Part shown: positions 1 to 62,638 of the stretch, one piece after another
Layout of the letters: each line of letters starts with the position of its first letter
Position numbering within the stretch: the stretch's first letter is position 1
IMG/VR virus record: IMGVR_UViG_3300046792_000108
Coordinates: 1-62,638 of that record
Strand: one strand, 5' to 3'
Length of the DNA stretch: 62,638 bases
From: a virus
Made by a program: the position numbers and the translations under genes
Notes under the pieces: generated by a model
Told to the model about the DNA's origin: nothing
The model's database searches: none
Seen by the model: the letters and a program-made list of their open reading frames with translations, nothing else

Positions 1-137
1 AAATCCTGTCCGTGTTTCCTACGATGTCCTGATGCTTGTCATACTCGCACAACTCATCCAGCATCATGTGCCAGTTGTTGGATGCATCTTTGATCCAGAT
101 TTGCGCGTTGCTCACAAGTTCCATCCTGGCATTAGCG
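1..137. repeat. Left copy of terminal overlap (contig closes to a circle)
   Basis: Bases 1-137 match 62502-62638 except at base 11 (c) against 62512 (a). The overlap lies inside one reverse-strand gene, and the difference is synonymous (ACG versus ACT, both Thr). An open frame runs through the join, so this is best read as an assembly overlap of a circular or circularly permuted genome carrying a population variant, not as a packaged terminal repeat. Confidence 0.9.
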
Positions 138-436
138 GATGTTCCGATCCAGCAATGAATGGACTGAATGTGGATGGGAGCCTGAGTAGTATAGCTCCCA
201 TGATAATCTGTCACTACATTACACGGACCCGCTTTCATGATGATCATAGTACTGGACGGCATCGGCGCGAACCAGGCTTCGTAAGGAACAATTTGACAAG
301 GAAAGGTTTGACCAGCACTTCCGATGTAAGGAGTAAGGTGTCCTCCCTGCATTTGATCGGGAGCACCAGGATTCATAGATAGTTGGGCGAACGCGCTGGA
401 CATCAGCAGGGTGACAAGCAATAGAAGTTTTCTCAT
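1..436 (-). CDS. Secreted cysteine-rich protein, N-terminal part (continues at 62281-62501)
   Basis: ATG at 436-434. The protein opens with a clear Sec signal peptide, MRKLLLLVTLLMSSAFAQ, with likely cleavage after AFA. The frame reaches base 1 and continues without a break at the right end of the window, giving about 218 aa in all, with six cysteines in the mature part (TFPC, AGPC, IHCW, ELCE, IFCG, DHCA), which suits disulfides formed outside the cytoplasm. It lies antisense to the late operon and ends 2 bp from the tailspike stop. Its own promoter (445-474) is of the early type, so it is probably an early-expressed cargo gene acting in the periplasm or outside the cell. I recognise no family; superinfection exclusion or host-surface change are guesses. 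Confidence 0.8.
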   Translation of the reverse strand, partial: MRKLLLLVTLLMSSAFAQLSMNPGAPDQMQGGHLTPYIGSAGQTFPCQIVPYEAWFAPMPSSTMIIMKAGPCNVVTDYHGSYTTQAPIHIQSIHCWIGTSANARMELVSNAQIWIKDASNNWHMMLDELCEYDKHQDIVGNTDRI

Positions 437-444
437 ACACGACT

Positions 445-474
445 ATCCTATATACAATGAATATGGGTTGTCAA
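445..474 (-). promoter_or_regulatory. Early-type promoter of the secreted gene
   Basis: On the reverse strand: CCATTGACA (-35 TTGACA at 474-469), 18-bp spacer, TAGGAT (450-445). Only eight bases separate the -10 from the ATG at 436, so transcription should start at or just before the start codon. No Shine-Dalgarno is present, which points to leaderless translation. Confidence 0.65.
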
Positions 475-510
475 TGGCAATAATTCTGAAAGCTTGGAAA
501 GGACTGGCGT

Positions 511-708
511 GTGCATGATAGTAATTGGGTCGATCTTGTCAAATTTGTCGTGGCTAGTTTGGCCGCTGTACTTGTACGTGTTCTACGGGAGTATGTCAAT
601 CGCCGCTATCCTAGTAAGAGTCGGCGTCGAAGAGGGGAATCAAGCCGCGATGTTTCTAGACCGACACGCGCCAGAAAGCATCAAACTGATCGGGATGAGG
701 ATGAGTGA
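511..708 (+). CDS. Small single-pass membrane protein, 65 aa
   Basis: ATG at 511 follows a GGAAAGGA ribosome site 7 bases upstream. The N-terminal third is hydrophobic (VDLVKFVVASLAAVLVRVL) and is followed by a very basic, then mixed-charge tail, as in a membrane anchor with a cytoplasmic tail. Its stop overlaps the next start (ATGAGTGA at 701-708). A longer overlapping frame beginning with TTG at 494 was judged less likely because this frame has the better ribosome site and the overlap arrangement seen throughout the genome. No family recognised; its place before the lysis genes suggests a lysis or membrane role. Confidence 0.5.
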   Translation: MHDSNWVDLVKFVVASLAAVLVRVLREYVNRRYPSKSRRRRGESSRDVSRPTRARKHQTDRDEDE

Positions 709-1060
709 TAAGGCAGCTCCTCGAATCTTCTACGCTATAGCTCTTATTTCCATTGGGTGGTTAGGACACGACAGTTGGGAATTTCACCACACATTTGTTC
801 TCACAGATCTGGCTACGATTGCTCAGCCAGGAGACACGATAAACTTTAGAGGAAGAGTAGAAATTGTAGCTGACAATACCTGGTGGTTTCAGAGAAATAC
901 TGAACCAGTTGGTCAAGCTTTCCCAGCTACTTTCTGTAAAGATTTTGTCCCAGGATTAAGACGTGGCCATCGTGTAGAGGTTGTGGTTTATTCGATTCCC
1001 GGAGTTATGAGTGATTGTTGGACCATAGCAAGTAATCCATTAGGCATCATATACAAATAA
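701..1060 (+). CDS. Membrane-anchored protein, 119 aa
   Basis: The start chosen is the ATG at 701 (MSDKAAPRIFY), which overlaps the stop of the preceding gene. One N-terminal membrane segment (RIFYAIALISIGWLG) is followed by a beta-rich domain with two cysteines (TFCKDF, SDCWT) that would lie outside the inner membrane. The frame is open upstream to a TTG at 494, so a 188-aa form is possible. Unknown family. It shares an operon with a 36-aa peptide and lies just before the lysis cassette. Confidence 0.5.
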   Translation: MSDKAAPRIFYAIALISIGWLGHDSWEFHHTFVLTDLATIAQPGDTINFRGRVEIVADNTWWFQRNTEPVGQAFPATFCKDFVPGLRRGHRVEVVVYSIPGVMSDCWTIASNPLGIIYK

Positions 1061-1073
1061 AGGAGAATGAAAC

Positions 1074-1184
1074 ATGTCAAACGGAAGCAAACCTCCGGGT
1101 GGCTGGAAACCCGGTGATAAGGAACCGAAACCGGAAGATCAACCGGAAGAAAAACAACCTGAAGAACAGAAGAAGGAAGAATAA
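1074..1184 (+). CDS. Short Pro/Glu/Lys-rich peptide, 36 aa
   Basis: Starts ATG at 1074 after a strong AAAGGAGA ribosome site and ends TAA at 1182-1184. The sequence is low complexity: a GGWKPGDKEPKPEDQPEEK-type run with a C-terminal QKKEE. Peptides of this PGDKEPKPE style often sit near lysis or tail genes of soil phages, but no function is known to me. An apparent terminator follows directly. Confidence 0.55.
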   Translation: MSNGSKPPGGWKPGDKEPKPEDQPEEKQPEEQKKEE

Positions 1185-1191
1185 CTCAGAC

Positions 1192-1216
1192 GGGGAGTTA
1201 ACAGCTCCCCTTCCTT
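1192..1216 (+). terminator. Probable intrinsic terminator
   Basis: GGGGAG (1192-1197) pairs with CTCCCC (1205-1210) across a 7-base loop and is followed by TTCCTT. The U-run is weak, so partial readthrough into the lysis genes is likely. Confidence 0.45.
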
Positions 1217-1228
1217 AAAGGATCTAAT

Positions 1229-1738
1229 ATGTTAGTTTGGGGATCAAGAGTTAGTCAGGATTTCCGCAACAGGGTGATTAACATCTCCCAATCTCTAGGA
1301 ATTGATCCAGATTTTCTTATGGCTTGTATAGCCTTCGAATCTGGAGAGACCTTCAGTCCATCTGTGAAAAACGCGGCCGGTTCTGGAGCTATTGGGCTAA
1401 TCCAGTTCATGCCGCAGACCGCGGCTTTACTCGGAACTTCGAGTGTAGAACTTGCCGGTATGACTGCCGAAGAACAATTGGGTTATGTTTATAAGTATTT
1501 CCTGCCGCATACTGGCAAAATGAAGACCCTTAGTGACCTGTATATGGCCATTCTGTGGCCTGCGGCTATCGGCAAAGCGGAAACATACGTATTGTTTTCT
1601 CAGACCGACTCGGAGCATCCAAAGCGGTATATTCAGAATCGTGGTTTGGACTTTAACCATGACGGGGTTATCACAAAAGCTGAGGCCGCGGCAGGTCCCC
1701 AGCACAAACTCGAGAAAGGAGTTAAATTCTCAGCATGA
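1229..1738 (+). CDS. Endolysin: lytic transglycosylase (GH23/SLT-like), 169 aa
   Basis: It cleaves the glycan strands of peptidoglycan. Visible signs are the SLT-type catalytic region ACIAFESGETF (Glu near residue 37), then AAGSGAIGLIQFMP, the Gly-Leu-Ile-Gln-Phe-Met-Pro signature of goose-type transglycosylases. Near the C terminus DFNHDGVITKAE looks like an EF-hand-type calcium loop, unusual in an endolysin. There is no signal peptide, so export would rely on the holin. It is the first gene of a three-gene lysis cassette; its TGA overlaps the next ATG. Confidence 0.82.
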   Translation: MLVWGSRVSQDFRNRVINISQSLGIDPDFLMACIAFESGETFSPSVKNAAGSGAIGLIQFMPQTAALLGTSSVELAGMTAEEQLGYVYKYFLPHTGKMKTLSDLYMAILWPAAIGKAETYVLFSQTDSEHPKRYIQNRGLDFNHDGVITKAEAAAGPQHKLEKGVKFSA

Positions 1739-2415
1739 CGCCACACATTAAGCATCTCATTATCACAGTTCTGGTAATAGTCGCCGCGTTAGTCGGGTTA
1801 ATTTCTTACGAGAAATATCGCCTTACCCTGGCGGATAAAACTCAGACTGCTACGGACAAGCTGTTGAAGGAAAACACTGATAAGGAAAATCAGAGAGACA
1901 AGGACTTCAACGATTTTAAGATCCAAGCTCTTCAGGCCATTGCTGAGATTAAAACAGCGAAGCAGGGAGTTACAGTTCTCCAACCGATCATGCAAGGAGC
2001 TGCTCCTCAGTCTGTAGCAAAAAGTGATCTTCCTCCGGACGTGCAGAAACAACTACCCAATACTGCCCCTGATGCCAGGTTTAATCTGTTAACGGATGAT
2101 CAGGTTGTGAATCTGGCAAAAAGCTCAAAACAATGCGACATCGACAAGGCCGGATTAACCACATGTGAAGAGAATAAACAGTCTATGCAGGAGAAGATTG
2201 ATTCCCTGACCAGATCTAACAAGAAATGGGAGGAGGCTGGGACCGTACCACGATGGAATGCCATGATCGGTATATCTAAGACCAGGGAAGGAAGTTATAA
2301 GCCTGCGGGAATACTCTCTTATCGTGTCCAGCATAACTGGGGCTTATCAATAGGGGCAGTTAATAATGCTGTGGTTGGTGGACTAAATATCAACGTTGGA
2401 GGAAACCCAAAGTGA
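1735..2415 (+). CDS. Spanin-like protein (i-spanin/Rz type), 226 aa
   Basis: An N-terminal membrane segment (IIITVLVIVAALVGLISYE region) is followed by a long charged, probably coiled-coil stretch, then a beta-rich C-terminal domain ending near VGGLNINVG. Type II topology, position straight after the endolysin and overlap with a holin-like gene fit an inner-membrane spanin, which would join inner and outer membranes for the last step of lysis in a Gram-negative host. No embedded Rz1 lipoprotein was found. The long C-terminal domain exceeds a typical Rz, so an anchored tail-associated protein is an alternative. Confidence 0.5.
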   Translation: MTPHIKHLIITVLVIVAALVGLISYEKYRLTLADKTQTATDKLLKENTDKENQRDKDFNDFKIQALQAIAEIKTAKQGVTVLQPIMQGAAPQSVAKSDLPPDVQKQLPNTAPDARFNLLTDDQVVNLAKSSKQCDIDKAGLTTCEENKQSMQEKIDSLTRSNKKWEEAGTVPRWNAMIGISKTREGSYKPAGILSYRVQHNWGLSIGAVNNAVVGGLNINVGGNPK

Positions 2416-2810
2416 TGACTTTCTACGTGGTAGAATCATCCGTTCTAATCCTGATGGTTCTTCTCGGTGCTCTGTTTTGGTGGTATGGCAAACTACCCTC
2501 TGTGTCCCAAACCAGGGAATTATTGGACCTAGTGAATAGTCGAGGAGGGAATATCATACTTCTCCTCCTTGCCACCATCATTGGAGCTGGGACAAGTCTT
2601 CGTTTGTTCTACTATGTGATTCAGTTATCTGTGGACGGGAAGTTGGCTCAAGATAACGTATTCGCCATCATGAGCCTCACTTTTGTCACAGGGACTATTA
2701 CCGGGAATTTTCAGGGAGCTTTGTTGAAGACAATGACTGGAGATGTCCCGATCCCCCGGAAAGATACCTCAACTCCAACCACCGGACCAAGTAATCAACC
2801 ACAGAGCTAA
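2412..2810 (+). CDS. Holin-like membrane protein, 132 aa
   Basis: Two to three membrane segments are visible: SSVLILMVLLGALFWWYG, NIILLLLATIIGAG plus the adjacent LRLFYYVIQL, and a weaker VFAIMSLTFVTGTI. A polar Ser/Thr/Pro-rich tail follows. Start is GTG at 2412 or ATG at 2415, overlapping the preceding stop. Size, topology and place in the lysis cassette suggest a holin that would release the endolysin. The 3' end overlaps the convergent TSCPD gene by about 110 bp. Confidence 0.5.
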   Translation: MMTFYVVESSVLILMVLLGALFWWYGKLPSVSQTRELLDLVNSRGGNIILLLLATIIGAGTSLRLFYYVIQLSVDGKLAQDNVFAIMSLTFVTGTITGNFQGALLKTMTGDVPIPRKDTSTPTTGPSNQPQS

Positions 2811-3105
2811 CAATCCCGAGTTCTGGTCCTGACGGGCCTTGCGGATCGAATCTTACATACTTGAGTTTTTCCACATAATCTCGGAGAGGTACTCCATGCT
2901 GCAAACCGATGCTCAGTGTGATTGCCCAGGAATCGAGGAGTCCTGAGATTGTAGTTCCAATCTTTGACATCTTGACAAAGACCTCGGCAACTTTACCATT
3001 CTTGTAGCAGTTTACTGTGACGTAACCATCATTAATTCCGATGGTGAAGTGATGAGTTATTCCGTTTCTTTCAGGTGGAAGTTTTTTCTTCTTTGCCTCA
3101 GCCAT
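2698..3105 (-). CDS. Orphan TSCPD-domain protein (NrdJ C-terminal-like), 135 aa
   Basis: The protein matches the C-terminal domain of B12-dependent (class II) ribonucleotide reductases: GITHHFTIGINDGYVTV, AEVFVKMSKIGTTISGLLD, SLQHGVPL-type residues (IGLQHGVPLRDYVEK), RFDPQGPSG and VVDYLVRWLELRYL, in the family order. In NrdJ this module is fused to the catalytic chain; here it stands alone and no reductase gene is present. It may act on the host enzyme (inference). Start supported by AAGGAG 7 bases upstream of ATG 3105. It overlaps VRR-NUC upstream and the holin-like gene at its 3' end. Confidence 0.75.
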   Translation of the reverse strand: MAEAKKKKLPPERNGITHHFTIGINDGYVTVNCYKNGKVAEVFVKMSKIGTTISGLLDSWAITLSIGLQHGVPLRDYVEKLKYVRFDPQGPSGPELGIVSSVVDYLVRWLELRYLSGGSGHLQSLSSTKLPENSR

Positions 3106-3386
3106 ATTCTAACTCCTTCTACTGCGGTTTCAGGTGAGACTGCGAAGAAAGCACACCCACCTGCTCGTTCTATGGTTTTCAAAAAATAGGCCTGGGTAGG
3201 TTCCGGGAATTCACCAGGCTGTTTGACTTCGATAGCAATAAACAGACCTTTGTAGCAACAGATAAGATCAGTGATACCTGCCTCTTGATATTGATTACCA
3301 TGGATTTTTATAGGGCGGAGGCCCGGAAAGTTAAACTTAAGTGCTTCAACAATTTTGATCCTAAGCCTCGTTTCCGGACCTCGCAT
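3057..3386 (-). CDS. VRR-NUC family nuclease, 109 aa
   Basis: A compact PD-(D/E)XK nuclease of the stand-alone phage VRR-NUC type. Visible motifs: N-terminal E in ETRLRIKIVE, the catalytic AGITDLICCYKGLFIAIEVK block (D then E-V-K), and TQAYFLKTIERAGG with the conserved Q. These proteins cut branched or recombining DNA and often accompany phage recombination genes. It sits downstream of SSB in the recombination part of the operon and overlaps the TSCPD gene by 49 bp. Confidence 0.85.
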   Translation of the reverse strand: MRGPETRLRIKIVEALKFNFPGLRPIKIHGNQYQEAGITDLICCYKGLFIAIEVKQPGEFPEPTQAYFLKTIERAGGCAFFAVSPETAVEGVRIWLRQRRKNFHLKETE

Positions 3387-3422
3387 GGTTATCTCCTTAA
3401 CAGTGAATAGATCTAAAATAGA

Positions 3423-3998
3423 TCAGCTGAACAAGTCTTCCTCTTCTTCAGTTTCCTCTTCGTCTTTCTTCTTTTTGGACTTCTTGGGTTTTTCCTCTTC
3501 CTCCTCTTCAGTTTCCTCTTCCTCGACTGGCTTTTTCTTGGTTTTCTTCGGAGTCTCTTCCTCGTCCTCAGGTTCTTCCTCGATGTCATCTCCGGTGTTG
3601 CCGAAGTCGGACAAAGGATAGAAGGTGGCCACTTCCGATGTGGTTTTCCCTTCGTACTCTCCGTCCACGATGCTGACCGCACCTTCCAACCCGATCAGTT
3701 TGTCCAGGTCGATCTTCACAGGTTTGGACGGGACTTCTTTACCGCAGGCCTCGAGCAAGTTCCTCAGGTTCCACAAGGCTTGTTTCTGGAGTGAACAGGA
3801 ATGATGGAGAGTTTTCCCGTTTCCTTTCTTAGGTCCTGAATTGAGTTTGAGAAGAAAGAATAGAACAGGTTTCCCCGACTCAGACCCCTTCTTGGTTTTG
3901 ATTTCTGTGACCTCAAACTTGTAGTCTCCTTCGGGAACGTGTATCTTACCTCCTCCGGATTCTACTCCTTCGAAATCAATCGTTACTAGTCGTGGCAT
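3423..3998 (-). CDS. Single-stranded DNA-binding protein, DUF669-like, acidic tail, 191 aa
   Basis: The N-terminal half is an OB-like domain (EGDYKFEVTEIKTKKG, GKPVLFFLLKLNSG, CSLQKQALWNLRNLLEACG), the pattern of DUF669-type phage proteins that work as SSB or annealing partners. The C-terminal third alternates acidic and lysine-rich runs, with a KPKKSKKKK block between glutamate stretches, and ends in EEDLFS, an acidic tip like that by which SSBs recruit partners. It lies with the Sak4-like ATPase and two nucleases, so it probably coats DNA during replication and recombination. Confidence 0.72.
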   Translation of the reverse strand: MPRLVTIDFEGVESGGGKIHVPEGDYKFEVTEIKTKKGSESGKPVLFFLLKLNSGPKKGNGKTLHHSCSLQKQALWNLRNLLEACGKEVPSKPVKIDLDKLIGLEGAVSIVDGEYEGKTTSEVATFYPLSDFGNTGDDIEEEPEDEEETPKKTKKKPVEEEETEEEEEEKPKKSKKKKDEEETEEEEDLFS

Positions 3999-4030
3999 GT
4001 ATTTCTCCTTTGTGTTAAGATTTAAGCTAC

Positions 4031-4354
4031 TTAGAAATTAAGTCCATCAAGTGCGATGGACGAGTTGGCAGCCATCACGGCTTCACGAAGTTTTCGGATG
4101 GCTTTGCTTTGATCTGACCCGCGCTGGGTGTTTGAGATGATCACTTGGGCCAGATATTTGCCGGCATTGCGGATTGTTTCATATCGAGGAACCTGATCTG
4201 GGCGAGGAGGATGGTACCGAAACAACTCCTCGATTTTCTCTTGTTGAGTCATCTCACGAGTATTTGTTGCCATCGTTTCAACTTGACTAACCTGGGATTG
4301 ATAGGGGATGCTCATTCTTGGTTCTCTGTTTTTCTCATCTTTCCAATCGCTCAT
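4031..4354 (-). CDS. acb2: Acb2/Tad1-type anti-CBASS cyclic-nucleotide sponge, 107 aa
   Basis: The C-terminal two thirds carries the helical-hairpin signature of this family: FRYHPPRPDQVPRYETIR, then LAQVIISNTQRGSDQSKAI, then KLREAVMAANSSIAL. Known members assemble into oligomers that bind the cyclic di- and trinucleotide or ADPR-type signals of CBASS and Thoeris and so block abortive defence. The N-terminal 45 residues are polar and variable. Start ATG 4354 has AAGGAG upstream. It is placed between SSB and the Sak4-like ATPase, so it would be made early. The family call rests on remembered motifs; ligand choice cannot be inferred. Confidence 0.75.
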   Translation of the reverse strand: MSDWKDEKNREPRMSIPYQSQVSQVETMATNTREMTQQEKIEELFRYHPPRPDQVPRYETIRNAGKYLAQVIISNTQRGSDQSKAIRKLREAVMAANSSIALDGLNF

Positions 4355-4363
4355 GATGCTCCT

Positions 4364-5086
4364 TTATGTGGTTGAAACAGCTTTTACAATTCTTTCCCGA
4401 ATCTTCAAATAGGCCTCACCCATCATAAGCGGGTCATTTCCTAGCTTAAGATCTTTCGGGAAGACTGGTGGATTCACCCTGTCCTTTGCCTCAATTAGGT
4501 CTGTGAGTTTGAATGTGACCTTTCTTGAGTCTCCATCCAGATATAAACGCCCGATCCAGTCAACTTTGCTGGATAGAAATTCTCTTACTCCAGGTGTTAA
4601 GCTTGGAGCAAAGGTCTCAAACCCTTCATCGCCTTTCTTAGATTTTCTCCTTTCCTGTGCGAGATAAATCACTCCTCCTGGAAATTGGCTGGTCTCATGA
4701 ATACACTCAATTAACATTGACCCAACCTGTCCCCAGAGTCTTTGATTCATCTCTTTTTTATTCTTTCCTTTTCCCTTAACCTCTCGGATAGCCAGACTCT
4801 GCAATCCAGTTAAGGTATCGGGTATAAGAAGATCGAATTGTCCTTCTCGGTTGTTAAGCTCAGTTACAACCTCCAAGTAGTGAGCGATAGAACGAATCCT
4901 TACTATCTTTATATTCTTCGCTCCTTTCAGGGTCACCACGCCTGCATCTCCGCAATCAAGCTCAATGGTCCTAAGTCCAGTTCTTCCAGCAAAGGAAGTT
5001 TTACCAGTACCGTTGAACCCGTAGAAGCACATGTGGGGGTTGAAGTTTGAAAAATAATCTTCGAACGAGCTGAAAGTAATCTTCAC
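4364..5086 (-). CDS. RecA-fold ATPase, Sak4-like single-strand annealing/recombination protein, 240 aa
   Basis: Walker A is FYGFNGTGKTSFA (about residues 22-34), followed by an acidic core (IELDCGDAG) and a Walker B-like hydrophobic strand FDLLIPDTLTGLQ. The family, widespread in phages (AAA_24/Sak4), supports annealing together with a phage SSB, and an acidic-tailed SSB is encoded two genes downstream. Start GTG at 5086 overlaps the stop of the Cas4-like nuclease (GTGA). Role: DNA recombination and replication restart. Confidence 0.75.
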   Translation of the reverse strand: MKITFSSFEDYFSNFNPHMCFYGFNGTGKTSFAGRTGLRTIELDCGDAGVVTLKGAKNIKIVRIRSIAHYLEVVTELNNREGQFDLLIPDTLTGLQSLAIREVKGKGKNKKEMNQRLWGQVGSMLIECIHETSQFPGGVIYLAQERRKSKKGDEGFETFAPSLTPGVREFLSSKVDWIGRLYLDGDSRKVTFKLTDLIEAKDRVNPPVFPKDLKLGNDPLMMGEAYLKIRERIVKAVSTT

Positions 5087-6096
5087 TTTAAGGGCTCTCC
5101 TCTGTCGTCCTTAATCTGAACGAAATTTTTCTTAATCTCATGATTTCTGTCTGTCTTGCCCATCATGTCTGCCAGGCATAGGTCTGTGTAATCACAGGAC
5201 CATTTGCAGTCTCGGTTCCAATTTCTTGTGGGCCTGGTAATCTCTCTGGCTCTCTTAGCTCGATCGACCCAGTCTCGAACGAAAAGTTCTCCTAATTTCA
5301 AATTCGCCACGTTTGTCACGCGCATCAGAGATAGAGTTTCTGGCAGAGACTCAAGAAAAGATTTGTTGGGTTTAAGCCCAGCTTCTTCACAGGATAACAA
5401 ATAGCTCCTCTTATCTGTTTGAATCTTCCGTATGGAAAGACCACCTCTTTTCAAGATTTGTGGACGAGGTACGGGAGAAGTTCTTACGTAATTCCACACG
5501 ATCTTTTCAACCTTGATACCAACCTTATTCAATAGGAAGGCATAGGCATGAGGTTGTGGGGCGGCGATCCTTTCGTTCGAGTCAGGCATCTTCTCTTTGT
5601 TCTTTGTTTCAAGCAAACAGATTCTACCTTCTTCTTTGTAGACCAGGTCTGCTTTCCATCGGATCGGGAAACCAAATTTTGTCGGAAGTTCGTAAGATTG
5701 TTCAACATGAAGGATTTCCCAGTCTTTCTCGATAGGAAACCAGTGTTCGATATAGTGCTTCATCAGGAAATAAGCAATCTTCGGGGTAAATCCCTTTTCC
5801 TCAAACATCTCTCGTTCTTCATCGAATAGGTTGTCCCAGTTCTCAGCTTTAAGCTGTTTGTACTTAGGTTTGATGATGTCGGACGGGTTAATCACTAGGT
5901 GGTCTTTGACAGGCTTCGCGTTAAACTGTTGAAGCCAGCGATAGTATGCTTCTTCAAGATCATGCATCCACGACCCCATGTACAGGCCTTTTTTCTTGAC
6001 TCTGGGTTTGAGTCTCTGATCTGCTCGATAGCTGTATTGCATCTCACATCTAACTAATCTTCTGTCACTCGAGTAGGATACCCCAGTTACGCGCAT
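5083..6096 (-). CDS. Cas4/RecB-like PD-(D/E)XK nuclease with predicted 4Fe-4S cluster, 337 aa
   Basis: Visible nuclease motifs: GSWMHDLEEAYY, WKADLVYKEEGRICLLETK (Asp then Glu-x-Lys), and QPHAYAFLL (QxxxY-type motif). One cysteine near the N terminus (RRLVRCEMQ) plus a C-terminal DCKWSCDYTDLCLAD (C-x3-C-x5-C) repeats the Cas4/AddB iron-sulfur layout. Such phage exonucleases make 3' single-stranded tails for recombination, and the Sak4-like ATPase and SSB follow in the operon. The 5' end overlaps the HNH gene. Confidence 0.8.
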   Translation of the reverse strand: MRVTGVSYSSDRRLVRCEMQYSYRADQRLKPRVKKKGLYMGSWMHDLEEAYYRWLQQFNAKPVKDHLVINPSDIIKPKYKQLKAENWDNLFDEEREMFEEKGFTPKIAYFLMKHYIEHWFPIEKDWEILHVEQSYELPTKFGFPIRWKADLVYKEEGRICLLETKNKEKMPDSNERIAAPQPHAYAFLLNKVGIKVEKIVWNYVRTSPVPRPQILKRGGLSIRKIQTDKRSYLLSCEEAGLKPNKSFLESLPETLSLMRVTNVANLKLGELFVRDWVDRAKRAREITRPTRNWNRDCKWSCDYTDLCLADMMGKTDRNHEIKKNFVQIKDDRGEPLK

Positions 6097-6641
6097 AACG
6101 ACCTCCTCTTTTTCTCCTCAACTCCTCGTGGGCTATCCCACCATTTTTTTCTTAAATCTGACCAAATTTTCTTCTGTTCAGCTGTGTGCTTCTTTCCCTT
6201 GTGATGTAATTTCTGATGGTCACCTCGAGTCATATCTCTAAGATTTGACGGGTTATCGTTTCCTGGATTCTCATCTATATGATGGACTATGTACCCTGGA
6301 GGTAGGGATTTTCCATGGACTGTTTCCCAAACTACGATTGCCTGATTTACGTACCCATTCCCTCTAGCACGAGGATGCCAGTCCATCTTTACGGATATCC
6401 TCCCTGTTTTTGAGTTTTGGTTTATCCCGCCTCTCCAGTTTGGGTTCTTTAACCCTTTCTCTCTTTCATGTCTTCTGTCAATTCCTAATCTTTTTAAGTG
6501 CCTAGCTACTGTGGCATGTGACATCTTGAATTTTCTACCTAATTGTTTCAAGTTAAGTCTTTTCTCTACATACAGAAACACCAGGTCGTGAGGAGTTGGA
6601 ATCCTACCATGAGGACCTCGGGATTTGAAATTTCTAGGCAT
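6087..6641 (-). CDS. HNH homing endonuclease with N-terminal HTH, 184 aa
   Basis: The N terminus has a helix-turn-helix (LKQLGRKFKMSHATVARHL), the middle carries YIVHHIDENPGNDNPSNL followed by HQKLHHKGK, the classic phage HNH core, and the C terminus is basic and resembles NUMOD-type DNA-binding repeats. It is free-standing, with a weak ribosome site and a 54-bp gap upstream, so it looks inserted between the Cas4-like gene and the conserved 161-aa gene. It probably spreads its own locus by cutting phages that lack it. Confidence 0.85.
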   Translation of the reverse strand: MPRNFKSRGPHGRIPTPHDLVFLYVEKRLNLKQLGRKFKMSHATVARHLKRLGIDRRHEREKGLKNPNWRGGINQNSKTGRISVKMDWHPRARGNGYVNQAIVVWETVHGKSLPPGYIVHHIDENPGNDNPSNLRDMTRGDHQKLHHKGKKHTAEQKKIWSDLRKKWWDSPRGVEEKKRRSLCA

Positions 6642-6695
6642 GTTGGTCGCATCTTACAAGCTTCCGATCTGAGCTGTAGCTTACACCAGAGACTC

Positions 6696-7181
6696 TCATA
6701 TAGCTCCCTGATCTTCTTCTACATGAAGTAGTCGTTTTTCTGGGTTTTTGGGTTTGTACGGCTCATTCAACCTAAGATTCATTTGCTCCGGTTGTTCGAT
6801 GTCTAAATGTAATGAGTTCACCAGGTTGTAATAGCAAGTGAAAAAGTGATGTCTCACCAACCCATCCGGGTGTTCGTACCCAATCACCTCAAAAGCGTGG
6901 ATGATGTGCATCACGTAATGCATCGGATATCCGTCCAGATCTGACATCCATTTTTTCGTATCCTCGAACAAGTTCTTTAGATCATAACTCATAAAACCTG
7001 TCGGGTCTTCAATCTGATGTCTGACATCGAATGGCATCATCACGAAGTACCTGATGGCCCGGTTCATAGCTTTAGAGGCATCAAACTTACTCCTCCCATC
7101 GCATCCACGAGATGCTTGAATCAGAACTGCCTGGTGACGGAGCCCTAATTCCATTACCCAATCCTGTAAAACACTCTTCAT
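6696..7181 (-). CDS. Conserved phage protein, copy B of a paralogous pair, 161 aa
   Basis: It begins MKSVLQDWVMELGLRHQAVL and contains GCDGRSK, YVMHIIHAFEVIGYEHPD and VNSLHLDIEQPEQ. The 153-aa gene at 14837-15298 has the same landmarks in the same order, so the two are paralogs within one operon. The type is common in phage genomes, mostly helical, function unknown. Its start overlaps the stop of the DnaQ-like exonuclease (ATGA), with GGGGAG upstream. Confidence 0.75.
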   Translation of the reverse strand: MKSVLQDWVMELGLRHQAVLIQASRGCDGRSKFDASKAMNRAIRYFVMMPFDVRHQIEDPTGFMSYDLKNLFEDTKKWMSDLDGYPMHYVMHIIHAFEVIGYEHPDGLVRHHFFTCYYNLVNSLHLDIEQPEQMNLRLNEPYKPKNPEKRLLHVEEDQGAI

Positions 7182-7720
7182 GGTATAAACTCCCCCTTGA
7201 AAGCACTAAAGATTTGAATCATTGTTAGTGCCTGATTCTTCGCATCTTGCAATGCGTTGTGTGCTACACCTTCCTCAACCGCCGTATGTGGAAACATCTT
7301 TCTAATCGTGCGATAGCAGACATCTTGCTTGTGTGACCAGGGGCGAGGATTCCCACAGATCTCATAGGCATGGCTCAAGATCACGTTATCAAACGAAGCT
7401 CCATTACCCCAGATTAGAGGAACGGAATCGTCACTGGCTTTCACGAAGTAAGTAAACTCAGCCAGGGCCTTTTTGATCCCAACCTTTTCAGTGGTTTTGT
7501 CGAAGATCTTCCTGGCTTCTTGTCCTTGCTCCATCCACCAGTAGAAAGTCTCCGGGTCAAATTCAAAACCGAATTTCTTTAAACTTACCAGATCTATGAC
7601 TCGATAAAATTCCTCACCGAGTTTGAGTTCATTCAAATCAAATCTCACAGCCCCGATAGCACAGATTGCAGCCCGAGGACTGGAAGCCAAAGTTTCAAGG
7701 TCAAGCATTATGTGTTTCAA
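7178..7720 (-). CDS. DnaQ-like DEDDh 3'-5' exonuclease, 180 aa
   Basis: ExoI is MLDLETLASS, ExoII is WGNGASFDN, ExoIII is HNALQDAKNQA (DEDDh arrangement), with the YWWMEQGQEARKIF region typical of the T5 D15/Rv2179c-like or exonuclease VIII-like group. It removes nucleotides from 3' ends. It directly follows the DNA polymerase and overlaps its 3' end by 20 bp. The polymerase's own exonuclease domain is split and has an altered ExoII motif, so this enzyme could supply proofreading in trans (inference). Confidence 0.85.
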   Translation of the reverse strand: MKHIMLDLETLASSPRAAICAIGAVRFDLNELKLGEEFYRVIDLVSLKKFGFEFDPETFYWWMEQGQEARKIFDKTTEKVGIKKALAEFTYFVKASDDSVPLIWGNGASFDNVILSHAYEICGNPRPWSHKQDVCYRTIRKMFPHTAVEEGVAHNALQDAKNQALTMIQIFSAFKGEFIP

Positions 7721-9500
7721 ATTCTTTTCCCTCCCATTCTCTTTCGTAAAGACTCACGTCAAGTTTGATAGGTACACGCATCTCGATGTCAAACCATTCT
7801 TTCAAAGGCAGGTTATTCATGGTCCACAAGATGCCTTCTTTCAATTCCTGGGCATATGTCTTGTGTACCTCGAATAACAGAGAATCGTGAGACGTCCCAA
7901 TGGGAAAGCATTTATCCCTGTCGATCTTGAAGTCCCACTTCAAAGAATAGCTGGCAATCAAAGCACCCAATAAACTGATGAAATCAACTTCTGCTCTTTG
8001 GATTGGACTATTAATTGCTTGCCTAACGGCTTCTCGTTTTCTCCAGTCTTCGACATTTGCCTCATATCTAGCGTCCGGTAAGTGACGAATCGCCCCGAAT
8101 AGAGACCCGATCCAACCTGTGCGAGAAACAAAGGCCTCAACTCGACGATGCCAGGGTTCAAGCATCGAGTATTTGTTGAAGAACATTTCTCTGTATTCCT
8201 CACCTTGAGCTTCACTGAGTTTCAGGTCATAATTCTCAAGAGCATAAGCAATGAACTTTCTCGCCCACATCCCAAATACGAATCCAAAGTTAACAGCCTT
8301 AGCTTTCTTCCTAGTTTCCTTGTCGATTTCTCCATAAGGTTTTAGAGACCTAGCTGTGGTAAAATGGATATCTCCTTCTTCCATGATACCGTCACAACCT
8401 CTATTCCCGCAAGGGTCTCCGACTTTCAATGGTCCTTTTATCGGAATCTGAAATCCACAGATCTTGCACTCAAGTGAGTTAAATACTCTAATCATTGTAG
8501 GGTCGTTGGCTGCATGAGCTACCAGACGGAGTTGCACCTGTGACAAGTCTCCAGAGAGTATGCACCAATCTTCTGGCTTGGGGTTAATGATCAACCCTCC
8601 GGGATATACAGGTACGGCTCCTCGCGGAACGATGAGGTTTCGGATGAGTGGATCTCTTGGGCATTGATGCAGAACGGCTCCGAGCTTTTTCTCATGCCTC
8701 TTGTTTTTGACCATCGACGAGGAAAACCTTCCAGTATCAGTCCCGGTGTTATCATAACTCGCGTGGAGAACAGGCCCTTTGCTGATCCACGGAACAAGAT
8801 AAGTTCCTTTATACTTTTGCCATTTCCTCCACTCAAGAATTAGATCTGTAGCTCGATGTTCACCTTTCAAACGGATCATCGCAGCTTCCCCAGTTGACGG
8901 ATTTCCTTTGGCAGTCTTGATGTGACATTTAAGACCTAACCCATTTTTCTTATCATACAGGAATTTGACCAACTGCTTCGGAGAACCTGGATTGATATGA
9001 TACCCAGCGATCTTATCTATCTCTTTATTGATCCGCTCCATCTCTACTTTACATTGTTTTAGCTTTACCTTTGCAGCTTTCTCGTCGATGTGAAACCCAT
9101 TGCAGATCATCTCAATAACAACCTCTTCCATCGGAAGAAGTACGTACCTCATCAACTTGGCAATCTTTGGGTTGGCTTTTAAGAATGGAAGATCATGTTC
9201 ACGATAAAGCCTGTGACCATACTTCGAGTCTCTGGCATTGTAAGGTAACAGAGTCTCTGGGTTAGGATGGATGAAATCTTGTTCTTCATCCCAAGGCTCA
9301 ACTCCGAGAAGTTTCACAGCTTGATATTTAAGGCCAGACGGCTCATTCTCATCTTTGAGGTAAGCACATAGTTTGGTGTCGTGATAGATTCGAGGAGTTA
9401 CTCCAAGGTGTTGAAGAAACCATGTGCCTTCGAACGTACCTCGATGGGCAATGATTGGAAATCTCTCAACAACCTGTTTAAGGTACTCAGTTCGAGTCAT
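7701..9500 (-). CDS. Family A DNA polymerase, truncated exonuclease domain and zinc-ribbon insertion, 599 aa
   Basis: Replicative polymerase. The chain begins inside the 3'-5' exonuclease domain: the ExoII position reads AHRGTFEG (usual Asn and Asp replaced by Arg and Glu), while ExoIII YNARD (87-91) is intact; ExoI lies in another gene at 9684-10505. Polymerase motif A is DLSQVQLR (D318, Gln323 where Glu is usual), motif B RKKAKAVNFGFVFG (Phe at the 762 position, linked in surveys with virulent phages), and motif C SHDSLLFE (Ser540 in place of Glu). A four-cysteine zinc-ribbon (C345, C348, C364, C369) is inserted between motif A and DIHFTTA. ATG 9500 overlaps the stop of the 68-aa gene. Confidence 0.88.
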   Translation of the reverse strand: MTRTEYLKQVVERFPIIAHRGTFEGTWFLQHLGVTPRIYHDTKLCAYLKDENEPSGLKYQAVKLLGVEPWDEEQDFIHPNPETLLPYNARDSKYGHRLYREHDLPFLKANPKIAKLMRYVLLPMEEVVIEMICNGFHIDEKAAKVKLKQCKVEMERINKEIDKIAGYHINPGSPKQLVKFLYDKKNGLGLKCHIKTAKGNPSTGEAAMIRLKGEHRATDLILEWRKWQKYKGTYLVPWISKGPVLHASYDNTGTDTGRFSSSMVKNKRHEKKLGAVLHQCPRDPLIRNLIVPRGAVPVYPGGLIINPKPEDWCILSGDLSQVQLRLVAHAANDPTMIRVFNSLECKICGFQIPIKGPLKVGDPCGNRGCDGIMEEGDIHFTTARSLKPYGEIDKETRKKAKAVNFGFVFGMWARKFIAYALENYDLKLSEAQGEEYREMFFNKYSMLEPWHRRVEAFVSRTGWIGSLFGAIRHLPDARYEANVEDWRKREAVRQAINSPIQRAEVDFISLLGALIASYSLKWDFKIDRDKCFPIGTSHDSLLFEVHKTYAQELKEGILWTMNNLPLKEWFDIEMRVPIKLDVSLYEREWEGKEFETHNA

Positions 9501-9703
9501 GACCAGTCAACTACCCCCAAAGGAATTTCGTAATACGGATAGGGACTATCATCTGAGAATTTTATTGCCTGACCATGTTCTTTATCAACACACCCGTATG
9601 GATCTGAAGCTTGAAAAACGATATCTCCAACATTTAAATCTCGGTGGGTAAAATTCCCTGGGTTATCTCCTCCCAAGAACTTGTTAATTGTTCCCTTTCG
9701 CAT
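9497..9703 (-). CDS. Small protein inserted between the two exonuclease pieces, 68 aa
   Basis: It begins MRKGTINKFLGGDNPGNFTH and contains GDIVFQASDPYGC and PYYEIPLGVVDW, which reads like a small self-contained beta-barrel of the kind often encoded by single phage genes, not like the missing part of an exonuclease domain. The 5' end overlaps the UDG/ExoI gene by 20 bp and its TGA overlaps the polymerase ATG. It therefore sits exactly where the exonuclease domain is broken. Function unknown. Confidence 0.65.
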   Translation of the reverse strand: MRKGTINKFLGGDNPGNFTHRDLNVGDIVFQASDPYGCVDKEHGQAIKFSDDSPYPYYEIPLGVVDWS

Positions 9704-10505
9704 TTGATACCTTCTTTCTCCTCAACATAAAAGCTGCAACGTCTTCTTTCTGAATGGTAGACACGCAGTGAATCTTTGCCTCAGGTCGAAACGGGTTCAG
9801 TCCATTCGTTTCGATGTCCAGATACACATACTTGTGATCAGGATCCAATCTAGTCGGTTTCTGAGTGAATTCAAACTCTTTCTTAGGCCCAGGATTTAAC
9901 ATCTTCCTGAACAGAATTAAATTCTCTCTGAATCTATTCATGATGAATGGGAATTCCCGAGTATCCTCGGCCCGAAGAACGCTAGATGGATGCCGACTGG
10001 GAACACACATGATGGGGTCTGGAAGAAACGAGGTAGACTTGTATTTGAATGGTGATCCCTCGATTTTCGTAACGGCTTCCTTTTTTCCTTTGGCAAACCT
10101 TACAGCCACATTTCCAAGGCAAAGAATCACCCTAGGATTGACCATTTTTACCTGATCTAACAGATAAAGAGTGGAGCAGGTATTAGCTTCCTTTGTAGTG
10201 GGAGTTCTATTACCGGGTGGGCGACAGGCTACGGTGTTCGTGATATAAATCTCACGAGGGTCTAGCCCGATTTCCTTAAGTGTACGTCGTAGCAATATCC
10301 CAGATTTTCCTGAGAATGGAATCTCAATATCTGCCTCACGAACTCCAGGACCTTCACCGATGACCATGGCTTCACATGGAACTGGACCGTCCCCTAACAA
10401 GCAGACTTTGTCAGGAATATTCTCCTCACACAGAGAACACTCTCGGCATTGTGGGTTGCGGAGTGCAGTCCAGACTTTATCGGAATCAGGATGTCGATTA
10501 GGCAC
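9684..10505 (-). CDS. Family-4 uracil-DNA glycosylase fused to ExoI part of a DNA polymerase exonuclease, 273 aa
   Basis: Residues 1-205 are a family-4 glycosylase: cysteines C20, C23, C94 and C110 for a 4Fe-4S cluster, GEGPGVREADIE, FSGKSGILL and SRHPSSVLR. Residues 226-262 then read YVYLDIETNGLNPF..., the ExoI motif (D230, E232) of a family-A polymerase, and the chain stops soon after. UDG-exonuclease-polymerase fusions are known in SPO1-type phages; here the chain is broken inside the exonuclease. GTG 10505 is preferred because it overlaps the preceding stop (GTGCCTAA) and follows AGAAGGA; an ATG at 10562 would overlap the upstream gene by 65 bp. Confidence 0.85.
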   Translation of the reverse strand: MPNRHPDSDKVWTALRNPQCRECSLCEENIPDKVCLLGDGPVPCEAMVIGEGPGVREADIEIPFSGKSGILLRRTLKEIGLDPREIYITNTVACRPPGNRTPTTKEANTCSTLYLLDQVKMVNPRVILCLGNVAVRFAKGKKEAVTKIEGSPFKYKSTSFLPDPIMCVPSRHPSSVLRAEDTREFPFIMNRFRENLILFRKMLNPGPKKEFEFTQKPTRLDPDHKYVYLDIETNGLNPFRPEAKIHCVSTIQKEDVAAFMLRRKKVSNAKGNN

Positions 10506-10752
10506 GATGGATCGGTTCCTTCTCCAGTCTTTTGATTCGATTAACTTGAGGTTGGATTTCAACCATCAAATTCTTAACTTTCAGACATTCCTCAAATATT
10601 CGTTTCATCATGTCATTCTTCTCGACAAGGAAAGGAGGATCCTCAGGTCCCATGTTCATCATTCCAATAACTTCTTCGATGGGGATATTTGCAATTTCAT
10701 AGGAACACCTCATCAAGGTTTCCATGGCTAGTTTCAACTCATCAAGATCCAA
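10498..10752 (-). CDS. Small helical protein of unknown function, 84 aa
   Basis: Leucine- and glutamate-rich with a predicted coiled coil (DMMKRIFEECLKVKNLMVE). The start is uncertain: TTG 10752 has GAGG at a good distance, and TTG 10764 is possible. It lies between dCMP deaminase and the glycosylase, overlapping the glycosylase GTG. No family recognised. Confidence 0.5.
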   Translation of the reverse strand: MDLDELKLAMETLMRCSYEIANIPIEEVIGMMNMGPEDPPFLVEKNDMMKRIFEECLKVKNLMVEIQPQVNRIKRLEKEPIHRA

Positions 10753-11248
10753 GTGGCACCTCAACTATGTCCACAATCCCGGCAGACAGCGCGAGTTTCC
10801 GGCAGGTCCAGCAAATTCCTTTCTTCCACCCGTATGTGTATAGAGTACACCCCTCTACAGAGATACCGTAACGAGCTGCAAATGCGATAGCGTTAGCCTC
10901 AGCATGAGTAGTGCGAGTACAGTGATTATCAAATACCTCGCATCCTACATCTAGACAATGAGGCCTTCCTGGCGGAGAACCGTTGTATCCTGTGACAATG
11001 ATTCTACCATGTCGAGCTATCACACACCCCACTTGAGCTCGGCAACAAGTTCCTCTGGTGGAAATCAGCTTCGTAATTTCTCTCAGAACAAATTCTCTGC
11101 TCATTCTCGCCTTAACTGGCAAAGAATGTTCAACTCCAGGGTGAGGATCATAGGAAGTCATCTTACCTCTTTCCACTCTTAAGGCAGAATGCCCTTCTCG
11201 TCTTTGTTTATCCAATCCTGTATCCAGATCATCTTCTAGGTGCCCCAT
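10742..11248 (-). CDS. dCMP deaminase (zinc-dependent), 168 aa
   Basis: It converts dCMP to dUMP, feeding the thymidylate synthase encoded just upstream. The cytidine-deaminase signature is clear: RAQVGCVIARHGRIIVTGYN, then HAEANAIAFAARYG (zinc ligand His and catalytic Glu), then GICWTCRKLALSAGI (two zinc cysteines, with Ile instead of the usual Pro before the first). The first 30-50 residues are extra to the fold; ATG 11161 (MTSYDPHPG, preceded by AGAGGTAAG) may be the true start, though ATG 11248 overlaps the preceding TAA. Confidence 0.88.
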   Translation of the reverse strand: MGHLEDDLDTGLDKQRREGHSALRVERGKMTSYDPHPGVEHSLPVKARMSREFVLREITKLISTRGTCCRAQVGCVIARHGRIIVTGYNGSPPGRPHCLDVGCEVFDNHCTRTTHAEANAIAFAARYGISVEGCTLYTYGWKKGICWTCRKLALSAGIVDIVEVPLGS

Positions 11249-11943
11249 TAGAATACTCCTTTCACGTCCTTACTGAAAATATGCAATGAACCCAACCAGT
11301 GTGTGAACGACCCCGACTTAACACCCAACTTCTCTGCTACGTAATCTTTCAATCTAGCAGCCAGCCAGATGTCGTTGTTGAAATGCTCGCTGAAATCCGC
11401 GGACCGTTGCAGATAAGTCATGTTTAGTTGGTCCTGGCGGTAGCTGAACCAATACCCGAGAGAACACGGGATCCTCACATCCATATCCTCAGCCCAATCA
11501 TCCTTATTGCTAAAGATTGGGAGAAAGGCCCGACGGGTGTACAAGTCTTTCTTCAAGGCAGATACTATGCTGGGGAGTTGCTGAAACATCCTCTCTGGAT
11601 AACTATAATCCATTACAGGATTCCTGGAATTCCCTTTGATCTTTGAAAAGAATTGTTCCCAGTATTCCTTTCTCAGAAGGTAGGCAAAGCCAGGATTTGA
11701 GGGCAATCCTGAAATCCTCTCTCCGAATTCTTCCTGGCACCATTGTGCATCTTTCAGAGGAATCAGGGCAATTTCAGGTTTAAGGACTACGTAAGCATAG
11801 TTTGTGATCTCAAGCATCTCGTAATCTGGGTTATTAGAGATGTCCATATTCTGGACACTCTTTGTGTGTAACTTCACCCCCATCTCACGGAGCTCACGGC
11901 GAAGCTCGTTCAACGCCTCTGGAAAGTCGCGGTAAAAACGCAT
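11248..11943 (-). CDS. Thymidylate synthase-like (ThyA family), 231 aa
   Basis: It methylates dUMP to dTMP, or acts as a related pyrimidine (hydroxy)methylase. Signs are DLYTRRAFLPIF, the active-site region RIPCSLGYWFSYRQDQL with the nucleophile Cys, TYLQRSADFSEHFNNDIWLA (the YQRSxD and FN nucleotide-binding motifs) and HWLGSLHIFSKD. At 231 aa it is shorter than E. coli ThyA (264), with a divergent N terminus. Neighbours are dCMP deaminase, dUTPase and a second ThyA-like gene. A dedicated early-type promoter precedes it. Confidence 0.82.
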   Translation of the reverse strand: MRFYRDFPEALNELRRELREMGVKLHTKSVQNMDISNNPDYEMLEITNYAYVVLKPEIALIPLKDAQWCQEEFGERISGLPSNPGFAYLLRKEYWEQFFSKIKGNSRNPVMDYSYPERMFQQLPSIVSALKKDLYTRRAFLPIFSNKDDWAEDMDVRIPCSLGYWFSYRQDQLNMTYLQRSADFSEHFNNDIWLAARLKDYVAEKLGVKSGSFTHWLGSLHIFSKDVKGVF

Positions 11944-11961
11944 CAGTTTTCCTTTCGATAA

Positions 11962-11991
11962 ATTCTATATAAACCCTATGGAGATTGTCAA
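11962..11991 (-). promoter_or_regulatory. Early-type promoter before the thymidylate synthase gene
   Basis: Reverse strand: CCATTGACA (TTGACA 991-986 of this kilobase), 18-bp spacer, TAGAAT (967-962). A short leader carries AAAGGA before the ATG at 11943. It divides the large operon, giving the nucleotide genes downstream extra transcription. The -35 falls just before the end of the upstream ThyA-like gene. Confidence 0.65.
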
Positions 11992-11995
11992 TGGA

Positions 11996-12859
11996 CTAAA
12001 GTTCTTCAAGTTCTGCATCACCGAATTCTTCTTGCTCCAACTCGGCAAGATCAAGCTTCTTCTGTTCCTTTCTGCTAAGCTTGAACTCCAGGCTCAACTC
12101 TTTAACCGGTACGGCTCCGGGTATCACGCCGTCTTCTGTCATTTGCTTGTTACGTTTTATAAGACGCTGCAATGGCCCGTAATTGGACTCAGGGTTCGAC
12201 CTGAGTACTTTGATGCGTCGTTCCAGCGAGTGGCCTTCCAGAGGAATCTTGAATACAGTCGTGTAGAAGGTTTGACTCACAGCAGAGATGAATCCAAGAG
12301 AAATCACCCATTGAGCTTTTACCTTCTTGAATTCCCCAACTCTAGCCAACTCCTTTGCCACAAGATGAATTAAAACCAGGTCCAAGAAACCTATCTTGTC
12401 GATCTGACAGGCTCGTGAATACAGGATCACTGTAGGAGTTGGGCAAACTCTAATCTGTAAAGAACTTAGGCATCCTCCATAGTTGTGTCCACCGTGTGCT
12501 CCAACTCCGACAATCTTGGATTCTGGGTTAAGGTTGATAGAGTAACTTGCCACAAAGGGACGTCTGTCGTATTTCGAGAGCTTATCATACGCCTCCTTAA
12601 TCCAATCGTTGAAGTCAGTCCTGAAGTACCGGCGAAGAAAACGAGTCCACCGAGATTTTGTGTAGCTGGACATGGCAAGGTGAAGTTTGTCGTCCAGAAG
12701 AGCATCTTCGATCTTTACTTCTACAAGGTCAGGATACCCAAGACAAACTCCCCATCGAAGAGGTTCCACTATTGATTTTGTGGAGAGTTTAGGGAAAGAT
12801 AGCTCTTTGACTAACCCATGCCAGGCATCTTTAACATCCATAAATCTTCGTATGATCAT
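11996..12859 (-). CDS. Second ThyA-fold protein, divergent, 287 aa
   Basis: The central GGCLSSLQIRVCPTPTVILY followed by SRACQIDKIGFLDLVLIH repeats the order of the thymidylate synthase active site (Cys, Q..., LYxRS, D, D/N), and the downstream KAQWVISLGFISAV is compatible with the fold, so I read it as a divergent ThyA-superfamily member. It may be a pyrimidine hydroxymethylase or an inactive paralog; evidence for a modified base is indirect. Start ATG 12859 (MIIRRFMDVKDAW) overlaps the preceding stop; a longer form from 12970 would overlap that gene by 115 bp. The C-terminal tail is acidic. Confidence 0.55.
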   Translation of the reverse strand: MIIRRFMDVKDAWHGLVKELSFPKLSTKSIVEPLRWGVCLGYPDLVEVKIEDALLDDKLHLAMSSYTKSRWTRFLRRYFRTDFNDWIKEAYDKLSKYDRRPFVASYSINLNPESKIVGVGAHGGHNYGGCLSSLQIRVCPTPTVILYSRACQIDKIGFLDLVLIHLVAKELARVGEFKKVKAQWVISLGFISAVSQTFYTTVFKIPLEGHSLERRIKVLRSNPESNYGPLQRLIKRNKQMTEDGVIPGAVPVKELSLEFKLSRKEQKKLDLAELEQEEFGDAELEEL

Positions 12860-13314
12860 CTTTTCACGTCCACTAGAATCCCAGTTGCATTCCAATAAGC
12901 TCCCTGAAGTAAGTCCAGGCCTTGAGCTCCAAGAAAGAAACAGGTTTTCATAGACCTTTGCCATTCCCACATTCTACGGTATCCTGGATGAGGGTGAGCT
13001 GTTGGAAGTGGATACGTTCCTTTCTCAAACAGGTCAATACCTTCCCACCATTCTCCTTCATCTTTCATCTCAAACAGCATCCCACCACAAATAGGGCAGC
13101 ATGGTAGATCATGCCCGTCATTTATTGTTTGTTGATGCCGTGGATGCTTCTTTGTTGAACTAACTTCGTGAATCGAGCCGAACCAAGTGCATGAAGCACC
13201 GTAACAAAATCTCCCATCTGCCTCTCGTTTTCGGGCCTCACTTCCTTTGATACGAACTCCACCATCTCGTTCAAGAGCATCTAATACTTCCTTTGGGTAT
13301 TCTTTATTCTTCAT
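12856..13314 (-). CDS. Zinc-ribbon protein of unknown function, 152 aa
   Basis: Two cysteine pairs, CYGASC (about residues 37-42) and CCPICGG (about 72-78), suggest a zinc-binding module, followed by a Trp/Tyr/His-rich stretch (EWWEGIDLFEKG, RMWEWQRSMKTC). Phage proteins with this CPICGGMLFEM element are common beside nucleotide-metabolism genes, but I know no assigned function. Confidence 0.65.
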   Translation of the reverse strand: MKNKEYPKEVLDALERDGGVRIKGSEARKREADGRFCYGASCTWFGSIHEVSSTKKHPRHQQTINDGHDLPCCPICGGMLFEMKDEGEWWEGIDLFEKGTYPLPTAHPHPGYRRMWEWQRSMKTCFFLGAQGLDLLQGAYWNATGILVDVKR

Positions 13315-13323
13315 GTTCTCCTT

Positions 13324-13968
13324 TCAATATTTGCTGTTGATCCTGAATTGGTTGACCGCATTCTTGTTTAGATAAATCTGAGTTAAAGTTTTCGGGGTGA
13401 ATCCAACATTCGAGAGCAGAGCAAATAAAGCATGGTTGAACTGAATCACCTCGAACAGGAAGTTTGCTTTATCCGTCCCCATGTGAGTAGTTTTCCACGG
13501 CTTATTCTTCAAGCAATTCATGGCCACCCCGAGTTTTTCCACGGCTCTCCAGGTCAGAACATGAAGCGGTACTATATCGATCGGGTTCCCAGTCCCGTCT
13601 GTATTTGCTCGGATAGGAGGAAACTTGGCGAAGATCGCCTCAAGCAAGTCCATTATCCCTTCTGTCTCAGACTTTTGATAAGGGATAATTTTTTCTGGGG
13701 TTAATCCACACATCAGGTCAAACTCCACAGCGAAGTGAAGAGCATCTACCATCTCTTCAAGCAAGTGAAGTTCTTCTCCGAAACAAGACGTGGCTTCTGC
13801 TAGTTCTTCCGTGATACGCCAGGCAAATTCCTTCAATCGAAGTTGACTGGCTTGGTCGTCAAAGTCCAGGTGTTCTGGATGAGGAAGCTCCCGACCCAGG
13901 TTTGTTTGTTCTACTTCATGGTATTTGAGCATCAGAGAACGTTGATGACTGAAAATAGTCTCAAGCAT
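13324..13968 (-). CDS. Dimeric dUTPase (all-alpha NTP pyrophosphatase), 214 aa
   Basis: It hydrolyses dUTP to dUMP, lowering uracil incorporation and feeding thymidylate synthase. Visible signature: EFAWRITEELAEA and LLEEMVDALHFAVEF, the ExxE and ExxD metal motifs, and the C-terminal YLNKNAVNQFRINSKY, typical of the dUTPase_2 family. It fits a pathway with dCMP deaminase, ThyA and UDG in the same operon. Confidence 0.85.
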   Translation of the reverse strand: MLETIFSHQRSLMLKYHEVEQTNLGRELPHPEHLDFDDQASQLRLKEFAWRITEELAEATSCFGEELHLLEEMVDALHFAVEFDLMCGLTPEKIIPYQKSETEGIMDLLEAIFAKFPPIRANTDGTGNPIDIVPLHVLTWRAVEKLGVAMNCLKNKPWKTTHMGTDKANFLFEVIQFNHALFALLSNVGFTPKTLTQIYLNKNAVNQFRINSKY

Positions 13969-14011
13969 ATCTCCGGGAGGAATTTCAATGGCAAAATCTT
14001 GAATATTAATG

Positions 14012-14479
14012 TCAATTCTCCTTCCAACTATGTCGTCTGGCTATGTTGTAGACCTGAGTTCTGGTAATGCCATACCCCGCGGCTAAGAGTCTAGCATCAA
14101 CACCAGACTGTCTGAGCATTCTTATCTGTTGAACTTGTTTGAAAGAAAGTTTGTGTCGAGGATTTAACTCTCCCGACACATTAGGCGGATTTCTTCTCCC
14201 CTTCTTAGTCATATCCTCTAAATTTTCTTGTTGAGTTCCTAGGAATAGATGAGAAGGCCTAACACACCTTTTAACATCACAGTGGTGGAGAACAAATAAA
14301 CCTCCTGGTATTGAACCTCTGGATATAATCCAAGAAACTCGATGGGCAGTTGTTCCATCAAACATCCCATACCCAGATGAATTTTCATTAGACCAGGTCC
14401 AACAAGTTCCTTTGGGACCTTGACCTGGAGTTTTATTAACTCTACTCCAGAATCTTTCCTCATCCCAATCTGAATTCAC
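14012..14479 (-). CDS. HNH homing endonuclease (HNH_3 type) with C-terminal HTH, 155 aa
   Basis: The HNH core reads TAHRVSWIISRGSIPGGLFV, then LHHCDVKRCVRPSHLFLG and QQENLEDMTKKGR; the C terminus has a helix-turn-helix (LSFKQVQQIRMLRQSG, GITRTQVYNIARRH). Start GTG 14479 follows AAGGAGGA by six bases. It is the second free-standing homing endonuclease in the operon, here between dUTPase and a 32-aa gene. Confidence 0.87.
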   Translation of the reverse strand: MNSDWDEERFWSRVNKTPGQGPKGTCWTWSNENSSGYGMFDGTTAHRVSWIISRGSIPGGLFVLHHCDVKRCVRPSHLFLGTQQENLEDMTKKGRRNPPNVSGELNPRHKLSFKQVQQIRMLRQSGVDARLLAAGYGITRTQVYNIARRHSWKEN

Positions 14480-14574
14480 TTCGATTCCTCCTTCATCTTT
14501 TTAGTGAAAATCTTAACCAGCTCTGTCAAAGCCTTAAGAAGTTCACTAGCTGATTTGTACATCTCTTCTCTCAT
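14476..14574 (-). CDS. Very small protein, 32 aa
   Basis: ATG 14574 overlaps the stop of the DUF6378-like gene (ATGA) and its TGA overlaps the GTG of the HNH gene (GTGA). The amphipathic helical sequence MYKSASELLKALTELVKIF ends in a Lys/Glu tail. The double overlap is the main support. Function unknown; it may partly serve to couple translation into the HNH gene. Confidence 0.55.
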   Translation of the reverse strand: MREEMYKSASELLKALTELVKIFTKKMKEESK

Positions 14575-14840
14575 TGTTCATTCATCCTTTCTCTAGCTCG
14601 AGCGTAACCCGCAATATCTACTAGATTATCTCTCTTTGGTTTGTGTAAGTCTCTCCCAACTTTTAACAGTATCATCATCATTGGGATTTGTTCCGATTTA
14701 ATCTCTATACCCAAATAAGCAGACCAGAGTGCGGCAGTCCTCGAAAAAGCCACTTTGGGGTGTCCGTAGGAATCTGGTCTCTCACCAGAAGTGGCCTCTT
14801 GAGCTTCCTCCAGAATGTTCATAGGTTTCATCCCGATCAT
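14571..14840 (-). CDS. DUF6378-like conserved phage protein, 89 aa
   Basis: Pattern ILEEAQEATSGERPDSYGHP, then FSRTAALWSAYLGI, then MMMILLKVGRDLHKP and DNLVDIAGYARARE. This is a widespread phage protein without a settled function, often near nucleotide metabolism. ATG 14840 overlaps the stop of the upstream gene. Confidence 0.78.
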   Translation of the reverse strand: MIGMKPMNILEEAQEATSGERPDSYGHPKVAFSRTAALWSAYLGIEIKSEQIPMMMILLKVGRDLHKPKRDNLVDIAGYARARERMNEQ

Positions 14841-15298
14841 GAAACCACCGTTCCTTTCTCAATACGATCTTCAGTTAGACGTTCCCACTGTCTCGACTCA
14901 GATTCAATGTTCAAGTGGAGATTTTCTACCATCCTGTGGTACATTTCGAAAGCTTGTTGTCTAGTTCTCGTGTTAGGATGTTGATACCCGATAACTTCTA
15001 ACGCGTGCATCACGTGAGAATACCAATGTTGAGGCAAATGACCGAACTCAGAAGGCTTAAATGGACACGGAGGATCAGGCATGAAGAAGGCTCCTTCTTC
15101 TTTTCCCACCTCTCTAGGATCTGCTGGGTTCATGAAACAGAATCGAATGAAAGCGGTAACTCTTCTTCCTTGAGAATAAGCTACCCCAGTCTTCATCCAT
15201 GATTTAGGTTCTTCATCACATCCTCTCACAGCTGTGAGTAAAGTACCCTGAAACCTTAGAGGAAGGGTCATTACCCATTCTTGCAATACACTCTTCAT
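14837..15298 (-). CDS. Conserved phage protein, copy A of a paralogous pair, 153 aa
   Basis: Begins MKSVLQEWVMTLPLRFQGTL, with AVRGCDEE, HVMHALEVIGYQHPN and VENLHLNIESE, and is a paralog of the 161-aa gene at 6696-7181. Copies A and B share landmarks but differ in the middle. Its start overlaps the helicase stop (ATGA), just as copy B overlaps the exonuclease stop. Function unknown. Confidence 0.75.
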   Translation of the reverse strand: MKSVLQEWVMTLPLRFQGTLLTAVRGCDEEPKSWMKTGVAYSQGRRVTAFIRFCFMNPADPREVGKEEGAFFMPDPPCPFKPSEFGHLPQHWYSHVMHALEVIGYQHPNTRTRQQAFEMYHRMVENLHLNIESESRQWERLTEDRIEKGTVVS

Positions 15299-16701
15299 AC
15301 TTGTTCTCTTACCTCCTTAAGTAGTTTTACAAACTGATCACTTGCTTCCTGATGTTCTCCGAATGCTCGGTACAAACCGGCATCTAAAGTCCCTTTGGCC
15401 CGAAGCTGATAGTAAAAACAGGTTTTGGTCTGTCCGATCCGGTGAATTCGTTTCCTTCTTTGTACGTGGTTAGTGTAGCTGTAATCCGTAGAATAATCAA
15501 TGCAGTAATTACCTGCCTGGAGGTTCAGTGTTTCAGCTCCAGTACTACACTGAGCAATTAAGGCTCCACCGTTCGAGTTATACATGCTCACAGCTAGCTT
15601 TCTTTCCATAGCCTTGCTCTTGCCTGTGAGTGTGTAAGTGGCCCAATCGTTAGCTAGGACTTCTCGTATCCTGTTAATCTCCCAATGGAATGCAGCGAAG
15701 ATTACTACTCGCTCAACTCCAGACTCCTTCAAGTCCTCACAGATTTCTTGGAGTGCGTCCAGTTTGCACCTATGGACCTCAATGTCTTCGCCTTCATTTG
15801 TCCGTATGAACCCTCCAGCAATCTGTCTCAGCTTAATCATTTTGGCAAGAGCGATAGGAGCTGTGACAACTTTCTCTTCCTCAAGCTCAGCCAACATCTG
15901 TATGGCCATTTGCTTATAGATCGCTTTAGCTTTCGGGGTTAAATCGACCCGATAAGGGATATCGACTTGTTCCGGCAAACCTTCTGATTTTATCCTCATT
16001 ATATATGGCGCGAGAATTTTGCTTAGACCTTTGACATTGCGAAACTTGACTATTTTAAAACCACCAAACCCTGATCTGATACCGTACCTGTCCTTGTAAT
16101 CCCCGAAAGTCGGATCCAGAAGACCTGGGACGAGAAATTGAAATTGACTCCACAGATCTAGGATTCTCTTGTTGCCTTTCGGGGTTCCGGTCAAGTCAAT
16201 CGCATACTTACAGACTAATCCTAATCTGTGACACAGTTTAGCTCGTTGGGAATGAGGATTCTTTATTCTGTGTCCTTCGTCTATTACCACAATGTCCGGT
16301 TCCCAGTTGACCAACATGTCTCGGCGGGAGGTGTCTCGCTTGTATCCTTTCTTCCTCGTCGGGCACTTTTTCCTCCTAACTTTCACGAAGTCATAGCTTG
16401 TAAGAATGAGAGGCAGTGACCAATCAGGTTCTGGGTAATCAGGATGGAAAATCGCATACTTAACCCAGGGGCAATCTAACTCAATTTGTTCCTCCCACGT
16501 AGCAGCAAGGGCAGTCTTTGGGGCAATGACCAGGGCTCTTTGGGCTTTTCCGTGTTGGATCATCGTTCCGATAAAATCCAGTGCGACCTTCGTCTTTCCC
16601 TCACCCGGGTCTGCCCAAAGTAATAGGCGTTTTTCTCGAAACCACTTTTTCAACGCCGCCAACTGACCTGGTCTTGGTTTTCTCGTGTAGTTATAACTCA
16701 T
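15295..16701 (-). CDS. SNF2/superfamily 2 DNA helicase, 468 aa
   Basis: ATP-driven DNA translocase. Motifs in order: RPGQLAALKKWF (Q-like), WADPGEGKTKVAL (Walker A), ALVIAPKTALAATWEEQI (Ia), ILTSYDFV, DIVVIDEGHRIKN (DEGH box II), AIDLTGTPKGN (III) and, at the C terminus, AQCSTGAETLNLQ and RRKRIHRIGQTKTCFYY (VI), the RIGQ hallmark of SNF2 proteins. It heads the replication operon. No Shine-Dalgarno precedes ATG 16701, and the promoter -10 is eight bases upstream. Confidence 0.88.
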   Translation of the reverse strand: MSYNYTRKPRPGQLAALKKWFREKRLLLWADPGEGKTKVALDFIGTMIQHGKAQRALVIAPKTALAATWEEQIELDCPWVKYAIFHPDYPEPDWSLPLILTSYDFVKVRRKKCPTRKKGYKRDTSRRDMLVNWEPDIVVIDEGHRIKNPHSQRAKLCHRLGLVCKYAIDLTGTPKGNKRILDLWSQFQFLVPGLLDPTFGDYKDRYGIRSGFGGFKIVKFRNVKGLSKILAPYIMRIKSEGLPEQVDIPYRVDLTPKAKAIYKQMAIQMLAELEEEKVVTAPIALAKMIKLRQIAGGFIRTNEGEDIEVHRCKLDALQEICEDLKESGVERVVIFAAFHWEINRIREVLANDWATYTLTGKSKAMERKLAVSMYNSNGGALIAQCSTGAETLNLQAGNYCIDYSTDYSYTNHVQRRKRIHRIGQTKTCFYYQLRAKGTLDAGLYRAFGEHQEASDQFVKLLKEVREQV

Positions 16702-16709
16702 GAAGAATT

Positions 16710-16739
16710 ATGCTAAATAATCCCTATTAAGTTTGTCAA
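16710..16739 (-). promoter_or_regulatory. Main leftward early promoter
   Basis: Reverse strand: CCATTGACA (TTGACA 739-734), 18-bp spacer, TAGCAT (715-710), eight bases before the helicase ATG. It drives the 14-kb replication operon. The expected start site falls at or just before the ATG, so the first gene is probably translated from a leaderless mRNA. Confidence 0.65.
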
Positions 16740-16834
16740 TGGCCATATTCTTTAGATGATCTAAGCTTTACTTTTAAAAACTCAGTAACTTGTTGCAAAC
16801 ACACTACTTATTAGAATAAAGTTTGAAGACCCTA

Positions 16835-16864
16835 TTGACAAACTAACCCAATATCCATTATTAT
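16835..16864 (+). promoter_or_regulatory. Rightward promoter of the primase-helicase pair
   Basis: TTGACA (16835-16840), 18-bp spacer, TATTAT (16859-16864). The ATG at 16877 is 12 bases past the -10, so the leader is about six bases and has no Shine-Dalgarno. It is divergent from the leftward promoter about 100 bp away; the AT-rich gap between them holds no gene. Confidence 0.6.
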
Positions 16865-16876
16865 TGTAGTTTCACC

Positions 16877-17419
16877 ATGACTACTTTAACCTCTGCCGAG
16901 TTTTTTGCTCGTGTATGGCCTGCACGGCTCATGAAGAATGAGACTTTAGAGCTTCGTGTGAAAGACCAACGTGAAGGTAAAATGATCTCAGAATTCTTTT
17001 CTTCCACCCCAGAGTTTATCAACCGTGTCCATCAATACCAGAAAGAGGGCAGACACGATATATTCTTTGGTGTGGCTACTCGATCATCTCATCACTCAGG
17101 TAAAAAGAAAGATTGTATGAGAGTTCAATGTGTATGGGTAGATTTGGATAAGAGGCAAATATCACAACTGGACATGGAACCTAAACCGAGTATTCTTGTG
17201 GAATCAGGAACTGGAGTTCATGCCTATTGGGTTTTAGACTGTCCTCTGCTTGTTCAGAATGAAGAAAGATGGAAAGAAATCGAGGCTGTGAATCGTGGCT
17301 TAGTTTCAAGATTTGACGGAGATGACGGGGCAATAGACGTATCAAGAATTCTCCGTGTTCCGAATACTTTGAACCACAAGTACAACCCACCCCGCTCCGT
17401 TCGGGCTTATTTGCCCTGA
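16877..17419 (+). CDS. Primase-polymerase fold protein (RepB-like primase), 180 aa
   Basis: Signature of the archaeo-eukaryotic primase fold in plasmid and phage RepB-type proteins: VQCVWVDLDKR (catalytic DxD), ILVESGTGVHAYWVL (the sGxGxH strand) and DVSRILRVPNTLNHK. It would make primers at the phage origin. It sits in a two-gene operon with a RepA-like helicase. Confidence 0.78.
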   Translation: MTTLTSAEFFARVWPARLMKNETLELRVKDQREGKMISEFFSSTPEFINRVHQYQKEGRHDIFFGVATRSSHHSGKKKDCMRVQCVWVDLDKRQISQLDMEPKPSILVESGTGVHAYWVLDCPLLVQNEERWKEIEAVNRGLVSRFDGDDGAIDVSRILRVPNTLNHKYNPPRSVRAYLP

Positions 17420-17428
17420 TAGGTTAAT

Positions 17429-18880
17429 ATGAGATTAGAAGACTTCAAACAGATGGGTATCTATGAGTTCAAGGAGAACCTATCAAGTGACCTCGAAATT
17501 AAACGTGGAAGAATCATTACAAATCTTCCTGCTAAAACTCTCGCCTTGCTTAGAGTCGGTGGAAACAACTTCTCGGGTGACTTCTCAAGGCAAGATTTCG
17601 CTGCCATAACCTCCCTGCTCTCTCTCGGACACTCACCTGAAGACGTATATTCCACGTTCCGAGATTCTCCAAGAGGGCATCATGCGGCTGAACGAAAGTC
17701 AGGACACTTTGATGACTATGTCCAAAGAACTATTAAAAAAGCTGTTGCATTTCTTAAGGTGGAGAGGAACGGACATTCCAATGGAAATGGTTACAAGACT
17801 GAACCGAATGGAGCTGTCCATGTCAATTTCAGCAACAGAAAACCTGAAGTTGATCTACCTATGGGACTCATCGGAGTCAGGGCTAACACAGTAGAGGTTG
17901 AGCAACCTAAGTGGATTTGGCCCAAATATCTCCCTGCCGGAAAACTAACTGTCCTGGCAGGTGACCCCGGGTTAGGCAAATCTTCCATAGCTATTGACCT
18001 GGTCTCTCGCATCACTCAGGGAACATTCCTCCCGCTCTCAGAACAAAGAACAGGAAAAGGAACTTGTTTTATTGCATCTGCTGAGGATGCCTCTGAAGAT
18101 ACCATCGTTCCACGATTGATTTCATGCAAAGCTGATCTGGCTAGAGTCGAGATTTTCCGTCGAGTAAATACTGAAGACGGTGAGAGGTATATGACTTTCC
18201 CCAGAGACATCAATAGACTCAAAGACAAGGTCAGCAAGTGCGGGGCTAGGATTGTGGTGATTGACCCCTTGAATGCTTTCTTGTCCAAAGAAACTGATTC
18301 TCACAGAGACCAAGATGTGAGATTGGTATTGGCCCCGTTTGAGGATATGGCAGAAGAACTGCAAGTATGCATCTTAATCATTGCCCATTTGAATAAGAAG
18401 GAAGATTCAAGCACGATCTATAGGATAGGTGGCTCAATAGGAATTGTAGGAGCTGCTAGGTCTGTGCTAGCCGTAACCGAGCTTGACTCACCCACAAAAC
18501 CTAGGGTAATATACTCCATCAAATCTAGTTTATCCAAAAAGCCTCCTGCTCTAGAGTATCAGGTGCGTAATGCTAAGACTGTTAAAGAAGCTAGGGAATG
18601 GAAAGGCGAGGAGATTGTCAGGTCTTCTAAGATAAGATGGATGGGGATTGTAGATTTCGATATGAACAAGAAAGCTATTCAAAGCAAAGAGGTTGCTGTA
18701 GATTCAGTCAAGGAGTTCCTGCAACAAATCATCTTGGATGCACCTGTTCACACAGACGAGATTTTTAGAGAGGCAAAGAAGGCGGGAGTTAGTACTAGAC
18801 AGATTCTCGGGTCGAAAGATTCTTTGGGCATTAAGTCGCTAAAGAAACCTGACGGGTGGTACTGGTCCTGGAAATCTTAG
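17429..18880 (+). CDS. RepA-like replicative helicase (AAA_25/RecA fold), 483 aa
   Basis: Residues 1-120 resemble the helical primase-associated domain (RTIKKAVAFLK). The ATPase follows: YLPAGKLTVLAGDPGLGKSS (Walker A, about 170-189), CFIASAEDASEDTI, IVVIDPLNAFLSKETDSHRD (Walker B) and ILIIAHLNKKED (sensor His). This is the RSF1010 RepA-type hexameric helicase common in plasmids and prophages. A C-terminal winged helix (DEIFREAKKAGVSTRQIL) is present. The 3' end overlaps a convergent HTH gene by 50 bp. Confidence 0.85.
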   Translation: MRLEDFKQMGIYEFKENLSSDLEIKRGRIITNLPAKTLALLRVGGNNFSGDFSRQDFAAITSLLSLGHSPEDVYSTFRDSPRGHHAAERKSGHFDDYVQRTIKKAVAFLKVERNGHSNGNGYKTEPNGAVHVNFSNRKPEVDLPMGLIGVRANTVEVEQPKWIWPKYLPAGKLTVLAGDPGLGKSSIAIDLVSRITQGTFLPLSEQRTGKGTCFIASAEDASEDTIVPRLISCKADLARVEIFRRVNTEDGERYMTFPRDINRLKDKVSKCGARIVVIDPLNAFLSKETDSHRDQDVRLVLAPFEDMAEELQVCILIIAHLNKKEDSSTIYRIGGSIGIVGAARSVLAVTELDSPTKPRVIYSIKSSLSKKPPALEYQVRNAKTVKEAREWKGEEIVRSSKIRWMGIVDFDMNKKAIQSKEVAVDSVKEFLQQIILDAPVHTDEIFREAKKAGVSTRQILGSKDSLGIKSLKKPDGWYWSWKS

Positions 18881-19016
18881 ACCTATTGACAGCTCTACGG
18901 TACAAAGCCCATGCCCGCTGACGAGTTATTCCCAACTTTACACCAATCTCCTCAAACGTCAAACGGTCATTTTCTCTAAGCTTGATGATCTTCCGGTACC
19001 GTGAATTAGTACTCAT
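18831..19016 (-). CDS. Small HTH protein (sigma-region-4-like), 61 aa
   Basis: MSTNSRYRKIIKLRENDR is followed by LTFEEIGVKLGITRQRAWAL, a helix-turn-helix of the sigma-70 region 4/RNA polymerase-associated type, and a basic tail. ATG 19016 is chosen because the promoter at 19023-19052 ends six bases upstream; there is no Shine-Dalgarno, so it is a leaderless candidate. Its 3' end overlaps the RepA-like gene, giving an antisense arrangement that may limit helicase expression. Possibly a transcription regulator. Confidence 0.6.
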   Translation of the reverse strand: MSTNSRYRKIIKLRENDRLTFEEIGVKLGITRQRAWALYRRAVNRSKISRTSTTRQVSLAT

Positions 19017-19022
19017 ATCAAT

Positions 19023-19052
19023 ACTGTAAATCAAGATTAGGATGTTTGTCAA
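19023..19052 (-). promoter_or_regulatory. Early-type promoter of the small HTH gene
   Basis: Reverse strand: TTGACA (19052-19047), 18-bp spacer, TACAGT (19028-19023), six bases before ATG 19016. This copy lacks the leading CC of the -35 block. Confidence 0.5.
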
Positions 19053-19057
19053 TAATC

Positions 19058-19963
19058 TTATTTCTTATCCCTGGCTGGGCCAAGAGCGGCCAACTTTCCT
19101 GCAAATGCTTCAAGTACTACTCTCTTCGATGAGCTTTTATCGGCGGATTCTATTTCATCCCGCAACGCTTCCCACGCCGTGACCAGTTGTGTCTCGGCAG
19201 CTTCGGCGCGTTCAAAGTTGCACTGGTTGCTTTCGATCATCGCCTTTTCGCATTCCTGTTGACGCTCCAACTGCTCCCGTAGACCAGCCGCTTCACGCTT
19301 CAGCTTATCTAATTCTTGTGCTCGTTCGCCCTGCTGCTTGTGTTTGCGGCTGAGTGATTTAAGCAGTTTGTTTTTTAATTGCCGCACTGAAAGCAGTTCC
19401 GCCACCATCCCCTTGGTGACGTGCGCGGCGTAGGCTTCGGCAAATTCATCTGCACTTATATAGTCAGTCCCGTTTGGGTGTTCCGCGCTGATTCCGCGTT
19501 CAGCCGTGTGAAAGAATTTTCCAATGCCATTATGCTTGCGCCACTGCTCCGCGCTCGGCTCGGCTCCCGCTGGCGAAATTATTGGAGAATGTTCATTGCT
19601 GAGCGAAGATTTAATCGGGGAAAGAGGCTGGGTGCCTGCGATTCCCTGCGCGGCCTTTGCTCCTATAGCCGAACCACCTTCACATTCTCCAATTCCAATC
19701 TCGCGCTCGATCTCATCAAGCGACTTCACGCGGCCTTCGGCATAATCAATCAGCCCAGCAGCCAATCCGCGCGCCTCTACTTTCGACAATTCTTGGGATT
19801 CTCTCTGCCCCACGGCGAACGCTACAACTTTCGGAGTAAGAGCTTCTAAAAGAGCCTGCAATTCCGATTCGGGATATTCCCAATGTGCGCCATCGCTTTC
19901 CTTAACATCATTTCTCAGAATATTTTCCAAAAGATCTCTCGCCCGTTCAGTCATATCGGTCAT
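19058..19963 (-). CDS. Coiled-coil protein of unknown function, 301 aa, foreign-looking composition
   Basis: Acidic N-terminal half (SELQALLEALTPKVVAFAVG, IGIGECEGGSAIG), then a YISADEFAEAYAAHVTKGM segment, then a long heptad-rich helix (SRKHKQQGERAQELDKLKRE onwards) to the C terminus. Codons are visibly richer in G and C (many Ala, Arg and Glu with GCG, CGC and GAG) than in the genes on either side, which suggests recent acquisition. No family recognised. Confidence 0.7.
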   Translation of the reverse strand: MTDMTERARDLLENILRNDVKESDGAHWEYPESELQALLEALTPKVVAFAVGQRESQELSKVEARGLAAGLIDYAEGRVKSLDEIEREIGIGECEGGSAIGAKAAQGIAGTQPLSPIKSSLSNEHSPIISPAGAEPSAEQWRKHNGIGKFFHTAERGISAEHPNGTDYISADEFAEAYAAHVTKGMVAELLSVRQLKNKLLKSLSRKHKQQGERAQELDKLKREAAGLREQLERQQECEKAMIESNQCNFERAEAAETQLVTAWEALRDEIESADKSSSKRVVLEAFAGKLAALGPARDKK

Positions 19964-19986
19964 TACAGTTCTCCTTTTATGTCTGG

Positions 19987-20000
19987 CATGTCATGACATG
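19987..20000. promoter_or_regulatory. 14-bp perfect palindrome, operator-like
   Basis: CATGTCATGACATG is its own reverse complement and lies in the 155-bp gap upstream of the 301-aa gene. CATG-rich half sites recur close by (TAACATGACTC). It is a candidate binding site for a dimeric regulator; which one is unknown. Confidence 0.4.
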
Positions 20001-20118
20001 TAACATGACTCAGAAATGCCTCATATCAAAACCTAGTGGCCTTAAATGACCATCTCGTACAGTCATATTTGTCAAATTAACAGGGAGGACGCTAAGTCAA
20101 AACGCCCTCCCAATGTAA

Positions 20119-20301
20119 CTACGCCTTCACGTAGGCGTTGACTCCGATTGTGATTTGTTTCCCCTTGTACTCAGTAGTTGTTTTCTCATTACCGTGAGTA
20201 CTAGCTAGGACCAGGTTCTTCTGTGATTTGCTGAGTTGAGGCTCAGCGTCCATATCCATTGTGATGATCAACTGCTTGCCTTTGATTTCAACCTTTGCCA
20301 T
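20119..20301 (-). CDS. Small beta-rich phage protein, 60 aa
   Basis: Starts MAKVEIKGKQLIITMDMD, with KSQKNLVLASTHGN and YKGKQITIGVNAYVKA. ATG 20301 follows CAGGAG by six bases. Small proteins of this LVLASTxG type are frequent in phage accessory regions; function unknown. Its ribosome site lies directly below a strong RNA hairpin (20317-20330). Confidence 0.65.
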   Translation of the reverse strand: MAKVEIKGKQLIITMDMDAEPQLSKSQKNLVLASTHGNEKTTTEYKGKQITIGVNAYVKA

Positions 20302-20316
20302 TTGATTCTCCTGTGA

Positions 20317-20396
20317 GCGGTAGTCACCGCAGTCGGAGGTCGGACCCAAGTCCACTCAAGCGGTCAGGAGAAGTCCCGCCCATCCGACCTCCGACT
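20317..20396 (-). promoter_or_regulatory. Structured leader: 14-bp stem-loop plus adjacent small hairpin
   Basis: AGTCGGAGGTCGGA (20331-20344) and TCCGACCTCCGACT (20383-20396) form a perfect 14-bp inverted repeat with a 38-base loop. Next to it GCGGTAGTCACCGC (20317-20330) makes a 5-bp hairpin, only three bases before the Shine-Dalgarno of the 60-aa gene. There is no U-run, so this looks like an mRNA control or processing element, not a terminator. Confidence 0.6.
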
Positions 20397-20403
20397 CCGT
20401 TGA

Positions 20404-20754
20404 TTATCGGAGCCGTTCCACCTGTTCAACTTCTGCCAGTTTCTTCCCAATCATCACCCCCAAAGCTAGTATTCCAGCTTGAGATGCCATGATCGGAACT
20501 TCGAGACCCAGTAATTTCACCAGACCCGTTATCTGTGATCCAAGCATGAGATGATTTACGAATTCAAAAGACTCGGATATCTCCCTAGATCTCATTATTA
20601 CAGATGCCGTATCACAAATAGGGCAACCGATCTTTCCTCCAGAGTTCAGTACTTCTAAATTCTTTTCAACTACTCCTTGCCCGGAGTGGACATGATCGTG
20701 GGTTTTTCTAAGTTCTGAGACACAGGACTCAAATATCTCTTTTGTTAGTTCCAT
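20404..20754 (-). CDS. Unknown protein with CxxC motif and hydrophobic C-terminal half, 116 aa
   Basis: N-terminal helix (MELTKEIFESCVSELRKTHD), then CPICDTASVIMRSREI, then a glycine- and alanine-rich hydrophobic stretch (LVKLLGLEVPIMASQAGILA, LGVMIGKKLAE) that might contact a membrane. ATG 20754 has AAAGGAGAG upstream. No family recognised. Confidence 0.6.
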   Translation of the reverse strand: MELTKEIFESCVSELRKTHDHVHSGQGVVEKNLEVLNSGGKIGCPICDTASVIMRSREISESFEFVNHLMLGSQITGLVKLLGLEVPIMASQAGILALGVMIGKKLAEVEQVERLR

Positions 20755-20771
20755 ATTCTCTCCTTTAAATT

Positions 20772-20802
20772 GAAAAGGGTAGAGCCCGAAGACCCTACCC
20801 TT
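20772..20802 (-). terminator. Intrinsic terminator with UUCG loop
   Basis: On the reverse strand AAGGGTAG (20802-20795) pairs with CTACCCTT (20782-20775), enclosing GGTCTTCGGGCT with a CTTCGG tetraloop, followed by TTTTC. It closes the 192-aa HTH gene's transcript and isolates the 116-aa gene downstream. Confidence 0.7.
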
Positions 20803-20819
20803 CTTTGGTTCAGCTCTCG

Positions 20820-21398
20820 TTAGTCCAGGTCTTCGACTTCTTCCTCCTCTTCCTCAACATCTTCGTTTTGAACCTTCTTCGAAGATTTCTTCCCGCCCTT
20901 CTCAGAACGGCCTTTCTTCAAGTTCTCGGCCCGATTCGCTTCCTGCGATTCCTGGTTGGCCTTGAATTCCTTCAACAGTTTGGCCAGGCGGGGACTGTCA
21001 GGTTCCCACTCGTAGCGGGCGTATTCCCCGTCAGTGTTGTGCCCCTTCGCCCGGAGATACCGACGCAGTGAAGCGGGAGAGACTCCGAGCATGTCGGCAA
21101 CTTCTTTACTCCCGATTGTGGTGGACTTCTCTTCTTTCTTGGAAGATTTCTTCGTGGTTACTTCTTCTTCCTCATCTTCCTCGACTTCAACTTTCTTCGA
21201 CTTGGGTGATGCTTTTGCTACTGTCTTTACGGCCATAGTGGCCTCCTTTGGTTTATTTAACAACTCGGTCGCTAATTTCACCCTATCCTTCCAGGCACCT
21301 CCCGTAGGAAGGGGAACTTTAAATTTCTTAGACCACAAGGTCAACGAGTTTTGGTGACCCCGTCCAATGGCCTCAAACAACTCGGATGCCATACTCAT
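20820..21398 (-). CDS. HTH DNA-binding protein with acidic/basic low-complexity arms, 192 aa, possible internal start
   Basis: Residues 1-54 form an N-terminal module (LFEAIGRGHQNSLTLWSKKF). A Lys/Glu-rich linker follows, then an HTH (SKEVADMLGVSPASLRRYLR) with the wing DGEYARYEWEP, and a basic-then-acidic tail. The same HTH-wing layout occurs in the 82-aa protein at 34088-34336. ATG 21398 overlaps the upstream stop, but ATG 21236 follows an excellent AAAGGAGG, so full-length and 138-aa forms may both be made. Likely a nucleoid-type or regulatory protein. Confidence 0.7.
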   Translation of the reverse strand: MSMASELFEAIGRGHQNSLTLWSKKFKVPLPTGGAWKDRVKLATELLNKPKEATMAVKTVAKASPKSKKVEVEEDEEEEVTTKKSSKKEEKSTTIGSKEVADMLGVSPASLRRYLRAKGHNTDGEYARYEWEPDSPRLAKLLKEFKANQESQEANRAENLKKGRSEKGGKKSSKKVQNEDVEEEEEEVEDLD

Positions 21399-21622
21399 TG
21401 GATTGTGGCCTCCTTGAAACCCTCTCCCTGCTCACCCCAGATAATCACAGTGAGGTCTATATCTTTCCCATCGTTTTCTGTTTTGCACTCACTACAGATG
21501 ATCATTTTGGGATAAAGAGGAGTATCAGGTACTACTTCAAACACGCGAGTCTCATCCCCGACATGAGGACAAACCAGGACTTTTTCTCCGTCTTGAGGCT
21601 CGAATTTTTCAGGCCTTTTCAT
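21395..21622 (-). CDS. Small protein with CxxC element, 75 aa
   Basis: VLVCPHVGDETRVFEVVPDT and KMIICSECKTENDGKDIDLT suggest a small zinc-ribbon-like beta protein. The promoter at 21634-21662 lies just upstream and AAAGGAG directly precedes ATG 21622. The TGA overlaps the HTH gene's ATG. Function unknown. Confidence 0.6.
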   Translation of the reverse strand: MKRPEKFEPQDGEKVLVCPHVGDETRVFEVVPDTPLYPKMIICSECKTENDGKDIDLTVIIWGEQGEGFKEATIQ

Positions 21623-21633
21623 GAGTCTCCTTT

Positions 21634-21662
21634 ATCATAAGTCTTCTACAACAGATTGTCAA
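21634..21662 (-). promoter_or_regulatory. Early-type promoter
   Basis: Reverse strand: GCCATTGACA (TTGACA 662-657 of this kilobase), 17-bp spacer, TATGAT (639-634). The Shine-Dalgarno AAAGGAG begins right after the -10, so the leader is very short. Confidence 0.65.
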
Positions 21663-21677
21663 TGGCGGGTTAAAACT

Positions 21678-21881
21678 TTATTCTTGATTAACAATCTGTT
21701 TAATTCTCGATAACCTTGCTCCGTATTTTCCAGCCAGAGAACCGTACATGCCTGCACTGTCTAAAGATTGAACTACCAGCTCAACGTCGTCGTCCATCTT
21801 ATAAGCTTCAGGATTTTTTTCTCTGTACCTATCCACCGCTAACTGAATTCTTGTTATATCACTAGTTGACAAGCTCTTCAT
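21678..21881 (-). CDS. Small helical protein, 67 aa
   Basis: MKSLSTSDITRIQLAVDRYR with DVELVVQSLDSAGMYGSLAG and a C-terminal basic helix. ATG 21881 overlaps the stop of the 278-aa gene (ATGA). Function unknown. Confidence 0.6.
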   Translation of the reverse strand: MKSLSTSDITRIQLAVDRYREKNPEAYKMDDDVELVVQSLDSAGMYGSLAGKYGARLSRIKQIVNQE

Positions 21882-22714
21882 TTCATCTCCTCCACGGCTC
21901 CTGCTTCGATCAGCACTTTCAGGAACCGAATCGTTATCTTCTCAATGTTTTGCTTCGTCTTAACTCTCTTCTCAGCAGCTTCAACAATCTGAGGAAATGG
22001 TACAGGATTCTTACCCTTCGAAAGTTCATGTATCACCTCGAAAAGTTGTCTCTCTCTTCCTCCCGCCAGTTTGAAGCTACCAGGTTTGGTCTTGAAGGAC
22101 TTGTGCATTGCTTCCTGCTTAGCTGAGACTTTCTTCACCCCAACCCCGTCCTCGCCTGGCTTGTACTCAGAAAGATTTTGCATATACTGTCTGACTCGTT
22201 TCTCTTGATTCTTAACCAGATAATCATCGTCATGAGCTACACCCAAATCCCGGTACCAAGTGAGTTGAACTATGCCTCGAAGTGGAGACTCCACGAGATA
22301 CCTAACGAAAGGATCAACTACGATGTTGTTTAGTTGGGCGAACGCCACAAGCTGTGAATCCATCAGCTTGTCAAGACAAGATGGTTCATGACCGTAAGTT
22401 CCTGCGCCTAGAGTCTTGTCCAGGTCGTAATCGACAGGAAATCGTACTTCACCTTGCATGAAATGCAGGTCGCCCTTTCGATTCTTTACCACATGCGGGA
22501 CTGACGGGTCATCTCCTCGTTGAGCTATCTCGTAGCATGAGTCGGAACAGAGATGGCCAAATTTCTTCGAAGAAAACTTGGACACCTTAACCTCACAGAT
22601 AGCGCACATCGGACGATCCGTTTTCGCTAGGTTAGTTTTTATCGTTTTATTCATAACCCTCACTCTCTCCGAGCAAATTCCTTCATGATCTTCCCCGCAG
22701 AATGAGCACCTCAT
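21878..22714 (-). CDS. Protein with N-terminal zinc fingers and C-terminal helical domain, 278 aa
   Basis: Opens with CSFCGEDHEGIC, a knuckle-like cysteine set, then MCAICEVKVSKF and HLCSDSCYEIAQRG, a second possible zinc module. The middle holds VRFPVDYDLDKTLGAGTYGH and the C terminus is helical, with VPFPQIVEAAEKRVKTKQNI resembling a winged helix. The gene overlaps both neighbours. Nucleic-acid binding is likely; no family recognised. Confidence 0.6.
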   Translation of the reverse strand: MRCSFCGEDHEGICSERVRVMNKTIKTNLAKTDRPMCAICEVKVSKFSSKKFGHLCSDSCYEIAQRGDDPSVPHVVKNRKGDLHFMQGEVRFPVDYDLDKTLGAGTYGHEPSCLDKLMDSQLVAFAQLNNIVVDPFVRYLVESPLRGIVQLTWYRDLGVAHDDDYLVKNQEKRVRQYMQNLSEYKPGEDGVGVKKVSAKQEAMHKSFKTKPGSFKLAGGRERQLFEVIHELSKGKNPVPFPQIVEAAEKRVKTKQNIEKITIRFLKVLIEAGAVEEMK

Positions 22715-22920
22715 CTCACCCTTCTGAAAGGAAGTTGTCTAAGGTTCTGGTTGAAAAACTTCCCCTTAGAACCTGCTTGCAAGAATTTATCATAGGTTTC
22801 TTTGGGGGTCCTGTAGGCGTGAGTTTCACCGGATTTGAATGTAAGATGAATTTCTTCAGTCTTATCATCATACCCGTGGTGAGTTGTAACTGAGCTATCG
22901 TGCGGATTCATCTTAGGCAT
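22711..22920 (-). CDS. KTSC-domain protein, 69 aa
   Basis: The short domain pattern is clear: HDSSVTTHHGYDDKTEEIHL, FKSGETHAYRTPKETYDKF and QAGSKGKFFNQNLRQLPF. KTSC proteins are common in phages and next to nucleic-acid enzymes; their biochemical role is not established. ATG 22920 lies just after the stop of the zinc-ribbon gene. Confidence 0.82.
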   Translation of the reverse strand: MPKMNPHDSSVTTHHGYDDKTEEIHLTFKSGETHAYRTPKETYDKFLQAGSKGKFFNQNLRQLPFRRVR

Positions 22921-22921
22921 T

Positions 22922-23122
22922 TTAGTTCTCCAAATCGTTGAAATATTCGTCTGATACTTCTACTGAAACCATGTCAGGATCAAACTGAGCAGATTTCAGG
23001 TCGGGGTAATCATCTTCCTCATTGTGGTAACAGGAACGACAAACTATTGTTGTATCGTCGGGTAGTACAAAGATCGGGTTGTCAAAGTCTCCAATCTCTT
23101 GGTCACATAGATAGCAATCCAT
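22922..23122 (-). CDS. Small zinc-ribbon protein, 66 aa
   Basis: MDCYLCDQEIGDFDNPIF and TTIVCRSCYHNEEDDYPD provide CxxC pairs of a zinc ribbon; the C terminus is acidic. ATG 23122 is chosen because it follows GGGAGGATTAGG and sits directly after the ligase stop; a longer reading from 23179 would run into the ligase gene. Confidence 0.65.
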   Translation of the reverse strand: MDCYLCDQEIGDFDNPIFVLPDDTTIVCRSCYHNEEDDYPDLKSAQFDPDMVSVEVSDEYFNDLEN

Positions 23123-23123
23123 C

Positions 23124-23975
23124 CTAATCCTCCCTAAATCCCAGGAATACAGGATGCCTGGGTTTATCTTTGGTCCCATGTTTTTGATACTTAAACTTCA
23201 CTGTCTTCCCCATCAGCTGTTTCAATTTGTCAGGTCTCCAAAATCCTCGACGTTGCATCTCAGTGAAACCAGTACCACAGGACACCTCAACGCCATCTGA
23301 CATACGCAAAAGCATGGCTCCGAGCATGTTCATCGGTACCATACCAGCTCTATGGTTTGACCGTTTCATCTTACCTAAAGCGTCTCGTTCAGCCTCGTTC
23401 GAGTTGTGCATTAGTTCTTCAAACCCGATAATGACTCCTTCCGCATCCTGGAATCTCTTGACCTTGAGGAGCCAACCCTCCCGAATTGTACTACGCCCGA
23501 ATTTGTAAGGACCGAGCGGGTCTCGGATCATTACCCCCTCAAAACCTTGTTCTAGGCATTGGATCTCGAACTCAAGCAACCCGTCCTCGTTTTCACAAAG
23601 AATGTGGGGTACTGCTTTCATCAGAGGATTTTTTTCTCTTCCGCAAAACTTTTCGACAGAAGCTAATCTCTTCTCAAACGTCTCAGAGACCAGATAATTG
23701 TCGAACAACCACCACGGTACAGGATTATCTCCCGAATGGCTCATCACGGCACTTGTGGTTTGTTGGAAATTCCCGTAGACTAATTCTCCATCCAGCCCCT
23801 TGAGATGAGGTTTGCTGAACCTGGCCCAGGTACACCTGTTCGGGATTAGTTTCAATCGACGTGATACCAAATCTCCCTCAACATTTAAAGCCCTAATCCC
23901 GTCGATTTTTGGACTTGCGAGAACTGGCCACCTTTGTCTTTTTGGGTCCCAGTCTTTTGCTAGCATTGGTTTCAT
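23124..23975 (-). CDS. ATP-dependent DNA ligase, 283 aa
   Basis: It seals nicks, for Okazaki fragments and recombination. Motif I is ASPKIDGIRA (Lys nucleophile), III is LDGELVYGNF, IIIa WWLFDNY, IV GFEGVMIRDP and V LLKVKRF, followed by an OB domain ending GKTVKFKYQKHGTKDKPRHP. This compact T7-like form lacks extra domains. Its first 83 bp overlap the upstream 86-aa gene in another frame. Confidence 0.9.
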   Translation of the reverse strand: MKPMLAKDWDPKRQRWPVLASPKIDGIRALNVEGDLVSRRLKLIPNRCTWARFSKPHLKGLDGELVYGNFQQTTSAVMSHSGDNPVPWWLFDNYLVSETFEKRLASVEKFCGREKNPLMKAVPHILCENEDGLLEFEIQCLEQGFEGVMIRDPLGPYKFGRSTIREGWLLKVKRFQDAEGVIIGFEELMHNSNEAERDALGKMKRSNHRAGMVPMNMLGAMLLRMSDGVEVSCGTGFTEMQRRGFWRPDKLKQLMGKTVKFKYQKHGTKDKPRHPVFLGFRED

Positions 23976-24153
23976 ACTTTTTCACATCCTTAATCAGAGA
24001 TTCTAATTCTGTTATGGCACTTGATATTTCAGGACTTACCCTAACCCATTCATTCTCGTCCTCTAGAAAATCTAGGATGAATAGTAATCTCCCCACAAGA
24101 GTTTCAATTTCACCAGTGGGTAAACGACGTTCTCCGATTTGTAACCTCATCAC
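23893..24153 (-). CDS. Small helical protein overlapping the ligase start, 86 aa
   Basis: GERRLPTGEIETLVGRLLFI, LEDENEWVRVSPEISSAITE, then a lysine-rich tail (KRLGPKKTKVASSRKSKN). GTG 24153 overlaps the stop of the gene upstream (GTGA). The basic tail is read in the same DNA as the ligase N terminus, a true two-frame overlap of 83 bp. Function unknown. Confidence 0.5.
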   Translation of the reverse strand: MMRLQIGERRLPTGEIETLVGRLLFILDFLEDENEWVRVSPEISSAITELESLIKDVKKYETNASKRLGPKKTKVASSRKSKNRRD

Positions 24154-24395
24154 AAGTCCTTTCCCCTGGAAAGTTGAATACCACGTGACGCCAGCTTCAA
24201 CTGGATTATCACAGGAATAATATCTATCGTGATTCCAGGATCCAATGGGTGGATATCCTCGAGGAAGATCACGTCTGACAGGAATCTCAATGCGGCATCT
24301 AGACTCCCCAGGGACTCCTTTCTATCTTTAACTGACATGGCTTCGGTTAATGCTTTGATGGCCATGCTCATTGCACCTCTCGACTTTACGTTCAT
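24150..24395 (-). CDS. Small protein of unknown function, 81 aa
   Basis: MNVKSRGAMSMAIKALTEAM, LDAALRFLSDVIFLEDIHPL, TIDIIPVIIQLKLASRGIQL: mostly helical. It overlaps both neighbours by 4 bp (ATGA and GTGA), which supports translation. Confidence 0.55.
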   Translation of the reverse strand: MNVKSRGAMSMAIKALTEAMSVKDRKESLGSLDAALRFLSDVIFLEDIHPLDPGITIDIIPVIIQLKLASRGIQLSRGKDL

Positions 24396-25219
24396 TCCAG
24401 CTCCTTCCTTTCTCCTCCTTGACCTTCGAATGCGTTCGCTTTCAGGTTCATACGATCAGCCGCAGATTTTCCTGCCTGGTACCCAAGCGTATTGAAGTCT
24501 CCTCGACCACCTAGGATCTTTGCTGATTTTCCACCACGATTCTTCAAATATTCTCGAACAGCTAAAGCTTCTCTGTTTATTCTTGCCAGAGCAGTTCCTG
24601 AATTGCTCTGCTCCATCTTCTTCTTTTCTTCCTCAAACCTTTGAGCAAGACGAGTCGTGAAACCTGAAAGCCAAGAACTCTTGAACCCGTGAGTCTGTGA
24701 CAGAAGATCTGCTACCAAGTACTTGTCGTCTCCACCCTGTTTCCTGCATTGGCGGCGGAACTTCATATACTCCTGGTGGCACATTTTCTCAGCAACTCTG
24801 TGCATCATAATGAACAAATATTCAACGATCGCAGCGTCGGATTTCCTACCTACAATGCACAACTGGCTGCTAGCTTTGTACACCATAAAACTGCACGAGT
24901 GTGCATCACAGATAACACGCATCAGATTCTCTGCCCACTCTGATCTACGGGACGTAACTTCTACGTCGGGATATTTCGTGTAGAACCTCTGTCTTCCCTT
25001 GTAAAAATATTCACTGTCTCCGACCGTGGATTCCTCCACTGGTTCGTCTTTCAGATGAGACGAGTATTGAATGTCGGTCATCTCTAGTTTGTGTCTTAGA
25101 AGCATGTTCTGAAGCATCGTGGCAAATGCTTGCGCTTCAGCCTCACTTCCTATCTCCTGGGCCGATTCCATGTGGGCTTTGATCTTGCCCAGTTTTTCCA
25201 GAATCTTTTCGTCAGGCAT
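24392..25219 (-). CDS. DUF2786-type protein, 275 aa
   Basis: The N-terminal 45 residues show the DUF2786 pattern (ILEKLGKIKAHMESAQ, AEAQAFATMLQNMLLRHKLE). A second domain follows, with WAENLMRVICDAHSC, QLCIVGRKSDAAIVEYLF and WLSGFTTRLAQRFEEEKKK as in the companion DUF7168-like region of phage proteins. Role unknown; DNA association is often proposed. Confidence 0.72.
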   Translation of the reverse strand: MPDEKILEKLGKIKAHMESAQEIGSEAEAQAFATMLQNMLLRHKLEMTDIQYSSHLKDEPVEESTVGDSEYFYKGRQRFYTKYPDVEVTSRRSEWAENLMRVICDAHSCSFMVYKASSQLCIVGRKSDAAIVEYLFIMMHRVAEKMCHQEYMKFRRQCRKQGGDDKYLVADLLSQTHGFKSSWLSGFTTRLAQRFEEEKKKMEQSNSGTALARINREALAVREYLKNRGGKSAKILGGRGDFNTLGYQAGKSAADRMNLKANAFEGQGGERKELE

Positions 25220-25400
25220 AGTTGAGCAGCCTCTTGTTAATAGCAGTTAAACCTAGTTGAAGATGTGAGATTGCAATGTCCACATACGTGTCGGCGTCCG
25301 GGTCAAAGTTCTCCACATCCCCATACGTGATTAGCTCTTTAATCTTCTTTTCAAGGTAAGCTTTTTCCTTCTCAAGTTTATCCATTTGCTCGGTTGTCAT
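25212..25400 (-). CDS. Small coiled-coil protein, 62 aa
   Basis: MTTEQMDKLEKEKAYLEKKI is a heptad helix; VDIAISHLQLGLTAINKRLL forms a second. It overlaps the DUF2786 gene by 8 bp. Function unknown. Confidence 0.6.
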   Translation of the reverse strand: MTTEQMDKLEKEKAYLEKKIKELITYGDVENFDPDADTYVDIAISHLQLGLTAINKRLLNYA

Positions 25401-25405
25401 AGTTT

Positions 25406-25657
25406 TTAACTCCTTACGGTTTTACCGTCGAACAGGATTCGACCGTCTTTTGCGTGGAACAGCATCTCATCCATCATGTTAGTGATTCTAATCTCACGTT
25501 TCTCTTTGATGGCCTGCTTAACTACATCAACGAAGAAGCAACGAAGCTGCCCGTCGTTCTTGATGTGGCGAGGTTTGTCATACTTACCATCTGCTCCGTA
25601 CTCATAACCTAGCATCGGGTAATTAGAACCACCGTGGTCTGGTAGTGGTTTGTTCAC
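25406..25657 (-). CDS. Small protein of unknown function, 83 aa
   Basis: GTG 25657 follows GGAGG and overlaps the stop of the 31-aa membrane peptide (GTGA). Sequence landmarks: MNKPLPDHGGSNYPMLGYEY, GQLRCFFVDVVKQAIKEKRE, MMDEMLFHAKDGRILFDGKT. No family recognised. Confidence 0.6.
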   Translation of the reverse strand: MNKPLPDHGGSNYPMLGYEYGADGKYDKPRHIKNDGQLRCFFVDVVKQAIKEKREIRITNMMDEMLFHAKDGRILFDGKTVRS

Positions 25658-25749
25658 ATTGCCTCCGTTAGTGCGCAGACTGCAACATACCAGAAGCATA
25701 TCAGCGCGATGAATACTCCAGCAAGCAACAGAATCCGACCTGGCTTCAT
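25654..25749 (-). CDS. Single-pass membrane peptide, 31 aa
   Basis: MKPGRILLLAGVFIALICFW continues hydrophobic to its end. ATG 25749 follows AAGGAG and overlaps the previous stop (ATGA); its TGA overlaps the next GTG. The double overlap and good ribosome site support a real micro-gene that would insert into the inner membrane. Function unknown. Confidence 0.55.
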   Translation of the reverse strand: MKPGRILLLAGVFIALICFWYVAVCALTEAM

Positions 25750-25928
25750 ACTTGCTCCTTCTTGATTAAACCATGTAACTCCAGGCCGTGACCTGTTTCT
25801 ATTGCGTGATTCAATGCCTCTACCAGCATCTTCCTCACATTTGTAGTTGGATTTCTGTCTGTGGATGATGCTTCCTCGGTTGCTATGAAACCACAACCGC
25901 AGTTTACTTTCAAAGTAAGTTTTGCCAT
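25746..25928 (-). CDS. Small Cys-containing protein, 60 aa
   Basis: MAKLTLKVNCGCGFIATEEA, then NVRKMLVEALNHAIETGHGL. ATG 25928 follows GAAGGAG. The layout (CGC-F near the start, histidines at the end) resembles small phage proteins with one zinc site. Function unknown. Confidence 0.6.
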   Translation of the reverse strand: MAKLTLKVNCGCGFIATEEASSTDRNPTTNVRKMLVEALNHAIETGHGLELHGLIKKEQV

Positions 25929-26002
25929 AGTAGCTCCTTCTTCCGCGATTTCTAAAACCCGATAGAAGTCGCGGAGCAAGGCGTTACCTTGCCGGTGCAT
26001 GA

Positions 26003-26242
26003 TCACCTCCCTGCTCCTTTTGCCTTCTTCAAATTTTCTATCTTTAACCCTTTGTTCAAGTGATTGACAAACATCTCGAATACTTCAGTGTCTTGTAACC
26101 ACATGCAGAATTCTACGGTGATCTTTTTGTTGGGTTTAACCAACCCTTTGTTCAAGTGATTGACAAAACACGATTCACACAGGTATTCCCCGTTGACGAT
26201 CCTGGAGGCGACAGCTACACATTGGGTTCTGTCACAGAGCAT
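26003..26242 (-). CDS. Small Cys protein with an internal repeat, 79 aa
   Basis: N-terminal zinc-like set MLCDRTQCVAVASRI and YLCESCF, then FVNHLNKGL occurs twice (about residues 26-34 and 58-66). The DNA copies (near 26048 and 26151) share about 26 identical bases, showing a recent internal duplication. Each copy contains ATTGACAAA by chance of coding, not a promoter. Function unknown. Confidence 0.55.
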   Translation of the reverse strand: MLCDRTQCVAVASRIVNGEYLCESCFVNHLNKGLVKPNKKITVEFCMWLQDTEVFEMFVNHLNKGLKIENLKKAKGAGR

Positions 26243-26472
26243 TAGTTCTCCTCCCTGGCTACAACCTCTTGGTACACATTCTCTGCGATGAATAGGTCAT
26301 CGTCTTCAAAGTACGAGGTGTAAACCTCTGGGTTCATCTGAACATCCTCAAGTAATTCCTTTATCTCTTCTTCGCTCGGCTTGACAATAGCACGAAACTC
26401 TTCGGCAAGTTTTGCTATCTGATCCTGAATCTCATCAATTCGTTTCTTTTGTTCCGGTGTCCAGCGGCTCAT
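26242..26472 (-). CDS. Small helical protein, paralog of the 81-aa gene at 26810, 76 aa
   Basis: MSRWTPEQKKRIDEIQDQIA then KLAEEFRAIVKPSEEEIKEL. The gene at 26810-27055 reads PLTPEQQAKVDEIYIQLG then KLSCEFQQIVNPTEEDLIRA, so the two arose by duplication and now flank two small zinc proteins. ATG 26472 is chosen from this alignment. Acidic C terminus; function unknown. Confidence 0.65.
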   Translation of the reverse strand: MSRWTPEQKKRIDEIQDQIAKLAEEFRAIVKPSEEEIKELLEDVQMNPEVYTSYFEDDDLFIAENVYQEVVAREEN

Positions 26473-26663
26473 ATATCTAACCCCTGTTCTCTCTTTGTTG
26501 CACAAGAGTTGCAATACCCATACCCAGGACGAAGCCGAACTGTTCTTCCACATCCCTGGCATTTTGTTGGACGAGATTCCTTTTGAACCTGGCGATAAAA
26601 CTCAACGTCTTCCTCAGATTCAATCTCGTATTGACCAAAGTTGTCGTCATAATAAGCTGGCAT
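26469..26663 (-). CDS. Small zinc-ribbon protein, 64 aa
   Basis: MPAYYDDNFGQYEIESEEDV, then KCQGCGRTVRLRPGYGYCNS with two CxxC pairs. ATG 26663 follows AAGGAG. Proteins of this YDDNFGxYEIESEEDVEFY type recur in phages; function unknown. The stop overlaps the next ATG. Confidence 0.7.
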   Translation of the reverse strand: MPAYYDDNFGQYEIESEEDVEFYRQVQKESRPTKCQGCGRTVRLRPGYGYCNSCATKREQGLDI

Positions 26664-26673
26664 TACTTTCTCC

Positions 26674-26817
26674 TTATCCAACCTGGATAACTTTCCCACA
26701 TCGGGCACATTCGAAGCCGTGAGTTTGAACTGCAGGCCTGTAATCATAAGGTACTGGGACCTGATCTTTTTCAGGACAGGTGCACCAGAAATCGTCTACG
26801 ATTTTCTTCTTACTCAT
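26674..26817 (-). CDS. Very small zinc-ribbon protein, 47 aa
   Basis: MSKKKIVDDFWCTCPEKDQV and FECARCGKVIQVG give two cysteine pairs. ATG 26817 overlaps the stop of the 81-aa gene. A third small zinc protein in this cluster. Confidence 0.6.
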   Translation of the reverse strand: MSKKKIVDDFWCTCPEKDQVPVPYDYRPAVQTHGFECARCGKVIQVG

Positions 26818-27055
26818 CTTCCCACTCGAATTCTCGATCGTCAAGGATCTGTTGAAGAATCATGATCTGACCTAATGAATCCTCCCATGTCACGATGCTT
26901 TGAATATCGTTGTATGGGTCATCGGTTAGCAGATCAATAGCCCTTATCAAATCTTCTTCCGTAGGATTAACTATCTGTTGAAATTCGCAACTCAACTTAC
27001 CGAGTTGAATGTAAATCTCATCTACCTTAGCTTGTTGTTCAGGTGTTAATGGCAT
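26810..27055 (-). CDS. Small helical protein, paralog of the gene at 26242, 81 aa
   Basis: MPLTPEQQAKVDEIYIQLGK and CEFQQIVNPTEEDLIRAIDL align with the 76-aa neighbour. ATG 27055 follows GAGGAGGAAT. Acidic C terminus (DDREFEWEDE). Function unknown. Confidence 0.65.
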   Translation of the reverse strand: MPLTPEQQAKVDEIYIQLGKLSCEFQQIVNPTEEDLIRAIDLLTDDPYNDIQSIVTWEDSLGQIMILQQILDDREFEWEDE

Positions 27056-27063
27056 ATTCCTCC

Positions 27064-27417
27064 TCAATCCCACCACAGTTTCAGGTAATTGATTCTTCCG
27101 ACTTTCTCAATCGAGGCCTCATCGCAGTTCTGGGATAACTCCACAAGATCTTCTTTCGATAGAACTCGAATCGGAATCCAAACATGATCGAAAAGAATTT
27201 CCTTATCTTCAACCATATCCGGTCTTTCCGGATCAATGGATGGACCGAACAAACAGTGGTCTAGAGGAAATGGCGAGGAAAATGTCTCCTCAACCTCATC
27301 TGCGTTGTGGATTGCCATAATCCTATCGGGGAATTGAGATTTCCAAACTGCCAGTGGCTTTGCTTCCATCTCCCGAAAACCGTCGGTAGATGCCGCATTA
27401 ACTATTGGTCGTTTCAT
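27064..27417 (-). CDS. Small protein of unknown function, 117 aa
   Basis: MKRPIVNAASTDGFREMEAK, then FPDRIMAIHNADEVEETFSS, ILFDHVWIPIRVLSKEDLVE and a Trp-rich end (YLKLWWD). AAAAAGGAG precedes ATG 27417. It is preceded by a run of RNA hairpins (27430-27483). No family recognised. Confidence 0.6.
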   Translation of the reverse strand: MKRPIVNAASTDGFREMEAKPLAVWKSQFPDRIMAIHNADEVEETFSSPFPLDHCLFGPSIDPERPDMVEDKEILFDHVWIPIRVLSKEDLVELSQNCDEASIEKVGRINYLKLWWD

Positions 27418-27429
27418 AAAACTCCTTTT

Positions 27430-27483
27430 TGTCAGAACTTGGGACTGACATGTTGCATTAACAGGACGAGCTGTGCTCGCCTG
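27430..27483 (-). promoter_or_regulatory. Two hairpins in the leader of the 117-aa gene
   Basis: TGTCAG (27430-27435) pairs with CTGACA (27445-27450). CAGGACGAGC (27462-27471) pairs with GCTCGCCTG (27475-27483) with one bulged base. On the mRNA the first is followed by AAAAAGGAG, so it abuts the ribosome site. Neither has a U-run. Confidence 0.45.
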
Positions 27484-27492
27484 CCCCTCTGC

Positions 27493-27687
27493 GACTATGT
27501 CTCATGCGAGATTAACTCGCATCCTGTCACCCGGACAGGTTTTCGGTTATTGGCGTCTTTTCGTATTCTTCAACGATTTCTCTTACACCATCGCAGAATT
27601 CATCAACCGTACAGCCTCCGCGGTTGTAGTGAACTATCAAACTATCTATCTTTTCTTTCATGGTTTAACCTCCCATGAGACATAGTC
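27493..27687 (-). repeat. Cassette B: small gene enclosed by a perfect 14-bp inverted repeat
   Basis: Arms GACTATGTCTCATG (27493-27506) and CATGAGACATAGTC (27674-27687) are exact reverse complements and enclose the whole 44-aa gene. Inside the upstream arm comes GGGAGGTTAAAC before the ATG; inside the downstream arm lies the hairpin GCGAGTTAATCTCGC. Both inner elements are identical in cassette A, while the outer ten bases differ. In RNA the gene would sit in the loop of a long-range stem. Confidence 0.75.
27527..27661 (-). CDS. Cassette B protein, 44 aa
   Basis: ATG 27661 after GGGAGG; TGA 27529-27527. It is acidic and helical: MKEKIDSLIVHYNRGGCTVD, then EFCDGVREIVEEYEKTPITE. No family recognised. 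The GGCTVDEFCDGV element suggests a small regulatory or adaptor protein (guess). Confidence 0.6.
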   Translation of the reverse strand: MKEKIDSLIVHYNRGGCTVDEFCDGVREIVEEYEKTPITENLSG

Positions 27688-27689
27688 CC

Positions 27690-27893
27690 TTCTGTGCATC
27701 ATGCGAGATTAACTCGCACCTTCAACTATAACTTTAAGATCAGTTAGAGTTACAGTACCATCCTTACGAGTAATACGAGTCTTATTCGTAAGAAATTCAA
27801 CCTGTTGACATTCTGTATAGATTGCAACCGGAGTATCACACCCCACATTCCATAAAGAAATCTTCATAGTTTAACCTCCCATGATGCACAGAA
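27690..27893 (-). repeat. Cassette A: small gene enclosed by a different perfect 14-bp inverted repeat
   Basis: Arms TTCTGTGCATCATG (27690-27703) and CATGATGCACAGAA (27880-27893) enclose the 52-aa gene. The inner leader GGGAGGTTAAAC and the tail hairpin GCGAGTTAATCTCGC match cassette B, but the arm sequence is its own. Only two bases (27688-27689) separate the cassettes, as if the units were added in tandem. Confidence 0.75.
27709..27867 (-). CDS. Cassette A protein, 52 aa
   Basis: ATG 27867 after GGGAGG; the TAA (27711-27709) lies inside the loop of the cassette's tail hairpin. Sequence MKISLWNVGCDTPVAIYTEC, then VEFLTNKTRITRKDGTVTLT: a beta-rich small protein with two cysteines. Unrelated to the cassette B protein. 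Function unknown. Confidence 0.6.
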   Translation of the reverse strand: MKISLWNVGCDTPVAIYTECQQVEFLTNKTRITRKDGTVTLTDLKVIVEGAS

Positions 27894-28129
27894 CTTATGC
27901 TACTACCTAGACCGTTGTACGATTCGTTTCTTCTACTCACATACGTGGCTTTACTGGTGGTTCGTATGTGCCTCAGGAACTATGTCGTCGAATCTAGGAT
28001 TCACGCCGTGTGGTGCCGATGGCATCCTGCCGCACGGACTTTTCAAGATTTGGGAACCTTGACCTGCCTCGAGAAATGAGATCCGTAACTGAGTCGTACC
28101 CAGTGCAGAGCAATCGTGCGTCAAGTTAA
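27894..28129 (-). other. Non-coding, strongly structured stretch
   Basis: I see no credible gene or tRNA here. Three inverted repeats stand out: CACATACG/CGTATGTG (27938-27945 and 27963-27970), CCGTGTGG/CCGCACGG (28006-28013 and 28030-28037, one G-U pair) with an inner TGCC/GGCA, and a 20-bp near-palindrome centred on GTTAATTAAC (28120-28139) that contains the stop of the upstream gene. It may be a regulatory RNA or decayed cassettes. Confidence 0.5.
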
Positions 28130-28351
28130 TTAACCTGACCATCCGGTCTGTGTCACACTCACAGCATCATAGATGTAGAACTTGCGATACTTCCGCTTCT
28201 CAATTTCTTTGCGCGGTCCAGGACCATTGGCCTGTCGCATAGTTTGAGAATTGGAAGGAAAGATATTTCCTCCGACGTGCCTGCGCAGCGTCAGATACAA
28301 ATTCCTCTCGCCGTAGCTTGTCGCATCTCCCTCGGCCTCGAACCGTTTCAA
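28130..28351 (-). CDS. Possible basic protein of 73 aa, start uncertain
   Basis: Open from a TTG at 28351: KRFEAEGDATSYGERNLYLT, LRRHVGGNIFPSNSQTMRQA, then a basic segment PRKEIEKRKYRKFYIYDAV. The same frame remains protein-like for about 16 codons further upstream, with no usual start codon. A promoter lies 80-110 bases upstream. The stop sits in a near-palindrome. No family recognised. Confidence 0.4.
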   Translation of the reverse strand: MKRFEAEGDATSYGERNLYLTLRRHVGGNIFPSNSQTMRQANGPGPRKEIEKRKYRKFYIYDAVSVTQTGWSG

Positions 28352-28428
28352 GGTCCCGTTTAACCGTTTTGACTCCGAGGTGCGATGGTTATCAAAGATT
28401 CAGGATTACGAAATCCTGTTATGTCAAT

Positions 28429-28458
28429 ATCATAAAAGACCTGCATAGTGTTTGTCAA
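28429..28458 (-). promoter_or_regulatory. Early-type promoter
   Basis: Reverse strand: CCATTGACA (TTGACA 28458-28453), 18-bp spacer, TATGAT (28434-28429). A small hairpin AGGATTTCGTAATCCT follows in the leader. Confidence 0.6.
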
Positions 28459-28475
28459 TGGAGAACTAAAACTTT

Positions 28476-28772
28476 TTACTCAGTAGGTTTGCAATTTGGA
28501 TCAAACTCTCCTTCTGCTATGTCTACTACATCCACGAACACATACTCCCCGAAGGGTTGAGCTTCTTCTCCAACCACCCTAAAACCTTTCCTCACCTCTC
28601 CCGTAGCTCCACAGAAGAAGCATGAGGTAAGTTGACAACTCCTTATATCATCCAGATCAACAATTAAAATCTTACATTCACTCTCCCTAGAAACCTCGTC
28701 CGACTCCTCACAACAGCCAAAACCTACGGGGAGATCTTTAAGCTTTTTCGTTTTTACCCAAGCTAATCTCAT
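28476..28772 (-). CDS. Cys-rich small protein, 98 aa
   Basis: MRLAWVKTKKLKDLPVGFGC, SRESECKILIVDLDDIRSCQ, TSCFFCGATGEVRKGFRVVG: a CxxC pair plus further cysteines. ATG 28772 overlaps the stop of the SLOG-like gene. Function unknown. Confidence 0.6.
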   Translation of the reverse strand: MRLAWVKTKKLKDLPVGFGCCEESDEVSRESECKILIVDLDDIRSCQLTSCFFCGATGEVRKGFRVVGEEAQPFGEYVFVDVVDIAEGEFDPNCKPTE

Positions 28773-29197
28773 AAGATATACCACACTGCCTTTCTACCAT
28801 GCTCCCTGGCGTAGATCGCTGTCCAGCAACCTCCGGATTTCACATGTGTTGTGGAGTTACAATGGTAGCACTGATCAAATCTTCTACCTTTGAAATCCGG
28901 CGGATACTGAGCAAGTACGATGTTGTGAATCTCATCTGACTTCAGTGCAATGCGAATGTTGCGAGGCTTGAATCCCGTGTTCCAGTCAAGGTGCCGTGGT
29001 GGAAATGGGTAGTACGGCTTGTCAAGTTCTAGGCATACAATCTTTGCCCAAATATCAATTCCTCCCAGATGACACTCACCAGATGCGACTCCAGTGCATC
29101 GAGGGTCTGAGATCAACCGAATGAGCAAAGTCTTTGCATCACTCTCGGTCTCAGGTGTGAACTTAGCTTCTTCAGCTCCGACGATACCGTAGATCAC
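28769..29197 (-). CDS. SLOG-like Rossmann-fold protein with a zinc element, 142 aa
   Basis: MIYGIVGAEEAKFTPETESD, then CTGVASGECHLGGIDIWAKI and HLDWNTGFKPRNIRIALKSD follow the pattern of small SLOG/DprA-like nucleotide-binding proteins found in phages. CYHCNSTTHVKSGGCW near the C terminus is a zinc-binding addition. SLOG domains bind nucleotides or nucleotide signals; whether this one senses or degrades a host signal is open. GTG 29197 overlaps the upstream stop. Confidence 0.55.
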   Translation of the reverse strand: MIYGIVGAEEAKFTPETESDAKTLLIRLISDPRCTGVASGECHLGGIDIWAKIVCLELDKPYYPFPPRHLDWNTGFKPRNIRIALKSDEIHNIVLAQYPPDFKGRRFDQCYHCNSTTHVKSGGCWTAIYAREHGRKAVWYIL

Positions 29198-29364
29198 TTG
29201 ATCCTCACCACGAGTGCAGAGTTTAATCCTTTATCCTCCAAAAACATTTCAATCAAGGCGGTGTAACACTCTTCAGGTTTAGAATTTTTCCGAAGTTCAT
29301 CACTAACCAGTTTGTCCAATTCTTCTTTCTTGATCCTGATTGTAAACTCGAGAGTTTCCATCAT
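29194..29364 (-). CDS. Small helical protein, 56 aa
   Basis: METLEFTIRIKKEELDKLVS, then DELRKNSKPEECYTALIEMF. It resembles a ribbon-helix-helix-like small protein. ATG 29364 overlaps the upstream TGA and its own TGA overlaps GTG 29197. Function unknown. Confidence 0.55.
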   Translation of the reverse strand: MMETLEFTIRIKKEELDKLVSDELRKNSKPEECYTALIEMFLEDKGLNSALVVRIK

Positions 29365-29768
29365 CCGAATATCTTCCTTTTCCTTGCGTACATGTCTCTG
29401 AGGCGGAACAGCTCATCTGGTGTGATTCTCTCCAGATCTAACTCATCCAACCATTCCTGGACCTTATCCTTAAACTTGCATTCGTATCGTGCGAACTGTT
29501 GGAGGATAAATTCTGCTTCCTGATTACGCTTAGGTTGGAATTTATGGCCTGTGCTGCGTCTCACGCTGCTATCTACACCGTACTGGTGGATAAACTTCTG
29601 TGGCTCGTCAGGTTTAAGATGAGACGGTTTACGTGGTTCAGGACCTTTCAGGATGGTCCGTATGCGCTGGCGAGATGCCGGGTTACGAGGCAATCCAATC
29701 GCTAGCGCAATCTTACCTGTCGTGAGGCCCTGCTTGTGCAACTCGAAGATGTGTTCAAGAGGGAGCAT
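29361..29768 (-). CDS. HTH DNA-binding protein, 135 aa
   Basis: LEHIFELHKQGLTTGKIALA then IGLPRNPASRQRIRTIL is a resolvase/MerR-like helix-turn-helix; a basic middle and helical C terminus (ERITPDELFRLRDMYARKRK) follow. Probably a transcription regulator or DNA architectural protein. Confidence 0.6.
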   Translation of the reverse strand: MLPLEHIFELHKQGLTTGKIALAIGLPRNPASRQRIRTILKGPEPRKPSHLKPDEPQKFIHQYGVDSSVRRSTGHKFQPKRNQEAEFILQQFARYECKFKDKVQEWLDELDLERITPDELFRLRDMYARKRKIFG

Positions 29769-29981
29769 CTATATCTCCCCTTCGTGTTTGTAGTCTTCAC
29801 ACTCACAAGCTACGATCTCAACTACTCCTTCGCGAGGCAATGAGATCACTAGGCTAGTCCTGAATCTTCTGCTCTGGTCAAGATTCATACCGTACTTACT
29901 GACCGCGTAATCCTCGGCTTCTTCTCTATCAGTAAATACCCCTTCGAGATTCTTCCTGTTGTGAATTAAGATCCAATGCAT
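29769..29981 (-). CDS. Small protein of unknown function, 70 aa
   Basis: MHWILIHNRKNLEGVFTDRE, EAEDYAVSKYGMNLDQSRRF, EGVVEIVACECEDYKHEGEI: an alpha-beta layout. Directly abuts the HTH gene. No family recognised. Confidence 0.6.
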   Translation of the reverse strand: MHWILIHNRKNLEGVFTDREEAEDYAVSKYGMNLDQSRRFRTSLVISLPREGVVEIVACECEDYKHEGEI

Positions 29982-29998
29982 GTTTTACCTCGCACATC

Positions 29999-30277
29999 TT
30001 ACCCGAAGTAAGCTATGATGATGTTGTCCATAGCATCTTGTAGTTTCTTATAAGTTCCTACCCAGCAAAATCCCATTGTCGCTCTCCAGTTCTGATCATC
30101 GAACCACAAAACTCCGAGAGGAGTGATTTTCTTATCCTTGGGATCTGTATGTATTACAACCCCGAAGGTGTTGTCCTCTGAACTTTCGGTGATAAGTGAA
30201 ACATCTTTCCTCTGTTTAGCTGTGAGAGGGTGTTCCTTCATTGAAGTTTTAAATGACCTCAAAAACTCAGGTTTCAT
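29999..30277 (-). CDS. Small protein of unknown function, 92 aa
   Basis: ATG 30277 follows GAGG; an ATG at 30289 is upstream of that site and less likely. Landmarks: MKPEFLRSFKTSMKEHPLTA, NTFGVVIHTDPKDKKITPLG, WFDDQNWRATMGFCWVG. Beta-rich. Served by the promoter at 30295-30324. Confidence 0.6.
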   Translation of the reverse strand: MKPEFLRSFKTSMKEHPLTAKQRKDVSLITESSEDNTFGVVIHTDPKDKKITPLGVLWFDDQNWRATMGFCWVGTYKKLQDAMDNIIIAYFG

Positions 30278-30294
30278 ATTACCTCGCATAATAC

Positions 30295-30324
30295 ATGATA
30301 CAAGATCTCACTCGTGTTTGTCAA
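30295..30324 (-). promoter_or_regulatory. Early-type promoter
   Basis: Reverse strand: GCCATTGACA (TTGACA 30324-30319), 18-bp spacer, TATCAT (30300-30295). It overlaps the 3' end of the upstream 61-aa gene. Confidence 0.65.
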
Positions 30325-30493
30325 TGGCGACGGTCTTTATCTTACGCTTCAACTCCTTCGGTAATTGATCTTCGTCAATTACCCAACCCCTAGGACAAAC
30401 TACTTCTCCGACCGTGTTCATCCTGAGATGTTCTTTTTCGGATTCTGTAAACTGAGACCTAATCTTCTCCCATACTGATTCTCGTATTATCAT
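30308..30493 (-). CDS. Small protein of unknown function, 61 aa
   Basis: MIIRESVWEKIRSQFTESEK, then EHLRMNTVGEVVCPRGWVID. ATG 30493 follows GAGGAGG and overlaps the stop of the 51-aa gene. Confidence 0.6.
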   Translation of the reverse strand: MIIRESVWEKIRSQFTESEKEHLRMNTVGEVVCPRGWVIDEDQLPKELKRKIKTVAIDKHE

Positions 30494-30645
30494 GTCCTCC
30501 TCGCAAATCTCCCGCCAGGTCGATGCGGGTACTTGCTCTTCTCGCTGGGCCCGCACAGGTTCAGTACAGCTAACACCCTGACCTGTCTTCGGTCTATCCC
30601 CACAAGTTTCCAACATGTCCCGCAAAGAATTAGTTTAGTCTTCAA
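30490..30645 (-). CDS. Very small Cys/Arg-rich protein, 51 aa, TTG start
   Basis: MKTKLILCGTCWKLVGIDRR, QVRVLAVLNLCGPSEKSKYP, then an Arg-rich end. TTG 30645 overlaps the previous stop (TTGA) and its TGA overlaps the next ATG. CxxC at the start and another Cys suggest a metal site. Support comes mainly from the overlaps. Confidence 0.5.
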   Translation of the reverse strand: MKTKLILCGTCWKLVGIDRRQVRVLAVLNLCGPSEKSKYPHRPGGRFARRT

Positions 30646-30881
30646 TGTATAAACATCCTTCTTATCCTGGCCCTCAAAGTTACAGGTTTAAAGAACTCGA
30701 GGGAAAGATCTGCTGACTTAGCCATTGCTGCGAACCTATCGAGTCTTGTTGTATCAATGGGTGTATACCACTCAAACCCGGAGGACTTACCCATAGCTCC
30801 TTCCCTGTACTGTCGGGCAAGTTCTGTGTGGTCTTCGTGGTACAGGTAGTGGAGAAACTTCCTTAATTCTTTCAGTATCAT
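30642..30881 (-). CDS. Small protein of unknown function, 79 aa
   Basis: MILKELRKFLHYLYHEDHTE, LARQYREGAMGKSSGFEWYT, DTTRLDRFAAMAKSADLSLE, then a basic end. ATG 30881 overlaps the upstream stop (ATGA). Confidence 0.6.
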   Translation of the reverse strand: MILKELRKFLHYLYHEDHTELARQYREGAMGKSSGFEWYTPIDTTRLDRFAAMAKSADLSLEFFKPVTLRARIRRMFIH

Positions 30882-31075
30882 TCTTCTACCTCATGGCACG
30901 CACAGTTGCAGGAGCTGATGGCTAAGCACGCTAGGCCATGCTTGCCTTTGCGACAAGCTGCTGATATCCGCTTCTCCCTCTCACGTTTGACATATCTTTT
31001 CTTCTTACCCAACATCTCATTATATGTAGATGTGGGAGCATCTGTGATAGTTAATCCTCTTGAGCTTAGTCTCAC
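30878..31075 (-). CDS. Small basic protein with Cys-rich end, 65 aa
   Basis: GTG 31075 overlaps the previous stop (GTGA). The middle is basic (GKKKRYVKREREKRISAACR) and the end reads CLAISSCNCACHEVEE, likely zinc-binding. Function unknown. Confidence 0.5.
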   Translation of the reverse strand: MRLSSRGLTITDAPTSTYNEMLGKKKRYVKREREKRISAACRKGKHGLACLAISSCNCACHEVEE

Positions 31076-31401
31076 GATTCCTCCTCATCTAATACTTGTA
31101 CGACGTGCAGCATGTTGAGCCGTACAGCTGCCTCACGCATTGGCCCGGCGTATACTTCTGACTCTGCCCCCAGTCGTAAGAGCGTGAGGCGGTCTGGTAC
31201 TTTTACTCCTGGTGTATGCAGGTTAAGTGAGCGCAGAAACGACTCCGCCCGCGGCACACGCCTTTCCTTGTCCTCTCTTATCTTCTCATTTACATCTTTC
31301 CATGAGGTCATCTCGTCGTCTTCTACTGGTTCAATTCGAAGTGCTCCGTTGGAAAGATGCTTGACTAAGGCATAGTATTTCTTAACCACCCTGATCTTCA
31401 T
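31072..31401 (-). CDS. Small protein of unknown function, 109 aa
   Basis: MKIRVVKKYYALVKHLSNGA, DDEMTSWKDVNEKIREDKER, LLRLGAESEVYAGPMREAAV. Overlaps both neighbours by 4 bp. Its third quarter is richer in G and C than the neighbours. No family recognised. Confidence 0.55.
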   Translation of the reverse strand: MKIRVVKKYYALVKHLSNGALRIEPVEDDEMTSWKDVNEKIREDKERRVPRAESFLRSLNLHTPGVKVPDRLTLLRLGAESEVYAGPMREAAVRLNMLHVVQVLDEEES

Positions 31402-31586
31402 AAGAGACCCTGTCTTTCAATTGGAAGGTCAGGTTTAGATGACGTGTCCCATCTGGTTACGAGAACCCACTCTTGCTCCACACCCCCCCGAATCGGAGCT
31501 ACCAAAATCGAATCTGGGTTAACGAACTTTACTATAGCTTTCTTTCCGTTAACCCAAACAGTTTCACCAATCATAACTGGCTTCAT
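31398..31586 (-). CDS. Small beta-barrel-like protein, 62 aa
   Basis: MKPVMIGETVWVNGKKAIVK, FVNPDSILVAPIRGG, WVLVTRWDTSSKPDLPIERQ: a KOW/SH3-like small barrel. ATG 31586 has AAGGAG at the right distance; ATG 31592 is too close to it. Function unknown. Confidence 0.55.
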   Translation of the reverse strand: MKPVMIGETVWVNGKKAIVKFVNPDSILVAPIRGGVEQEWVLVTRWDTSSKPDLPIERQGLL

Positions 31587-32341
31587 TTCCATCTCCTTGA
31601 GGGGTCAAGTGATTTATCCATGTGCTTAATTTGTGTGTTCTTAACCCCATCGTCACACCACATACCTCTTTCATTTAGCCTATACCCAAATTTCAAAGCC
31701 TGGAGTATTGCCACCCTGTGGTAATAATTTCCACCCGACTGACCAGAGGTAATAATCTCTTTCTCAGATACTTCTCTCCGACTTGAGAATAAGCTATCTA
31801 TAAAGGAAATCAATTCCTCAAATTCCCTAGCTACTCCCTCATCTCTACTGCTATTGTGTTGAAGCAGGTAATACTTCGCCCCCTCATAGTCAACTTTGTC
31901 AAGCTCAAGATTTTTAACAGCTCGGGAGAAAGCATAAAAGGGAAACCCTCTACCAGTCCCATTCTTAATACGCCAGGCCTTGAGTTCTTCCTTTGCTGTT
32001 GAACATTTCGCAGCCAGGCCCTGTTGACACAAAAATTCTTTGAGAACAACTGTGAGACGCTCCCCCATCCGATCCTTACGGTTCTCCCACTTTACACCTT
32101 GTGATGTGATGCTGCCCTTGATAGCGTGATTTAGAGCAATTGTTGGTGCCAGCCATGCAGGTTTGCCGGCAATACGTTCTGTGGCAATGCCTAAAGCTCT
32201 ACGGGCTCTGGCAAGGGTTACTGGAGAGTATTTTAGGTCTATGTCTTTCACGTAAACTACTCGCTTCTCAAAATCTGTCCGACTATTAGAAGTTGGACTG
32301 AATAGTTCATATACTTCAACCAATATACCATTTTTAACCAT
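31583..32341 (-). CDS. Protein of unknown function, 252 aa
   Basis: First gene of this leftward operon. Landmarks: MVKNGILVEVYELFSPTSNS, VTLARARRALGIATERIAGK, ERLTVVLKEFLCQQGLAAKC, ITSGQSGGNYYHRVAILQAL, GYRLNERGMWCDDGVKNTQI. It looks helical with a basic central part; a DNA- or RNA-related regulator is possible. ATG 32341 follows AAGGAGA. Confidence 0.65.
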   Translation of the reverse strand: MVKNGILVEVYELFSPTSNSRTDFEKRVVYVKDIDLKYSPVTLARARRALGIATERIAGKPAWLAPTIALNHAIKGSITSQGVKWENRKDRMGERLTVVLKEFLCQQGLAAKCSTAKEELKAWRIKNGTGRGFPFYAFSRAVKNLELDKVDYEGAKYYLLQHNSSRDEGVAREFEELISFIDSLFSSRREVSEKEIITSGQSGGNYYHRVAILQALKFGYRLNERGMWCDDGVKNTQIKHMDKSLDPSRRWK

Positions 32342-32392
32342 TCTTATGATCTCCTTTTCCCATATAATTTGTGCTTATATAAGAGAAATACG

Positions 32393-32422
32393 ATATTAAC
32401 ATACGGTATATAAGAAAGTCAA
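32393..32422 (-). promoter_or_regulatory. Leftward early promoter
   Basis: Reverse strand: CATTGACT (TTGACT 32422-32417), 18-bp spacer, TAATAT (32398-32393). It drives the 252-aa gene and the operon below it. Confidence 0.6.
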
Positions 32423-32427
32423 TGAAT

Positions 32428-32696
32428 ATGCATATTATAAGATTAAAAGAAAGTCATCATACACTTCATCATACACTTCATTAAACATCTCCATTAACTA
32501 CTCTGTAGATTATAATCACGCAAGTTTGTTGGTCTTCTCTACTCCAATAAGTGGATAAGTGATTAGTTTTTACCTAGTCAATACAATTCCTTTGTTGATG
32601 AGTGATAGCTGGAGTTGGTTTTGGAGATGTCCAATGGAGCGTCTGATGAAGCGTATAATGACTTTGCTTTTATCTTATTAACCAGTATTTATGCAT
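32428..32696. repeat. Imperfect inverted duplication with an internal 12-bp tandem repeat
   Basis: The reverse complement of 32428-32493 aligns with 32623-32696: both arms read GGAGATG, then about 29 bases with 24 matches ending GATGACTTT or AATGACTTT, then CTTTT, ATCTTAT and ATGCAT. Within the left arm CATCATACACTT is repeated head to tail (32455-32478). Each arm can encode a short related peptide after GGAG (MFNEVYDEVYDDFLLIL and MSNGASDEAYNDFAFIL), so this is an inverted duplication of a small coding unit or a replication or regulatory repeat. Confidence 0.6.
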
Positions 32697-32846
32697 GTTG
32701 TAGGATAGCATGTACTCAATCGGTAAATACTCATATATCGCGCGTGCGCGAGAAGATGTTGTTTATACGTAGAGAGGGATTAAGGAAGGTGTTTATACAT
32801 GTAGAGGTCGAAAGATCATGTTGGTTTTAGGTAAGAATAAGAACCA

Positions 32847-32876
32847 TTGACTTCTGATCTTCCTTACACGTAAGAT
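32847..32876 (+). promoter_or_regulatory. Rightward promoter
   Basis: CCATTGACT (TTGACT 32847-32852), 18-bp spacer, TAAGAT (32871-32876), with a CTTAC/GTAAG hairpin across the -10. It would serve the two small genes at 32958-33523. Confidence 0.5.
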
Positions 32877-32957
32877 TTACTTGTAAGGTTCGGATTAACT
32901 GTCTGCTTGTTTCTGTCTGTAACTCGGTCCGGATTGTGTTGTGAAAGAGTTTCAAAT

Positions 32958-33197
32958 ATGGTGGCCCGTTCCAAAACACCAACGGAGCTCGAAACTAATC
33001 TGATGAGCGCTCGAATCAACGAACTTATCCGCTGGATCTCCAATCCTTTAGTGCCCGGATCTAACGATCTGTGGCTTGAGGACTTGTGGAAAGAGATCTC
33101 AACGCGTCAGCTGAGACAGAAACTTCTCTATAATTATACCACGGGATTAGGTTATTTCAAGACCAGGACTAAGTTTCTTGGTAAGGAGCCGAAGTAG
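32958..33197 (+). CDS. Small basic protein, 79 aa
   Basis: MVARSKTPTELETNLMSARI, NELIRWISNPLVPGSNDLWL, then a basic end (QLRQKLLYNYTTGLGYFKTR). ATG 32958 with AAAGAG upstream; longer in-frame extensions lack a ribosome site. Its stop overlaps the next GTG. Unknown function. Confidence 0.5.
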   Translation: MVARSKTPTELETNLMSARINELIRWISNPLVPGSNDLWLEDLWKEISTRQLRQKLLYNYTTGLGYFKTRTKFLGKEPK

Positions 33198-33523
33198 TGG
33201 CCAGGTGGGTTGTGAGATCGGTCGATGGGAGCACGCGGTACGTGCCGAAGACCGTTGCGTTGTTAGCTCTGCGCAAAAATTTGGCAGTACGGCCCGATTT
33301 GAATAAACGAGAAATCTTTGAGAAAGAGCTAAGAGGTGTATCCAGCTCAGACCCGACGCGGCTTGATCTTCCTCGGTTGGCCGTTGATCCCCGAGAAGGG
33401 GTTAAGAGACCCTGGCAGGCCAGTCACGGGTTGTTGGTGCGGTATCCGATCAAGGATCAGAGGGGTAAGATTGGTAAGACACCGAAGGTTGGGCACATGT
33501 ATGCGGAGAGTGATCCTTCATGA
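33197..33523 (+). CDS. Small basic protein, 108 aa, GTG start
   Basis: MARWVVRSVDGSTRYVPKTV, RKNLAVRPDLNKREIFEKEL, VKRPWQASHGLLVRYPIKDQ. GTG 33197 overlaps the upstream TAG (TAGTG). It ends 26 bp from a convergent reverse-strand gene. No family recognised. Confidence 0.55.
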   Translation: MARWVVRSVDGSTRYVPKTVALLALRKNLAVRPDLNKREIFEKELRGVSSSDPTRLDLPRLAVDPREGVKRPWQASHGLLVRYPIKDQRGKIGKTPKVGHMYAESDPS

Positions 33524-33549
33524 GTGAAGTCTCGACCCTCCGCAGTTGG

Positions 33550-33762
33550 TTAGAGTCTTGTTTTCATCCAGTTTCCCGTCGGGGTCTTGGTCAGTTCAAA
33601 TCTGAGTTTCGCCGCTGTGTGGATTCTAACATCTCTCTTGCTTCTGAGGTTAAGAGCATACCAGCCTCCGTACTGAGAGACAGAGGTCAGCATTACAGGA
33701 GCCAACCTACCACTTATCTTAACGGCGTACACCTTCCCCACTGCAATCTCATTCTTCTTCAT
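33550..33762 (-). CDS. Small conserved phage protein, 70 aa
   Basis: MKKNEIAVGKVYAVKISGRL, then APVMLTSVSQYGGWYALNLR and SKRDVRIHTAAKLR: the pattern of a small beta-barrel protein common in phages (KVYAVKxSGRLAPVxI). Function unknown. AAAGGACC precedes ATG 33762, which overlaps the stop of the 40-aa gene. Confidence 0.72.
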   Translation of the reverse strand: MKKNEIAVGKVYAVKISGRLAPVMLTSVSQYGGWYALNLRSKRDVRIHTAAKLRFELTKTPTGNWMKTRL

Positions 33763-33881
33763 CTTGGTCCTTTCGTGAAAGTCCCCCAGACCGCATCACA
33801 TACTCGGTGTAAGAGTTCCGCGTATGGTGAATATGCGATCGCACCGCTTGGCAGTTTGCGTTTGAGCATGGTGCATTTCAT
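33759..33881 (-). CDS. Very small protein, 40 aa
   Basis: MKCTMLKRKLPSGAIAYSPY, then AELLHRVCDAVWGTFTKGPR. ATG 33881 overlaps the upstream TGA, and its TGA overlaps the next ATG. Function unknown. Confidence 0.55.
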   Translation of the reverse strand: MKCTMLKRKLPSGAIAYSPYAELLHRVCDAVWGTFTKGPR

Positions 33882-34036
33882 GAGGATCTCCTTAAATCGT
33901 TTAGGAGAGTTTTGATCTCGGATATGGTTAAATCAATCTCCTCCTCTGTCATTACTACTCCGTCATCCAGATCACCGTCGATATTGAGTTCAACTGTCTT
34001 GTGTTTGGTTTTGGTTATCGTGACGTTCAAGATCAT
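33878..34036 (-). CDS. Small acidic protein, 52 aa
   Basis: MILNVTITKTKHKTVELNID, then DGVVMTEEEIDLTISEIKTL. ATG 34036 follows GAGGAG. First gene of a three-gene overlapped set. Function unknown. Confidence 0.6.
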   Translation of the reverse strand: MILNVTITKTKHKTVELNIDGDLDDGVVMTEEEIDLTISEIKTLLNDLRRSS

Positions 34037-34087
34037 GAGTTACTCCTCGAAAAAGGTTGGGGGAGTTTGATGTCCTCCCCCGTATTG

Positions 34088-34336
34088 TTACGCGGTGGCT
34101 TGTTCGGTTGGTGTCTCGACCGGGGGCGTGGTCTTCGTTTTCTTGACCTTTTTCGGGGCGGGTTTTGCGGGAGCGAGGTGTTTCGCGACCTGTTCGATGT
34201 CCCGCTTGCCGAGTTGGTAACGGGTGTATTTTCCATCAGCGTAGCGTTCGAAGGATCTCAAAATGCGGCGTAATTGTTTGCCGGTGATATTGAATTTCGC
34301 AGCGACGTCTTTCGTGGTCAAAGATTCGGATTTCAT
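34088..34336 (-). CDS. Small HTH DNA-binding protein, 82 aa
   Basis: SLTTKDVAAKFNITGKQLRR then ERYADGKYTRYQLGKRDIEQ is a winged HTH with the same plan as the one in the 192-aa protein at 20820-21398. A Lys/Pro/Thr-rich tail follows (PAPKKVKKTKTTPPVE). It lies at the divergent control region upstream of the late operon and is a candidate regulator of it. Confidence 0.68.
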   Translation of the reverse strand: MKSESLTTKDVAAKFNITGKQLRRILRSFERYADGKYTRYQLGKRDIEQVAKHLAPAKPAPKKVKKTKTTPPVETPTEQATA

Positions 34337-34407
34337 ATGTCATCTCCTGTTATGTCAATTTCCGCTTGGGGCGGGTAACGTGATTTCATGTATCAGGTTA
34401 CATATAC

Positions 34408-34435
34408 ATCCTATCATAACAGGATTATTTGTCAA
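34408..34435 (-). promoter_or_regulatory. Early-type promoter of the HTH gene
   Basis: Reverse strand: GCCATTGACA (TTGACA 34435-34430), 16-bp spacer, TAGGAT (34413-34408). The leader to ATG 34336 is about 65 bases. Confidence 0.55.
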
Positions 34436-34489
34436 TGGCGAACAAAAGAATATTTTTTTCTGTACTTTTGCTTTTCTTTCGTGCCATCC

Positions 34490-34565
34490 GAATACACCAC
34501 GAAAGCTTTCAGGTTTTATTCGGGGGTGGGTGAATACAACACGAAAGGTGAATATAACACGAAAG
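34490..34565 (+). repeat. Three copies of a 16-bp iteron, GAATAYAMCACGAAAG
   Basis: Copies at 34490-34505, 34532-34547 and 34550-34565; the last two lie 18 bp apart. A partial inverted copy (CTTTCGTG, 34476-34483) precedes them. They lie between the HTH gene and the first late gene, so they are probably binding sites for a regulator of late transcription. I could not name a convincing late promoter in 34437-34611. Confidence 0.6.
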
Positions 34566-34611
34566 GTGAAGCTCGAGCGCCGTGACTGAGTAGCAAAAAC
34601 TGTCAAGAATA

Positions 34612-34683
34612 ATGAAAGTTAGAGATCTAACCAACGTGATTTTCGTAGACGAGGAAACCATCCTCACAAGTGAGTCTGTATGA
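34612..34683 (+). CDS. Possible leader peptide, 23 aa
   Basis: MKVRDLTNVIFVDEETILTS then ESV. The stop overlaps the ATG of the lectin-like gene (ATGA), which is the main support; the ribosome site is weak. It may couple translation at the head of the late operon. Confidence 0.35.
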   Translation: MKVRDLTNVIFVDEETILTSESV

Positions 34684-35405
34684 ACCCTATTCTACAACCC
34701 GTCGATGACCTACTGAATCAGAAAGACCAAGCAATTCTTCTGCTGCAGAAAGCAGCTGACCTAACTCGAAGCACGTCTGTCTTCCCAGACCTCGAGTGTT
34801 CTCCTTGGCTTGTGGCACCAGGTACAGCAGCCAATACCCCAGGGTCTGGTGCAACTATGATACCGAGCCAAGCTATCCCATCTACCAACAGTGCCTGGCT
34901 GGGGATAACTCCACAGGATCCGTGGGCCAATGCCTACTTTTACAAAAGGTTAGGAGCAGACGCATCCAAGAACACTTTCACGTTTGAACTCTTCGCCTTA
35001 TTTGCTGACATGTTCTCTTCCCAGGCATCCAATTGTGTAGAACTGGACATCCAGCAGGTCATAACTGGACTCGGATTCAATCCGGGATTCCAGTTTGATT
35101 TCGGAGGCAATCGCCTGCGGGTATGGGACAGAAACTCAAAGCAATGGATCGCCACTGGACAACCTTGCCAGCGGTGGACTCCGGGGCAGTGGAACCACAT
35201 TGTATTCGAGGCGCACCGAGACAACACAACCATCTACCATGATGCGCTCACTTTGAACGGAGCACGGATCGTATTGGGGCAGAGTTTTCCAGCACCACAC
35301 CTGTCGCTTCCCGATATGCTGAACTGTGCTATCCAGTTGGACGGAAACAAGGCGGCTCAACCACACAAACTTTACCTGGACCGAGTGAAGTTCACAGCGA
35401 GGTAA
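34680..35405 (+). CDS. Lectin-like (concanavalin/LamG-type) protein, 241 aa
   Basis: From residue 80 the sequence suggests a jelly-roll: AYFYKRLGADASKNTFTFEL, GFQFDFGGNRLRVWDRNSKQ, then CQRWTPGQWNHIVFEAHRDN and KLYLDRVKFTAR, the w.pgqWnhi..e.h strand order of LamG-like folds. No signal peptide. It contains four cysteines. Placed as first gene of the late operon, before terminase, it may decorate the virion and bind surface glycans; it could instead be a secreted-type domain captured from bacteria. Confidence 0.55.
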   Translation: MNPILQPVDDLLNQKDQAILLLQKAADLTRSTSVFPDLECSPWLVAPGTAANTPGSGATMIPSQAIPSTNSAWLGITPQDPWANAYFYKRLGADASKNTFTFELFALFADMFSSQASNCVELDIQQVITGLGFNPGFQFDFGGNRLRVWDRNSKQWIATGQPCQRWTPGQWNHIVFEAHRDNTTIYHDALTLNGARIVLGQSFPAPHLSLPDMLNCAIQLDGNKAAQPHKLYLDRVKFTAR

Positions 35406-35410
35406 TTCAC

Positions 35411-35560
35411 ATGAAAGCTCTTTTTATTAAGGACGGAGAGGACATGCACATTGAACTGATTGCCGAAGACCAGGAAGAAAGAGAACAGTTGCTTAAACAC
35501 TGGGAATTTGAGTCGATGGCAGTCAGCTGTGAGGAGTGGAGAGAATGTGCCTGTGATTAA
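35411..35560 (+). CDS. Very small acidic protein, 49 aa
   Basis: MKALFIKDGEDMHIELIAED, then QEEREQLLKHWEFESMAVSC. GAGG precedes ATG 35411. It overlaps the start of terS by 14 bp. Function unknown. Confidence 0.55.
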   Translation: MKALFIKDGEDMHIELIAEDQEEREQLLKHWEFESMAVSCEEWRECACD

Positions 35561-36203
35561 AACTGGACGACAACGCGGGGACAACCGTAAGATATACGGG
35601 AGCAAGCCTGGCAGGTTGAGCAAGCGTAATCCTATCAATGATGATCAGGTCGGCACAGCTCATGCCAAGCGCAGCAGGTTCATCGACCATTACATGGTTA
35701 ATCTATCTGTGAAAGAGGCTGCTCAGGCTGTGGACATCTCCATACGCCAGGGGAGCAAGTATCTCAATAAACCTGAGATTCAGCTTGAGATTCAGGAACG
35801 CATGGAACGGCGCTCTCAGCGGTTACAGATCGACAGTGACTACGTGCTTGAGACAATCCGTGATACTGTGGAACGGTGCAGATCTCTCAAATCTGTCAGG
35901 ACTCGGGAAGGAATTCCCATCTTAGTCCATGTCCCAGATCACGGCGAGGCAATGGCTTTAGTTGAATTTGACGCTATGGCTGTGCTTAAAGGATGCGAGC
36001 TCCTTGGCAAACACTTGAAGATGTTTACTGAGAAATTCGTGCTTGACTTTGAGGATATTGAAAACATGACAGACCAGCAACTGTCGGTCCTGGCGAACAG
36101 GATCCGCCGCGCATTGATGAAAAAATCGGCTATTGATGGTGATCAATCGGACACAACAGTCACTCAACAACCCAGGTTGACGGAGGGAGTTGAGCTTGGC
36201 TAG
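35547..36203 (+). CDS. terS: Terminase small subunit, 218 aa
   Basis: It binds the packaging start site and hands DNA to TerL. After a basic N terminus the HTH domain reads KRSRFIDHYMVNLSVKEAAQ, AVDISIRQGSKYLNKPEIQL, typical of Terminase_2 proteins, with a coiled coil (MERRSQRLQIDSDYVLETIR) behind. GTG 35547 is chosen because GGAGAG lies just upstream. Confidence 0.85.
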   Translation: MPVIKTGRQRGDNRKIYGSKPGRLSKRNPINDDQVGTAHAKRSRFIDHYMVNLSVKEAAQAVDISIRQGSKYLNKPEIQLEIQERMERRSQRLQIDSDYVLETIRDTVERCRSLKSVRTREGIPILVHVPDHGEAMALVEFDAMAVLKGCELLGKHLKMFTEKFVLDFEDIENMTDQQLSVLANRIRRALMKKSAIDGDQSDTTVTQQPRLTEGVELG

Positions 36204-37098
36204 TCACTCCACAGATTTGGAGTTCTTGAATGCTTTTTTGCTTAATGAGCAACGAAAGCGGGTCACTCTCCGCGCTAAGCATCGTAAGATCGACACTTAT
36301 TACCCTGACGAGGGACCGCTTCGCCGAGAACTCTACCCCAGACACCTGGAGTTTTTTGCCGCAGGAGGAAAACATCAGCCTAGTCCTGCCTGCCCTCCAG
36401 GTTGTGATGGGAAGCCACACACAGAAAGATGCTTCCTCGCCGCTAACCGTGTGGGAAAAACGGAAGGTGTGGGCGCCTACGAGATGGCACTTCACTTGAC
36501 CGGTGATTATCCAGCCTGGTGGCCTGGCCGTCGATTCAGCCATGCTACTCGATGCTGGGCTGCCGGTGATACTTCCAAGACTGTTCACCTGGAAATCCTG
36601 CAACCGAAACTCCTAGGGATGCCTGGTCAGTTTGGTACTGGTATGATTCCTGGAGATAAGATTAAGGACTTGACCAGGAAAGTTGGAATGCCAGATGCCA
36701 TCGAGACCATTTATGTGTATCACGCTGCTGTGACAAGAGACTCATCCTTCCCCGGAAGCAAAAAAGCTCATGAGGTTTCGATTCTCACATTAAAATCGTA
36801 TGAGCAGGGCAGAGAATCGTTTCAGGGAACTGAGAAAGATGTAATTTGGCTTGATGAAGAGTGTGACAGGGAGATTTACACTGAATGTCTGCTCCGCCTC
36901 TTGGCTGTAATACCTGGCAAAGCCAACGGACTTATGATCTTGACCTTTACACCGCTTGAGGGAATGACCGACATTGTGAGGGATTTCCTCGGCATGAACG
37001 AATCTACCACCCCAGGAGCTGTTGGAAGCCCTGAGATGGAGAATTTTGGAACCCCGAAAGGAGAATTGACTCATGGACGTATTAAAACCGTTTCGTAA
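36196..37098 (+). CDS. terL: Terminase large subunit, ATPase half (gene split), 300 aa
   Basis: DNA-packaging motor. Walker A-like CFLAANRVGKTEGVGAYE (about 80-97), Walker B VIWLDEECDREIY, coupling motif LMILTFTPLEGMTDIVRDFL. The normal chain would continue into the nuclease, but this frame ends soon after with a non-conserved tail. The nuclease half is at 38126-38851, after two inserted genes. TTG 36196 (MASHSTDLEF) has GGAGGG eight bases upstream; TTG 36190 is possible. Confidence 0.85.
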   Translation: MASHSTDLEFLNAFLLNEQRKRVTLRAKHRKIDTYYPDEGPLRRELYPRHLEFFAAGGKHQPSPACPPGCDGKPHTERCFLAANRVGKTEGVGAYEMALHLTGDYPAWWPGRRFSHATRCWAAGDTSKTVHLEILQPKLLGMPGQFGTGMIPGDKIKDLTRKVGMPDAIETIYVYHAAVTRDSSFPGSKKAHEVSILTLKSYEQGRESFQGTEKDVIWLDEECDREIYTECLLRLLAVIPGKANGLMILTFTPLEGMTDIVRDFLGMNESTTPGAVGSPEMENFGTPKGELTHGRIKTVS

Positions 37099-37669
37099 CT
37101 TCTTCTCTCAACCTAAAGAAACCGATATCACCCGCAGGAATTTCCTGCTTGGAGCTAGTGCTGTCACAGGATTGGTTGTGGCAAGCCGAGTTTTTCCGTT
37201 CCGCACTTACAGCTTTGCACCTCAACTCCATTCCCTGAGTGTACCTGGTTCACTGTTTAAAGTCGGTGACAGATTCTCGACTCCTACTGGAGTGATTTAT
37301 GAGGTGACTGGGATAGGAGAGTCAGATCACACAGTGGATGCTCTCAGGTATTCTGTTCCTCTTACCGTGATCAACGAGTATGACTTCCGAAATCAGTCTA
37401 AGTTGATTAGTCGAGTTGATGAACTTTACGGGTTTGGTTATGTTGACCCGAAAGCTGACTGGACTGAGCCTTCTACAATACGTCAAAGGTTGATGATGGA
37501 TTCAAGACTAAAGAACTTCAAAGCATCCCTACACGATATTCATCTTAGAGGAATAAATGTCAACCGGGATATTCACGGGGAAAGGAAGTTTGAACTTGAA
37601 AGGAACGGTTCAGTTAACAAGATCATTACGAGATTTTATCAAGGAGAGGAGCATAATGAGCCCAGTTAA
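37073..37669 (+). CDS. Tat-signal-like protein inserted within terL, 198 aa
   Basis: The N terminus has a twin-arginine motif TRRNFLLGASAVTGLVVASR (residues 19-38): T-R-R-x-F-L plus a hydrophobic stretch. The rest is a soluble domain (LFKVGDRFSTPTGVIYEVTG, RVDELYGFGYVDPKADW). AAAGGAG precedes ATG 37073, and the 5' end overlaps the terL ATPase frame by 26 bp. A Tat signal in a packaging operon is surprising; it might also serve as a membrane anchor. No family recognised. Confidence 0.65.
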   Translation: MDVLKPFRNFFSQPKETDITRRNFLLGASAVTGLVVASRVFPFRTYSFAPQLHSLSVPGSLFKVGDRFSTPTGVIYEVTGIGESDHTVDALRYSVPLTVINEYDFRNQSKLISRVDELYGFGYVDPKADWTEPSTIRQRLMMDSRLKNFKASLHDIHLRGINVNRDIHGERKFELERNGSVNKIITRFYQGEEHNEPS

Positions 37670-38126
37670 AGATATTCATCTGATGTCCGACGAAGAGATT
37701 GTCAAACTCGTCGGTGAAGCCCATAACCACGTCAAGCAAGTTCACAACATCGACAAAGATCATGCGGAGTTTGACAAGTTCCTGGCAATGCATCCTTATT
37801 ACGCAGATGCCGTCGCCGAGTATAAGAGGCGGAATCTCGGTGAAACTCTTAAGAAAGGTGATGTTATCAGCATCCCGAGTATCAATCTCGTCAACCCGAA
37901 AAGTTCATCCTCAGTTGAGATCCCACAGAAGTCAGAAGAAGCACAGAATCCGATTCCTGAGGGATCTGGTCAAGAGGTTCCTCTGATTCCTCCCGAAGGA
38001 AAACTTCCGTCAGAGGAAGTCCCAGCCCACAAGCTGGAAGAAGCTATCAAGAAGGAAGAACCAAACATCACCGACGAGCAGTTGAAAGAAGAAGTCAAGC
38101 TCCGTAAGGAAGAAACCAAGAGCTAA
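37656..38126 (+). CDS. Pro/Glu/Lys-rich protein inserted within terL, 156 aa
   Basis: MSPVKDIHLMSDEEIVKLVG, then HNIDKDHAEFDKFLAMHPYY, then a low-complexity Pro/Glu/Lys tail. AGGAGAGGAG precedes ATG 37656; it overlaps the Tat-like gene, and its TAA overlaps the ATG of the nuclease half. It probably entered together with the Tat-like gene. Function unknown. Confidence 0.65.
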   Translation: MSPVKDIHLMSDEEIVKLVGEAHNHVKQVHNIDKDHAEFDKFLAMHPYYADAVAEYKRRNLGETLKKGDVISIPSINLVNPKSSSSVEIPQKSEEAQNPIPEGSGQEVPLIPPEGKLPSEEVPAHKLEEAIKKEEPNITDEQLKEEVKLRKEETKS

Positions 38127-38851
38127 TGTCCAGGTTTGTCATCACCGCAACGTGGGACGATGTACCTCATCTCAGCGAGGAAGCGAAGTCTCAACTCCTC
38201 GCTGGGATTCCTCCTTATCAGAGGGACGCCAGGACGAAAGGAATTCCTCAGTTAGGTTCTGGAGCTATCTATCCTGTCCCTGAGCAAGATATCTTGGTGA
38301 ACGATTTTCCAATCCCGACCTGGTACCCTCAAGGTTATGGGATGGATGTTGGGTGGAACCGGACTGCTGCACTTTGGGGTGCATTAGACCGAGAAAAAGA
38401 CATTCTATACCTGACATCAGAACATTATCGTGGTCAGGCAGAACCTATTGTCCACGCTACAGCAATCCGAGCTCGTGGCTCGTGGATACCCGGAGTGATT
38501 GATCCCGCAGCTCGTCAGAGGGGACAGAAAGATGGCATTCGGCTGATGCAGACTTACATTGAACTTGGGCTGGATTTGTCAAAGGCTGTAAATGCTGTAG
38601 AATCAGGAATTTATCTTGTGTGGCAGCGGTTGAGCACTGGTAGGCTCAAGGTGTTCCGCAGCATGAGTAACTGGCTGTTGGAATACCGAGTCTACCAGAG
38701 GGACACGGATGGAAAGATCGTGAAAGAGAATGATCACTTGATGGATGCTATGAGGTATCTGGTAGTATCCGGTATTCATCGAATGATCACACAACCTTTT
38801 GAAGAAAGCCATGAAAGCAAACCTCCTCGCATCGTAAGTGCTTGGGGGTAA
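38126..38851 (+). CDS. terL: Terminase large subunit, nuclease half (gene split), 241 aa
   Basis: MSRFVITATWDDVPHLSEEA, then KSQLLAGIPPYQRDARTKGI and PQLGSGAIYPVPE form the usual TerL linker into the RNase H-fold nuclease: MDVGWNRTAALWGALD (first catalytic Asp), HATAIRARGSWIPGVIDPAA, KENDHLMDAMRYLV (last Asp pair). All expected nuclease motifs are present, so the two halves probably assemble in trans. Confidence 0.85.
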   Translation: MSRFVITATWDDVPHLSEEAKSQLLAGIPPYQRDARTKGIPQLGSGAIYPVPEQDILVNDFPIPTWYPQGYGMDVGWNRTAALWGALDREKDILYLTSEHYRGQAEPIVHATAIRARGSWIPGVIDPAARQRGQKDGIRLMQTYIELGLDLSKAVNAVESGIYLVWQRLSTGRLKVFRSMSNWLLEYRVYQRDTDGKIVKENDHLMDAMRYLVVSGIHRMITQPFEESHESKPPRIVSAWG

Positions 38852-38860
38852 GGAGACTAA

Positions 38861-39154
38861 ATGAACTTTTTGAAAAAACTACACCCAGTATTTCAATTCA
38901 TCATCATTGGAGTACTGTTGATTCTGTTCTTCTACACCTGCATCCACTTCCGGGTAGGTCCTCTCCCGGCATTTATACTGTTCATCGTCCTGTTGCCACT
39001 AGGAGCTTCAATCACAACTCATGTGGAAAACCAGCTCCAGTACAACCTGGAGGACACAGAGATGGACTTGCTTCGAAACATTGAGGCTCGAGTCGTCGGA
39101 GACGAGAAGAAGGTATTGCAGAAAGTTAAGTCAATACTGGGGAAGAAAGCATGA
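38861..39154 (+). CDS. Two-pass membrane protein, 97 aa
   Basis: Membrane helices FQFIIIGVLLILFFYTCIHF and LPAFILFIVLLPLGASI, then an acidic, helical tail. AAGGAG precedes ATG 38861. A second holin-like candidate in the late operon, or a membrane partner of the exported proteins next to it. Confidence 0.6.
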   Translation: MNFLKKLHPVFQFIIIGVLLILFFYTCIHFRVGPLPAFILFIVLLPLGASITTHVENQLQYNLEDTEMDLLRNIEARVVGDEKKVLQKVKSILGKKA

Positions 39155-39963
39155 AAAAGCTTTTATTCTTTTTTCTCTTGTATTTGCCTGCCTTCGGACA
39201 GATTACGAACTACGTGACAGGAAATTTGGGGGCCGCCGGATCAACCTGTTCTACAACTTCTCCTTTCAACTGTGTAGTTCTTCAACTCCCCCCTGGTACA
39301 CAGAGTGTTGGGATCAATATCTCAGGTACTTGGGTAGCAACTGTTCAGTTTGAAGGGACGACAAATAATGGTAACACTTGGGTAGCTGTAACTTCGTTTC
39401 CTGTCCCAAACGGGTTGGCTGTAACATCTTCTACGACTAATGGGACCTGGGTCTCTTCGACTGCCGGATTCACGCATGTGAGGGTGAGAAACTCAGCATT
39501 TACCAGCGGGACTGTTGTAGTTGAACTTTCTGCCTCATTCGCTACAAATCTGGGAGAAGCTTTAGATTCTAGTGGGAGAGTAATCACTACCTCTACTGCC
39601 GGAGTCCCTCTTAGCTATACCGCTCAACAAGGAGCTACTCTTCTGAATGCAGCACCTACAGTTAGTGGAGCTAATGCTGCGGCAGTAGTAACCTTAACTG
39701 GGGCTGCGGGGTTTAGAGTGTGTGTTAGATTTATCGCAGTGAAGGCAACCGGGGCTGCGGCTACTAGCACCCTGACTGTTTCAGATGGAGCAACCGTTGT
39801 ATTAGACCTAGGAACCATCTCTGCAACGCTTGCTGGACCTTCAATCAATTTCTTCAATGCCGTTCTTCTGTGTGGTTCTCCGGGGAACAACGTTGTGGTT
39901 AATATCGGAGCCGGTGGAGTTGGAGCTATTACAACCACCAGTGTGATTGCGGATAGACAATGA
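39151..39963 (+). CDS. Secreted beta-rich protein with Sec signal, 270 aa
   Basis: Signal peptide MKKLLFFFLLYLPAFGQ with likely cleavage after AFG. The mature part is Ser/Thr/Gly/Ala-rich beta structure with two halves (VQFEGTTNNGNTWVAVTSFP; CVRFIAVKATGAAATSTLTV) and four cysteines. It overlaps the membrane gene (ATGA). It lies among head genes yet is built for export: a virion decoration added outside the cytoplasm, or a secreted phage factor. Confidence 0.7.
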   Translation: MKKLLFFFLLYLPAFGQITNYVTGNLGAAGSTCSTTSPFNCVVLQLPPGTQSVGINISGTWVATVQFEGTTNNGNTWVAVTSFPVPNGLAVTSSTTNGTWVSSTAGFTHVRVRNSAFTSGTVVVELSASFATNLGEALDSSGRVITTSTAGVPLSYTAQQGATLLNAAPTVSGANAAAVVTLTGAAGFRVCVRFIAVKATGAAATSTLTVSDGATVVLDLGTISATLAGPSINFFNAVLLCGSPGNNVVVNIGAGGVGAITTTSVIADRQ

Positions 39964-40121
39964 AAAATCATCCAGGTTTCAAATCAGTCCAGGCCTCTAT
40001 TGAAAAACGTGGAGGTTACAGTAAGGAAGCAGCTGGAGCTATCCTCGCTTCGGCAACCCGAAAGACCTCTGCAAAAGCCAAGAAAGCTAACCCTCGCCTA
40101 AAACGCGTGAAAGGGAAATGA
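39960..40121 (+). CDS. Small basic virion-region protein, 53 aa
   Basis: MKNHPGFKSVQASIEKRGGY, then SKEAAGAILASATRKTSAKA and a Lys/Arg-rich end. This HPGFKxVQASI...AGAILASxTR pattern recurs in phage head regions. ATG 39960 overlaps the preceding stop. Probably DNA- or head-associated. Confidence 0.7.
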   Translation: MKNHPGFKSVQASIEKRGGYSKEAAGAILASATRKTSAKAKKANPRLKRVKGK

Positions 40122-40420
40122 TGGGCTCAGTAAAAAGCTCTGCTTACAGTCATAGGGTAGGGAGAAAGAATATCCCGGCTCCAAAGCTAAGATCAATCGA
40201 GATTTCCCCTGGTGCAGATGGTGGACATTCAGTTCAACACCACATGGACTTTGGGGACGGTCCTTACTTAGGACAGCCGAAACCTTTTGTATTTGGTTCA
40301 ACAGAGGGTCCAGCTCTAGCTACTCATCTCTCAAAACACCTCGGAATCAAAGGGATCAAGCCGAGAAACACTGCCCAAAAGAATGTGGCAGAAGCCGAAG
40401 AGGAAGCTGAAGGTGAATAA
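40118..40420 (+). CDS. Small virion-region protein, 100 aa
   Basis: VKSSAYSHRVGRKNIPAPKL, GGHSVQHHMDFGDGPYLGQP, then a KHLGIKGIKPRNTAQKNVAE end. It contains the HxMxFGDGPYLGQP-type element seen near phage portal genes. Function unknown. Confidence 0.65.
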   Translation: MMGSVKSSAYSHRVGRKNIPAPKLRSIEISPGADGGHSVQHHMDFGDGPYLGQPKPFVFGSTEGPALATHLSKHLGIKGIKPRNTAQKNVAEAEEEAEGE

Positions 40421-40620
40421 TGCCAGAATTCCTCGAGAAAAAACTTGCTAGTTCTGCTCGTAAGAAAGGGTTAAAGGGGCGAAAGGCAAAACAATACATT
40501 TATGGGGCAATGAACAACCTTGGGGCAATGCACGGTAACCAGGAAACTGCTAGAGGTGTCGAGATGGATCGCCTCCATTCAGGTTTCAAAAGCGTGAGGA
40601 GAGCTACTCGTGGAAAATGA
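40420..40620 (+). CDS. Small basic protein, 66 aa
   Basis: MPEFLEKKLASSARKKGLKG, RKAKQYIYGAMNNLGAMHGN, then a basic end. Typical of small basic proteins encoded just before portals. Function unknown. Confidence 0.65.
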   Translation: MPEFLEKKLASSARKKGLKGRKAKQYIYGAMNNLGAMHGNQETARGVEMDRLHSGFKSVRRATRGK

Positions 40621-40855
40621 CAAACAGATTTCTCGGCAGATAGCTAAGGATTTTGTTGGAATCCTGGCAAAGAATAGACCTGGGTTGAGTAAAGAAGCTA
40701 TGCTTGGTGCGTTAGTCAAAGACGATGCTCATCTTCGGGAGTTTCTGCTGACTATCCCCTCAGGAAAACGACGAGAAGTCTACCTGGCTCTAAGGCTCCA
40801 TCTTAACTTTACCCCAAAACCGTTTCTTCTCCTTATGAAGGTGATAAATGGCTGA
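40610..40855 (+). CDS. Small helical protein, 81 aa, GTG start
   Basis: MENDKQISRQIAKDFVGILA, KNRPGLSKEAMLGALVKDDA, GKRREVYLALRLHLNFTPKP. Overlaps both neighbours by 8-11 bp. Function unknown. Confidence 0.6.
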   Translation: MENDKQISRQIAKDFVGILAKNRPGLSKEAMLGALVKDDAHLREFLLTIPSGKRREVYLALRLHLNFTPKPFLLLMKVING

Positions 40856-42953
40856 AGATCGCACAGACGAGACCAAAGAACTACTCGAAAAATACGACAC
40901 GTATCTCGAAGAATGGAGGCCAATACGGGATGCCGGGAACAAGGACATGAAGTCTGTGGCAGGAGACCCGTGGGACCCAGCAGAACGCCAGAATCGTGAG
41001 ACCAATGATCGTGTGTGTATCACTGCTGATGAACTCAATCAATATATTAACCAGCTCAATAACAATGTGAGACAGAACAAACGTGGCCCCAAAGTCACTC
41101 CACTGGGCAATGGTGCCAATGACAAGTCTGCTGAGTGGATTACCGGCATGATTCGTGGCATAGAATTTGAGAGTCGAGCTGATCAGGCCTATATCTGTGC
41201 CTTTGAGAATGCTTCCTCTCGTAGTTACGGGTTTTGGGTCATCCGGAAGAGGTATGTCAATGAGAGGAGCTTTAATCAGAAACTAGTCATTGACCGAATC
41301 CCAAATCCCAACTCGGTGCTAATGGATCCGTTCATTAAGAAGATCGACGGTTCTGACCAGAAGGGGTGTTTCGTCGTCGATCGGATGCCCAAAACTGAGT
41401 TCAAGAGGAGATGGAAGAAAGCCAGGACGGTTGACTTCAATAATGAGCATCAAACCTACGCCCCTAAGTGGTTGGATGATAAGACTATCCAGGTAGGAGA
41501 ACATTGGTACATCGAAGAAGACCCAGATACCCTGATCGAGTTTGTTACTCCACAAGCGATCCAGACTATGCTCAAGTCTGAGATTAAAGAGAAGAAATAC
41601 ATTCTCCAGGATAGCGGAGTTATGCTTCCAGACGGTAAAGTCTATCCCATAACCCATGAACGAGACGTTATGGTACCATCGGTGAAACAACAGTTCACCA
41701 ACGGGATCGAGATTCTTGAGGAGAATGATTGGGAGGGGAAATTCATTCCCGTAATCCCGGTGTTTGGGAAAGAGATCTATGTGGATAAGGGAGCAGGCGA
41801 CGTTCGCATGTTGGAGTCATTGGTCCGTCGAGCCTTAGATCCCTTCATGCTCTACTGTTACTACCGTACTTGTGAGGCAGAGGTTGTGGGACAGACCCCA
41901 AAGACTCCTTTTGTAGGAGCTGTTGGTCAATTCAAGAGTGATAAGGCCTCGTGGGAGAATCTCCATAAGGTTCCTCGTTCTTTTGTTCAGTATGATGTTG
42001 TGACAGACCAGAACGGGACCCCACTTCCTCCACCCTCTCGTCCACAGTATGAGCCCGCAATTCAGGCTTTAGAGCTAGGTGCTGAGGCAATGAAACGCCA
42101 AATCCAGAGCTCAATAGGTATGTATAATACCTCTGTGGGAAGGGCAGATACGAAAGCAAGCTCTGGAGTGGCCATTTCGAAGTTAGATCAGCAAAGTGAT
42201 CAAGGGACTTTCCACTTCATTCAGAATTTTGATTTCTCGCTTCAACACAGCTATCGTTGTATGGTGGATTTATTCGATGATATCTATGATACTCCTCGTC
42301 AAGTTGCTATGGTGGACAAAGAAGGGAAATTTGGATTCTTCCACCTAACGATGGGTCCGAATGGGGAGATCATCGAACACAACGGAGAACATGATGTTAC
42401 CGTTGTGACAGGACCAAGCTTCGATTCCCAACGAGATGAGGTGGATGATTTCATAACTAATCTTGCTAAGATTCCTCAGATGTTTGGTCTGGTCGCTGAT
42501 CTTCTGGTCAAGGCTAAGAATATGGGTCCTCTTGGGGATCAGATTGCGGATAGATTAACTCCTCCACAGTTTAAACAACCCGCCCCGATGCCACCTGAAG
42601 CTCAACAAGCTCTTCAAGGGATGCAACAGAAGCTCATGGCTATCAATGCACACTCTCAACAGGTCGAGAAAAGACTTGCCCAGCTTGTGCAGGAGAAACA
42701 GGCTAAGATCATTGATAATCAATTCAAACAGGCAATGCAAACTATGGATCAACAGACCCAGCTTGCCATTGCCTGGATCAAGGCCAAAGTCGATGTGGGG
42801 ACTCAACTCGGAGAGCAAGAGTGGAAAGAACTTGAGCTGATACACAACTCAGCTCTTGAGGCTGCGAAACTCGCAGCTCAACATGCCCATGAGTTTAGTA
42901 TGGCACAGTTTGAGGCTGAGAACCAGCCTGAGCCAGCAACACCGGTTCAATAG
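40848..42953 (+). CDS. Portal protein, P22-like, 701 aa
   Basis: It forms the dodecameric ring through which DNA enters and leaves the head. P22-type features: RPIRDAGNKDMKSVAGDPWD, NRVCITADELNQYINQLNNN-like start (DRVCITADELNQYINQLNNN), FENASSRSYGFWVIRKRYVN, NPNSVLMDPFIKKIDGSDQK, EHWYIEEDPDTLIEFV and a long C-terminal helix (barrel) rich in Gln. Length matches P22 gp1 (725 aa). It sets the podovirus identity of the particle. Confidence 0.88.
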   Translation: MAEDRTDETKELLEKYDTYLEEWRPIRDAGNKDMKSVAGDPWDPAERQNRETNDRVCITADELNQYINQLNNNVRQNKRGPKVTPLGNGANDKSAEWITGMIRGIEFESRADQAYICAFENASSRSYGFWVIRKRYVNERSFNQKLVIDRIPNPNSVLMDPFIKKIDGSDQKGCFVVDRMPKTEFKRRWKKARTVDFNNEHQTYAPKWLDDKTIQVGEHWYIEEDPDTLIEFVTPQAIQTMLKSEIKEKKYILQDSGVMLPDGKVYPITHERDVMVPSVKQQFTNGIEILEENDWEGKFIPVIPVFGKEIYVDKGAGDVRMLESLVRRALDPFMLYCYYRTCEAEVVGQTPKTPFVGAVGQFKSDKASWENLHKVPRSFVQYDVVTDQNGTPLPPPSRPQYEPAIQALELGAEAMKRQIQSSIGMYNTSVGRADTKASSGVAISKLDQQSDQGTFHFIQNFDFSLQHSYRCMVDLFDDIYDTPRQVAMVDKEGKFGFFHLTMGPNGEIIEHNGEHDVTVVTGPSFDSQRDEVDDFITNLAKIPQMFGLVADLLVKAKNMGPLGDQIADRLTPPQFKQPAPMPPEAQQALQGMQQKLMAINAHSQQVEKRLAQLVQEKQAKIIDNQFKQAMQTMDQQTQLAIAWIKAKVDVGTQLGEQEWKELELIHNSALEAAKLAAQHAHEFSMAQFEAENQPEPATPVQ

Positions 42954-42998
42954 GTTCAAACCGCCGCCGGGGCGTTAACCGTGCGAGAAGGAGATAGT

Positions 42999-44111
42999 AT
43001 GCCAGTTAAAGAAGACGTAAAAGAGGAAGTCCAGCAGGAAGAATCTACTGAGAAAGAACTAACTCAGGAAGAGTCTACGTCAACTGCGGAATCGAACACG
43101 GAAGCGCTTTCCAACTTAACTCCAGACCAATATAAGGAATGGAGGGCGAGCGGGAAGTTACCGGAAACCACAGAAACCAAGAAGGTTGTAAAGAAAGAAC
43201 CTATCAAGGAAACTGTGGATGATGAGGAAGAGGAGGAGGAAACTCCGAAACCTTCCAAAAAGATGTCACGGTCTGAGGCTCGTAGGAATGAGTTGAATGA
43301 GGAGATTCGGAATCTTGCCACGAAACGTCAACAGGAAGAGCAAGCCCTGAATGACATCCTGGAGAAGAAAAAGAAAGCTGCTGAGCCTCCTGAGGAGAAG
43401 AAGGAAGAACCAAAAACTATTAGCCTTAAAGACCTGGTGGCAAAGGTCAAAGCAAGAGCTGACAAAGGAGAGTTTGCCTCATACGAGGAAGTCGTTGCGG
43501 CAACCGCCGAAACACTGATCGAAGAAAGAGGCATGATCAGCGAATCGAAACTACAGAAGATGCTATCAGATGCGATGGATAAGTTCAAAACCGACTGGGT
43601 GAAAGAACAGAAAGACGCCCAGGAAAAGACTACGGTTGAAACTCAGAGGAAAGCTCAGGAAACTGAGTGGGTGAATAAGGTAAATGAAGCTGAGAAGAAA
43701 CATTCTGACTACAAGGAAGTTTGTTTCTCCAAGGACAGTCCAGCTGCTCGAATCAAATCGGGTAGTCCTCTGGACAGGGCCATTCTTAAACACAAATCTG
43801 GGGCTGAACTGCTTTATCACGTCTGTAGCATCGAAGGAGAAGTAGAGCGTATCAATGCCTTGGACCCCGATCTCGATCAGCCGGCTGAGATCAAAGCCAT
43901 CATCGCTAAGTTTTCTGAGGAGCCTGAGAAAGAGACTCCTACTCCACCTACTACGAGGGCCAAAAAGCCTCCGACAGAAGCATCCGGTCGTTCATCTGCG
44001 ACTGCTGATGCCTCAGAGGCAGCTCTCAAGAACAAAGACGTTGGAGCTTATATGTTAGCTGAGAACGCCAAAGAGCAAGCTAGGCGTAAAGCTGCATTAG
44101 GACTCAAATAG
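42999..44111 (+). CDS. Scaffolding protein, 370 aa
   Basis: Highly charged, helical and Glu/Lys-rich, between portal and coat, as expected for a capsid scaffold. SNLTPDQYKEWRASGKLPET is followed by acidic and coiled-coil stretches, and a basic, Ala-rich C terminus (ENAKEQARRKAALGLK) that could contact coat protein. ATG 42999 is chosen because AGAAGGAG lies just upstream. Confidence 0.75.
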   Translation: MPVKEDVKEEVQQEESTEKELTQEESTSTAESNTEALSNLTPDQYKEWRASGKLPETTETKKVVKKEPIKETVDDEEEEEETPKPSKKMSRSEARRNELNEEIRNLATKRQQEEQALNDILEKKKKAAEPPEEKKEEPKTISLKDLVAKVKARADKGEFASYEEVVAATAETLIEERGMISESKLQKMLSDAMDKFKTDWVKEQKDAQEKTTVETQRKAQETEWVNKVNEAEKKHSDYKEVCFSKDSPAARIKSGSPLDRAILKHKSGAELLYHVCSIEGEVERINALDPDLDQPAEIKAIIAKFSEEPEKETPTPPTTRAKKPPTEASGRSSATADASEAALKNKDVGAYMLAENAKEQARRKAALGLK

Positions 44112-44127
44112 TCTTGAGGACTAAGTA

Positions 44128-45414
44128 ATGTTGATCTTCAAGTTGCTTGTTCTCCCTTGGCTCGTTGGAGCTTTAGGGAGATTTGTCAACCTATTCGATC
44201 TGACTGACTGGATCAGCATGGAGAGCCTCCGGGTTCTCATGAATGAGACCAAGTGCGCTACGTACTTCAACACGACTTACAACAAGGAGTTCAAACAAGC
44301 CTTCCCTGTTGGCAGTACCGTGCGCGTTCCGCTCCCACAGCGCTTCCTGGTTACCGACGGGCTCGGTTATCAGCCTCAACCAATTAACCGCATTCATACC
44401 ACTGTGAACGCTGATCAGTTCATCGGAGTTCACTTCGAGTGGGATGCTGCGGAAAAGGCTCTCAAGATGGGTCGTGATAAGGACTACATCAAGAGAGAAT
44501 TCATTGACCCCATCATGAAGCAGCTGGCGAACGAGCTTGACAGTCGCTGCGCACTGTGGGCTTATCAGAATACCAACAATGTGACCGGGGTCCTCGGGAC
44601 CAACCCCACAACTGTCACGCCTTTCGCCCAAGCTCGTCAGCGACTGAAAGAATTAGCTGCAACCGGTAAGGAAATGTGCATGCTCATTCCTCCAGCTGTG
44701 AATACGAACATGGCGACCAACCTAAACACTCTGTTCAATCCTCAGACGGATATCTCCAAACTGTTCAAAGACGGACAGCTTGGCCGGTTGCAAGGGTTTG
44801 ACTGGTATGAGGAAGTCAACCTCTGGTCGCATGTTGCCGGGACCTGGGCTGGTGCAGTAACAGTTAACGGAGCCAATCAGGTTGGTTCTTCGATCATCAT
44901 CACGGCAACTGCCGGCGACACCTTCAAGAAGGGAGATGTCATTTCCTTCGCCAATGTCAACGCGGTCAACCCGGTCTCACGCCGCATCATCGGTTCTGGA
45001 GTCAAGCATTTTGTGGTGACTCAGGATCTGACTGCGGCTGGTGGTGGAGTTGATGTCCTTCAGATCTCACCTCCAATCTTTGGACCTGGTTCTCAGTATC
45101 AGAACGTTGATGCTCTTCCGGCTAATGGCGCAGCACTGACATTGTGGCCAGGGACTGCAGCACCTAACGGCAAGCAAGGATTCCAGTCCCTCGGCATGAC
45201 TGAGAACGCCTTTGCCCTGGTTGGACTCGAGATGGAACTCCCGGAAGCTGTGGAAGTCTCGTCTCGCGCCCGTGATCCGCAGACGGGAATTGCCATCAGC
45301 TTCATCCGGCAGTGGGATTCTCTCCTCTACCGCATGACCAACCGGTTCGATATGCTCTTCGGATTCGGAAACCTATACCCTGACAACTGCGCTGTTCGCG
45401 TGGCCTGCGCATAA
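44128..45414 (+). CDS. Major coat protein, P22-like, 428 aa
   Basis: Length (P22 gp5 is 430), position after the scaffold and a central insertion-domain-like stretch (GDTFKKGDVISFANVNAVNP) match P22-type HK97-fold coats. Other landmarks: VGSTVRVPLPQRFLVTDGLG, YIKREFIDPIMKQLANELDS, QLGRLQGFDWYEEVNLWSH. The start MLIFKLLVLPWLVGALGRFV is unusually hydrophobic for a coat protein, so the N terminus deserves care. Strong GAGG upstream. Confidence 0.82.
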   Translation: MLIFKLLVLPWLVGALGRFVNLFDLTDWISMESLRVLMNETKCATYFNTTYNKEFKQAFPVGSTVRVPLPQRFLVTDGLGYQPQPINRIHTTVNADQFIGVHFEWDAAEKALKMGRDKDYIKREFIDPIMKQLANELDSRCALWAYQNTNNVTGVLGTNPTTVTPFAQARQRLKELAATGKEMCMLIPPAVNTNMATNLNTLFNPQTDISKLFKDGQLGRLQGFDWYEEVNLWSHVAGTWAGAVTVNGANQVGSSIIITATAGDTFKKGDVISFANVNAVNPVSRRIIGSGVKHFVVTQDLTAAGGGVDVLQISPPIFGPGSQYQNVDALPANGAALTLWPGTAAPNGKQGFQSLGMTENAFALVGLEMELPEAVEVSSRARDPQTGIAISFIRQWDSLLYRMTNRFDMLFGFGNLYPDNCAVRVACA

Positions 45415-45422
45415 GGAGCTAC

Positions 45423-46406
45423 ATGAAGAAAACTTTTCTCTACGCTTTAATCGTGGGGATTCTCTCGATTACTCCTTTGGGAGCGCAGACGATCCTTACC
45501 AACACAACCTTAGCTGCGGCTTTGAACGGCACGTCCAGGGATCAACTCCTGACCGTGGCAAGCGCAACAAACATCAATGCCCCAAGCCCTCAGGACGTCA
45601 CGAAACAAACCTATCTTTACATCGACAGGGAGGCTGTGGAAGTCCGGGCTGTTAACGGGACCTCAGTTTCTGTGATCCGTGGAGTCTCGTCAACTACTGT
45701 AGCAGCTCACAAAAGTGGTGCGGTAGTTTTTGTCATTCCTGCCTCACTAACGCTCTACACAGGAGGTAGGTACGGGGATGCTCCTGGTGTACCACAAGGG
45801 TCTTGTACCAGAAGCAATGAGCTTGTTCTGCCTCGAATCCAGTTCCAGAGCGGTATGATCTCTGATTGCTTGGGGGGTCAATGGGTTACTGGGGACATGC
45901 TCCAAACTTCACGAACTACGAACAGCCTATTGAGATCACCTGAACCAGGAGCTACCGCGCTAACCGCGCTGGAAACTGCTGGTACGGCCGCAGCAGCTGC
46001 CACAGAAATCTACTGTACAGAAGTTACACTCCCCTACAGTATGTTGCTGACTGGTGCAGCTGTTCTTAATGGGACTACTGTCGGAACCAACAAGCACTTC
46101 ATTATCCTTTATGACTCATCGGGTAACGTGCTTGCCACTTCCGCAGTAGCCGGAACAACCACCGCCGGAGCTTCAGTTTATCAAAAGCTGAATTTCGTCA
46201 GCAAGTATCTGGCAGTTGGCCCGAACCGGTACTTCGTCTGTGATGGTCTGAACGGAACGACTGATACTATCCGTCATGCAATCACGGCAGTCAATGACAA
46301 TATCATCGGAGGAGCAGTAACTGGTCAAGTTTTTGGCACAGCCGCAGCTGTTACTCTCCCAACAACTTTTACAACGGCCAAAGCACCGTACGTGGCCTTG
46401 TTCTAA
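45423..46406 (+). CDS. Secreted protein with Sec signal, 327 aa
   Basis: N terminus MKKTFLYALIVGILSITPLG, cleavage likely after LGA before QT. The mature part has an N-terminal module (LYIDREAVEVRAVNGTSVSV, VIRGVSSTTVAAHKSGAVVF) like phage neck/decoration domains, and a C-terminal jelly-roll-like module (IYCTEVTLPYSMLLTGAAVL, FVCDGLNG). Four cysteines. It lies directly after the coat gene, where decoration proteins usually are, and is followed by a terminator. Confidence 0.7.
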   Translation: MKKTFLYALIVGILSITPLGAQTILTNTTLAAALNGTSRDQLLTVASATNINAPSPQDVTKQTYLYIDREAVEVRAVNGTSVSVIRGVSSTTVAAHKSGAVVFVIPASLTLYTGGRYGDAPGVPQGSCTRSNELVLPRIQFQSGMISDCLGGQWVTGDMLQTSRTTNSLLRSPEPGATALTALETAGTAAAAATEIYCTEVTLPYSMLLTGAAVLNGTTVGTNKHFIILYDSSGNVLATSAVAGTTTAGASVYQKLNFVSKYLAVGPNRYFVCDGLNGTTDTIRHAITAVNDNIIGGAVTGQVFGTAAAVTLPTTFTTAKAPYVALF

Positions 46407-46426
46407 CAATTCTCTTCCTTAACCCT

Positions 46427-46451
46427 GGGGGCTATGGAGCCCCCGATTTTT
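46427..46451 (+). terminator. Strong intrinsic terminator
   Basis: GGGGGCT (46427-46433) pairs with AGCCCCC (46438-46444), loop ATGG, followed by GATTTTTG. It lies between the head genes and tail genes, attenuating tail expression relative to coat. Confidence 0.85.
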
Positions 46452-46461
46452 GAAAGGATTT

Positions 46462-46986
46462 ATGTCAGAATCAACTGATGTTGAACAGATTGCCAACAAG
46501 ACCTTTCCTCTTCGTCTTTATCACAGGACCCGCCCTTCTGTAGTTGTGACAAACAAAGAAGAGAAGACTCAACTAATATCTCAAGGGTTCACAACCAGGT
46601 ACCTCCACGAGGAGTATCCTGTTATGGTCTATCACAAAACGAAGAAGGTCAAAGAACATGGGCATACACTCGTTCCCGCTTCCAAAATCGTCAAGAATGC
46701 CGATGAGGAAGAGAAACTCGGCTCAAACTGGAGCAGAGAGCATCCCGGGGTGACCTACATCGACAATACCGGATTTGAGGATATTGGCGAGAAACACGTC
46801 AAGTTTCTTCAGTCCAAGGGTTTTCGCGTGGGGAGTATCGAGGATGCCCAGGTTTACTTCTCTCAGTTGAACGACGACATGCAGGAAGAATTCCTCCAGC
46901 AGGTTGAAGATTGGGACGAGTCAAGTCTTCCCGTTAAATCTGAAGTCCCGAAGATGAAAACGAAGAAGAAATCGAAAGAGGAATAG
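46462..46986 (+). CDS. Virion-region protein of unknown function, 174 aa
   Basis: PLRLYHRTRPSVVVTNKEEK and EYPVMVYHKTKKVKEHGHTL contain a repeated small module (LYHRT..., VYHKT...), followed by a helical, acidic part and a Lys-rich end. AAAGGA precedes ATG 46462. It sits where a head-tail joining protein would be expected. Confidence 0.65.
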   Translation: MSESTDVEQIANKTFPLRLYHRTRPSVVVTNKEEKTQLISQGFTTRYLHEEYPVMVYHKTKKVKEHGHTLVPASKIVKNADEEEKLGSNWSREHPGVTYIDNTGFEDIGEKHVKFLQSKGFRVGSIEDAQVYFSQLNDDMQEEFLQQVEDWDESSLPVKSEVPKMKTKKKSKEE

Positions 46987-46989
46987 CCC

Positions 46990-47724
46990 ATGAGCATAGC
47001 CATTTTGGATCTCATTGCTGCGGCGTATCTTGAGTTCAACTTCATCGCAGCGGGAGAACCCGTCCCGGATGAGGATGCCGTCTTTGCACTCAATAAGATG
47101 AACCTCATCCTGGATGAATGGGCTGGTGATGAGTTCTATGTGTATAACACCACCATTCAACTGTTCAATTACACTGCCAATCATCAGCCGACCCTGATTG
47201 GCCCCACAGCTGTGGCTCCGGATTTTGTTCTCCCAGGACCACGCCCAGTCGGGATTAGGGATGCTGGTTGGATGTTAGGAACTGTGAGGGTTCCTCTTGA
47301 CATCCTAGACGATGATGGTTGGTCATCCACTTCGATCAAGACTCAGAAGGCAGTTACTCCCCTGAAACTTTACTACACACCCAACGTCCCGAACGGGTCT
47401 ATCTTCCTGTGGCCCATTCCAACAACCTCAAGTCAGGTAGAACTTGAGATGGAAAACCTATTGCAACAGGTTGCCGATCTGAATACTCAACTAGACTTAC
47501 CCACAGGTTATCAGGCTGCAATGACTTTGACTCTGGCAGAGACACTTGAACACTCTCTGGGATTTCCTCCAACTCCAGGGTTAGTTGCCGGGGCGAACAG
47601 GGCAAGGTTGAAGATTCAGCAACGCAATGTGGAATCACCTCGCTCAGGGACAAGAGATGTTGGGATGCCTGGCGGAAAAGCTACGAGTTGGAACTTTAGA
47701 ACCGGTCCTTATAGGAGAGGGTGA
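46990..47724 (+). CDS. Tail accessory/head completion protein, P22 gp4-like, 244 aa
   Basis: N-terminal helical part ALNKMNLILDEWAGDEFYVY, then a beta-rich region (RPVGIRDAGWMLGTVRVPLD, LYYTPNVPNGSIFLWPIPTT) and a helical end (QAAMTLTLAETLEHSLGFPP), matching the order in P22 gp4-type adaptors that bind the portal. Some of that family have lytic activity in other phages; none is evident here. Confidence 0.75.
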   Translation: MSIAILDLIAAAYLEFNFIAAGEPVPDEDAVFALNKMNLILDEWAGDEFYVYNTTIQLFNYTANHQPTLIGPTAVAPDFVLPGPRPVGIRDAGWMLGTVRVPLDILDDDGWSSTSIKTQKAVTPLKLYYTPNVPNGSIFLWPIPTTSSQVELEMENLLQQVADLNTQLDLPTGYQAAMTLTLAETLEHSLGFPPTPGLVAGANRARLKIQQRNVESPRSGTRDVGMPGGKATSWNFRTGPYRRG

Positions 47725-49535
47725 TGGGAGGTCAATTCGGTCTTGTAGGACCAACATATTCGTCTCAGTCTCCTCGCGCTGATGGTCAGAGGTGTATTAA
47801 CTTATACCCTGAGAGGGATGAAAGTGGAGAGGGGAAATACGAGTGGACTCTTTACGGAACTCCTGGACTGGCTCTCGCCTATGATCTTGGAGTAGGAATT
47901 ATCCGGTGTATCTTTTACTCAGGCACTCGGTGTTTTGCCATAGCGGGGAACTTTCTGTGGGAACTGATGGCTGATGGTACTAAGGTAGAGATTATGCAGG
48001 TAGCAGCAGATGCTAACCCTGCGTACATCTCCTTTGGTATTCAACAGCTGATGGTAGTGTCGGGGTCTCATGGGTATTGTATTCTTCCCAATGGGACAGT
48101 AGTTGTAGATCCCCCAGGGTTGGTTGTACCTAGACAGGTTGACTATTGTGATGGATTCTTCGTTGCAATGAGAACAGATGGTAAATGGCAGGTCACCCTG
48201 GACGGAACCGACTGGACCGACCCAGGATTCATCTCTGCAGCCTCAGTTTTCTCCGAATCTCCAATCTCTCTCATCTGTGATCATCGAGAGGTTTTTCTAC
48301 TTAGTGCAAAGAGAGGTGTCTTTTACCAGAACACCGGAAACACCTTCCCATTTGATGTGATCACCGGATCAATGACTGAGATGGGCATCGGAGCTATCGA
48401 CAGCATCACCCGATTGGATAACTCGATCTTCTGGTTGGGTCAAGATGAGCGTGGCGGTAGAATGGCCTGGAGGGCTCAGGGACAAACTCCTGTAAGGATA
48501 AGCAATCATTCCACTGAGCATTTTTGGAACAAGAAGAAGCAGTATCCAACGATTGCAGATGCCATCGGGTGGGCATATCAGGAAGAAGGTCACACTTTCT
48601 GGGTCGTATATTTCCCTACGGCGAACACTACATGGGTTTTTGATGCGGCTACTAACATGTGGCACGAGAGATCATTTCGAGATAAGACAACCGGAAAAGA
48701 TCTTGCACACTTAGGTAGATGCCACGCCTATGCCTTTGATCGGCACCTAGTAGGAAGCCGAGTGGACGGAAAAATCTACGAGATGAGCCTTCCTGTCGAT
48801 AATGGAAACGGAGGATGGAACTTTGTCACAGATGCAGGAAATCTCATCCATCGAATCAGGATTGCTCCTCCTATCTCTCGTGAGAATGAACGAGATCGTT
48901 ACAGCCGATTGACTGTGGAAATGGAAGCCGGGTTAGGTCCTCAGCCTCCGTTACAAGGAGGAGGGATTCCGACTATACTGACTTTGGCAGATATCAACGG
49001 AGCTGTTTGGGATGTAACTATCAAAGATGATGGACAGACCTTCGGGTTTGCTCCGAGTCCCAACATTGCTAAGGTTTATAAGCTGACTGAACCGGGGTTG
49101 ACTACGACTTGGCAGTTAGGAATTGATGCCCAACAAAGATTCACAACTACAGCTATTGCTTTGGACATAACTCAACCTGTGGGCATCGACATGATTAGCG
49201 TAGCAGGAACAATGGAGTTCACTTTGCAGGTAACAGCTCAGGGCCTGATTCAAACAGTAGCAACTGGAGAGATCTCTAGAGACCCACAACTCATCGTATC
49301 CTGGTCTGACGACGGAACCAGGACGTGGAATGTGAATCCTCGCATACTTAACTGTGGTCAAGCTGGAGATTTCAAGCGAAGAGCAATCACCAGCCGCATG
49401 GGTGCTTCTCGTAATCGCAACTATAAGATTGAGTGCAGTGACCCAATTCCGTGGAGAATCTTGAACGCCACCCTGAAGGGTGACCAATTCCAACCAACCG
49501 AAAGGTATGTGAAGCAAGTAGGTAAAATCTCATGA
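47721..49535 (+). CDS. Tail hub/DNA stabilisation protein, P22 gp10-like, 604 aa
   Basis: Starts with the family's SPRADGQRCINLYPERDES pattern and continues as a beta-propeller-like chain (LYGTPGLALAYDLG, YCDGFFVAMRTDGKWQVTLD, RGGRMAWRAQGQTPVRISNH). The C terminus has SWSDDGTRTWNVNPRIL and RNRNYKIECSDPIPWRIL. Length exceeds P22 gp10 (472) but the order fits. It plugs the tail and carries the spike. Confidence 0.8.
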   Translation: MMGGQFGLVGPTYSSQSPRADGQRCINLYPERDESGEGKYEWTLYGTPGLALAYDLGVGIIRCIFYSGTRCFAIAGNFLWELMADGTKVEIMQVAADANPAYISFGIQQLMVVSGSHGYCILPNGTVVVDPPGLVVPRQVDYCDGFFVAMRTDGKWQVTLDGTDWTDPGFISAASVFSESPISLICDHREVFLLSAKRGVFYQNTGNTFPFDVITGSMTEMGIGAIDSITRLDNSIFWLGQDERGGRMAWRAQGQTPVRISNHSTEHFWNKKKQYPTIADAIGWAYQEEGHTFWVVYFPTANTTWVFDAATNMWHERSFRDKTTGKDLAHLGRCHAYAFDRHLVGSRVDGKIYEMSLPVDNGNGGWNFVTDAGNLIHRIRIAPPISRENERDRYSRLTVEMEAGLGPQPPLQGGGIPTILTLADINGAVWDVTIKDDGQTFGFAPSPNIAKVYKLTEPGLTTTWQLGIDAQQRFTTTAIALDITQPVGIDMISVAGTMEFTLQVTAQGLIQTVATGEISRDPQLIVSWSDDGTRTWNVNPRILNCGQAGDFKRRAITSRMGASRNRNYKIECSDPIPWRILNATLKGDQFQPTERYVKQVGKIS

Positions 49536-50335
49536 TGAAAAAAGTTTTCGTAGTATTGATGCTTTTCGTGTTTCTCGCTTGCACTGTTGGATTCATGCAG
49601 ACCCACACTTTTGCTGCGTTGGATACAAACAATGCTTTTACTGGGACTAATACCTTCAATGGGTCAACTTCATTAAGCACGATCACCTCAAGTACAAAAC
49701 TCAGCGAGATTGCAGCTCCTTCTTGTCTAGCCGGGTTTGACTTCCTCTGGGCAGATTCAACAGCTCATCGAGTCAAAGAATGTGATAACGGGGGGTCTGC
49801 GACTCAAGTCGTTCATTCTGGGGTAGACGTTAGTACCGCGGATCAGGTAACAGTTACTCACCTGGCGTCTCCTCTTCCTCAAGCTCAAGGAGGAACTGGA
49901 CAGAACTCATCGGCAACTTTTCCGCTTTCAGGGGTTGTATCTTCGACTATAAGTTCTGTTGATCTTACTGGTCAAAATGCCGCCATAACTACTACTAACC
50001 TGAACTCAACAACCCTGGTCGCAGGTCAGTATGAGGTGTCTTGGAACTCGAAAATTACTACTGCTGCGGGGGCTTCATCAATATTAGGCGGTTTAACCTT
50101 GGGGTGGACAGATCCGGATAACACGACTCAGAGTTTAACCGTGGTGGCAACTACTCTTGGGGGGACTGTTGCCCAATCCTCAGCCAATAACACCACAGGA
50201 ACTATGTTACTTGGAGTTCCAGTTCTTCTAAACGTGAAGTCCAGTACGAACATCACTTATGCCTTTGCTTATGCTTCAAATGCTGCAAACATCATGACTT
50301 ACAATCTCCATATAAAACTGAAAGCACTGCAATAA
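49532..50335 (+). CDS. Secreted fibre-like protein with signal peptide or lipobox, 267 aa
   Basis: N terminus MMKKVFVVLMLFVFLACTVG: either a lipoprotein signal (FLAC, weak lipobox) or a Sec signal cleaved near TFAA. The mature part has PLPQAQGGTGQNSSATFPLS, a tail-fibre element (GGTGQ), two cysteines, and a C-terminal beta jelly-roll-like domain. It overlaps the gp10-like gene, so it belongs with tail genes while carrying an export signal. Confidence 0.7.
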   Translation: MMKKVFVVLMLFVFLACTVGFMQTHTFAALDTNNAFTGTNTFNGSTSLSTITSSTKLSEIAAPSCLAGFDFLWADSTAHRVKECDNGGSATQVVHSGVDVSTADQVTVTHLASPLPQAQGGTGQNSSATFPLSGVVSSTISSVDLTGQNAAITTTNLNSTTLVAGQYEVSWNSKITTAAGASSILGGLTLGWTDPDNTTQSLTVVATTLGGTVAQSSANNTTGTMLLGVPVLLNVKSSTNITYAFAYASNAANIMTYNLHIKLKALQ

Positions 50336-51049
50336 ATGGCATTACCAGTCCCATCATTCCATCAGCTTAAAGACCCGATAATCGGGAAGGATGGAAAGCC
50401 GACTGTATCTTTCAAGAAAGTTCTCCAGGAGTGGCAGACAAAGCTTAATCAGACGATTACACTTCTCGGAGAAATAAACTCCAAGATTCCTATTCAAGGT
50501 CGAACTGAAGGAATCGGGACGACTGTTCAGCATGTGGATGCCACAGGGAATCTCGTCAGCCTAGCGAATGTCAATAACACCAATACAGATCTATTAACAG
50601 ATGGGACTGGAACTCCTCTGACAGGGGGAAAACGAGGAGCTATTGCCCTAGACACAAACAGCCGGCTGGTTGATTCATTCCGCAACGTCCCAATGGATGT
50701 CTCGAACACTCCGACATCGGCAACTACTCTATCCAACAACGGGATATCGACTGCGATACCTATTGCAGCAAGCATCAACCAATTCAGTCCTGCGACTGTG
50801 AGCTATAATTCAGGTTCGGTTGACCCGGGAGTATTCGGAGGTCCTAACTTTGTTGTGACATCCGACTCGACCTTTGCCGGAGGAGCTGTTACTTATACCT
50901 CGAGTACCTCACCGCAAACCCAAACTGACGACAAAGGTCATGTGCTATTCGGCTCAATTACTACAGTGAATGGAGCGGCAAAGACTGGCGGAGGAAACAC
51001 CGGGGGAACTGGAGGTAAGGCAGGAGGGAGAGGTTATGTCCAATCATAA
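50336..51049 (+). CDS. Tail-associated protein, 237 aa
   Basis: The N-terminal segment FHQLKDPIIGKDGKPTVSFK then KVLQEWQTKLNQTITLLGEI is a module found at the start of phage tail or fibre proteins; a Ser/Thr/Gly beta-rich part and a Gly-rich end follow. No signal peptide. Starts one base after the preceding stop. Confidence 0.65.
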   Translation: MALPVPSFHQLKDPIIGKDGKPTVSFKKVLQEWQTKLNQTITLLGEINSKIPIQGRTEGIGTTVQHVDATGNLVSLANVNNTNTDLLTDGTGTPLTGGKRGAIALDTNSRLVDSFRNVPMDVSNTPTSATTLSNNGISTAIPIAASINQFSPATVSYNSGSVDPGVFGGPNFVVTSDSTFAGGAVTYTSSTSPQTQTDDKGHVLFGSITTVNGAAKTGGGNTGGTGGKAGGRGYVQS

Positions 51050-51440
51050 AACTAAAGTGATTGAAGTTTTACAGGTCGCGGATGGTATCGTTTCCGTCTG
51101 CATCTCTTGTTGTGACCTTCACGGGGAATGGAATCCTTGTGTCAACTGTGGTGGATGTCCTGACGGGTGTTTGAACTGTCTTAAAACTGCTCTTGAGCCT
51201 CACCCGTCTGGAGGTCAATTTCCCGTTGTGCGCCCAGGCTATGTGAAAGATCCAGACACTCGCTCGTGGAATACTTTTCATATTGTGGCACAGGAACCAA
51301 CAGGACCGCGAGTAAGAACGACTGATGAACTCCAAAAGTTCTTAGATGATCAACACGAGAGGATAGCTTCTCAACACGAAGCAGCTAATCAGGCTATTAA
51401 ACATGCTAATTCTCTCGTTGGTCAAGAGGTCAAGCATTGA
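51036..51440 (+). CDS. Cysteine-rich protein, 134 aa
   Basis: VCISCCDLHGEWNPCVNCGG then CPDGCLNCLKTA: nine cysteines in a short span, probably a zinc or disulfide knot. The C-terminal helix (LQKFLDDQHERIASQHEAAN) is coiled-coil-like. GGAGGGAGAGG precedes ATG 51036. Function unknown. Confidence 0.65.
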   Translation: MSNHKTKVIEVLQVADGIVSVCISCCDLHGEWNPCVNCGGCPDGCLNCLKTALEPHPSGGQFPVVRPGYVKDPDTRSWNTFHIVAQEPTGPRVRTTDELQKFLDDQHERIASQHEAANQAIKHANSLVGQEVKH

Positions 51441-51919
51441 TCTCGATTATTCATCCGTGTCCTTTGGAGAACCTACCTGTGGTGTGGGGGTGGCTTTCTC
51501 ACTTTGCTAATGAGACATTGGATTCTAATGCCCCGAATAATCTCGGGGAATTTCTTCGTAGTGAAGCTATATGTAGGATGAATGGCGGAAAGACCTTCTG
51601 TATCCATAACGATGGGGTAATGGTCGGAGCTGTTTGGGTTGAAAACATTGGAGATGGTATCGGGGTTGGGCATCTGGTATTTGATCCTGGCCACACCATT
51701 TCTACCTCAGAAAAGCTTTATTCTTCAAAATTGGTCATGAAAGAGATCTTTCAACACTTCAGGAAAGTGATGTGGGCATTCTTTGCAGATAATCGAGCTT
51801 TCCGCGTGTTCCTTAAAAGAATGGGAGCAATCGAGGAAGGCATATTTCATCAACACGTCAGGCGTGGGTCTGACTTTGTGGATCAGGCCTGGATGGCTTC
51901 GTTCCCGGAGACCAAATGA
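51437..51919 (+). CDS. GNAT-like acetyltransferase fold protein, 160 aa, TTG start
   Basis: CRMNGGKTFCIHNDGVMVGA, GIGVGHLVFDPGHTISTSEK, then VMWAFFADNRAFRVFLKRMG and AIEEGIFHQHVRRG follow the GNAT strand order with a weakened acetyl-CoA loop. Small GNAT-like proteins are common next to ejection-protein genes in podoviruses; substrate unknown. TTG 51437 overlaps the previous stop (TTGA). Confidence 0.6.
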   Translation: MISIIHPCPLENLPVVWGWLSHFANETLDSNAPNNLGEFLRSEAICRMNGGKTFCIHNDGVMVGAVWVENIGDGIGVGHLVFDPGHTISTSEKLYSSKLVMKEIFQHFRKVMWAFFADNRAFRVFLKRMGAIEEGIFHQHVRRGSDFVDQAWMASFPETK

Positions 51920-53295
51920 AAATTCTGTTTGAGTTGTGGTTACGTCCTATCGCTCAAGGGATTATTGGAACAACTGCTGCATTACTTGGCATTGGATTAG
52001 CCAGTGCAGCAGGAAGTGCAGCCTCAGGAATCATCGGGTCAAGCGCTGCTAGTAAAGCTGCTCAAGGACAATCAGATGCGGCATTACAAGCTGCGAATCT
52101 ACAGCATCAGGATGCTCAGGCCGCGTTAAAGTTCCAGGAACAGCAGTATCAAGATTCGATTACCAGGATGCAGCCGTGGTTGAGAACTGGTTCTGGGGCT
52201 ACTAACACGCTGGACTACCTGATGGGAATGAGTCCTCAATTCTTAAATTCAGTGACTCCTGGTACTCCTTCTCAATCAACCCCTACACTCCCGAATATTG
52301 CAAGTCCTGGTGGACAAGTTCCACGGACAGGTATTCCTCAGGTTTCTTCTGGTAATCCTTTAGCTAATGACCCCAATCTAGGACCGCTTGGGCCGAATAT
52401 GACTGGTGGCGGGACTCGTCAGCCAATTCAAGATGGTTCGGCTACTGGAGGAGGTCCGGTCAATCGGTTTGCAGCAATGGTCCCGCAGACAGGGATGGCT
52501 ATTGATAACAATGGAGTAGTTAATGCCGGTATCCATCCTGGCAATACTACTGCTAATGCGAATCCCGGGACGGTGCCGTTCCAGAATCCCGACATCGGCA
52601 CCTTTAACGCCGGGCCTCCAGGAACAGTTACAGCCAGCACGGGGGGAGCGGTTACGGCAGATGGTTCACCGGGGATGGTACCGAAAACCGACGGTGGAGA
52701 TCCTAATGCCATAGCGGCAGCTTCACCTGGTAGTGCTCAAAGCACGTTACCTGCCGGGTTCTTGAACCAGATTTGGGACAAGCAGTTTCAAGCCCCAGAT
52801 CAATTAACCGAGCAGAATGACCCAGGATTTCAGGCTCGTCTAAGACTTGGGTCTGACACTCTTGAGAGATCTGCTGCAGCTCGTGGCAATTTACTCACCG
52901 GAGGAGAAGCTAAGAATCTTGACCAGTTTGCTCAGGATTATGCTTCGAACGAGTATGGTAATGTGTATAATAGAGCTGCGAACACGTTCTCAACAAATTA
53001 CAACATCTTCAAACAGAATCAAAATGATATCTTCAACCGTTATGCAACCTTGGCTGGGTTCGGTCAAACAGCTGCCGGAGAATTAAACAACTCTGGGGTA
53101 GCAACCTCGGGTCAGGTAGGAAACACCCTCTTGACCTCTGGTGCTCAAATTGGTAGTGATATTCAAGGAGCAGCCGCTGCCAGGGGTTCAGGATATGTAG
53201 GGAGTGCAAATGCGGTTACTGGAGCTATTGGTAGTGGAATCAATAGTACGGCTGATCTACTAGCCTTATATCAAGCAATGCAGAAACACGCATAG
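51916..53295 (+). CDS. Ejection (internal virion) protein, smallest, 459 aa
   Basis: The N terminus has an Ala/Gly-rich hydrophobic segment (GIIGTTAALLGIGLASAAGS), then MQPWLRTGSGATNTLDYLMG, a Pro/Gly/Asn-rich middle, and a C-terminal helical part (DPGFQARLRLGSDTLERSAA, ARGNLLTGGEAKNLDQFAQD). This is the pattern of the first of three podovirus ejection proteins that form a channel through the cell envelope. No cysteine seen. Confidence 0.72.
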   Translation: MKILFELWLRPIAQGIIGTTAALLGIGLASAAGSAASGIIGSSAASKAAQGQSDAALQAANLQHQDAQAALKFQEQQYQDSITRMQPWLRTGSGATNTLDYLMGMSPQFLNSVTPGTPSQSTPTLPNIASPGGQVPRTGIPQVSSGNPLANDPNLGPLGPNMTGGGTRQPIQDGSATGGGPVNRFAAMVPQTGMAIDNNGVVNAGIHPGNTTANANPGTVPFQNPDIGTFNAGPPGTVTASTGGAVTADGSPGMVPKTDGGDPNAIAAASPGSAQSTLPAGFLNQIWDKQFQAPDQLTEQNDPGFQARLRLGSDTLERSAAARGNLLTGGEAKNLDQFAQDYASNEYGNVYNRAANTFSTNYNIFKQNQNDIFNRYATLAGFGQTAAGELNNSGVATSGQVGNTLLTSGAQIGSDIQGAAAARGSGYVGSANAVTGAIGSGINSTADLLALYQAMQKHA

Positions 53296-53304
53296 GAGAA
53301 AGAA

Positions 53305-55302
53305 ATGTCAGGTTATCCTTTACCAGCTCTCGATGTGAAACCTCCACAACCTGGTCCTAATGCCCTGGACATCTATAAAGGGATGTTGGGGATGCAGATC
53401 ATGCAGCAGCAAGTCCAGAAGAATCAGATGAATTTGAACGACCAGAAGATTTTCCGTCAATCTTATCTGGACTCGATTGACCCAAAGACTGGTCGTCCTG
53501 ATGATGACAAGACGATTTCTCTAGCTGCTCAGAGAGGTGCTTCTCCTCAGGGAGTTCAAGCATATCAAATTCATGTTCAGGACTTGGCTGACAAGAGAGC
53601 TAACTTGGTCAAAACCAACTATGACAATGCAAAACTCCAAACTGATCTTATCGGACAAGCGGCTCAAGCTACACTTAGTGCTCCCCCAGATAAGAAACAG
53701 CAAGTATACCAACAATGGGTCCAGAAGCTTGAAAACAACAAGGTGATCCAACCTGGTCAGTTCGATCCAAACACTGTCCCTGATGATGATACCTTGAAAT
53801 TCTATGCGGCAAGCTCTCTACAAGCAAAGGATCAATTGGATGAAGCAAGAAAAACCCAAGAACAACAGACTAAACAACCAGGGGAAGCAGCGGATGCGGC
53901 CCATAAGCAAAGATCTAATGCCGCGACAGTCCTGGCGGGAGCTAAGACTCAAGAAGATTATTCAGCGAAGTGGGGTCAACTTCCAGCATCTGTGGCACAG
54001 GCATTTCCAAAACCCGAGGAATGGACTCCGAATGCACGTCAGACGATTTTACAGGCAGGTATGACCCCAAAAGACATCGCTGATAGCCCGATCGCCAATC
54101 AAGCTGCCCAGGCGTGGTTATCAGACCCAAAGAATAAGAAAGCTGACGGTACTCCCCCTACAATGGTTGATTTTTTGCGATACGAGAAGACTATCCCGCA
54201 ACAGTTTACAATGAGCGGTGGAGGGTTGATTCCGCCAACCGGAGGGAACCCGCCTCTGTCTGTACCCGCAGTAACTCCCGGACCGACTGGACCACCCTCT
54301 TCTTTGACTCAACCAATCGCTAATGTCCGTACGGGAGCCCCACTTGTGGCAAGCAATACCCCACCTCCACTACCAGGTGCTGGGATGCCTGCCCCCTCGG
54401 TTTCAGTTCCAAACACTCCGATGGCTCCTGAAGAAGCTGCGAAATTTGGACTTGTGCCAAGCGGGAAAAAACCTGATGGAAGTCCGATCTACACTGCTGT
54501 TGATCCAGAGGCCGAGTTTAAGAGACAGCAAACAACTCTGTCCAATGATGTCCCTGAGAGAATCAGAGATCAAGTTAAGTCCATTATTAACTATCAGTCT
54601 CCCATGCCTCCACTCGGTAGAAATAACCCGATCAGCCAAGCCATTGACTATTGGGTGAAAAGAGTTGATCCGAATTATGATGTGAAAGATTTTGCATCTC
54701 GAAACAAAATGATGTTGGACTATACAAATCACTCAAGCGGGACTGGGAAACAAATTGATGCGATCAATACCGTTGGTGGACACCTGTCTACTCTTAATGC
54801 GGCAATCGACTACTTGGACAACGGATCTCTCAAGCAGATGAATCGTCTGGCTAACTTTGTAGGAGTCCAAACTGGCAGTGATAAGAAGAAAGTATTTGAC
54901 ACTATTATTCACCGCATTGGTCCTGAAATCACACAGGCATATATCTCTTCTGGAGGTTCTGCTGGAGAACGTGGTTCTAACGAAGCAGATTGGGATCCGT
55001 CCTTAGGTCCACAAGTACTAAAGGCTACGAGTGGGGTGACGGCTCAACTCCTGGACTCAAAGATTGAGTCTGTGGAACAGGGTTGGAAGACGAACATGGG
55101 GAGGGATGACTTCCGTCAGAGATTCCTGACTCCTAGGGCTAGAGACGCGTTTGAAAAACTTGTTCCTCAGTCTCCAGTTCAGACTCAGTTTGATAAGCAG
55201 AAGACTCAAGGTGCTCCGGTTGTGGCCCCTGCGCCGCGTCAACAGTTGACTCCCGATCAGATCAAAAAGAGGGATCAAGATTTAGGAGTAGTCTATAAAT
55301 GA
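53305..55302 (+). CDS. Ejection protein, middle, 665 aa
   Basis: Gln/Asn/Lys-rich helical N-terminal part (GMQIMQQQVQKNQMNLNDQK), a Pro-rich centre, and a helical C-terminal domain (GKQIDAINTVGGHLSTLNAA, QVLKATSGVTAQLLDSKIES). Position, size and lack of cysteine fit a P22 gp20/gp16-type ejection protein. AGGAG precedes ATG 53305. Confidence 0.7.
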   Translation: MSGYPLPALDVKPPQPGPNALDIYKGMLGMQIMQQQVQKNQMNLNDQKIFRQSYLDSIDPKTGRPDDDKTISLAAQRGASPQGVQAYQIHVQDLADKRANLVKTNYDNAKLQTDLIGQAAQATLSAPPDKKQQVYQQWVQKLENNKVIQPGQFDPNTVPDDDTLKFYAASSLQAKDQLDEARKTQEQQTKQPGEAADAAHKQRSNAATVLAGAKTQEDYSAKWGQLPASVAQAFPKPEEWTPNARQTILQAGMTPKDIADSPIANQAAQAWLSDPKNKKADGTPPTMVDFLRYEKTIPQQFTMSGGGLIPPTGGNPPLSVPAVTPGPTGPPSSLTQPIANVRTGAPLVASNTPPPLPGAGMPAPSVSVPNTPMAPEEAAKFGLVPSGKKPDGSPIYTAVDPEAEFKRQQTTLSNDVPERIRDQVKSIINYQSPMPPLGRNNPISQAIDYWVKRVDPNYDVKDFASRNKMMLDYTNHSSGTGKQIDAINTVGGHLSTLNAAIDYLDNGSLKQMNRLANFVGVQTGSDKKKVFDTIIHRIGPEITQAYISSGGSAGERGSNEADWDPSLGPQVLKATSGVTAQLLDSKIESVEQGWKTNMGRDDFRQRFLTPRARDAFEKLVPQSPVQTQFDKQKTQGAPVVAPAPRQQLTPDQIKKRDQDLGVVYK

Positions 55303-58300
55303 TAACTGATCCTCAAGACAGTTCGGTCCCGATGTTCTCCCCAGAGGGAAAGTTAGCTCAAGTCCCACAAGAGAAATACAAAGATGCCATCGGGCAGCAA
55401 TTTTCTCCAGCTATCGCTGTGACATCCCCAGAAGGTCAAGATGCGTATCTTCCGCATGAGAAGGTAGATTCAGCAATTAAGGATTACGGGTTTGCTCTTG
55501 GACCTGCTCAGCAACAACCTCGCACAAAGATGTACACCAAGTCGGGTCAGTATGCTGAGATTCCTGAGAACGCGAAGGGCTACGCGCAGCAACAAGGCTG
55601 GAAGCCAGGAGTCCAGATGACCAGTCCTTTGGGTATTGAACTAACTGTTCATCCGGACGAGGCAAAAAAAGCTTTGGATATGGGTTGGGGGATTGGTCCA
55701 GCACAGCAACAAGAGAAACCAGGTTTCATGACTCGAACTCTTGCTGGTATGGCTGGTATAGATTCCGGAGACATTGCTAATACTAGATTCTCTGGTTCTG
55801 CTACGGGGCGTAATCCCGCTTTTAAGGACTCAGGAACTAATCTCTATTCGGCCGGGCAAATGACTTATGGGAAAACCCTCGAATCGAATAGCGATATCCT
55901 AAAATATGCTGGAGTAAGTCCCAAAGTTTATGCAAATCTAGATGACAAACAAAAAAACCTGGTTCTAATGGAAGCCAGAGCTAAACTCGGTATGCCTTGG
56001 GAAGAAAAAGTTGCCGAAAACCTTCCGGTTGTTGGTTCGATGATCCGTTCGGGGACTAAGGCAGTACAATCTGCTAAGAAGGGGAATATCTCTGAGGCTG
56101 CTGGTCATGGCCTTGCGGCAGGATTACCCGTCTTTGGTTCTCAGGCCGAAGCATCCGGTGAAGAATTTGGGCAAGGACATGTCCAGGAAGGACTAAAACA
56201 AGCCGGATTGGCATTAGCTCCATTTGTGGCAGAACCTGCGGTTAAGGCAGCAGGAAAGCTTGACTTCTCTACAACTCCTCGTAGCCCATTATCCAAAGTT
56301 GTGATGCCGGATAATGTCCCCGCTTACCACGCAGCGGAAGAACTAGCTAAACCCTCCATCGTTACAGCGGCCAAAGAAGTTGGGGTGAAACTTGAGACTG
56401 CCGATGATTTGCTCCAGGCTGTGAAACAGGCGAAGCAGAATACGTTGCTAGATGCTCATGAGTCCGCCGGAACTGGAAAAACCATAGCAGATTTAGCTCC
56501 TGAAGATCAGAAAGCCGTTTCACAGAAAATGGCTGCACTCGATGCAGTTCAGAGACATGTTGAAGATGCTGTTAAGATCGCGAAGGATGCCCCAGAACAA
56601 CCAACTAAAAAAGAAGCTGCCCAGAGAATGCTGACTGGAGCTGCGAAGATGGCTGGTGGAATCGGGTTTGCCCGAATGATTCCTGGCGGTCATTGGGGCT
56701 TGGAGATCGCTGGAGTCGGGTGGGGATTAAAGGATTTAGGCGGTGGGTTACACGATCTGGTCAGGTCTCCAATCCTAAATGAGACCAGACTCAACGGAGC
56801 GGTTAAAGACACATTCTCAGGTATTAAACCTGAGATTCGTCCTTCCGCTACCCCAGGAATTACTAAACCGCCTTTCGTTCCGGCAACCGATATCTCAGTT
56901 GAACATACCGGGAATGTAACTGCCCCCAAAAGACCTTTTAGCGACATCCCCGTTACTCCCGACGAAGAGCCAACAGAGCCTGAGACGGTCTCTCCATATA
57001 CGCCATATACGGGAAATCGCGCCGTGACACACGAGACCATCCCTGGCCCACCTACGCAACCGCACGGGGACATCAATGTCACACCTGACGAAACATTGTA
57101 TCCAGAAAAGCCAGTAATTAAACCGCCAGTGAGTGAAACAGACATCTCTCCTCCATCTACTATCAATGTTCCGAAAACGATACGAGACCCGAAGACCGGG
57201 AGATTTACCAAAAATCTCCAGAGAGGATCAAGCACTACTGAAGAAGACGCGGATACCTTCTCGAAACTCCCAAAGATGACTGTTGGAACTGTTGAGGGAT
57301 CTCAGAATGACACTGCTTTATTCGCTCAAGCAAAGAAGAATCTCGGTCCTGATGCTACCCTGAGTCAGGTTGCTCAAGAAGCTCAACGGATGAAGATGAA
57401 TCAGGGATCTACTCCGCCGAGTAATAAAGTTGGTGGATATAACCCAGCTGTGGAAACAGAGGGATTGCCATCCTCTCTCAGAGATGTAGTTCCTCGCGAG
57501 ATAACTCCAACAGATGTGAAGAAGTCCTATCTTCAGTATGATATTCCTCGTTTGAAAAAACTCCTGGCAGATGCTTCGGATGAGGAGAAACCATATTATC
57601 AGTCAATGATCGATCAACTGACTGAAAAACAAAAGAACATGCGCGGATCAGGGAGGCCTGAGGAGTTTACCAAGCTCCCTTTCTTCAGCCGCGCCGCAGA
57701 CGTCGTTGAACGGAAACTGGCTCCTTGGTTCTCACCAGACCAAGCCTTTAACACCTTGAAAAATGCAGGGGTCTCTGCTGATGAGTTGGACACGATTAAG
57801 CCGTGGTTGGATCAACAGGGGAAGAAAGTCCAGAAACAAGCTTTGTTGGATCACATAGAGAACAACAGGTTGAAGGTGAATGTCACGATGAAAGGTGAAA
57901 ATTCATTGCATCCAGAGGCTCAAGCTGAACTAGATAAGATTAAAGACCCAGAAGTCAAAGAAGCTATGAAAGACGTTCTGGTGAATGGTCATTTAGAAGA
58001 CTTTGTAGATGGGGAGTTTGAGCCCGGTCAGTTGTCAGAGACCTACGGATTGAACGATGCTCAAGAGGAACAACTGATCAAACTAATTGACAGGTTTGGT
58101 GACATGAAGAATATCAACTCAGATGTCCCGTCTGATCTCCACAAGTGGAATAGGTCCATGTATGCTGCTCAAGATTTAGTTCCGGTAACTGATGAACATA
58201 CCCAATCAGCTATCCATAATCTCCCAGCAATTTCGATTGGAAAAGGTCAGTCAGTTGACGAAGCTATCAATGAATATTTCAAATCTCATCCAGATGAGGG

Positions 58301-59660
58301 AGTAGTTCCCTCAAAGAAACTAACTGAGATAACTAAGGATGTTGGAAAGGATGAGGATTACAGATACTTTGATGGAGCCAAAAAACTCGGCTACCGAATC
58401 TTTCAAGACCCGGACAATGTAAACAGCTATCTTATGAAAAAGGGAGAGCCGATTCGAGTAAATGGAGAAGGAAACGAGGATAGTCCTGAACAATTAGGTC
58501 AAACAGGACCGAAGTTTGAAGCAGACCAAAAAATTAAAGCTCACGAGATCTATAAAGCTGAAGGTGGAAAGTACGGTCAAAGTGGAACTCAGTACGGAGA
58601 GTACACTTTACCTGGTGGTGAGAATTACCGCGAGATGCTGATTCAAGCTCCGATCAAAGATATTGAGCATAAGGGGGGAAATCTCTACGGTGAATCCAAC
58701 AATTTCTCTGGTGGTCACTTTGACGAACCAAACGTGCTTGCTCATGTTCGGATGAATGATCGAACAATCGACGGGAAGAAGACTCTGTTCGTTGAGGAAG
58801 TTCAGTCCGACTGGCATCAACAAGGAAGAGAAAAAGGATACCAGGGACAACCTAATCTTAAGATTACAGAATCCACCCGTAAAAGCTCCTACGGGAACAG
58901 AAATCAATTTGAGGTTGAATACCCCGGAGGCAGGGGAAGCATCTTCATTGACAGACCTGATGTAACTACTCTAGAAGAAGCACAAACTTGGGTAAGAGAA
59001 CATCCTGATAATCTTATGCAACTCTCAGTGGTCCCTGACGCTCCTTTTAAGAAGGATTGGCATGAGCTTGCGATGAAACAAGTCCTCGACACGGCTGTGA
59101 GAGAAGGTTACGACCAAGTTGGTTGGACAACAGGTAAACAGCAGATTGACCGTTATTCCGATCAACTTCGTCAGAACGTGGATGAGATTAGGTATTCAAG
59201 GGATCTATCTAAACCAAATTCAGTGAAGATTGAGGCTTTTTCAAAATCCTCAGACTCTAGGTTTCCGACTTTTTCTGACTCCATTCCTCTTCAAGGGAGT
59301 ATTAAATTGAGGGGAGAGACTGTTTCCCTAGATGATGTGGTTGGAAAAGAAATGGCCCAAAAGATTAGAGAATCTAAAGAAAACGGTTCATTCAAAGGTG
59401 ATGATCTCACAATCGGAGGCTCAGGCATGAAAGGGTTCTATGACGAGATGCTTCCACAGTTTATGAACCGATACACAAAGAAGTGGGGCGGGAGAGTTAA
59501 AGATTCAACTTTAAGTGTTCCTGAAAACAGAGAACCCGGTCTTGAAGAGAATCAACCTGTCCACACAATCGAGATCACCCCAAAGATGAAAGAAGAGATT
59601 AAGAAACACGGCCAGCCGATAAGCGGCCTAACCGAAGGACATGAAGAGGTTGCTGCATGA
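55299..59660 (+). CDS. Large ejection/polyvalent protein, 1453 aa
   Basis: Residues 10-140 hold three tandem modules of about 40 aa (MFSPEGKLAQVPQEKYKDAI, AVTSPEGQDAYLPHEKVDSA, MTSPLGIELTVHPDEAKKAL). A helical, hydrophobic-patched domain and a Pro/Thr-rich linker follow. The C-terminal part has FVEEVQSDWHQQGREKGYQG and HELAMKQVLDTAVREGYDQV then GWTTGKQQIDRYS, the element of phage polyvalent (LPD-type) proteins injected with DNA. No cysteine seen in the whole chain. Probably enters the host with the genome. Confidence 0.75.
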   Translation: MITDPQDSSVPMFSPEGKLAQVPQEKYKDAIGQQFSPAIAVTSPEGQDAYLPHEKVDSAIKDYGFALGPAQQQPRTKMYTKSGQYAEIPENAKGYAQQQGWKPGVQMTSPLGIELTVHPDEAKKALDMGWGIGPAQQQEKPGFMTRTLAGMAGIDSGDIANTRFSGSATGRNPAFKDSGTNLYSAGQMTYGKTLESNSDILKYAGVSPKVYANLDDKQKNLVLMEARAKLGMPWEEKVAENLPVVGSMIRSGTKAVQSAKKGNISEAAGHGLAAGLPVFGSQAEASGEEFGQGHVQEGLKQAGLALAPFVAEPAVKAAGKLDFSTTPRSPLSKVVMPDNVPAYHAAEELAKPSIVTAAKEVGVKLETADDLLQAVKQAKQNTLLDAHESAGTGKTIADLAPEDQKAVSQKMAALDAVQRHVEDAVKIAKDAPEQPTKKEAAQRMLTGAAKMAGGIGFARMIPGGHWGLEIAGVGWGLKDLGGGLHDLVRSPILNETRLNGAVKDTFSGIKPEIRPSATPGITKPPFVPATDISVEHTGNVTAPKRPFSDIPVTPDEEPTEPETVSPYTPYTGNRAVTHETIPGPPTQPHGDINVTPDETLYPEKPVIKPPVSETDISPPSTINVPKTIRDPKTGRFTKNLQRGSSTTEEDADTFSKLPKMTVGTVEGSQNDTALFAQAKKNLGPDATLSQVAQEAQRMKMNQGSTPPSNKVGGYNPAVETEGLPSSLRDVVPREITPTDVKKSYLQYDIPRLKKLLADASDEEKPYYQSMIDQLTEKQKNMRGSGRPEEFTKLPFFSRAADVVERKLAPWFSPDQAFNTLKNAGVSADELDTIKPWLDQQGKKVQKQALLDHIENNRLKVNVTMKGENSLHPEAQAELDKIKDPEVKEAMKDVLVNGHLEDFVDGEFEPGQLSETYGLNDAQEEQLIKLIDRFGDMKNINSDVPSDLHKWNRSMYAAQDLVPVTDEHTQSAIHNLPAISIGKGQSVDEAINEYFKSHPDEGVVPSKKLTEITKDVGKDEDYRYFDGAKKLGYRIFQDPDNVNSYLMKKGEPIRVNGEGNEDSPEQLGQTGPKFEADQKIKAHEIYKAEGGKYGQSGTQYGEYTLPGGENYREMLIQAPIKDIEHKGGNLYGESNNFSGGHFDEPNVLAHVRMNDRTIDGKKTLFVEEVQSDWHQQGREKGYQGQPNLKITESTRKSSYGNRNQFEVEYPGGRGSIFIDRPDVTTLEEAQTWVREHPDNLMQLSVVPDAPFKKDWHELAMKQVLDTAVREGYDQVGWTTGKQQIDRYSDQLRQNVDEIRYSRDLSKPNSVKIEAFSKSSDSRFPTFSDSIPLQGSIKLRGETVSLDDVVGKEMAQKIRESKENGSFKGDDLTIGGSGMKGFYDEMLPQFMNRYTKKWGGRVKDSTLSVPENREPGLEENQPVHTIEITPKMKEEIKKHGQPISGLTEGHEEVAA

Positions 59661-62278
59661 AGAAACTGCTTTCGTTGTTAATCCTTGTTAGCTCTTTGTT
59701 TGCTCAGGACCGAGTTGCTCCACTTCCTAACTCGAAGCCACAGTTCTTTACCAAGACCGGGACTTTATGTTCGGGATGCAAGCTTTATAGCTTTGTGACA
59801 GGTACAGTAACTCCACTTCCGACTTATACGGATTCAAGCGGGGCTGTGCAGAACACCAACCCCATTACTATGGGTTCGGACGGTAGACCTCCTCAGGAGA
59901 TTTGGCTTGGAGCGTTTGCTTATGACATCACCTTGAAAGACTCGTTTGGGGCAGCTATTTATACTGTGAAGAATATCTCGGTCCCGAATATTCAGGCTTT
60001 GACTCAAGTGAGTCTCACAGTGACTGGACCTGTGATTATCGCATCCTCGACACCAGGAATCGCTAGTAGCTCTTCTGTACTTGAATGGGACGCGTTATAT
60101 TCAAATGGAACCAGTATTCTTACTGACAAATTCCAGTGCAGCGATATCCCTGTTAGTTTCATCTCGGCGAATCCAGCAACTGTTTTAACCTGTAATCATA
60201 CAGGGAGTAGCGGGGGCGGATCAGTATTATTCAATTTTCCATTCTTATCAATATCCGTAACAGGTCTTTCTACATTATCCGGCGGAGTGTGTTATTCATT
60301 CGAGAATGGACAATCTGTGGTCAAAGTATCCGTCTCATGTGGATATACAACCTGGGCATTAGCTTTGGCTGCATGTCCTTCCACAGGATGCATTCTGGAC
60401 GGTTGGGCACCTGATGTTCCTCTTGCACTCGGAGCATTCGATACAGCCTCGAATACGAAGCCTGTGACGGTGAGACTTGGACCGTACAACTTTACAGCTA
60501 CACAAATCACCGTACGCCAAGGGCTGGACTTTGCCGGAGCTGGGATTGTAAACACCAACGTTACTTCCAACGGGACCAATGCACAACCTCTCTTCGTCAA
60601 TCCCCAGGTCAACAACAACGCGATCACGGTGAAGATCCACGACTTTAGCGCGAACGCCCTTTCAGGCAATACCTCGCAGGATGGCTTCTTCTTCGACTGC
60701 TCCACGCTGACGAATGCTGGAGTGGAACTATCGCGCTTCGACAACATCATCTTCAACGGCTTCAAGGGAGCGGTTGTCCACTTCAAGGCCACACAAGACG
60801 GGGCATCAGGTTCGATTGGATGCACTCAGGGGAACACACTCGCCAATATCACTGCCATACGTCCTACGGGCGCAACCGGAGCAAGCCAGAATGCTCTCCG
60901 TATAGAAGGCGGCGCAGGGCAGTTCGATTTCTGGAACTGCTGGTTTGATGGGCAGTCAAGCGACACTGGAACCAATGTCTTCGTAGGCACGACCGGAACG
61001 CAGTCGCCGTACTCAATTCGCTTTCACGACACGACAAACCAGAACGGCTTTGCCTACCTGTTCGATGGTTGCATTGGATGCACAACTGAAAAAGATCACC
61101 TTGAGGTCATTAAGGGAGTCTACAACTTCGCCAACACGGCTTCGCCTGTCGTTGGCTTCCACTCTGCTAATCCTTACATCAACTCGAATGTGGCGGTCAA
61201 TGCAGGCAACGGCTATATCGTCAATATCCCCGCTGGAGCTCCGCAAACAGATGTAATCGTAGAGTCGCCACTGATCGGCGGCCAGCCCGACAAGTGCGTA
61301 ATCAATGCCGCGAACGGCGCAAACGTCCAGATATTGAATGCGCAGTATCAGCCGAACAACACGCCTACAAATGTATGCGTAACCTCTGGCATGACCTTTA
61401 CCGCTGCGCCAGCGGCCACGCTCGATATTCGGCGCGCTCACACCGTACAGCTTTCCGCATCTGGCACGTCAATCACAACGCTCAGAAGTGACCTCCAGCC
61501 TGGTGAGATAGTCACATTCTACCCTACGGGTAATGCCCAATTTGCTACAGGTGGAAACCTTTCATTAGCCAATTTCGGATCTCCTTTAGTTCTGACTAGC
61601 GGGGACAGTATCACCTTCATCAGAGTAGATGCTGGAACACCAGCCTTTATTGTTCAGTCAGTCGTAAAACTTGGACGCCCTACTTTCCAGAGCTTCACGG
61701 CCAGTGGCACACACACAATCGCGGCCGGGGTGACTGCCGAGAAAGTTACACTTTGTGGTGCGGGCGGAGCTGGTGGAGGCGCGACAGCAGCCAATAATGG
61801 AGGCGGCGGTGGCGCAGGTGCGGCAGCGGTTAAGTACCTCACAGGGCTTACCCCAGGCAACACGATCACGGTAACGGTTGGTGCTAAAGGAACAGGAGTA
61901 TCAGCAGCGGCGGGAAATTCCGGCACAGCTTCGTCTATCGCGTCTGGGACTCAGACAATCACGACTGTTACAGCCCCAGGAGGAATCGGAGGAAACGCTA
62001 ACGGAGCACAAAGTGCCGGAGGGGCAGGCGGTGGAATTAGCACAAATGGTGATCTCAATTTTGGAGGTAACCCTGGTGCTGGAGATTGGTCAACTATCAG
62101 TGGCGCGGCTGGTGGTGGCTCGATTTGGGGCGGAGCAGGTACTGATTCCGCTGGTGGCAATCCTGGTGTGGCATCTACGGCAAACAGTTGCAGTGGTGGC
62201 GGTGGTGCAGGGGCCGGGGCCAACCGCACCGGAGGGAACGGAGCGGATGGCCTGGTGGTATTTGAATGGACAAACTGA
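59657..62278 (+). CDS. Tailspike/receptor-binding protein with Sec signal peptide, 873 aa
   Basis: MKKLLSLLILVSSLFAQ is a textbook Sec signal. It is followed by a phage spike head-binding domain: KPQFFTKTGTLCSGCKLYSF, VTGTVTPLPTYTDSSGAVQN, EIWLGAFAYDITLKDSFGAA. The middle is a pectate-lyase-like beta-helix (DGFFFDCSTLTNAG, NIIFNGFKGAVVHF) and the end a glycine-rich domain (CGAGGAGGGATAANNGGGGG) like adhesin tips. Many cysteines, several in CxxC pairs. DNA from about 60550 to 61490 is visibly richer in G and C. Receptor binding or depolymerase activity likely; the signal peptide is odd for a virion protein. Confidence 0.78.
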   Translation: MKKLLSLLILVSSLFAQDRVAPLPNSKPQFFTKTGTLCSGCKLYSFVTGTVTPLPTYTDSSGAVQNTNPITMGSDGRPPQEIWLGAFAYDITLKDSFGAAIYTVKNISVPNIQALTQVSLTVTGPVIIASSTPGIASSSSVLEWDALYSNGTSILTDKFQCSDIPVSFISANPATVLTCNHTGSSGGGSVLFNFPFLSISVTGLSTLSGGVCYSFENGQSVVKVSVSCGYTTWALALAACPSTGCILDGWAPDVPLALGAFDTASNTKPVTVRLGPYNFTATQITVRQGLDFAGAGIVNTNVTSNGTNAQPLFVNPQVNNNAITVKIHDFSANALSGNTSQDGFFFDCSTLTNAGVELSRFDNIIFNGFKGAVVHFKATQDGASGSIGCTQGNTLANITAIRPTGATGASQNALRIEGGAGQFDFWNCWFDGQSSDTGTNVFVGTTGTQSPYSIRFHDTTNQNGFAYLFDGCIGCTTEKDHLEVIKGVYNFANTASPVVGFHSANPYINSNVAVNAGNGYIVNIPAGAPQTDVIVESPLIGGQPDKCVINAANGANVQILNAQYQPNNTPTNVCVTSGMTFTAAPAATLDIRRAHTVQLSASGTSITTLRSDLQPGEIVTFYPTGNAQFATGGNLSLANFGSPLVLTSGDSITFIRVDAGTPAFIVQSVVKLGRPTFQSFTASGTHTIAAGVTAEKVTLCGAGGAGGGATAANNGGGGGAGAAAVKYLTGLTPGNTITVTVGAKGTGVSAAAGNSGTASSIASGTQTITTVTAPGGIGGNANGAQSAGGAGGGISTNGDLNFGGNPGAGDWSTISGAAGGGSIWGGAGTDSAGGNPGVASTANSCSGGGGAGAGANRTGGNGADGLVVFEWTN

Positions 62279-62280
62279 TG

Positions 62281-62638
62281 CTACTTCCCAGTTCCGTAGA
62301 ACCTCCAGTGAGTTTCCACGGCGCAATGGTCCCAACTGATCCCGGGATCAACACCATTGGTAGGTTGCAGAAGAGAACCATTCCCGGAGGACGGACCTTC
62401 GATATGCCAAAAATCGACACCGCAGAAAATCAGACCCCCGATGTAGGGGTAAACATTTATGACCGACCCCGCCGGGATGTCAATACCGAGCGGGAAAGTC
62501 CAAATCCTGTCAGTGTTTCCTACGATGTCCTGATGCTTGTCATACTCGCACAACTCATCCAGCATCATGTGCCAGTTGTTGGATGCATCTTTGATCCAGA
62601 TTTGCGCGTTGCTCACAAGTTCCATCCTGGCATTAGCG
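62281..62638 (-). CDS. Secreted cysteine-rich protein, C-terminal part (starts at 436)
   Basis: This completes the gene that leaves the left edge of the window. The last 114 residues include ELVSNAQIWIKDASNNWHMM, IPAGSVINVYPYIGGLIFCG and the final WRFYGTGK, a beta-rich domain resembling small jelly-roll carbohydrate- or ligand-binding folds. The stop (62283-62281) is 2 bp from the tailspike stop. The rightmost 137 bases repeat the left end. Confidence 0.8.
   Translation of the reverse strand, partial: ANARMELVSNAQIWIKDASNNWHMMLDELCEYDKHQDIVGNTDRIWTFPLGIDIPAGSVINVYPYIGGLIFCGVDFWHIEGPSSGNGSLLQPTNGVDPGISWDHCAVETHWRFYGTGK
62502..62638. repeat. Right copy of terminal overlap
   Basis: Matches bases 1-137 except for a at 62512. 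See the left copy: consistent with closing the contig to a circle of about 62.5 kb. Confidence 0.9.

What the first reader, a model, noticed from the sequence alone, without database searches (positions are those of the whole stretch)
27493..27893. Tandem small-gene cassettes, each inside its own perfect 14-bp inverted repeat
Two unrelated small genes (44 and 52 aa) share an identical leader (CATGGGAGGTTAAAC before the ATG) and an identical tail hairpin (GCGAGTTAATCTCGCATG). The outermost ten bases of each cassette form a cassette-specific inverted repeat (GACTATGTCT.. and TTCTGTGCAT..). The units are only 2 bp apart. In RNA each gene would be the loop of a long-range stem next to its Shine-Dalgarno. 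Shared inner parts with private outer arms look like a modular gene-insertion or RNA-protection design that I do not know.
Basis: seen in the sequence. Interest (0 to 1): 0.88.

Follow-up and report, generated by a model that had tools for sequence, protein, structure and literature searches.

The report
Fold-back control of phage small genes
Two tiny neighbouring phage genes each carry matching ends that should clamp their messenger RNA into a loop and hide its ribosome-binding site, a layout resembling known self-locking toxin messages, here as a repeated frame with different private clamps beside a self-cutting RNA; no second example was found.

Summary
On the minus strand of a P22-like phage, two unrelated small ORFs (44 and 52 aa) sit in identical frames: private arm, CATGGGAGGTTAAAC, ORF, GCGAGTTAATCTCGCATG, complementary arm. 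Both inverted repeats are 14 bp and perfect; about 0.1 that long is expected per window. The arms differ at 5 of 10 outer positions and all 5 changes are compensated; crossed arms pair 11-14 kcal/mol more weakly.

The shared inner parts extend pairing by 8 bp onto the Shine-Dalgarno (22 pairs in all). The tail hairpin competes with that helix. Before the 3' arm exists, the leader pairs with the start-codon region. A Twister-P5 ribozyme begins where cassette 1 ends.

Most likely this is 5'-3' fold-back translational control, working like hok/aapA mRNAs, with private arms keeping the tandem copies apart. Function is inferred from sequence and computed folding only. RNase III processing or RNA protection is the main rival. 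No further instance was found in IMG/VR, GTDB or phage records, or among 3,790 ORFs of fetched loci, so covariation rests on two copies. I rate it a new variant of a known kind.

The parts
27690..27893 (-). Cassette 2: 204 bp, bounded by the perfect 14-bp inverted repeat TTCTGTGCATCATG
   Evidence: RNA fold z -8.1
27709..27867 (-). 52-aa ORF of cassette 2; no family match above cut-off; its stop codon TAA lies inside the shared tail
   Evidence: codon score 99.6th percentile
27869..27883 (-). Shared leader CATGGGAGGTTAAAC with Shine-Dalgarno GGGAGGT, cassette 2
27700..27717 (-). Shared tail GCGAGTTAATCTCGCATG, cassette 2: local hairpin, or anti-Shine-Dalgarno (TTAATCTC) in the long-range helix
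27493..27687 (-). Cassette 1: 195 bp, bounded by the perfect 14-bp inverted repeat GACTATGTCTCATG
   Evidence: RNA fold z -5.3
27527..27661 (-). 44-aa ORF of cassette 1; acidic, not hydrophobic, no family match
   Evidence: codon score 95.1th percentile
27663..27677 (-). Shared leader CATGGGAGGTTAAAC, cassette 1; its CATG can also pair with the start-codon CATG (6-bp hairpin with the Shine-Dalgarno in its loop)
27503..27520 (-). Shared tail GCGAGTTAATCTCGCATG, cassette 1
27432..27493 (-). Twister-P5 self-cleaving ribozyme starting at the 3' end of cassette 1; predicted to cut the cassette transcript from the downstream early genes
   Evidence: Rfam RF02684, 38.5 bits against gathering 37.6, E 5.5e-06 on the 2-kb search
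28429..28458 (-). Sigma-70-like promoter TTGACA-18-TATGAT, 11 of 12 matches, the best candidate for driving the cassettes
   Evidence: consensus match only
27894..28428 (-). About 530-nt leader between promoter and cassette 2: a moderately structured RNA, or partly coding (73-aa TTG ORF 28351..28130 has a coding-like score)
   Evidence: fold z -2.1; codon score
27064..27417 (-). Next early gene (117 aa, unknown), downstream of the ribozyme

Best explanation
Each cassette is a small early phage gene whose mRNA is translationally controlled by 5'-3' fold-back. Before the 3' arm is made, the leader CATG pairs with the start-codon region, leaving the Shine-Dalgarno in a loop (predicted). Once the 3' end exists, the private 10-bp arms clamp the two ends of the unit. 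The shared inner parts then choose between two states: anti-Shine-Dalgarno UUAAUCUC pairs with the Shine-Dalgarno GAGGUUAA (22 pairs in all, translation off), or it is held in the local tail hairpin GCGAG/CUCGC (translation on). The private arms differ so that each 5' end finds its own 3' end and tandem copies do not cross-pair or recombine. The Twister-P5 ribozyme just after cassette 1 cuts the cassette RNA from the rest of the early operon. Shown: the sequence elements, the compensated differences, the predicted energies and the ribozyme match. Inferred: that the structures form in the cell, that they repress translation, that the ribozyme cuts, and what switches the units on.
For: Two 14-bp perfect repeats where about 0.1 is expected. 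22 of 22 pairs are kept in both copies, with 5 compensated double changes and none uncompensated; sliding the partner by 1-3 columns gives 29-48% paired and 0-1 such changes. Cognate arm duplexes are -21.5 and -21.6 kcal/mol against -7.6 and -10.3 for crossed arms. In the RNA of both cassettes plus twister, outer-stem probability is 0.92 and 0.97 and Shine-Dalgarno/anti-Shine-Dalgarno pairing 0.76 and 0.95. Nascent RNA up to the stop codon forms the start-codon hairpin with probability 0.93 and 0.60. Shine-Dalgarno accessibility in cassette 1 falls from about 0.71 to 0.15 when the 3' arm appears. Twister-P5 adjoins. The same logic is established for hok and aapA mRNAs: metastable structures, then a long-distance interaction between the mRNA ends that hides the Shine-Dalgarno (PMC6733600).
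Against: Only two copies, adjacent in one genome, so they are not independent. No homologous region was found to test covariation. The Shine-Dalgarno/anti-Shine-Dalgarno part is identical in both copies and so gives no covariation evidence. The off state is favoured by 3.2 and 11.3 kcal/mol over a forced tail hairpin, so the switch to on is unexplained; ribosome binding during transcription could outrun it. Unrestricted folding of the whole leader breaks stem 1, although folding limited to 300-nt spans keeps it. In cassette 2 the nascent RNA up to the tail already prefers the Shine-Dalgarno/anti-Shine-Dalgarno helix over the tail hairpin.
Confidence: 0.5

Rival explanations
1. RNA processing or protection: the 14- to 22-bp stems are double-stranded processing stalks (RNase III type) or end clamps that release or stabilise each small mRNA, like the stems that bracket bacterial rRNAs and the RNase III sites of phage T7 early mRNA (own knowledge). 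The Twister-P5 next door does a similar job by self-cleavage.
For: Long, nearly perfect duplexes bracket each unit, the units nearly abut, and a self-cleaving ribozyme begins exactly where cassette 1 ends. In other phages twisters separate tandem small genes.
Against: It does not by itself explain why the shared inner part is a Shine-Dalgarno/anti-Shine-Dalgarno match plus a competing tail hairpin. Other twister phages do not use inverted-repeat brackets.
Confidence: 0.27
2. DNA-level modular cassette: the inverted repeats are recombination or transposition ends (or protein-binding sites), and unrelated genes have been swapped in and out of a common frame.
For: Unrelated ORFs in an identical frame; all 14 outer pairs are Watson-Crick in both copies with no G-U; the leader end GTTAAAC happens to fit the integron core GTTRRRY (inspection).
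Against: No target-site duplication, no attC-like self-complementary site between the genes (inspection), no further copies in this genome or in collections. The repeats coincide with translation signals, and the inner extension uses a G-U pair.
Confidence: 0.15
3. A recent tandem duplication of one frame with no present function: the shared sequences are descent, and the repeats are residues.
For: Shared 15-nt leader and 18-nt tail in two adjacent units.
Against: The ORFs between are unrelated, and five outer pairs changed on both sides with none changed on one side only, which descent without constraint would not give.
Confidence: 0.06

Closest known systems
hok and aapA type I toxin mRNAs (long-distance 5'-3' interaction, fold-back inhibition)
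   Same: Small-ORF mRNA whose 3' end pairs with its 5' end and hides the Shine-Dalgarno, with metastable hairpins while the RNA is being made (PMC6733600)
   Different: No hydrophobic toxin peptide (19-residue hydropathy maxima 0.20 and 0.44), no antisense promoter found by consensus scan, two tandem units with shared inner and private outer parts, phage early operon, adjoining twister
Start-associated sequences (SAS/ESAS) of cluster K mycobacteriophages
   Same: A conserved sequence containing a Shine-Dalgarno just upstream of unrelated phage genes, some with an inverted repeat (PMC3203893)
   Different: ESAS repeats both lie upstream of the gene with a spacer of mostly 4-13 bp and, according to the authors, do not support RNA pairing; here the arms flank the whole gene and pair with compensation
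Twister-P5 ribozyme (RF02684)
   Same: The element at 27493-27432 passes the Rfam gathering score with the conserved GCAGAG, UAAUGC and GUCCCAAG blocks
   Different: Nothing unusual in itself; it is the neighbour of the cassettes, not part of them
RNase III processing stems (rRNA stalks, T7 early mRNA; own knowledge)
   Same: Long-range duplex bracketing a transcript unit
   Different: Here the duplex continues into the Shine-Dalgarno and competes with a local hairpin

Membership tests
Type I toxin-antitoxin mRNA (hok/aapA kind) | 5' and 3' mRNA ends pair and hide the Shine-Dalgarno | tested here: met
   Predicted pairing probabilities 0.76 and 0.95; computation only
Type I toxin-antitoxin mRNA (hok/aapA kind) | Small hydrophobic membrane-type toxin peptide | tested here: not met
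   GRAVY -0.53 and 0.00, no membrane-like stretch
Type I toxin-antitoxin mRNA (hok/aapA kind) | Antisense RNA antitoxin with its own promoter | tested here: inconclusive
   No plus-strand promoter-like site in 26500-30000; consensus scan only
Cluster K SAS/ESAS | 13-bp GGGATAGGAGCCC within a few bases of start codons, many copies per genome | tested here: not met
   Different sequence, two copies only; consensus from PMC3203893
Cluster K SAS/ESAS | Inverted repeat upstream of the gene with a short spacer (mostly 4-13 bp) | tested here: not met
   Arms flank the gene, 167 and 176 nt between the 14-bp arms
Integron gene cassette | attC site: self-complementary site with R and L boxes 3' of each gene | tested here: not met
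   The inter-gene stretch 27663-27717 is not self-complementary as a whole; inspection
Integron gene cassette | Integron integrase in or near the array | not tested
   No search for IntI was run
Transposon or MITE | Target-site duplication at the outer ends | tested here: not met
   Bases flanking each unit do not repeat (inspection)
Transposon or MITE | Further copies elsewhere | tested here: not met
Twister-P5 ribozyme (neighbouring element) | Covariance-model score over the gathering cut-off with the conserved core | tested here: met
   38.5 against 37.6 bits, full model 1-58
Twister-P5 ribozyme (neighbouring element) | Self-cleavage at the U-A step of UAAUGC | not testable with these tools
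   Needs an in vitro cleavage assay
RNase III processing stalk | Cleavage in the duplex by RNase III | not testable with these tools
   Needs RNA end mapping

The most novel reading that the evidence does not exclude
A modular RNA chassis for phage genes: a reusable frame (Shine-Dalgarno leader plus a tail that can switch) into which unrelated small genes are placed, each given its own orthogonal pair of end arms so that tandem units fold independently, with a self-cleaving ribozyme closing the array.
Probability: 0.15. Interest if true: 0.75.

Novelty: new variant of a known kind. Interest (0 to 1): 0.5.

Why it matters
If the fold-back model holds, translational locking by mRNA end-pairing, known from type I toxin mRNAs, would also be used by a phage on ordinary early small genes, in tandem and with orthogonal arms that keep neighbouring units apart. 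It would give a compact natural design for independently controlled genes in one transcript, and the two-copy comparison makes the pairing directly testable by compensatory mutation.

Tried and rejected
Exact leader and tail patterns in 2.9 million viral contigs: 60 and 25 loci, none with a comparable flanking inverted repeat; matches of at most 10 bp were unrelated. Leader plus ATG in GTDB genomes: 4 loci, about what chance gives, no repeat. Relatives by the DUF7168 gene, DNA polymerase, the 52-aa protein and the 117-aa protein: none found. Capsid relatives (13 loci) lack both the region and a twister, but are fragments. Association of inverted-repeat cassettes with twisters elsewhere: 134 ribozymes examined, no comparable cassette. 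5'/3' flank complementarity in 3,790 gene-like ORFs of the fetched loci: none above 12 bp, no excess at 10 bp or more over swapped controls. Antisense plus-strand ORFs over the cassettes: coding scores within the non-coding range. The terminator idea for the tail hairpin was dropped because no T run follows it. A sequence shared between this leader and the stretches upstream of other twisters: none.

Full report
Observation. The two units exist as described and at the stated coordinates. On the minus strand they read: private arm, CATGGGAGGTTAAAC, start codon, ORF, GCGAGTTAATCTCGCATG, complementary private arm. Cassette 2 (27893..27690) comes first in the transcript, then 2 bp, then cassette 1 (27687..27493). 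They are the only perfect inverted repeats of 14 bp or more with 80-600 nt spacing in the window; about 0.10 is expected. No other gene-like ORF of the window (185 tested) has 5'/3' flank complementarity of 9 bp or more.

First, the pairing continues: after one G/G mismatch, GAGGUUAA of the leader (the Shine-Dalgarno) pairs with UUAAUCUC of the tail, giving 22 pairs. Second, the same UUAAUCUCGC can instead close the local tail hairpin GCGAG-UUAAU-CUCGC, so hairpin and Shine-Dalgarno pairing exclude each other. Third, before the 3' arm is made, the leader UCAUGG can pair with CCAUGA or CUAUGA around the start codon; this hairpin has probability 0.93 and 0.60 in RNA ending at the stop codon. Fourth, a Twister-P5 ribozyme starts where cassette 1 ends.

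Evidence for pairing. Between the copies, 5 of the 10 outer pairs differ and all 5 changes are compensated; sliding the partner destroys this. With only two, adjacent, probably related copies this is suggestive, not conclusive, and the within-alignment shuffle control reaches the observed value in 11 of 500. Crossed arms pair much more weakly than cognate arms, which would let tandem units fold separately. Each unit folds far better than its shuffles (z -5.3 and -8.1). Folding the full leader without a span limit breaks stem 1, whereas a 300-nt limit keeps both stems.

Mechanism. The best reading is 5'-3' fold-back control of translation, as in hok and aapA mRNAs (PMC6733600). It works like them but is not a member of type I toxin-antitoxin systems: the peptides are not hydrophobic and no antisense promoter was seen. 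What would turn the genes on is not shown; the computed off state is favoured by 3.2 and 11.3 kcal/mol over a forced tail hairpin. RNase III-type processing or end protection is the main rival. A DNA-level mobile cassette is less likely.

Context. The genome is a phage with P22-like portal and coat proteins and a family A DNA polymerase. A strong sigma-70-like promoter match lies at 28458-28429, followed by about 530 nt of leader, then the cassettes, the twister and further small genes. The cassette proteins have no relatives in the libraries and collections searched (the 44-aa protein was not scanned in the viral contigs).

Search for further instances. None was found. The limits are real: viral and genome scans need exact patterns, so a frame with a different leader would be missed, and the closest phage relatives held are fragments.

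Related finding. Searching for Twister-P5 gave 134 ribozyme pattern matches in 85 viral loci, often several between successive small genes. These phages do not carry the inverted-repeat cassettes, but they show that ribozymes between small phage genes are common. The literature found notes that bacterial twister and hammerhead ribozymes are enriched near certain genes, most strongly those of Mu-like phages (PMC10085705); whether such arrays are described elsewhere was not established.

Verdict. A real and unusual layout, most simply explained as a tandem, arm-insulated version of known fold-back control; new variant of a known kind, interest 0.5.

Noticed in passing
L103-L187, for example L117, L137, L152, L158, L167, L171, L182: Arrays of Twister-P5 ribozymes between consecutive small genes in many environmental phage contigs: 134 pattern matches in 85 loci, about 11-12 in contigs 3300027896_000024 and 3300038673_000493. 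Cleavage would give single-gene mRNAs carrying half-ribozymes at both ends, which might even rejoin into circles (speculation).
   Followed up: partly
window 36190-38851 +: The terminase large subunit is split: Terminase_6N at 36190-37098 and Terminase_6C at 38126-38851, separated by about 1 kb with 198- and 189-aa ORFs, while in L089 the two parts lie close together.
   Followed up: partly
window 27894-28428 -: About 530-nt leader after a strong promoter match, with hairpins and a coding-like 73-aa TTG ORF; either an unknown structured RNA or a short gene. L171 also has a long apparently noncoding stretch before its first twister.
   Followed up: partly
L148 and L167: The stretches upstream of the first twisters share 72% identity over 218 nt, suggesting a conserved leader RNA or gene in some twister phages.
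   Followed up: no
window 20318-20409: A 27-nt inverted repeat, 85% complementary with 38 nt between the arms, next to the ORF 20404-20754.
   Followed up: no
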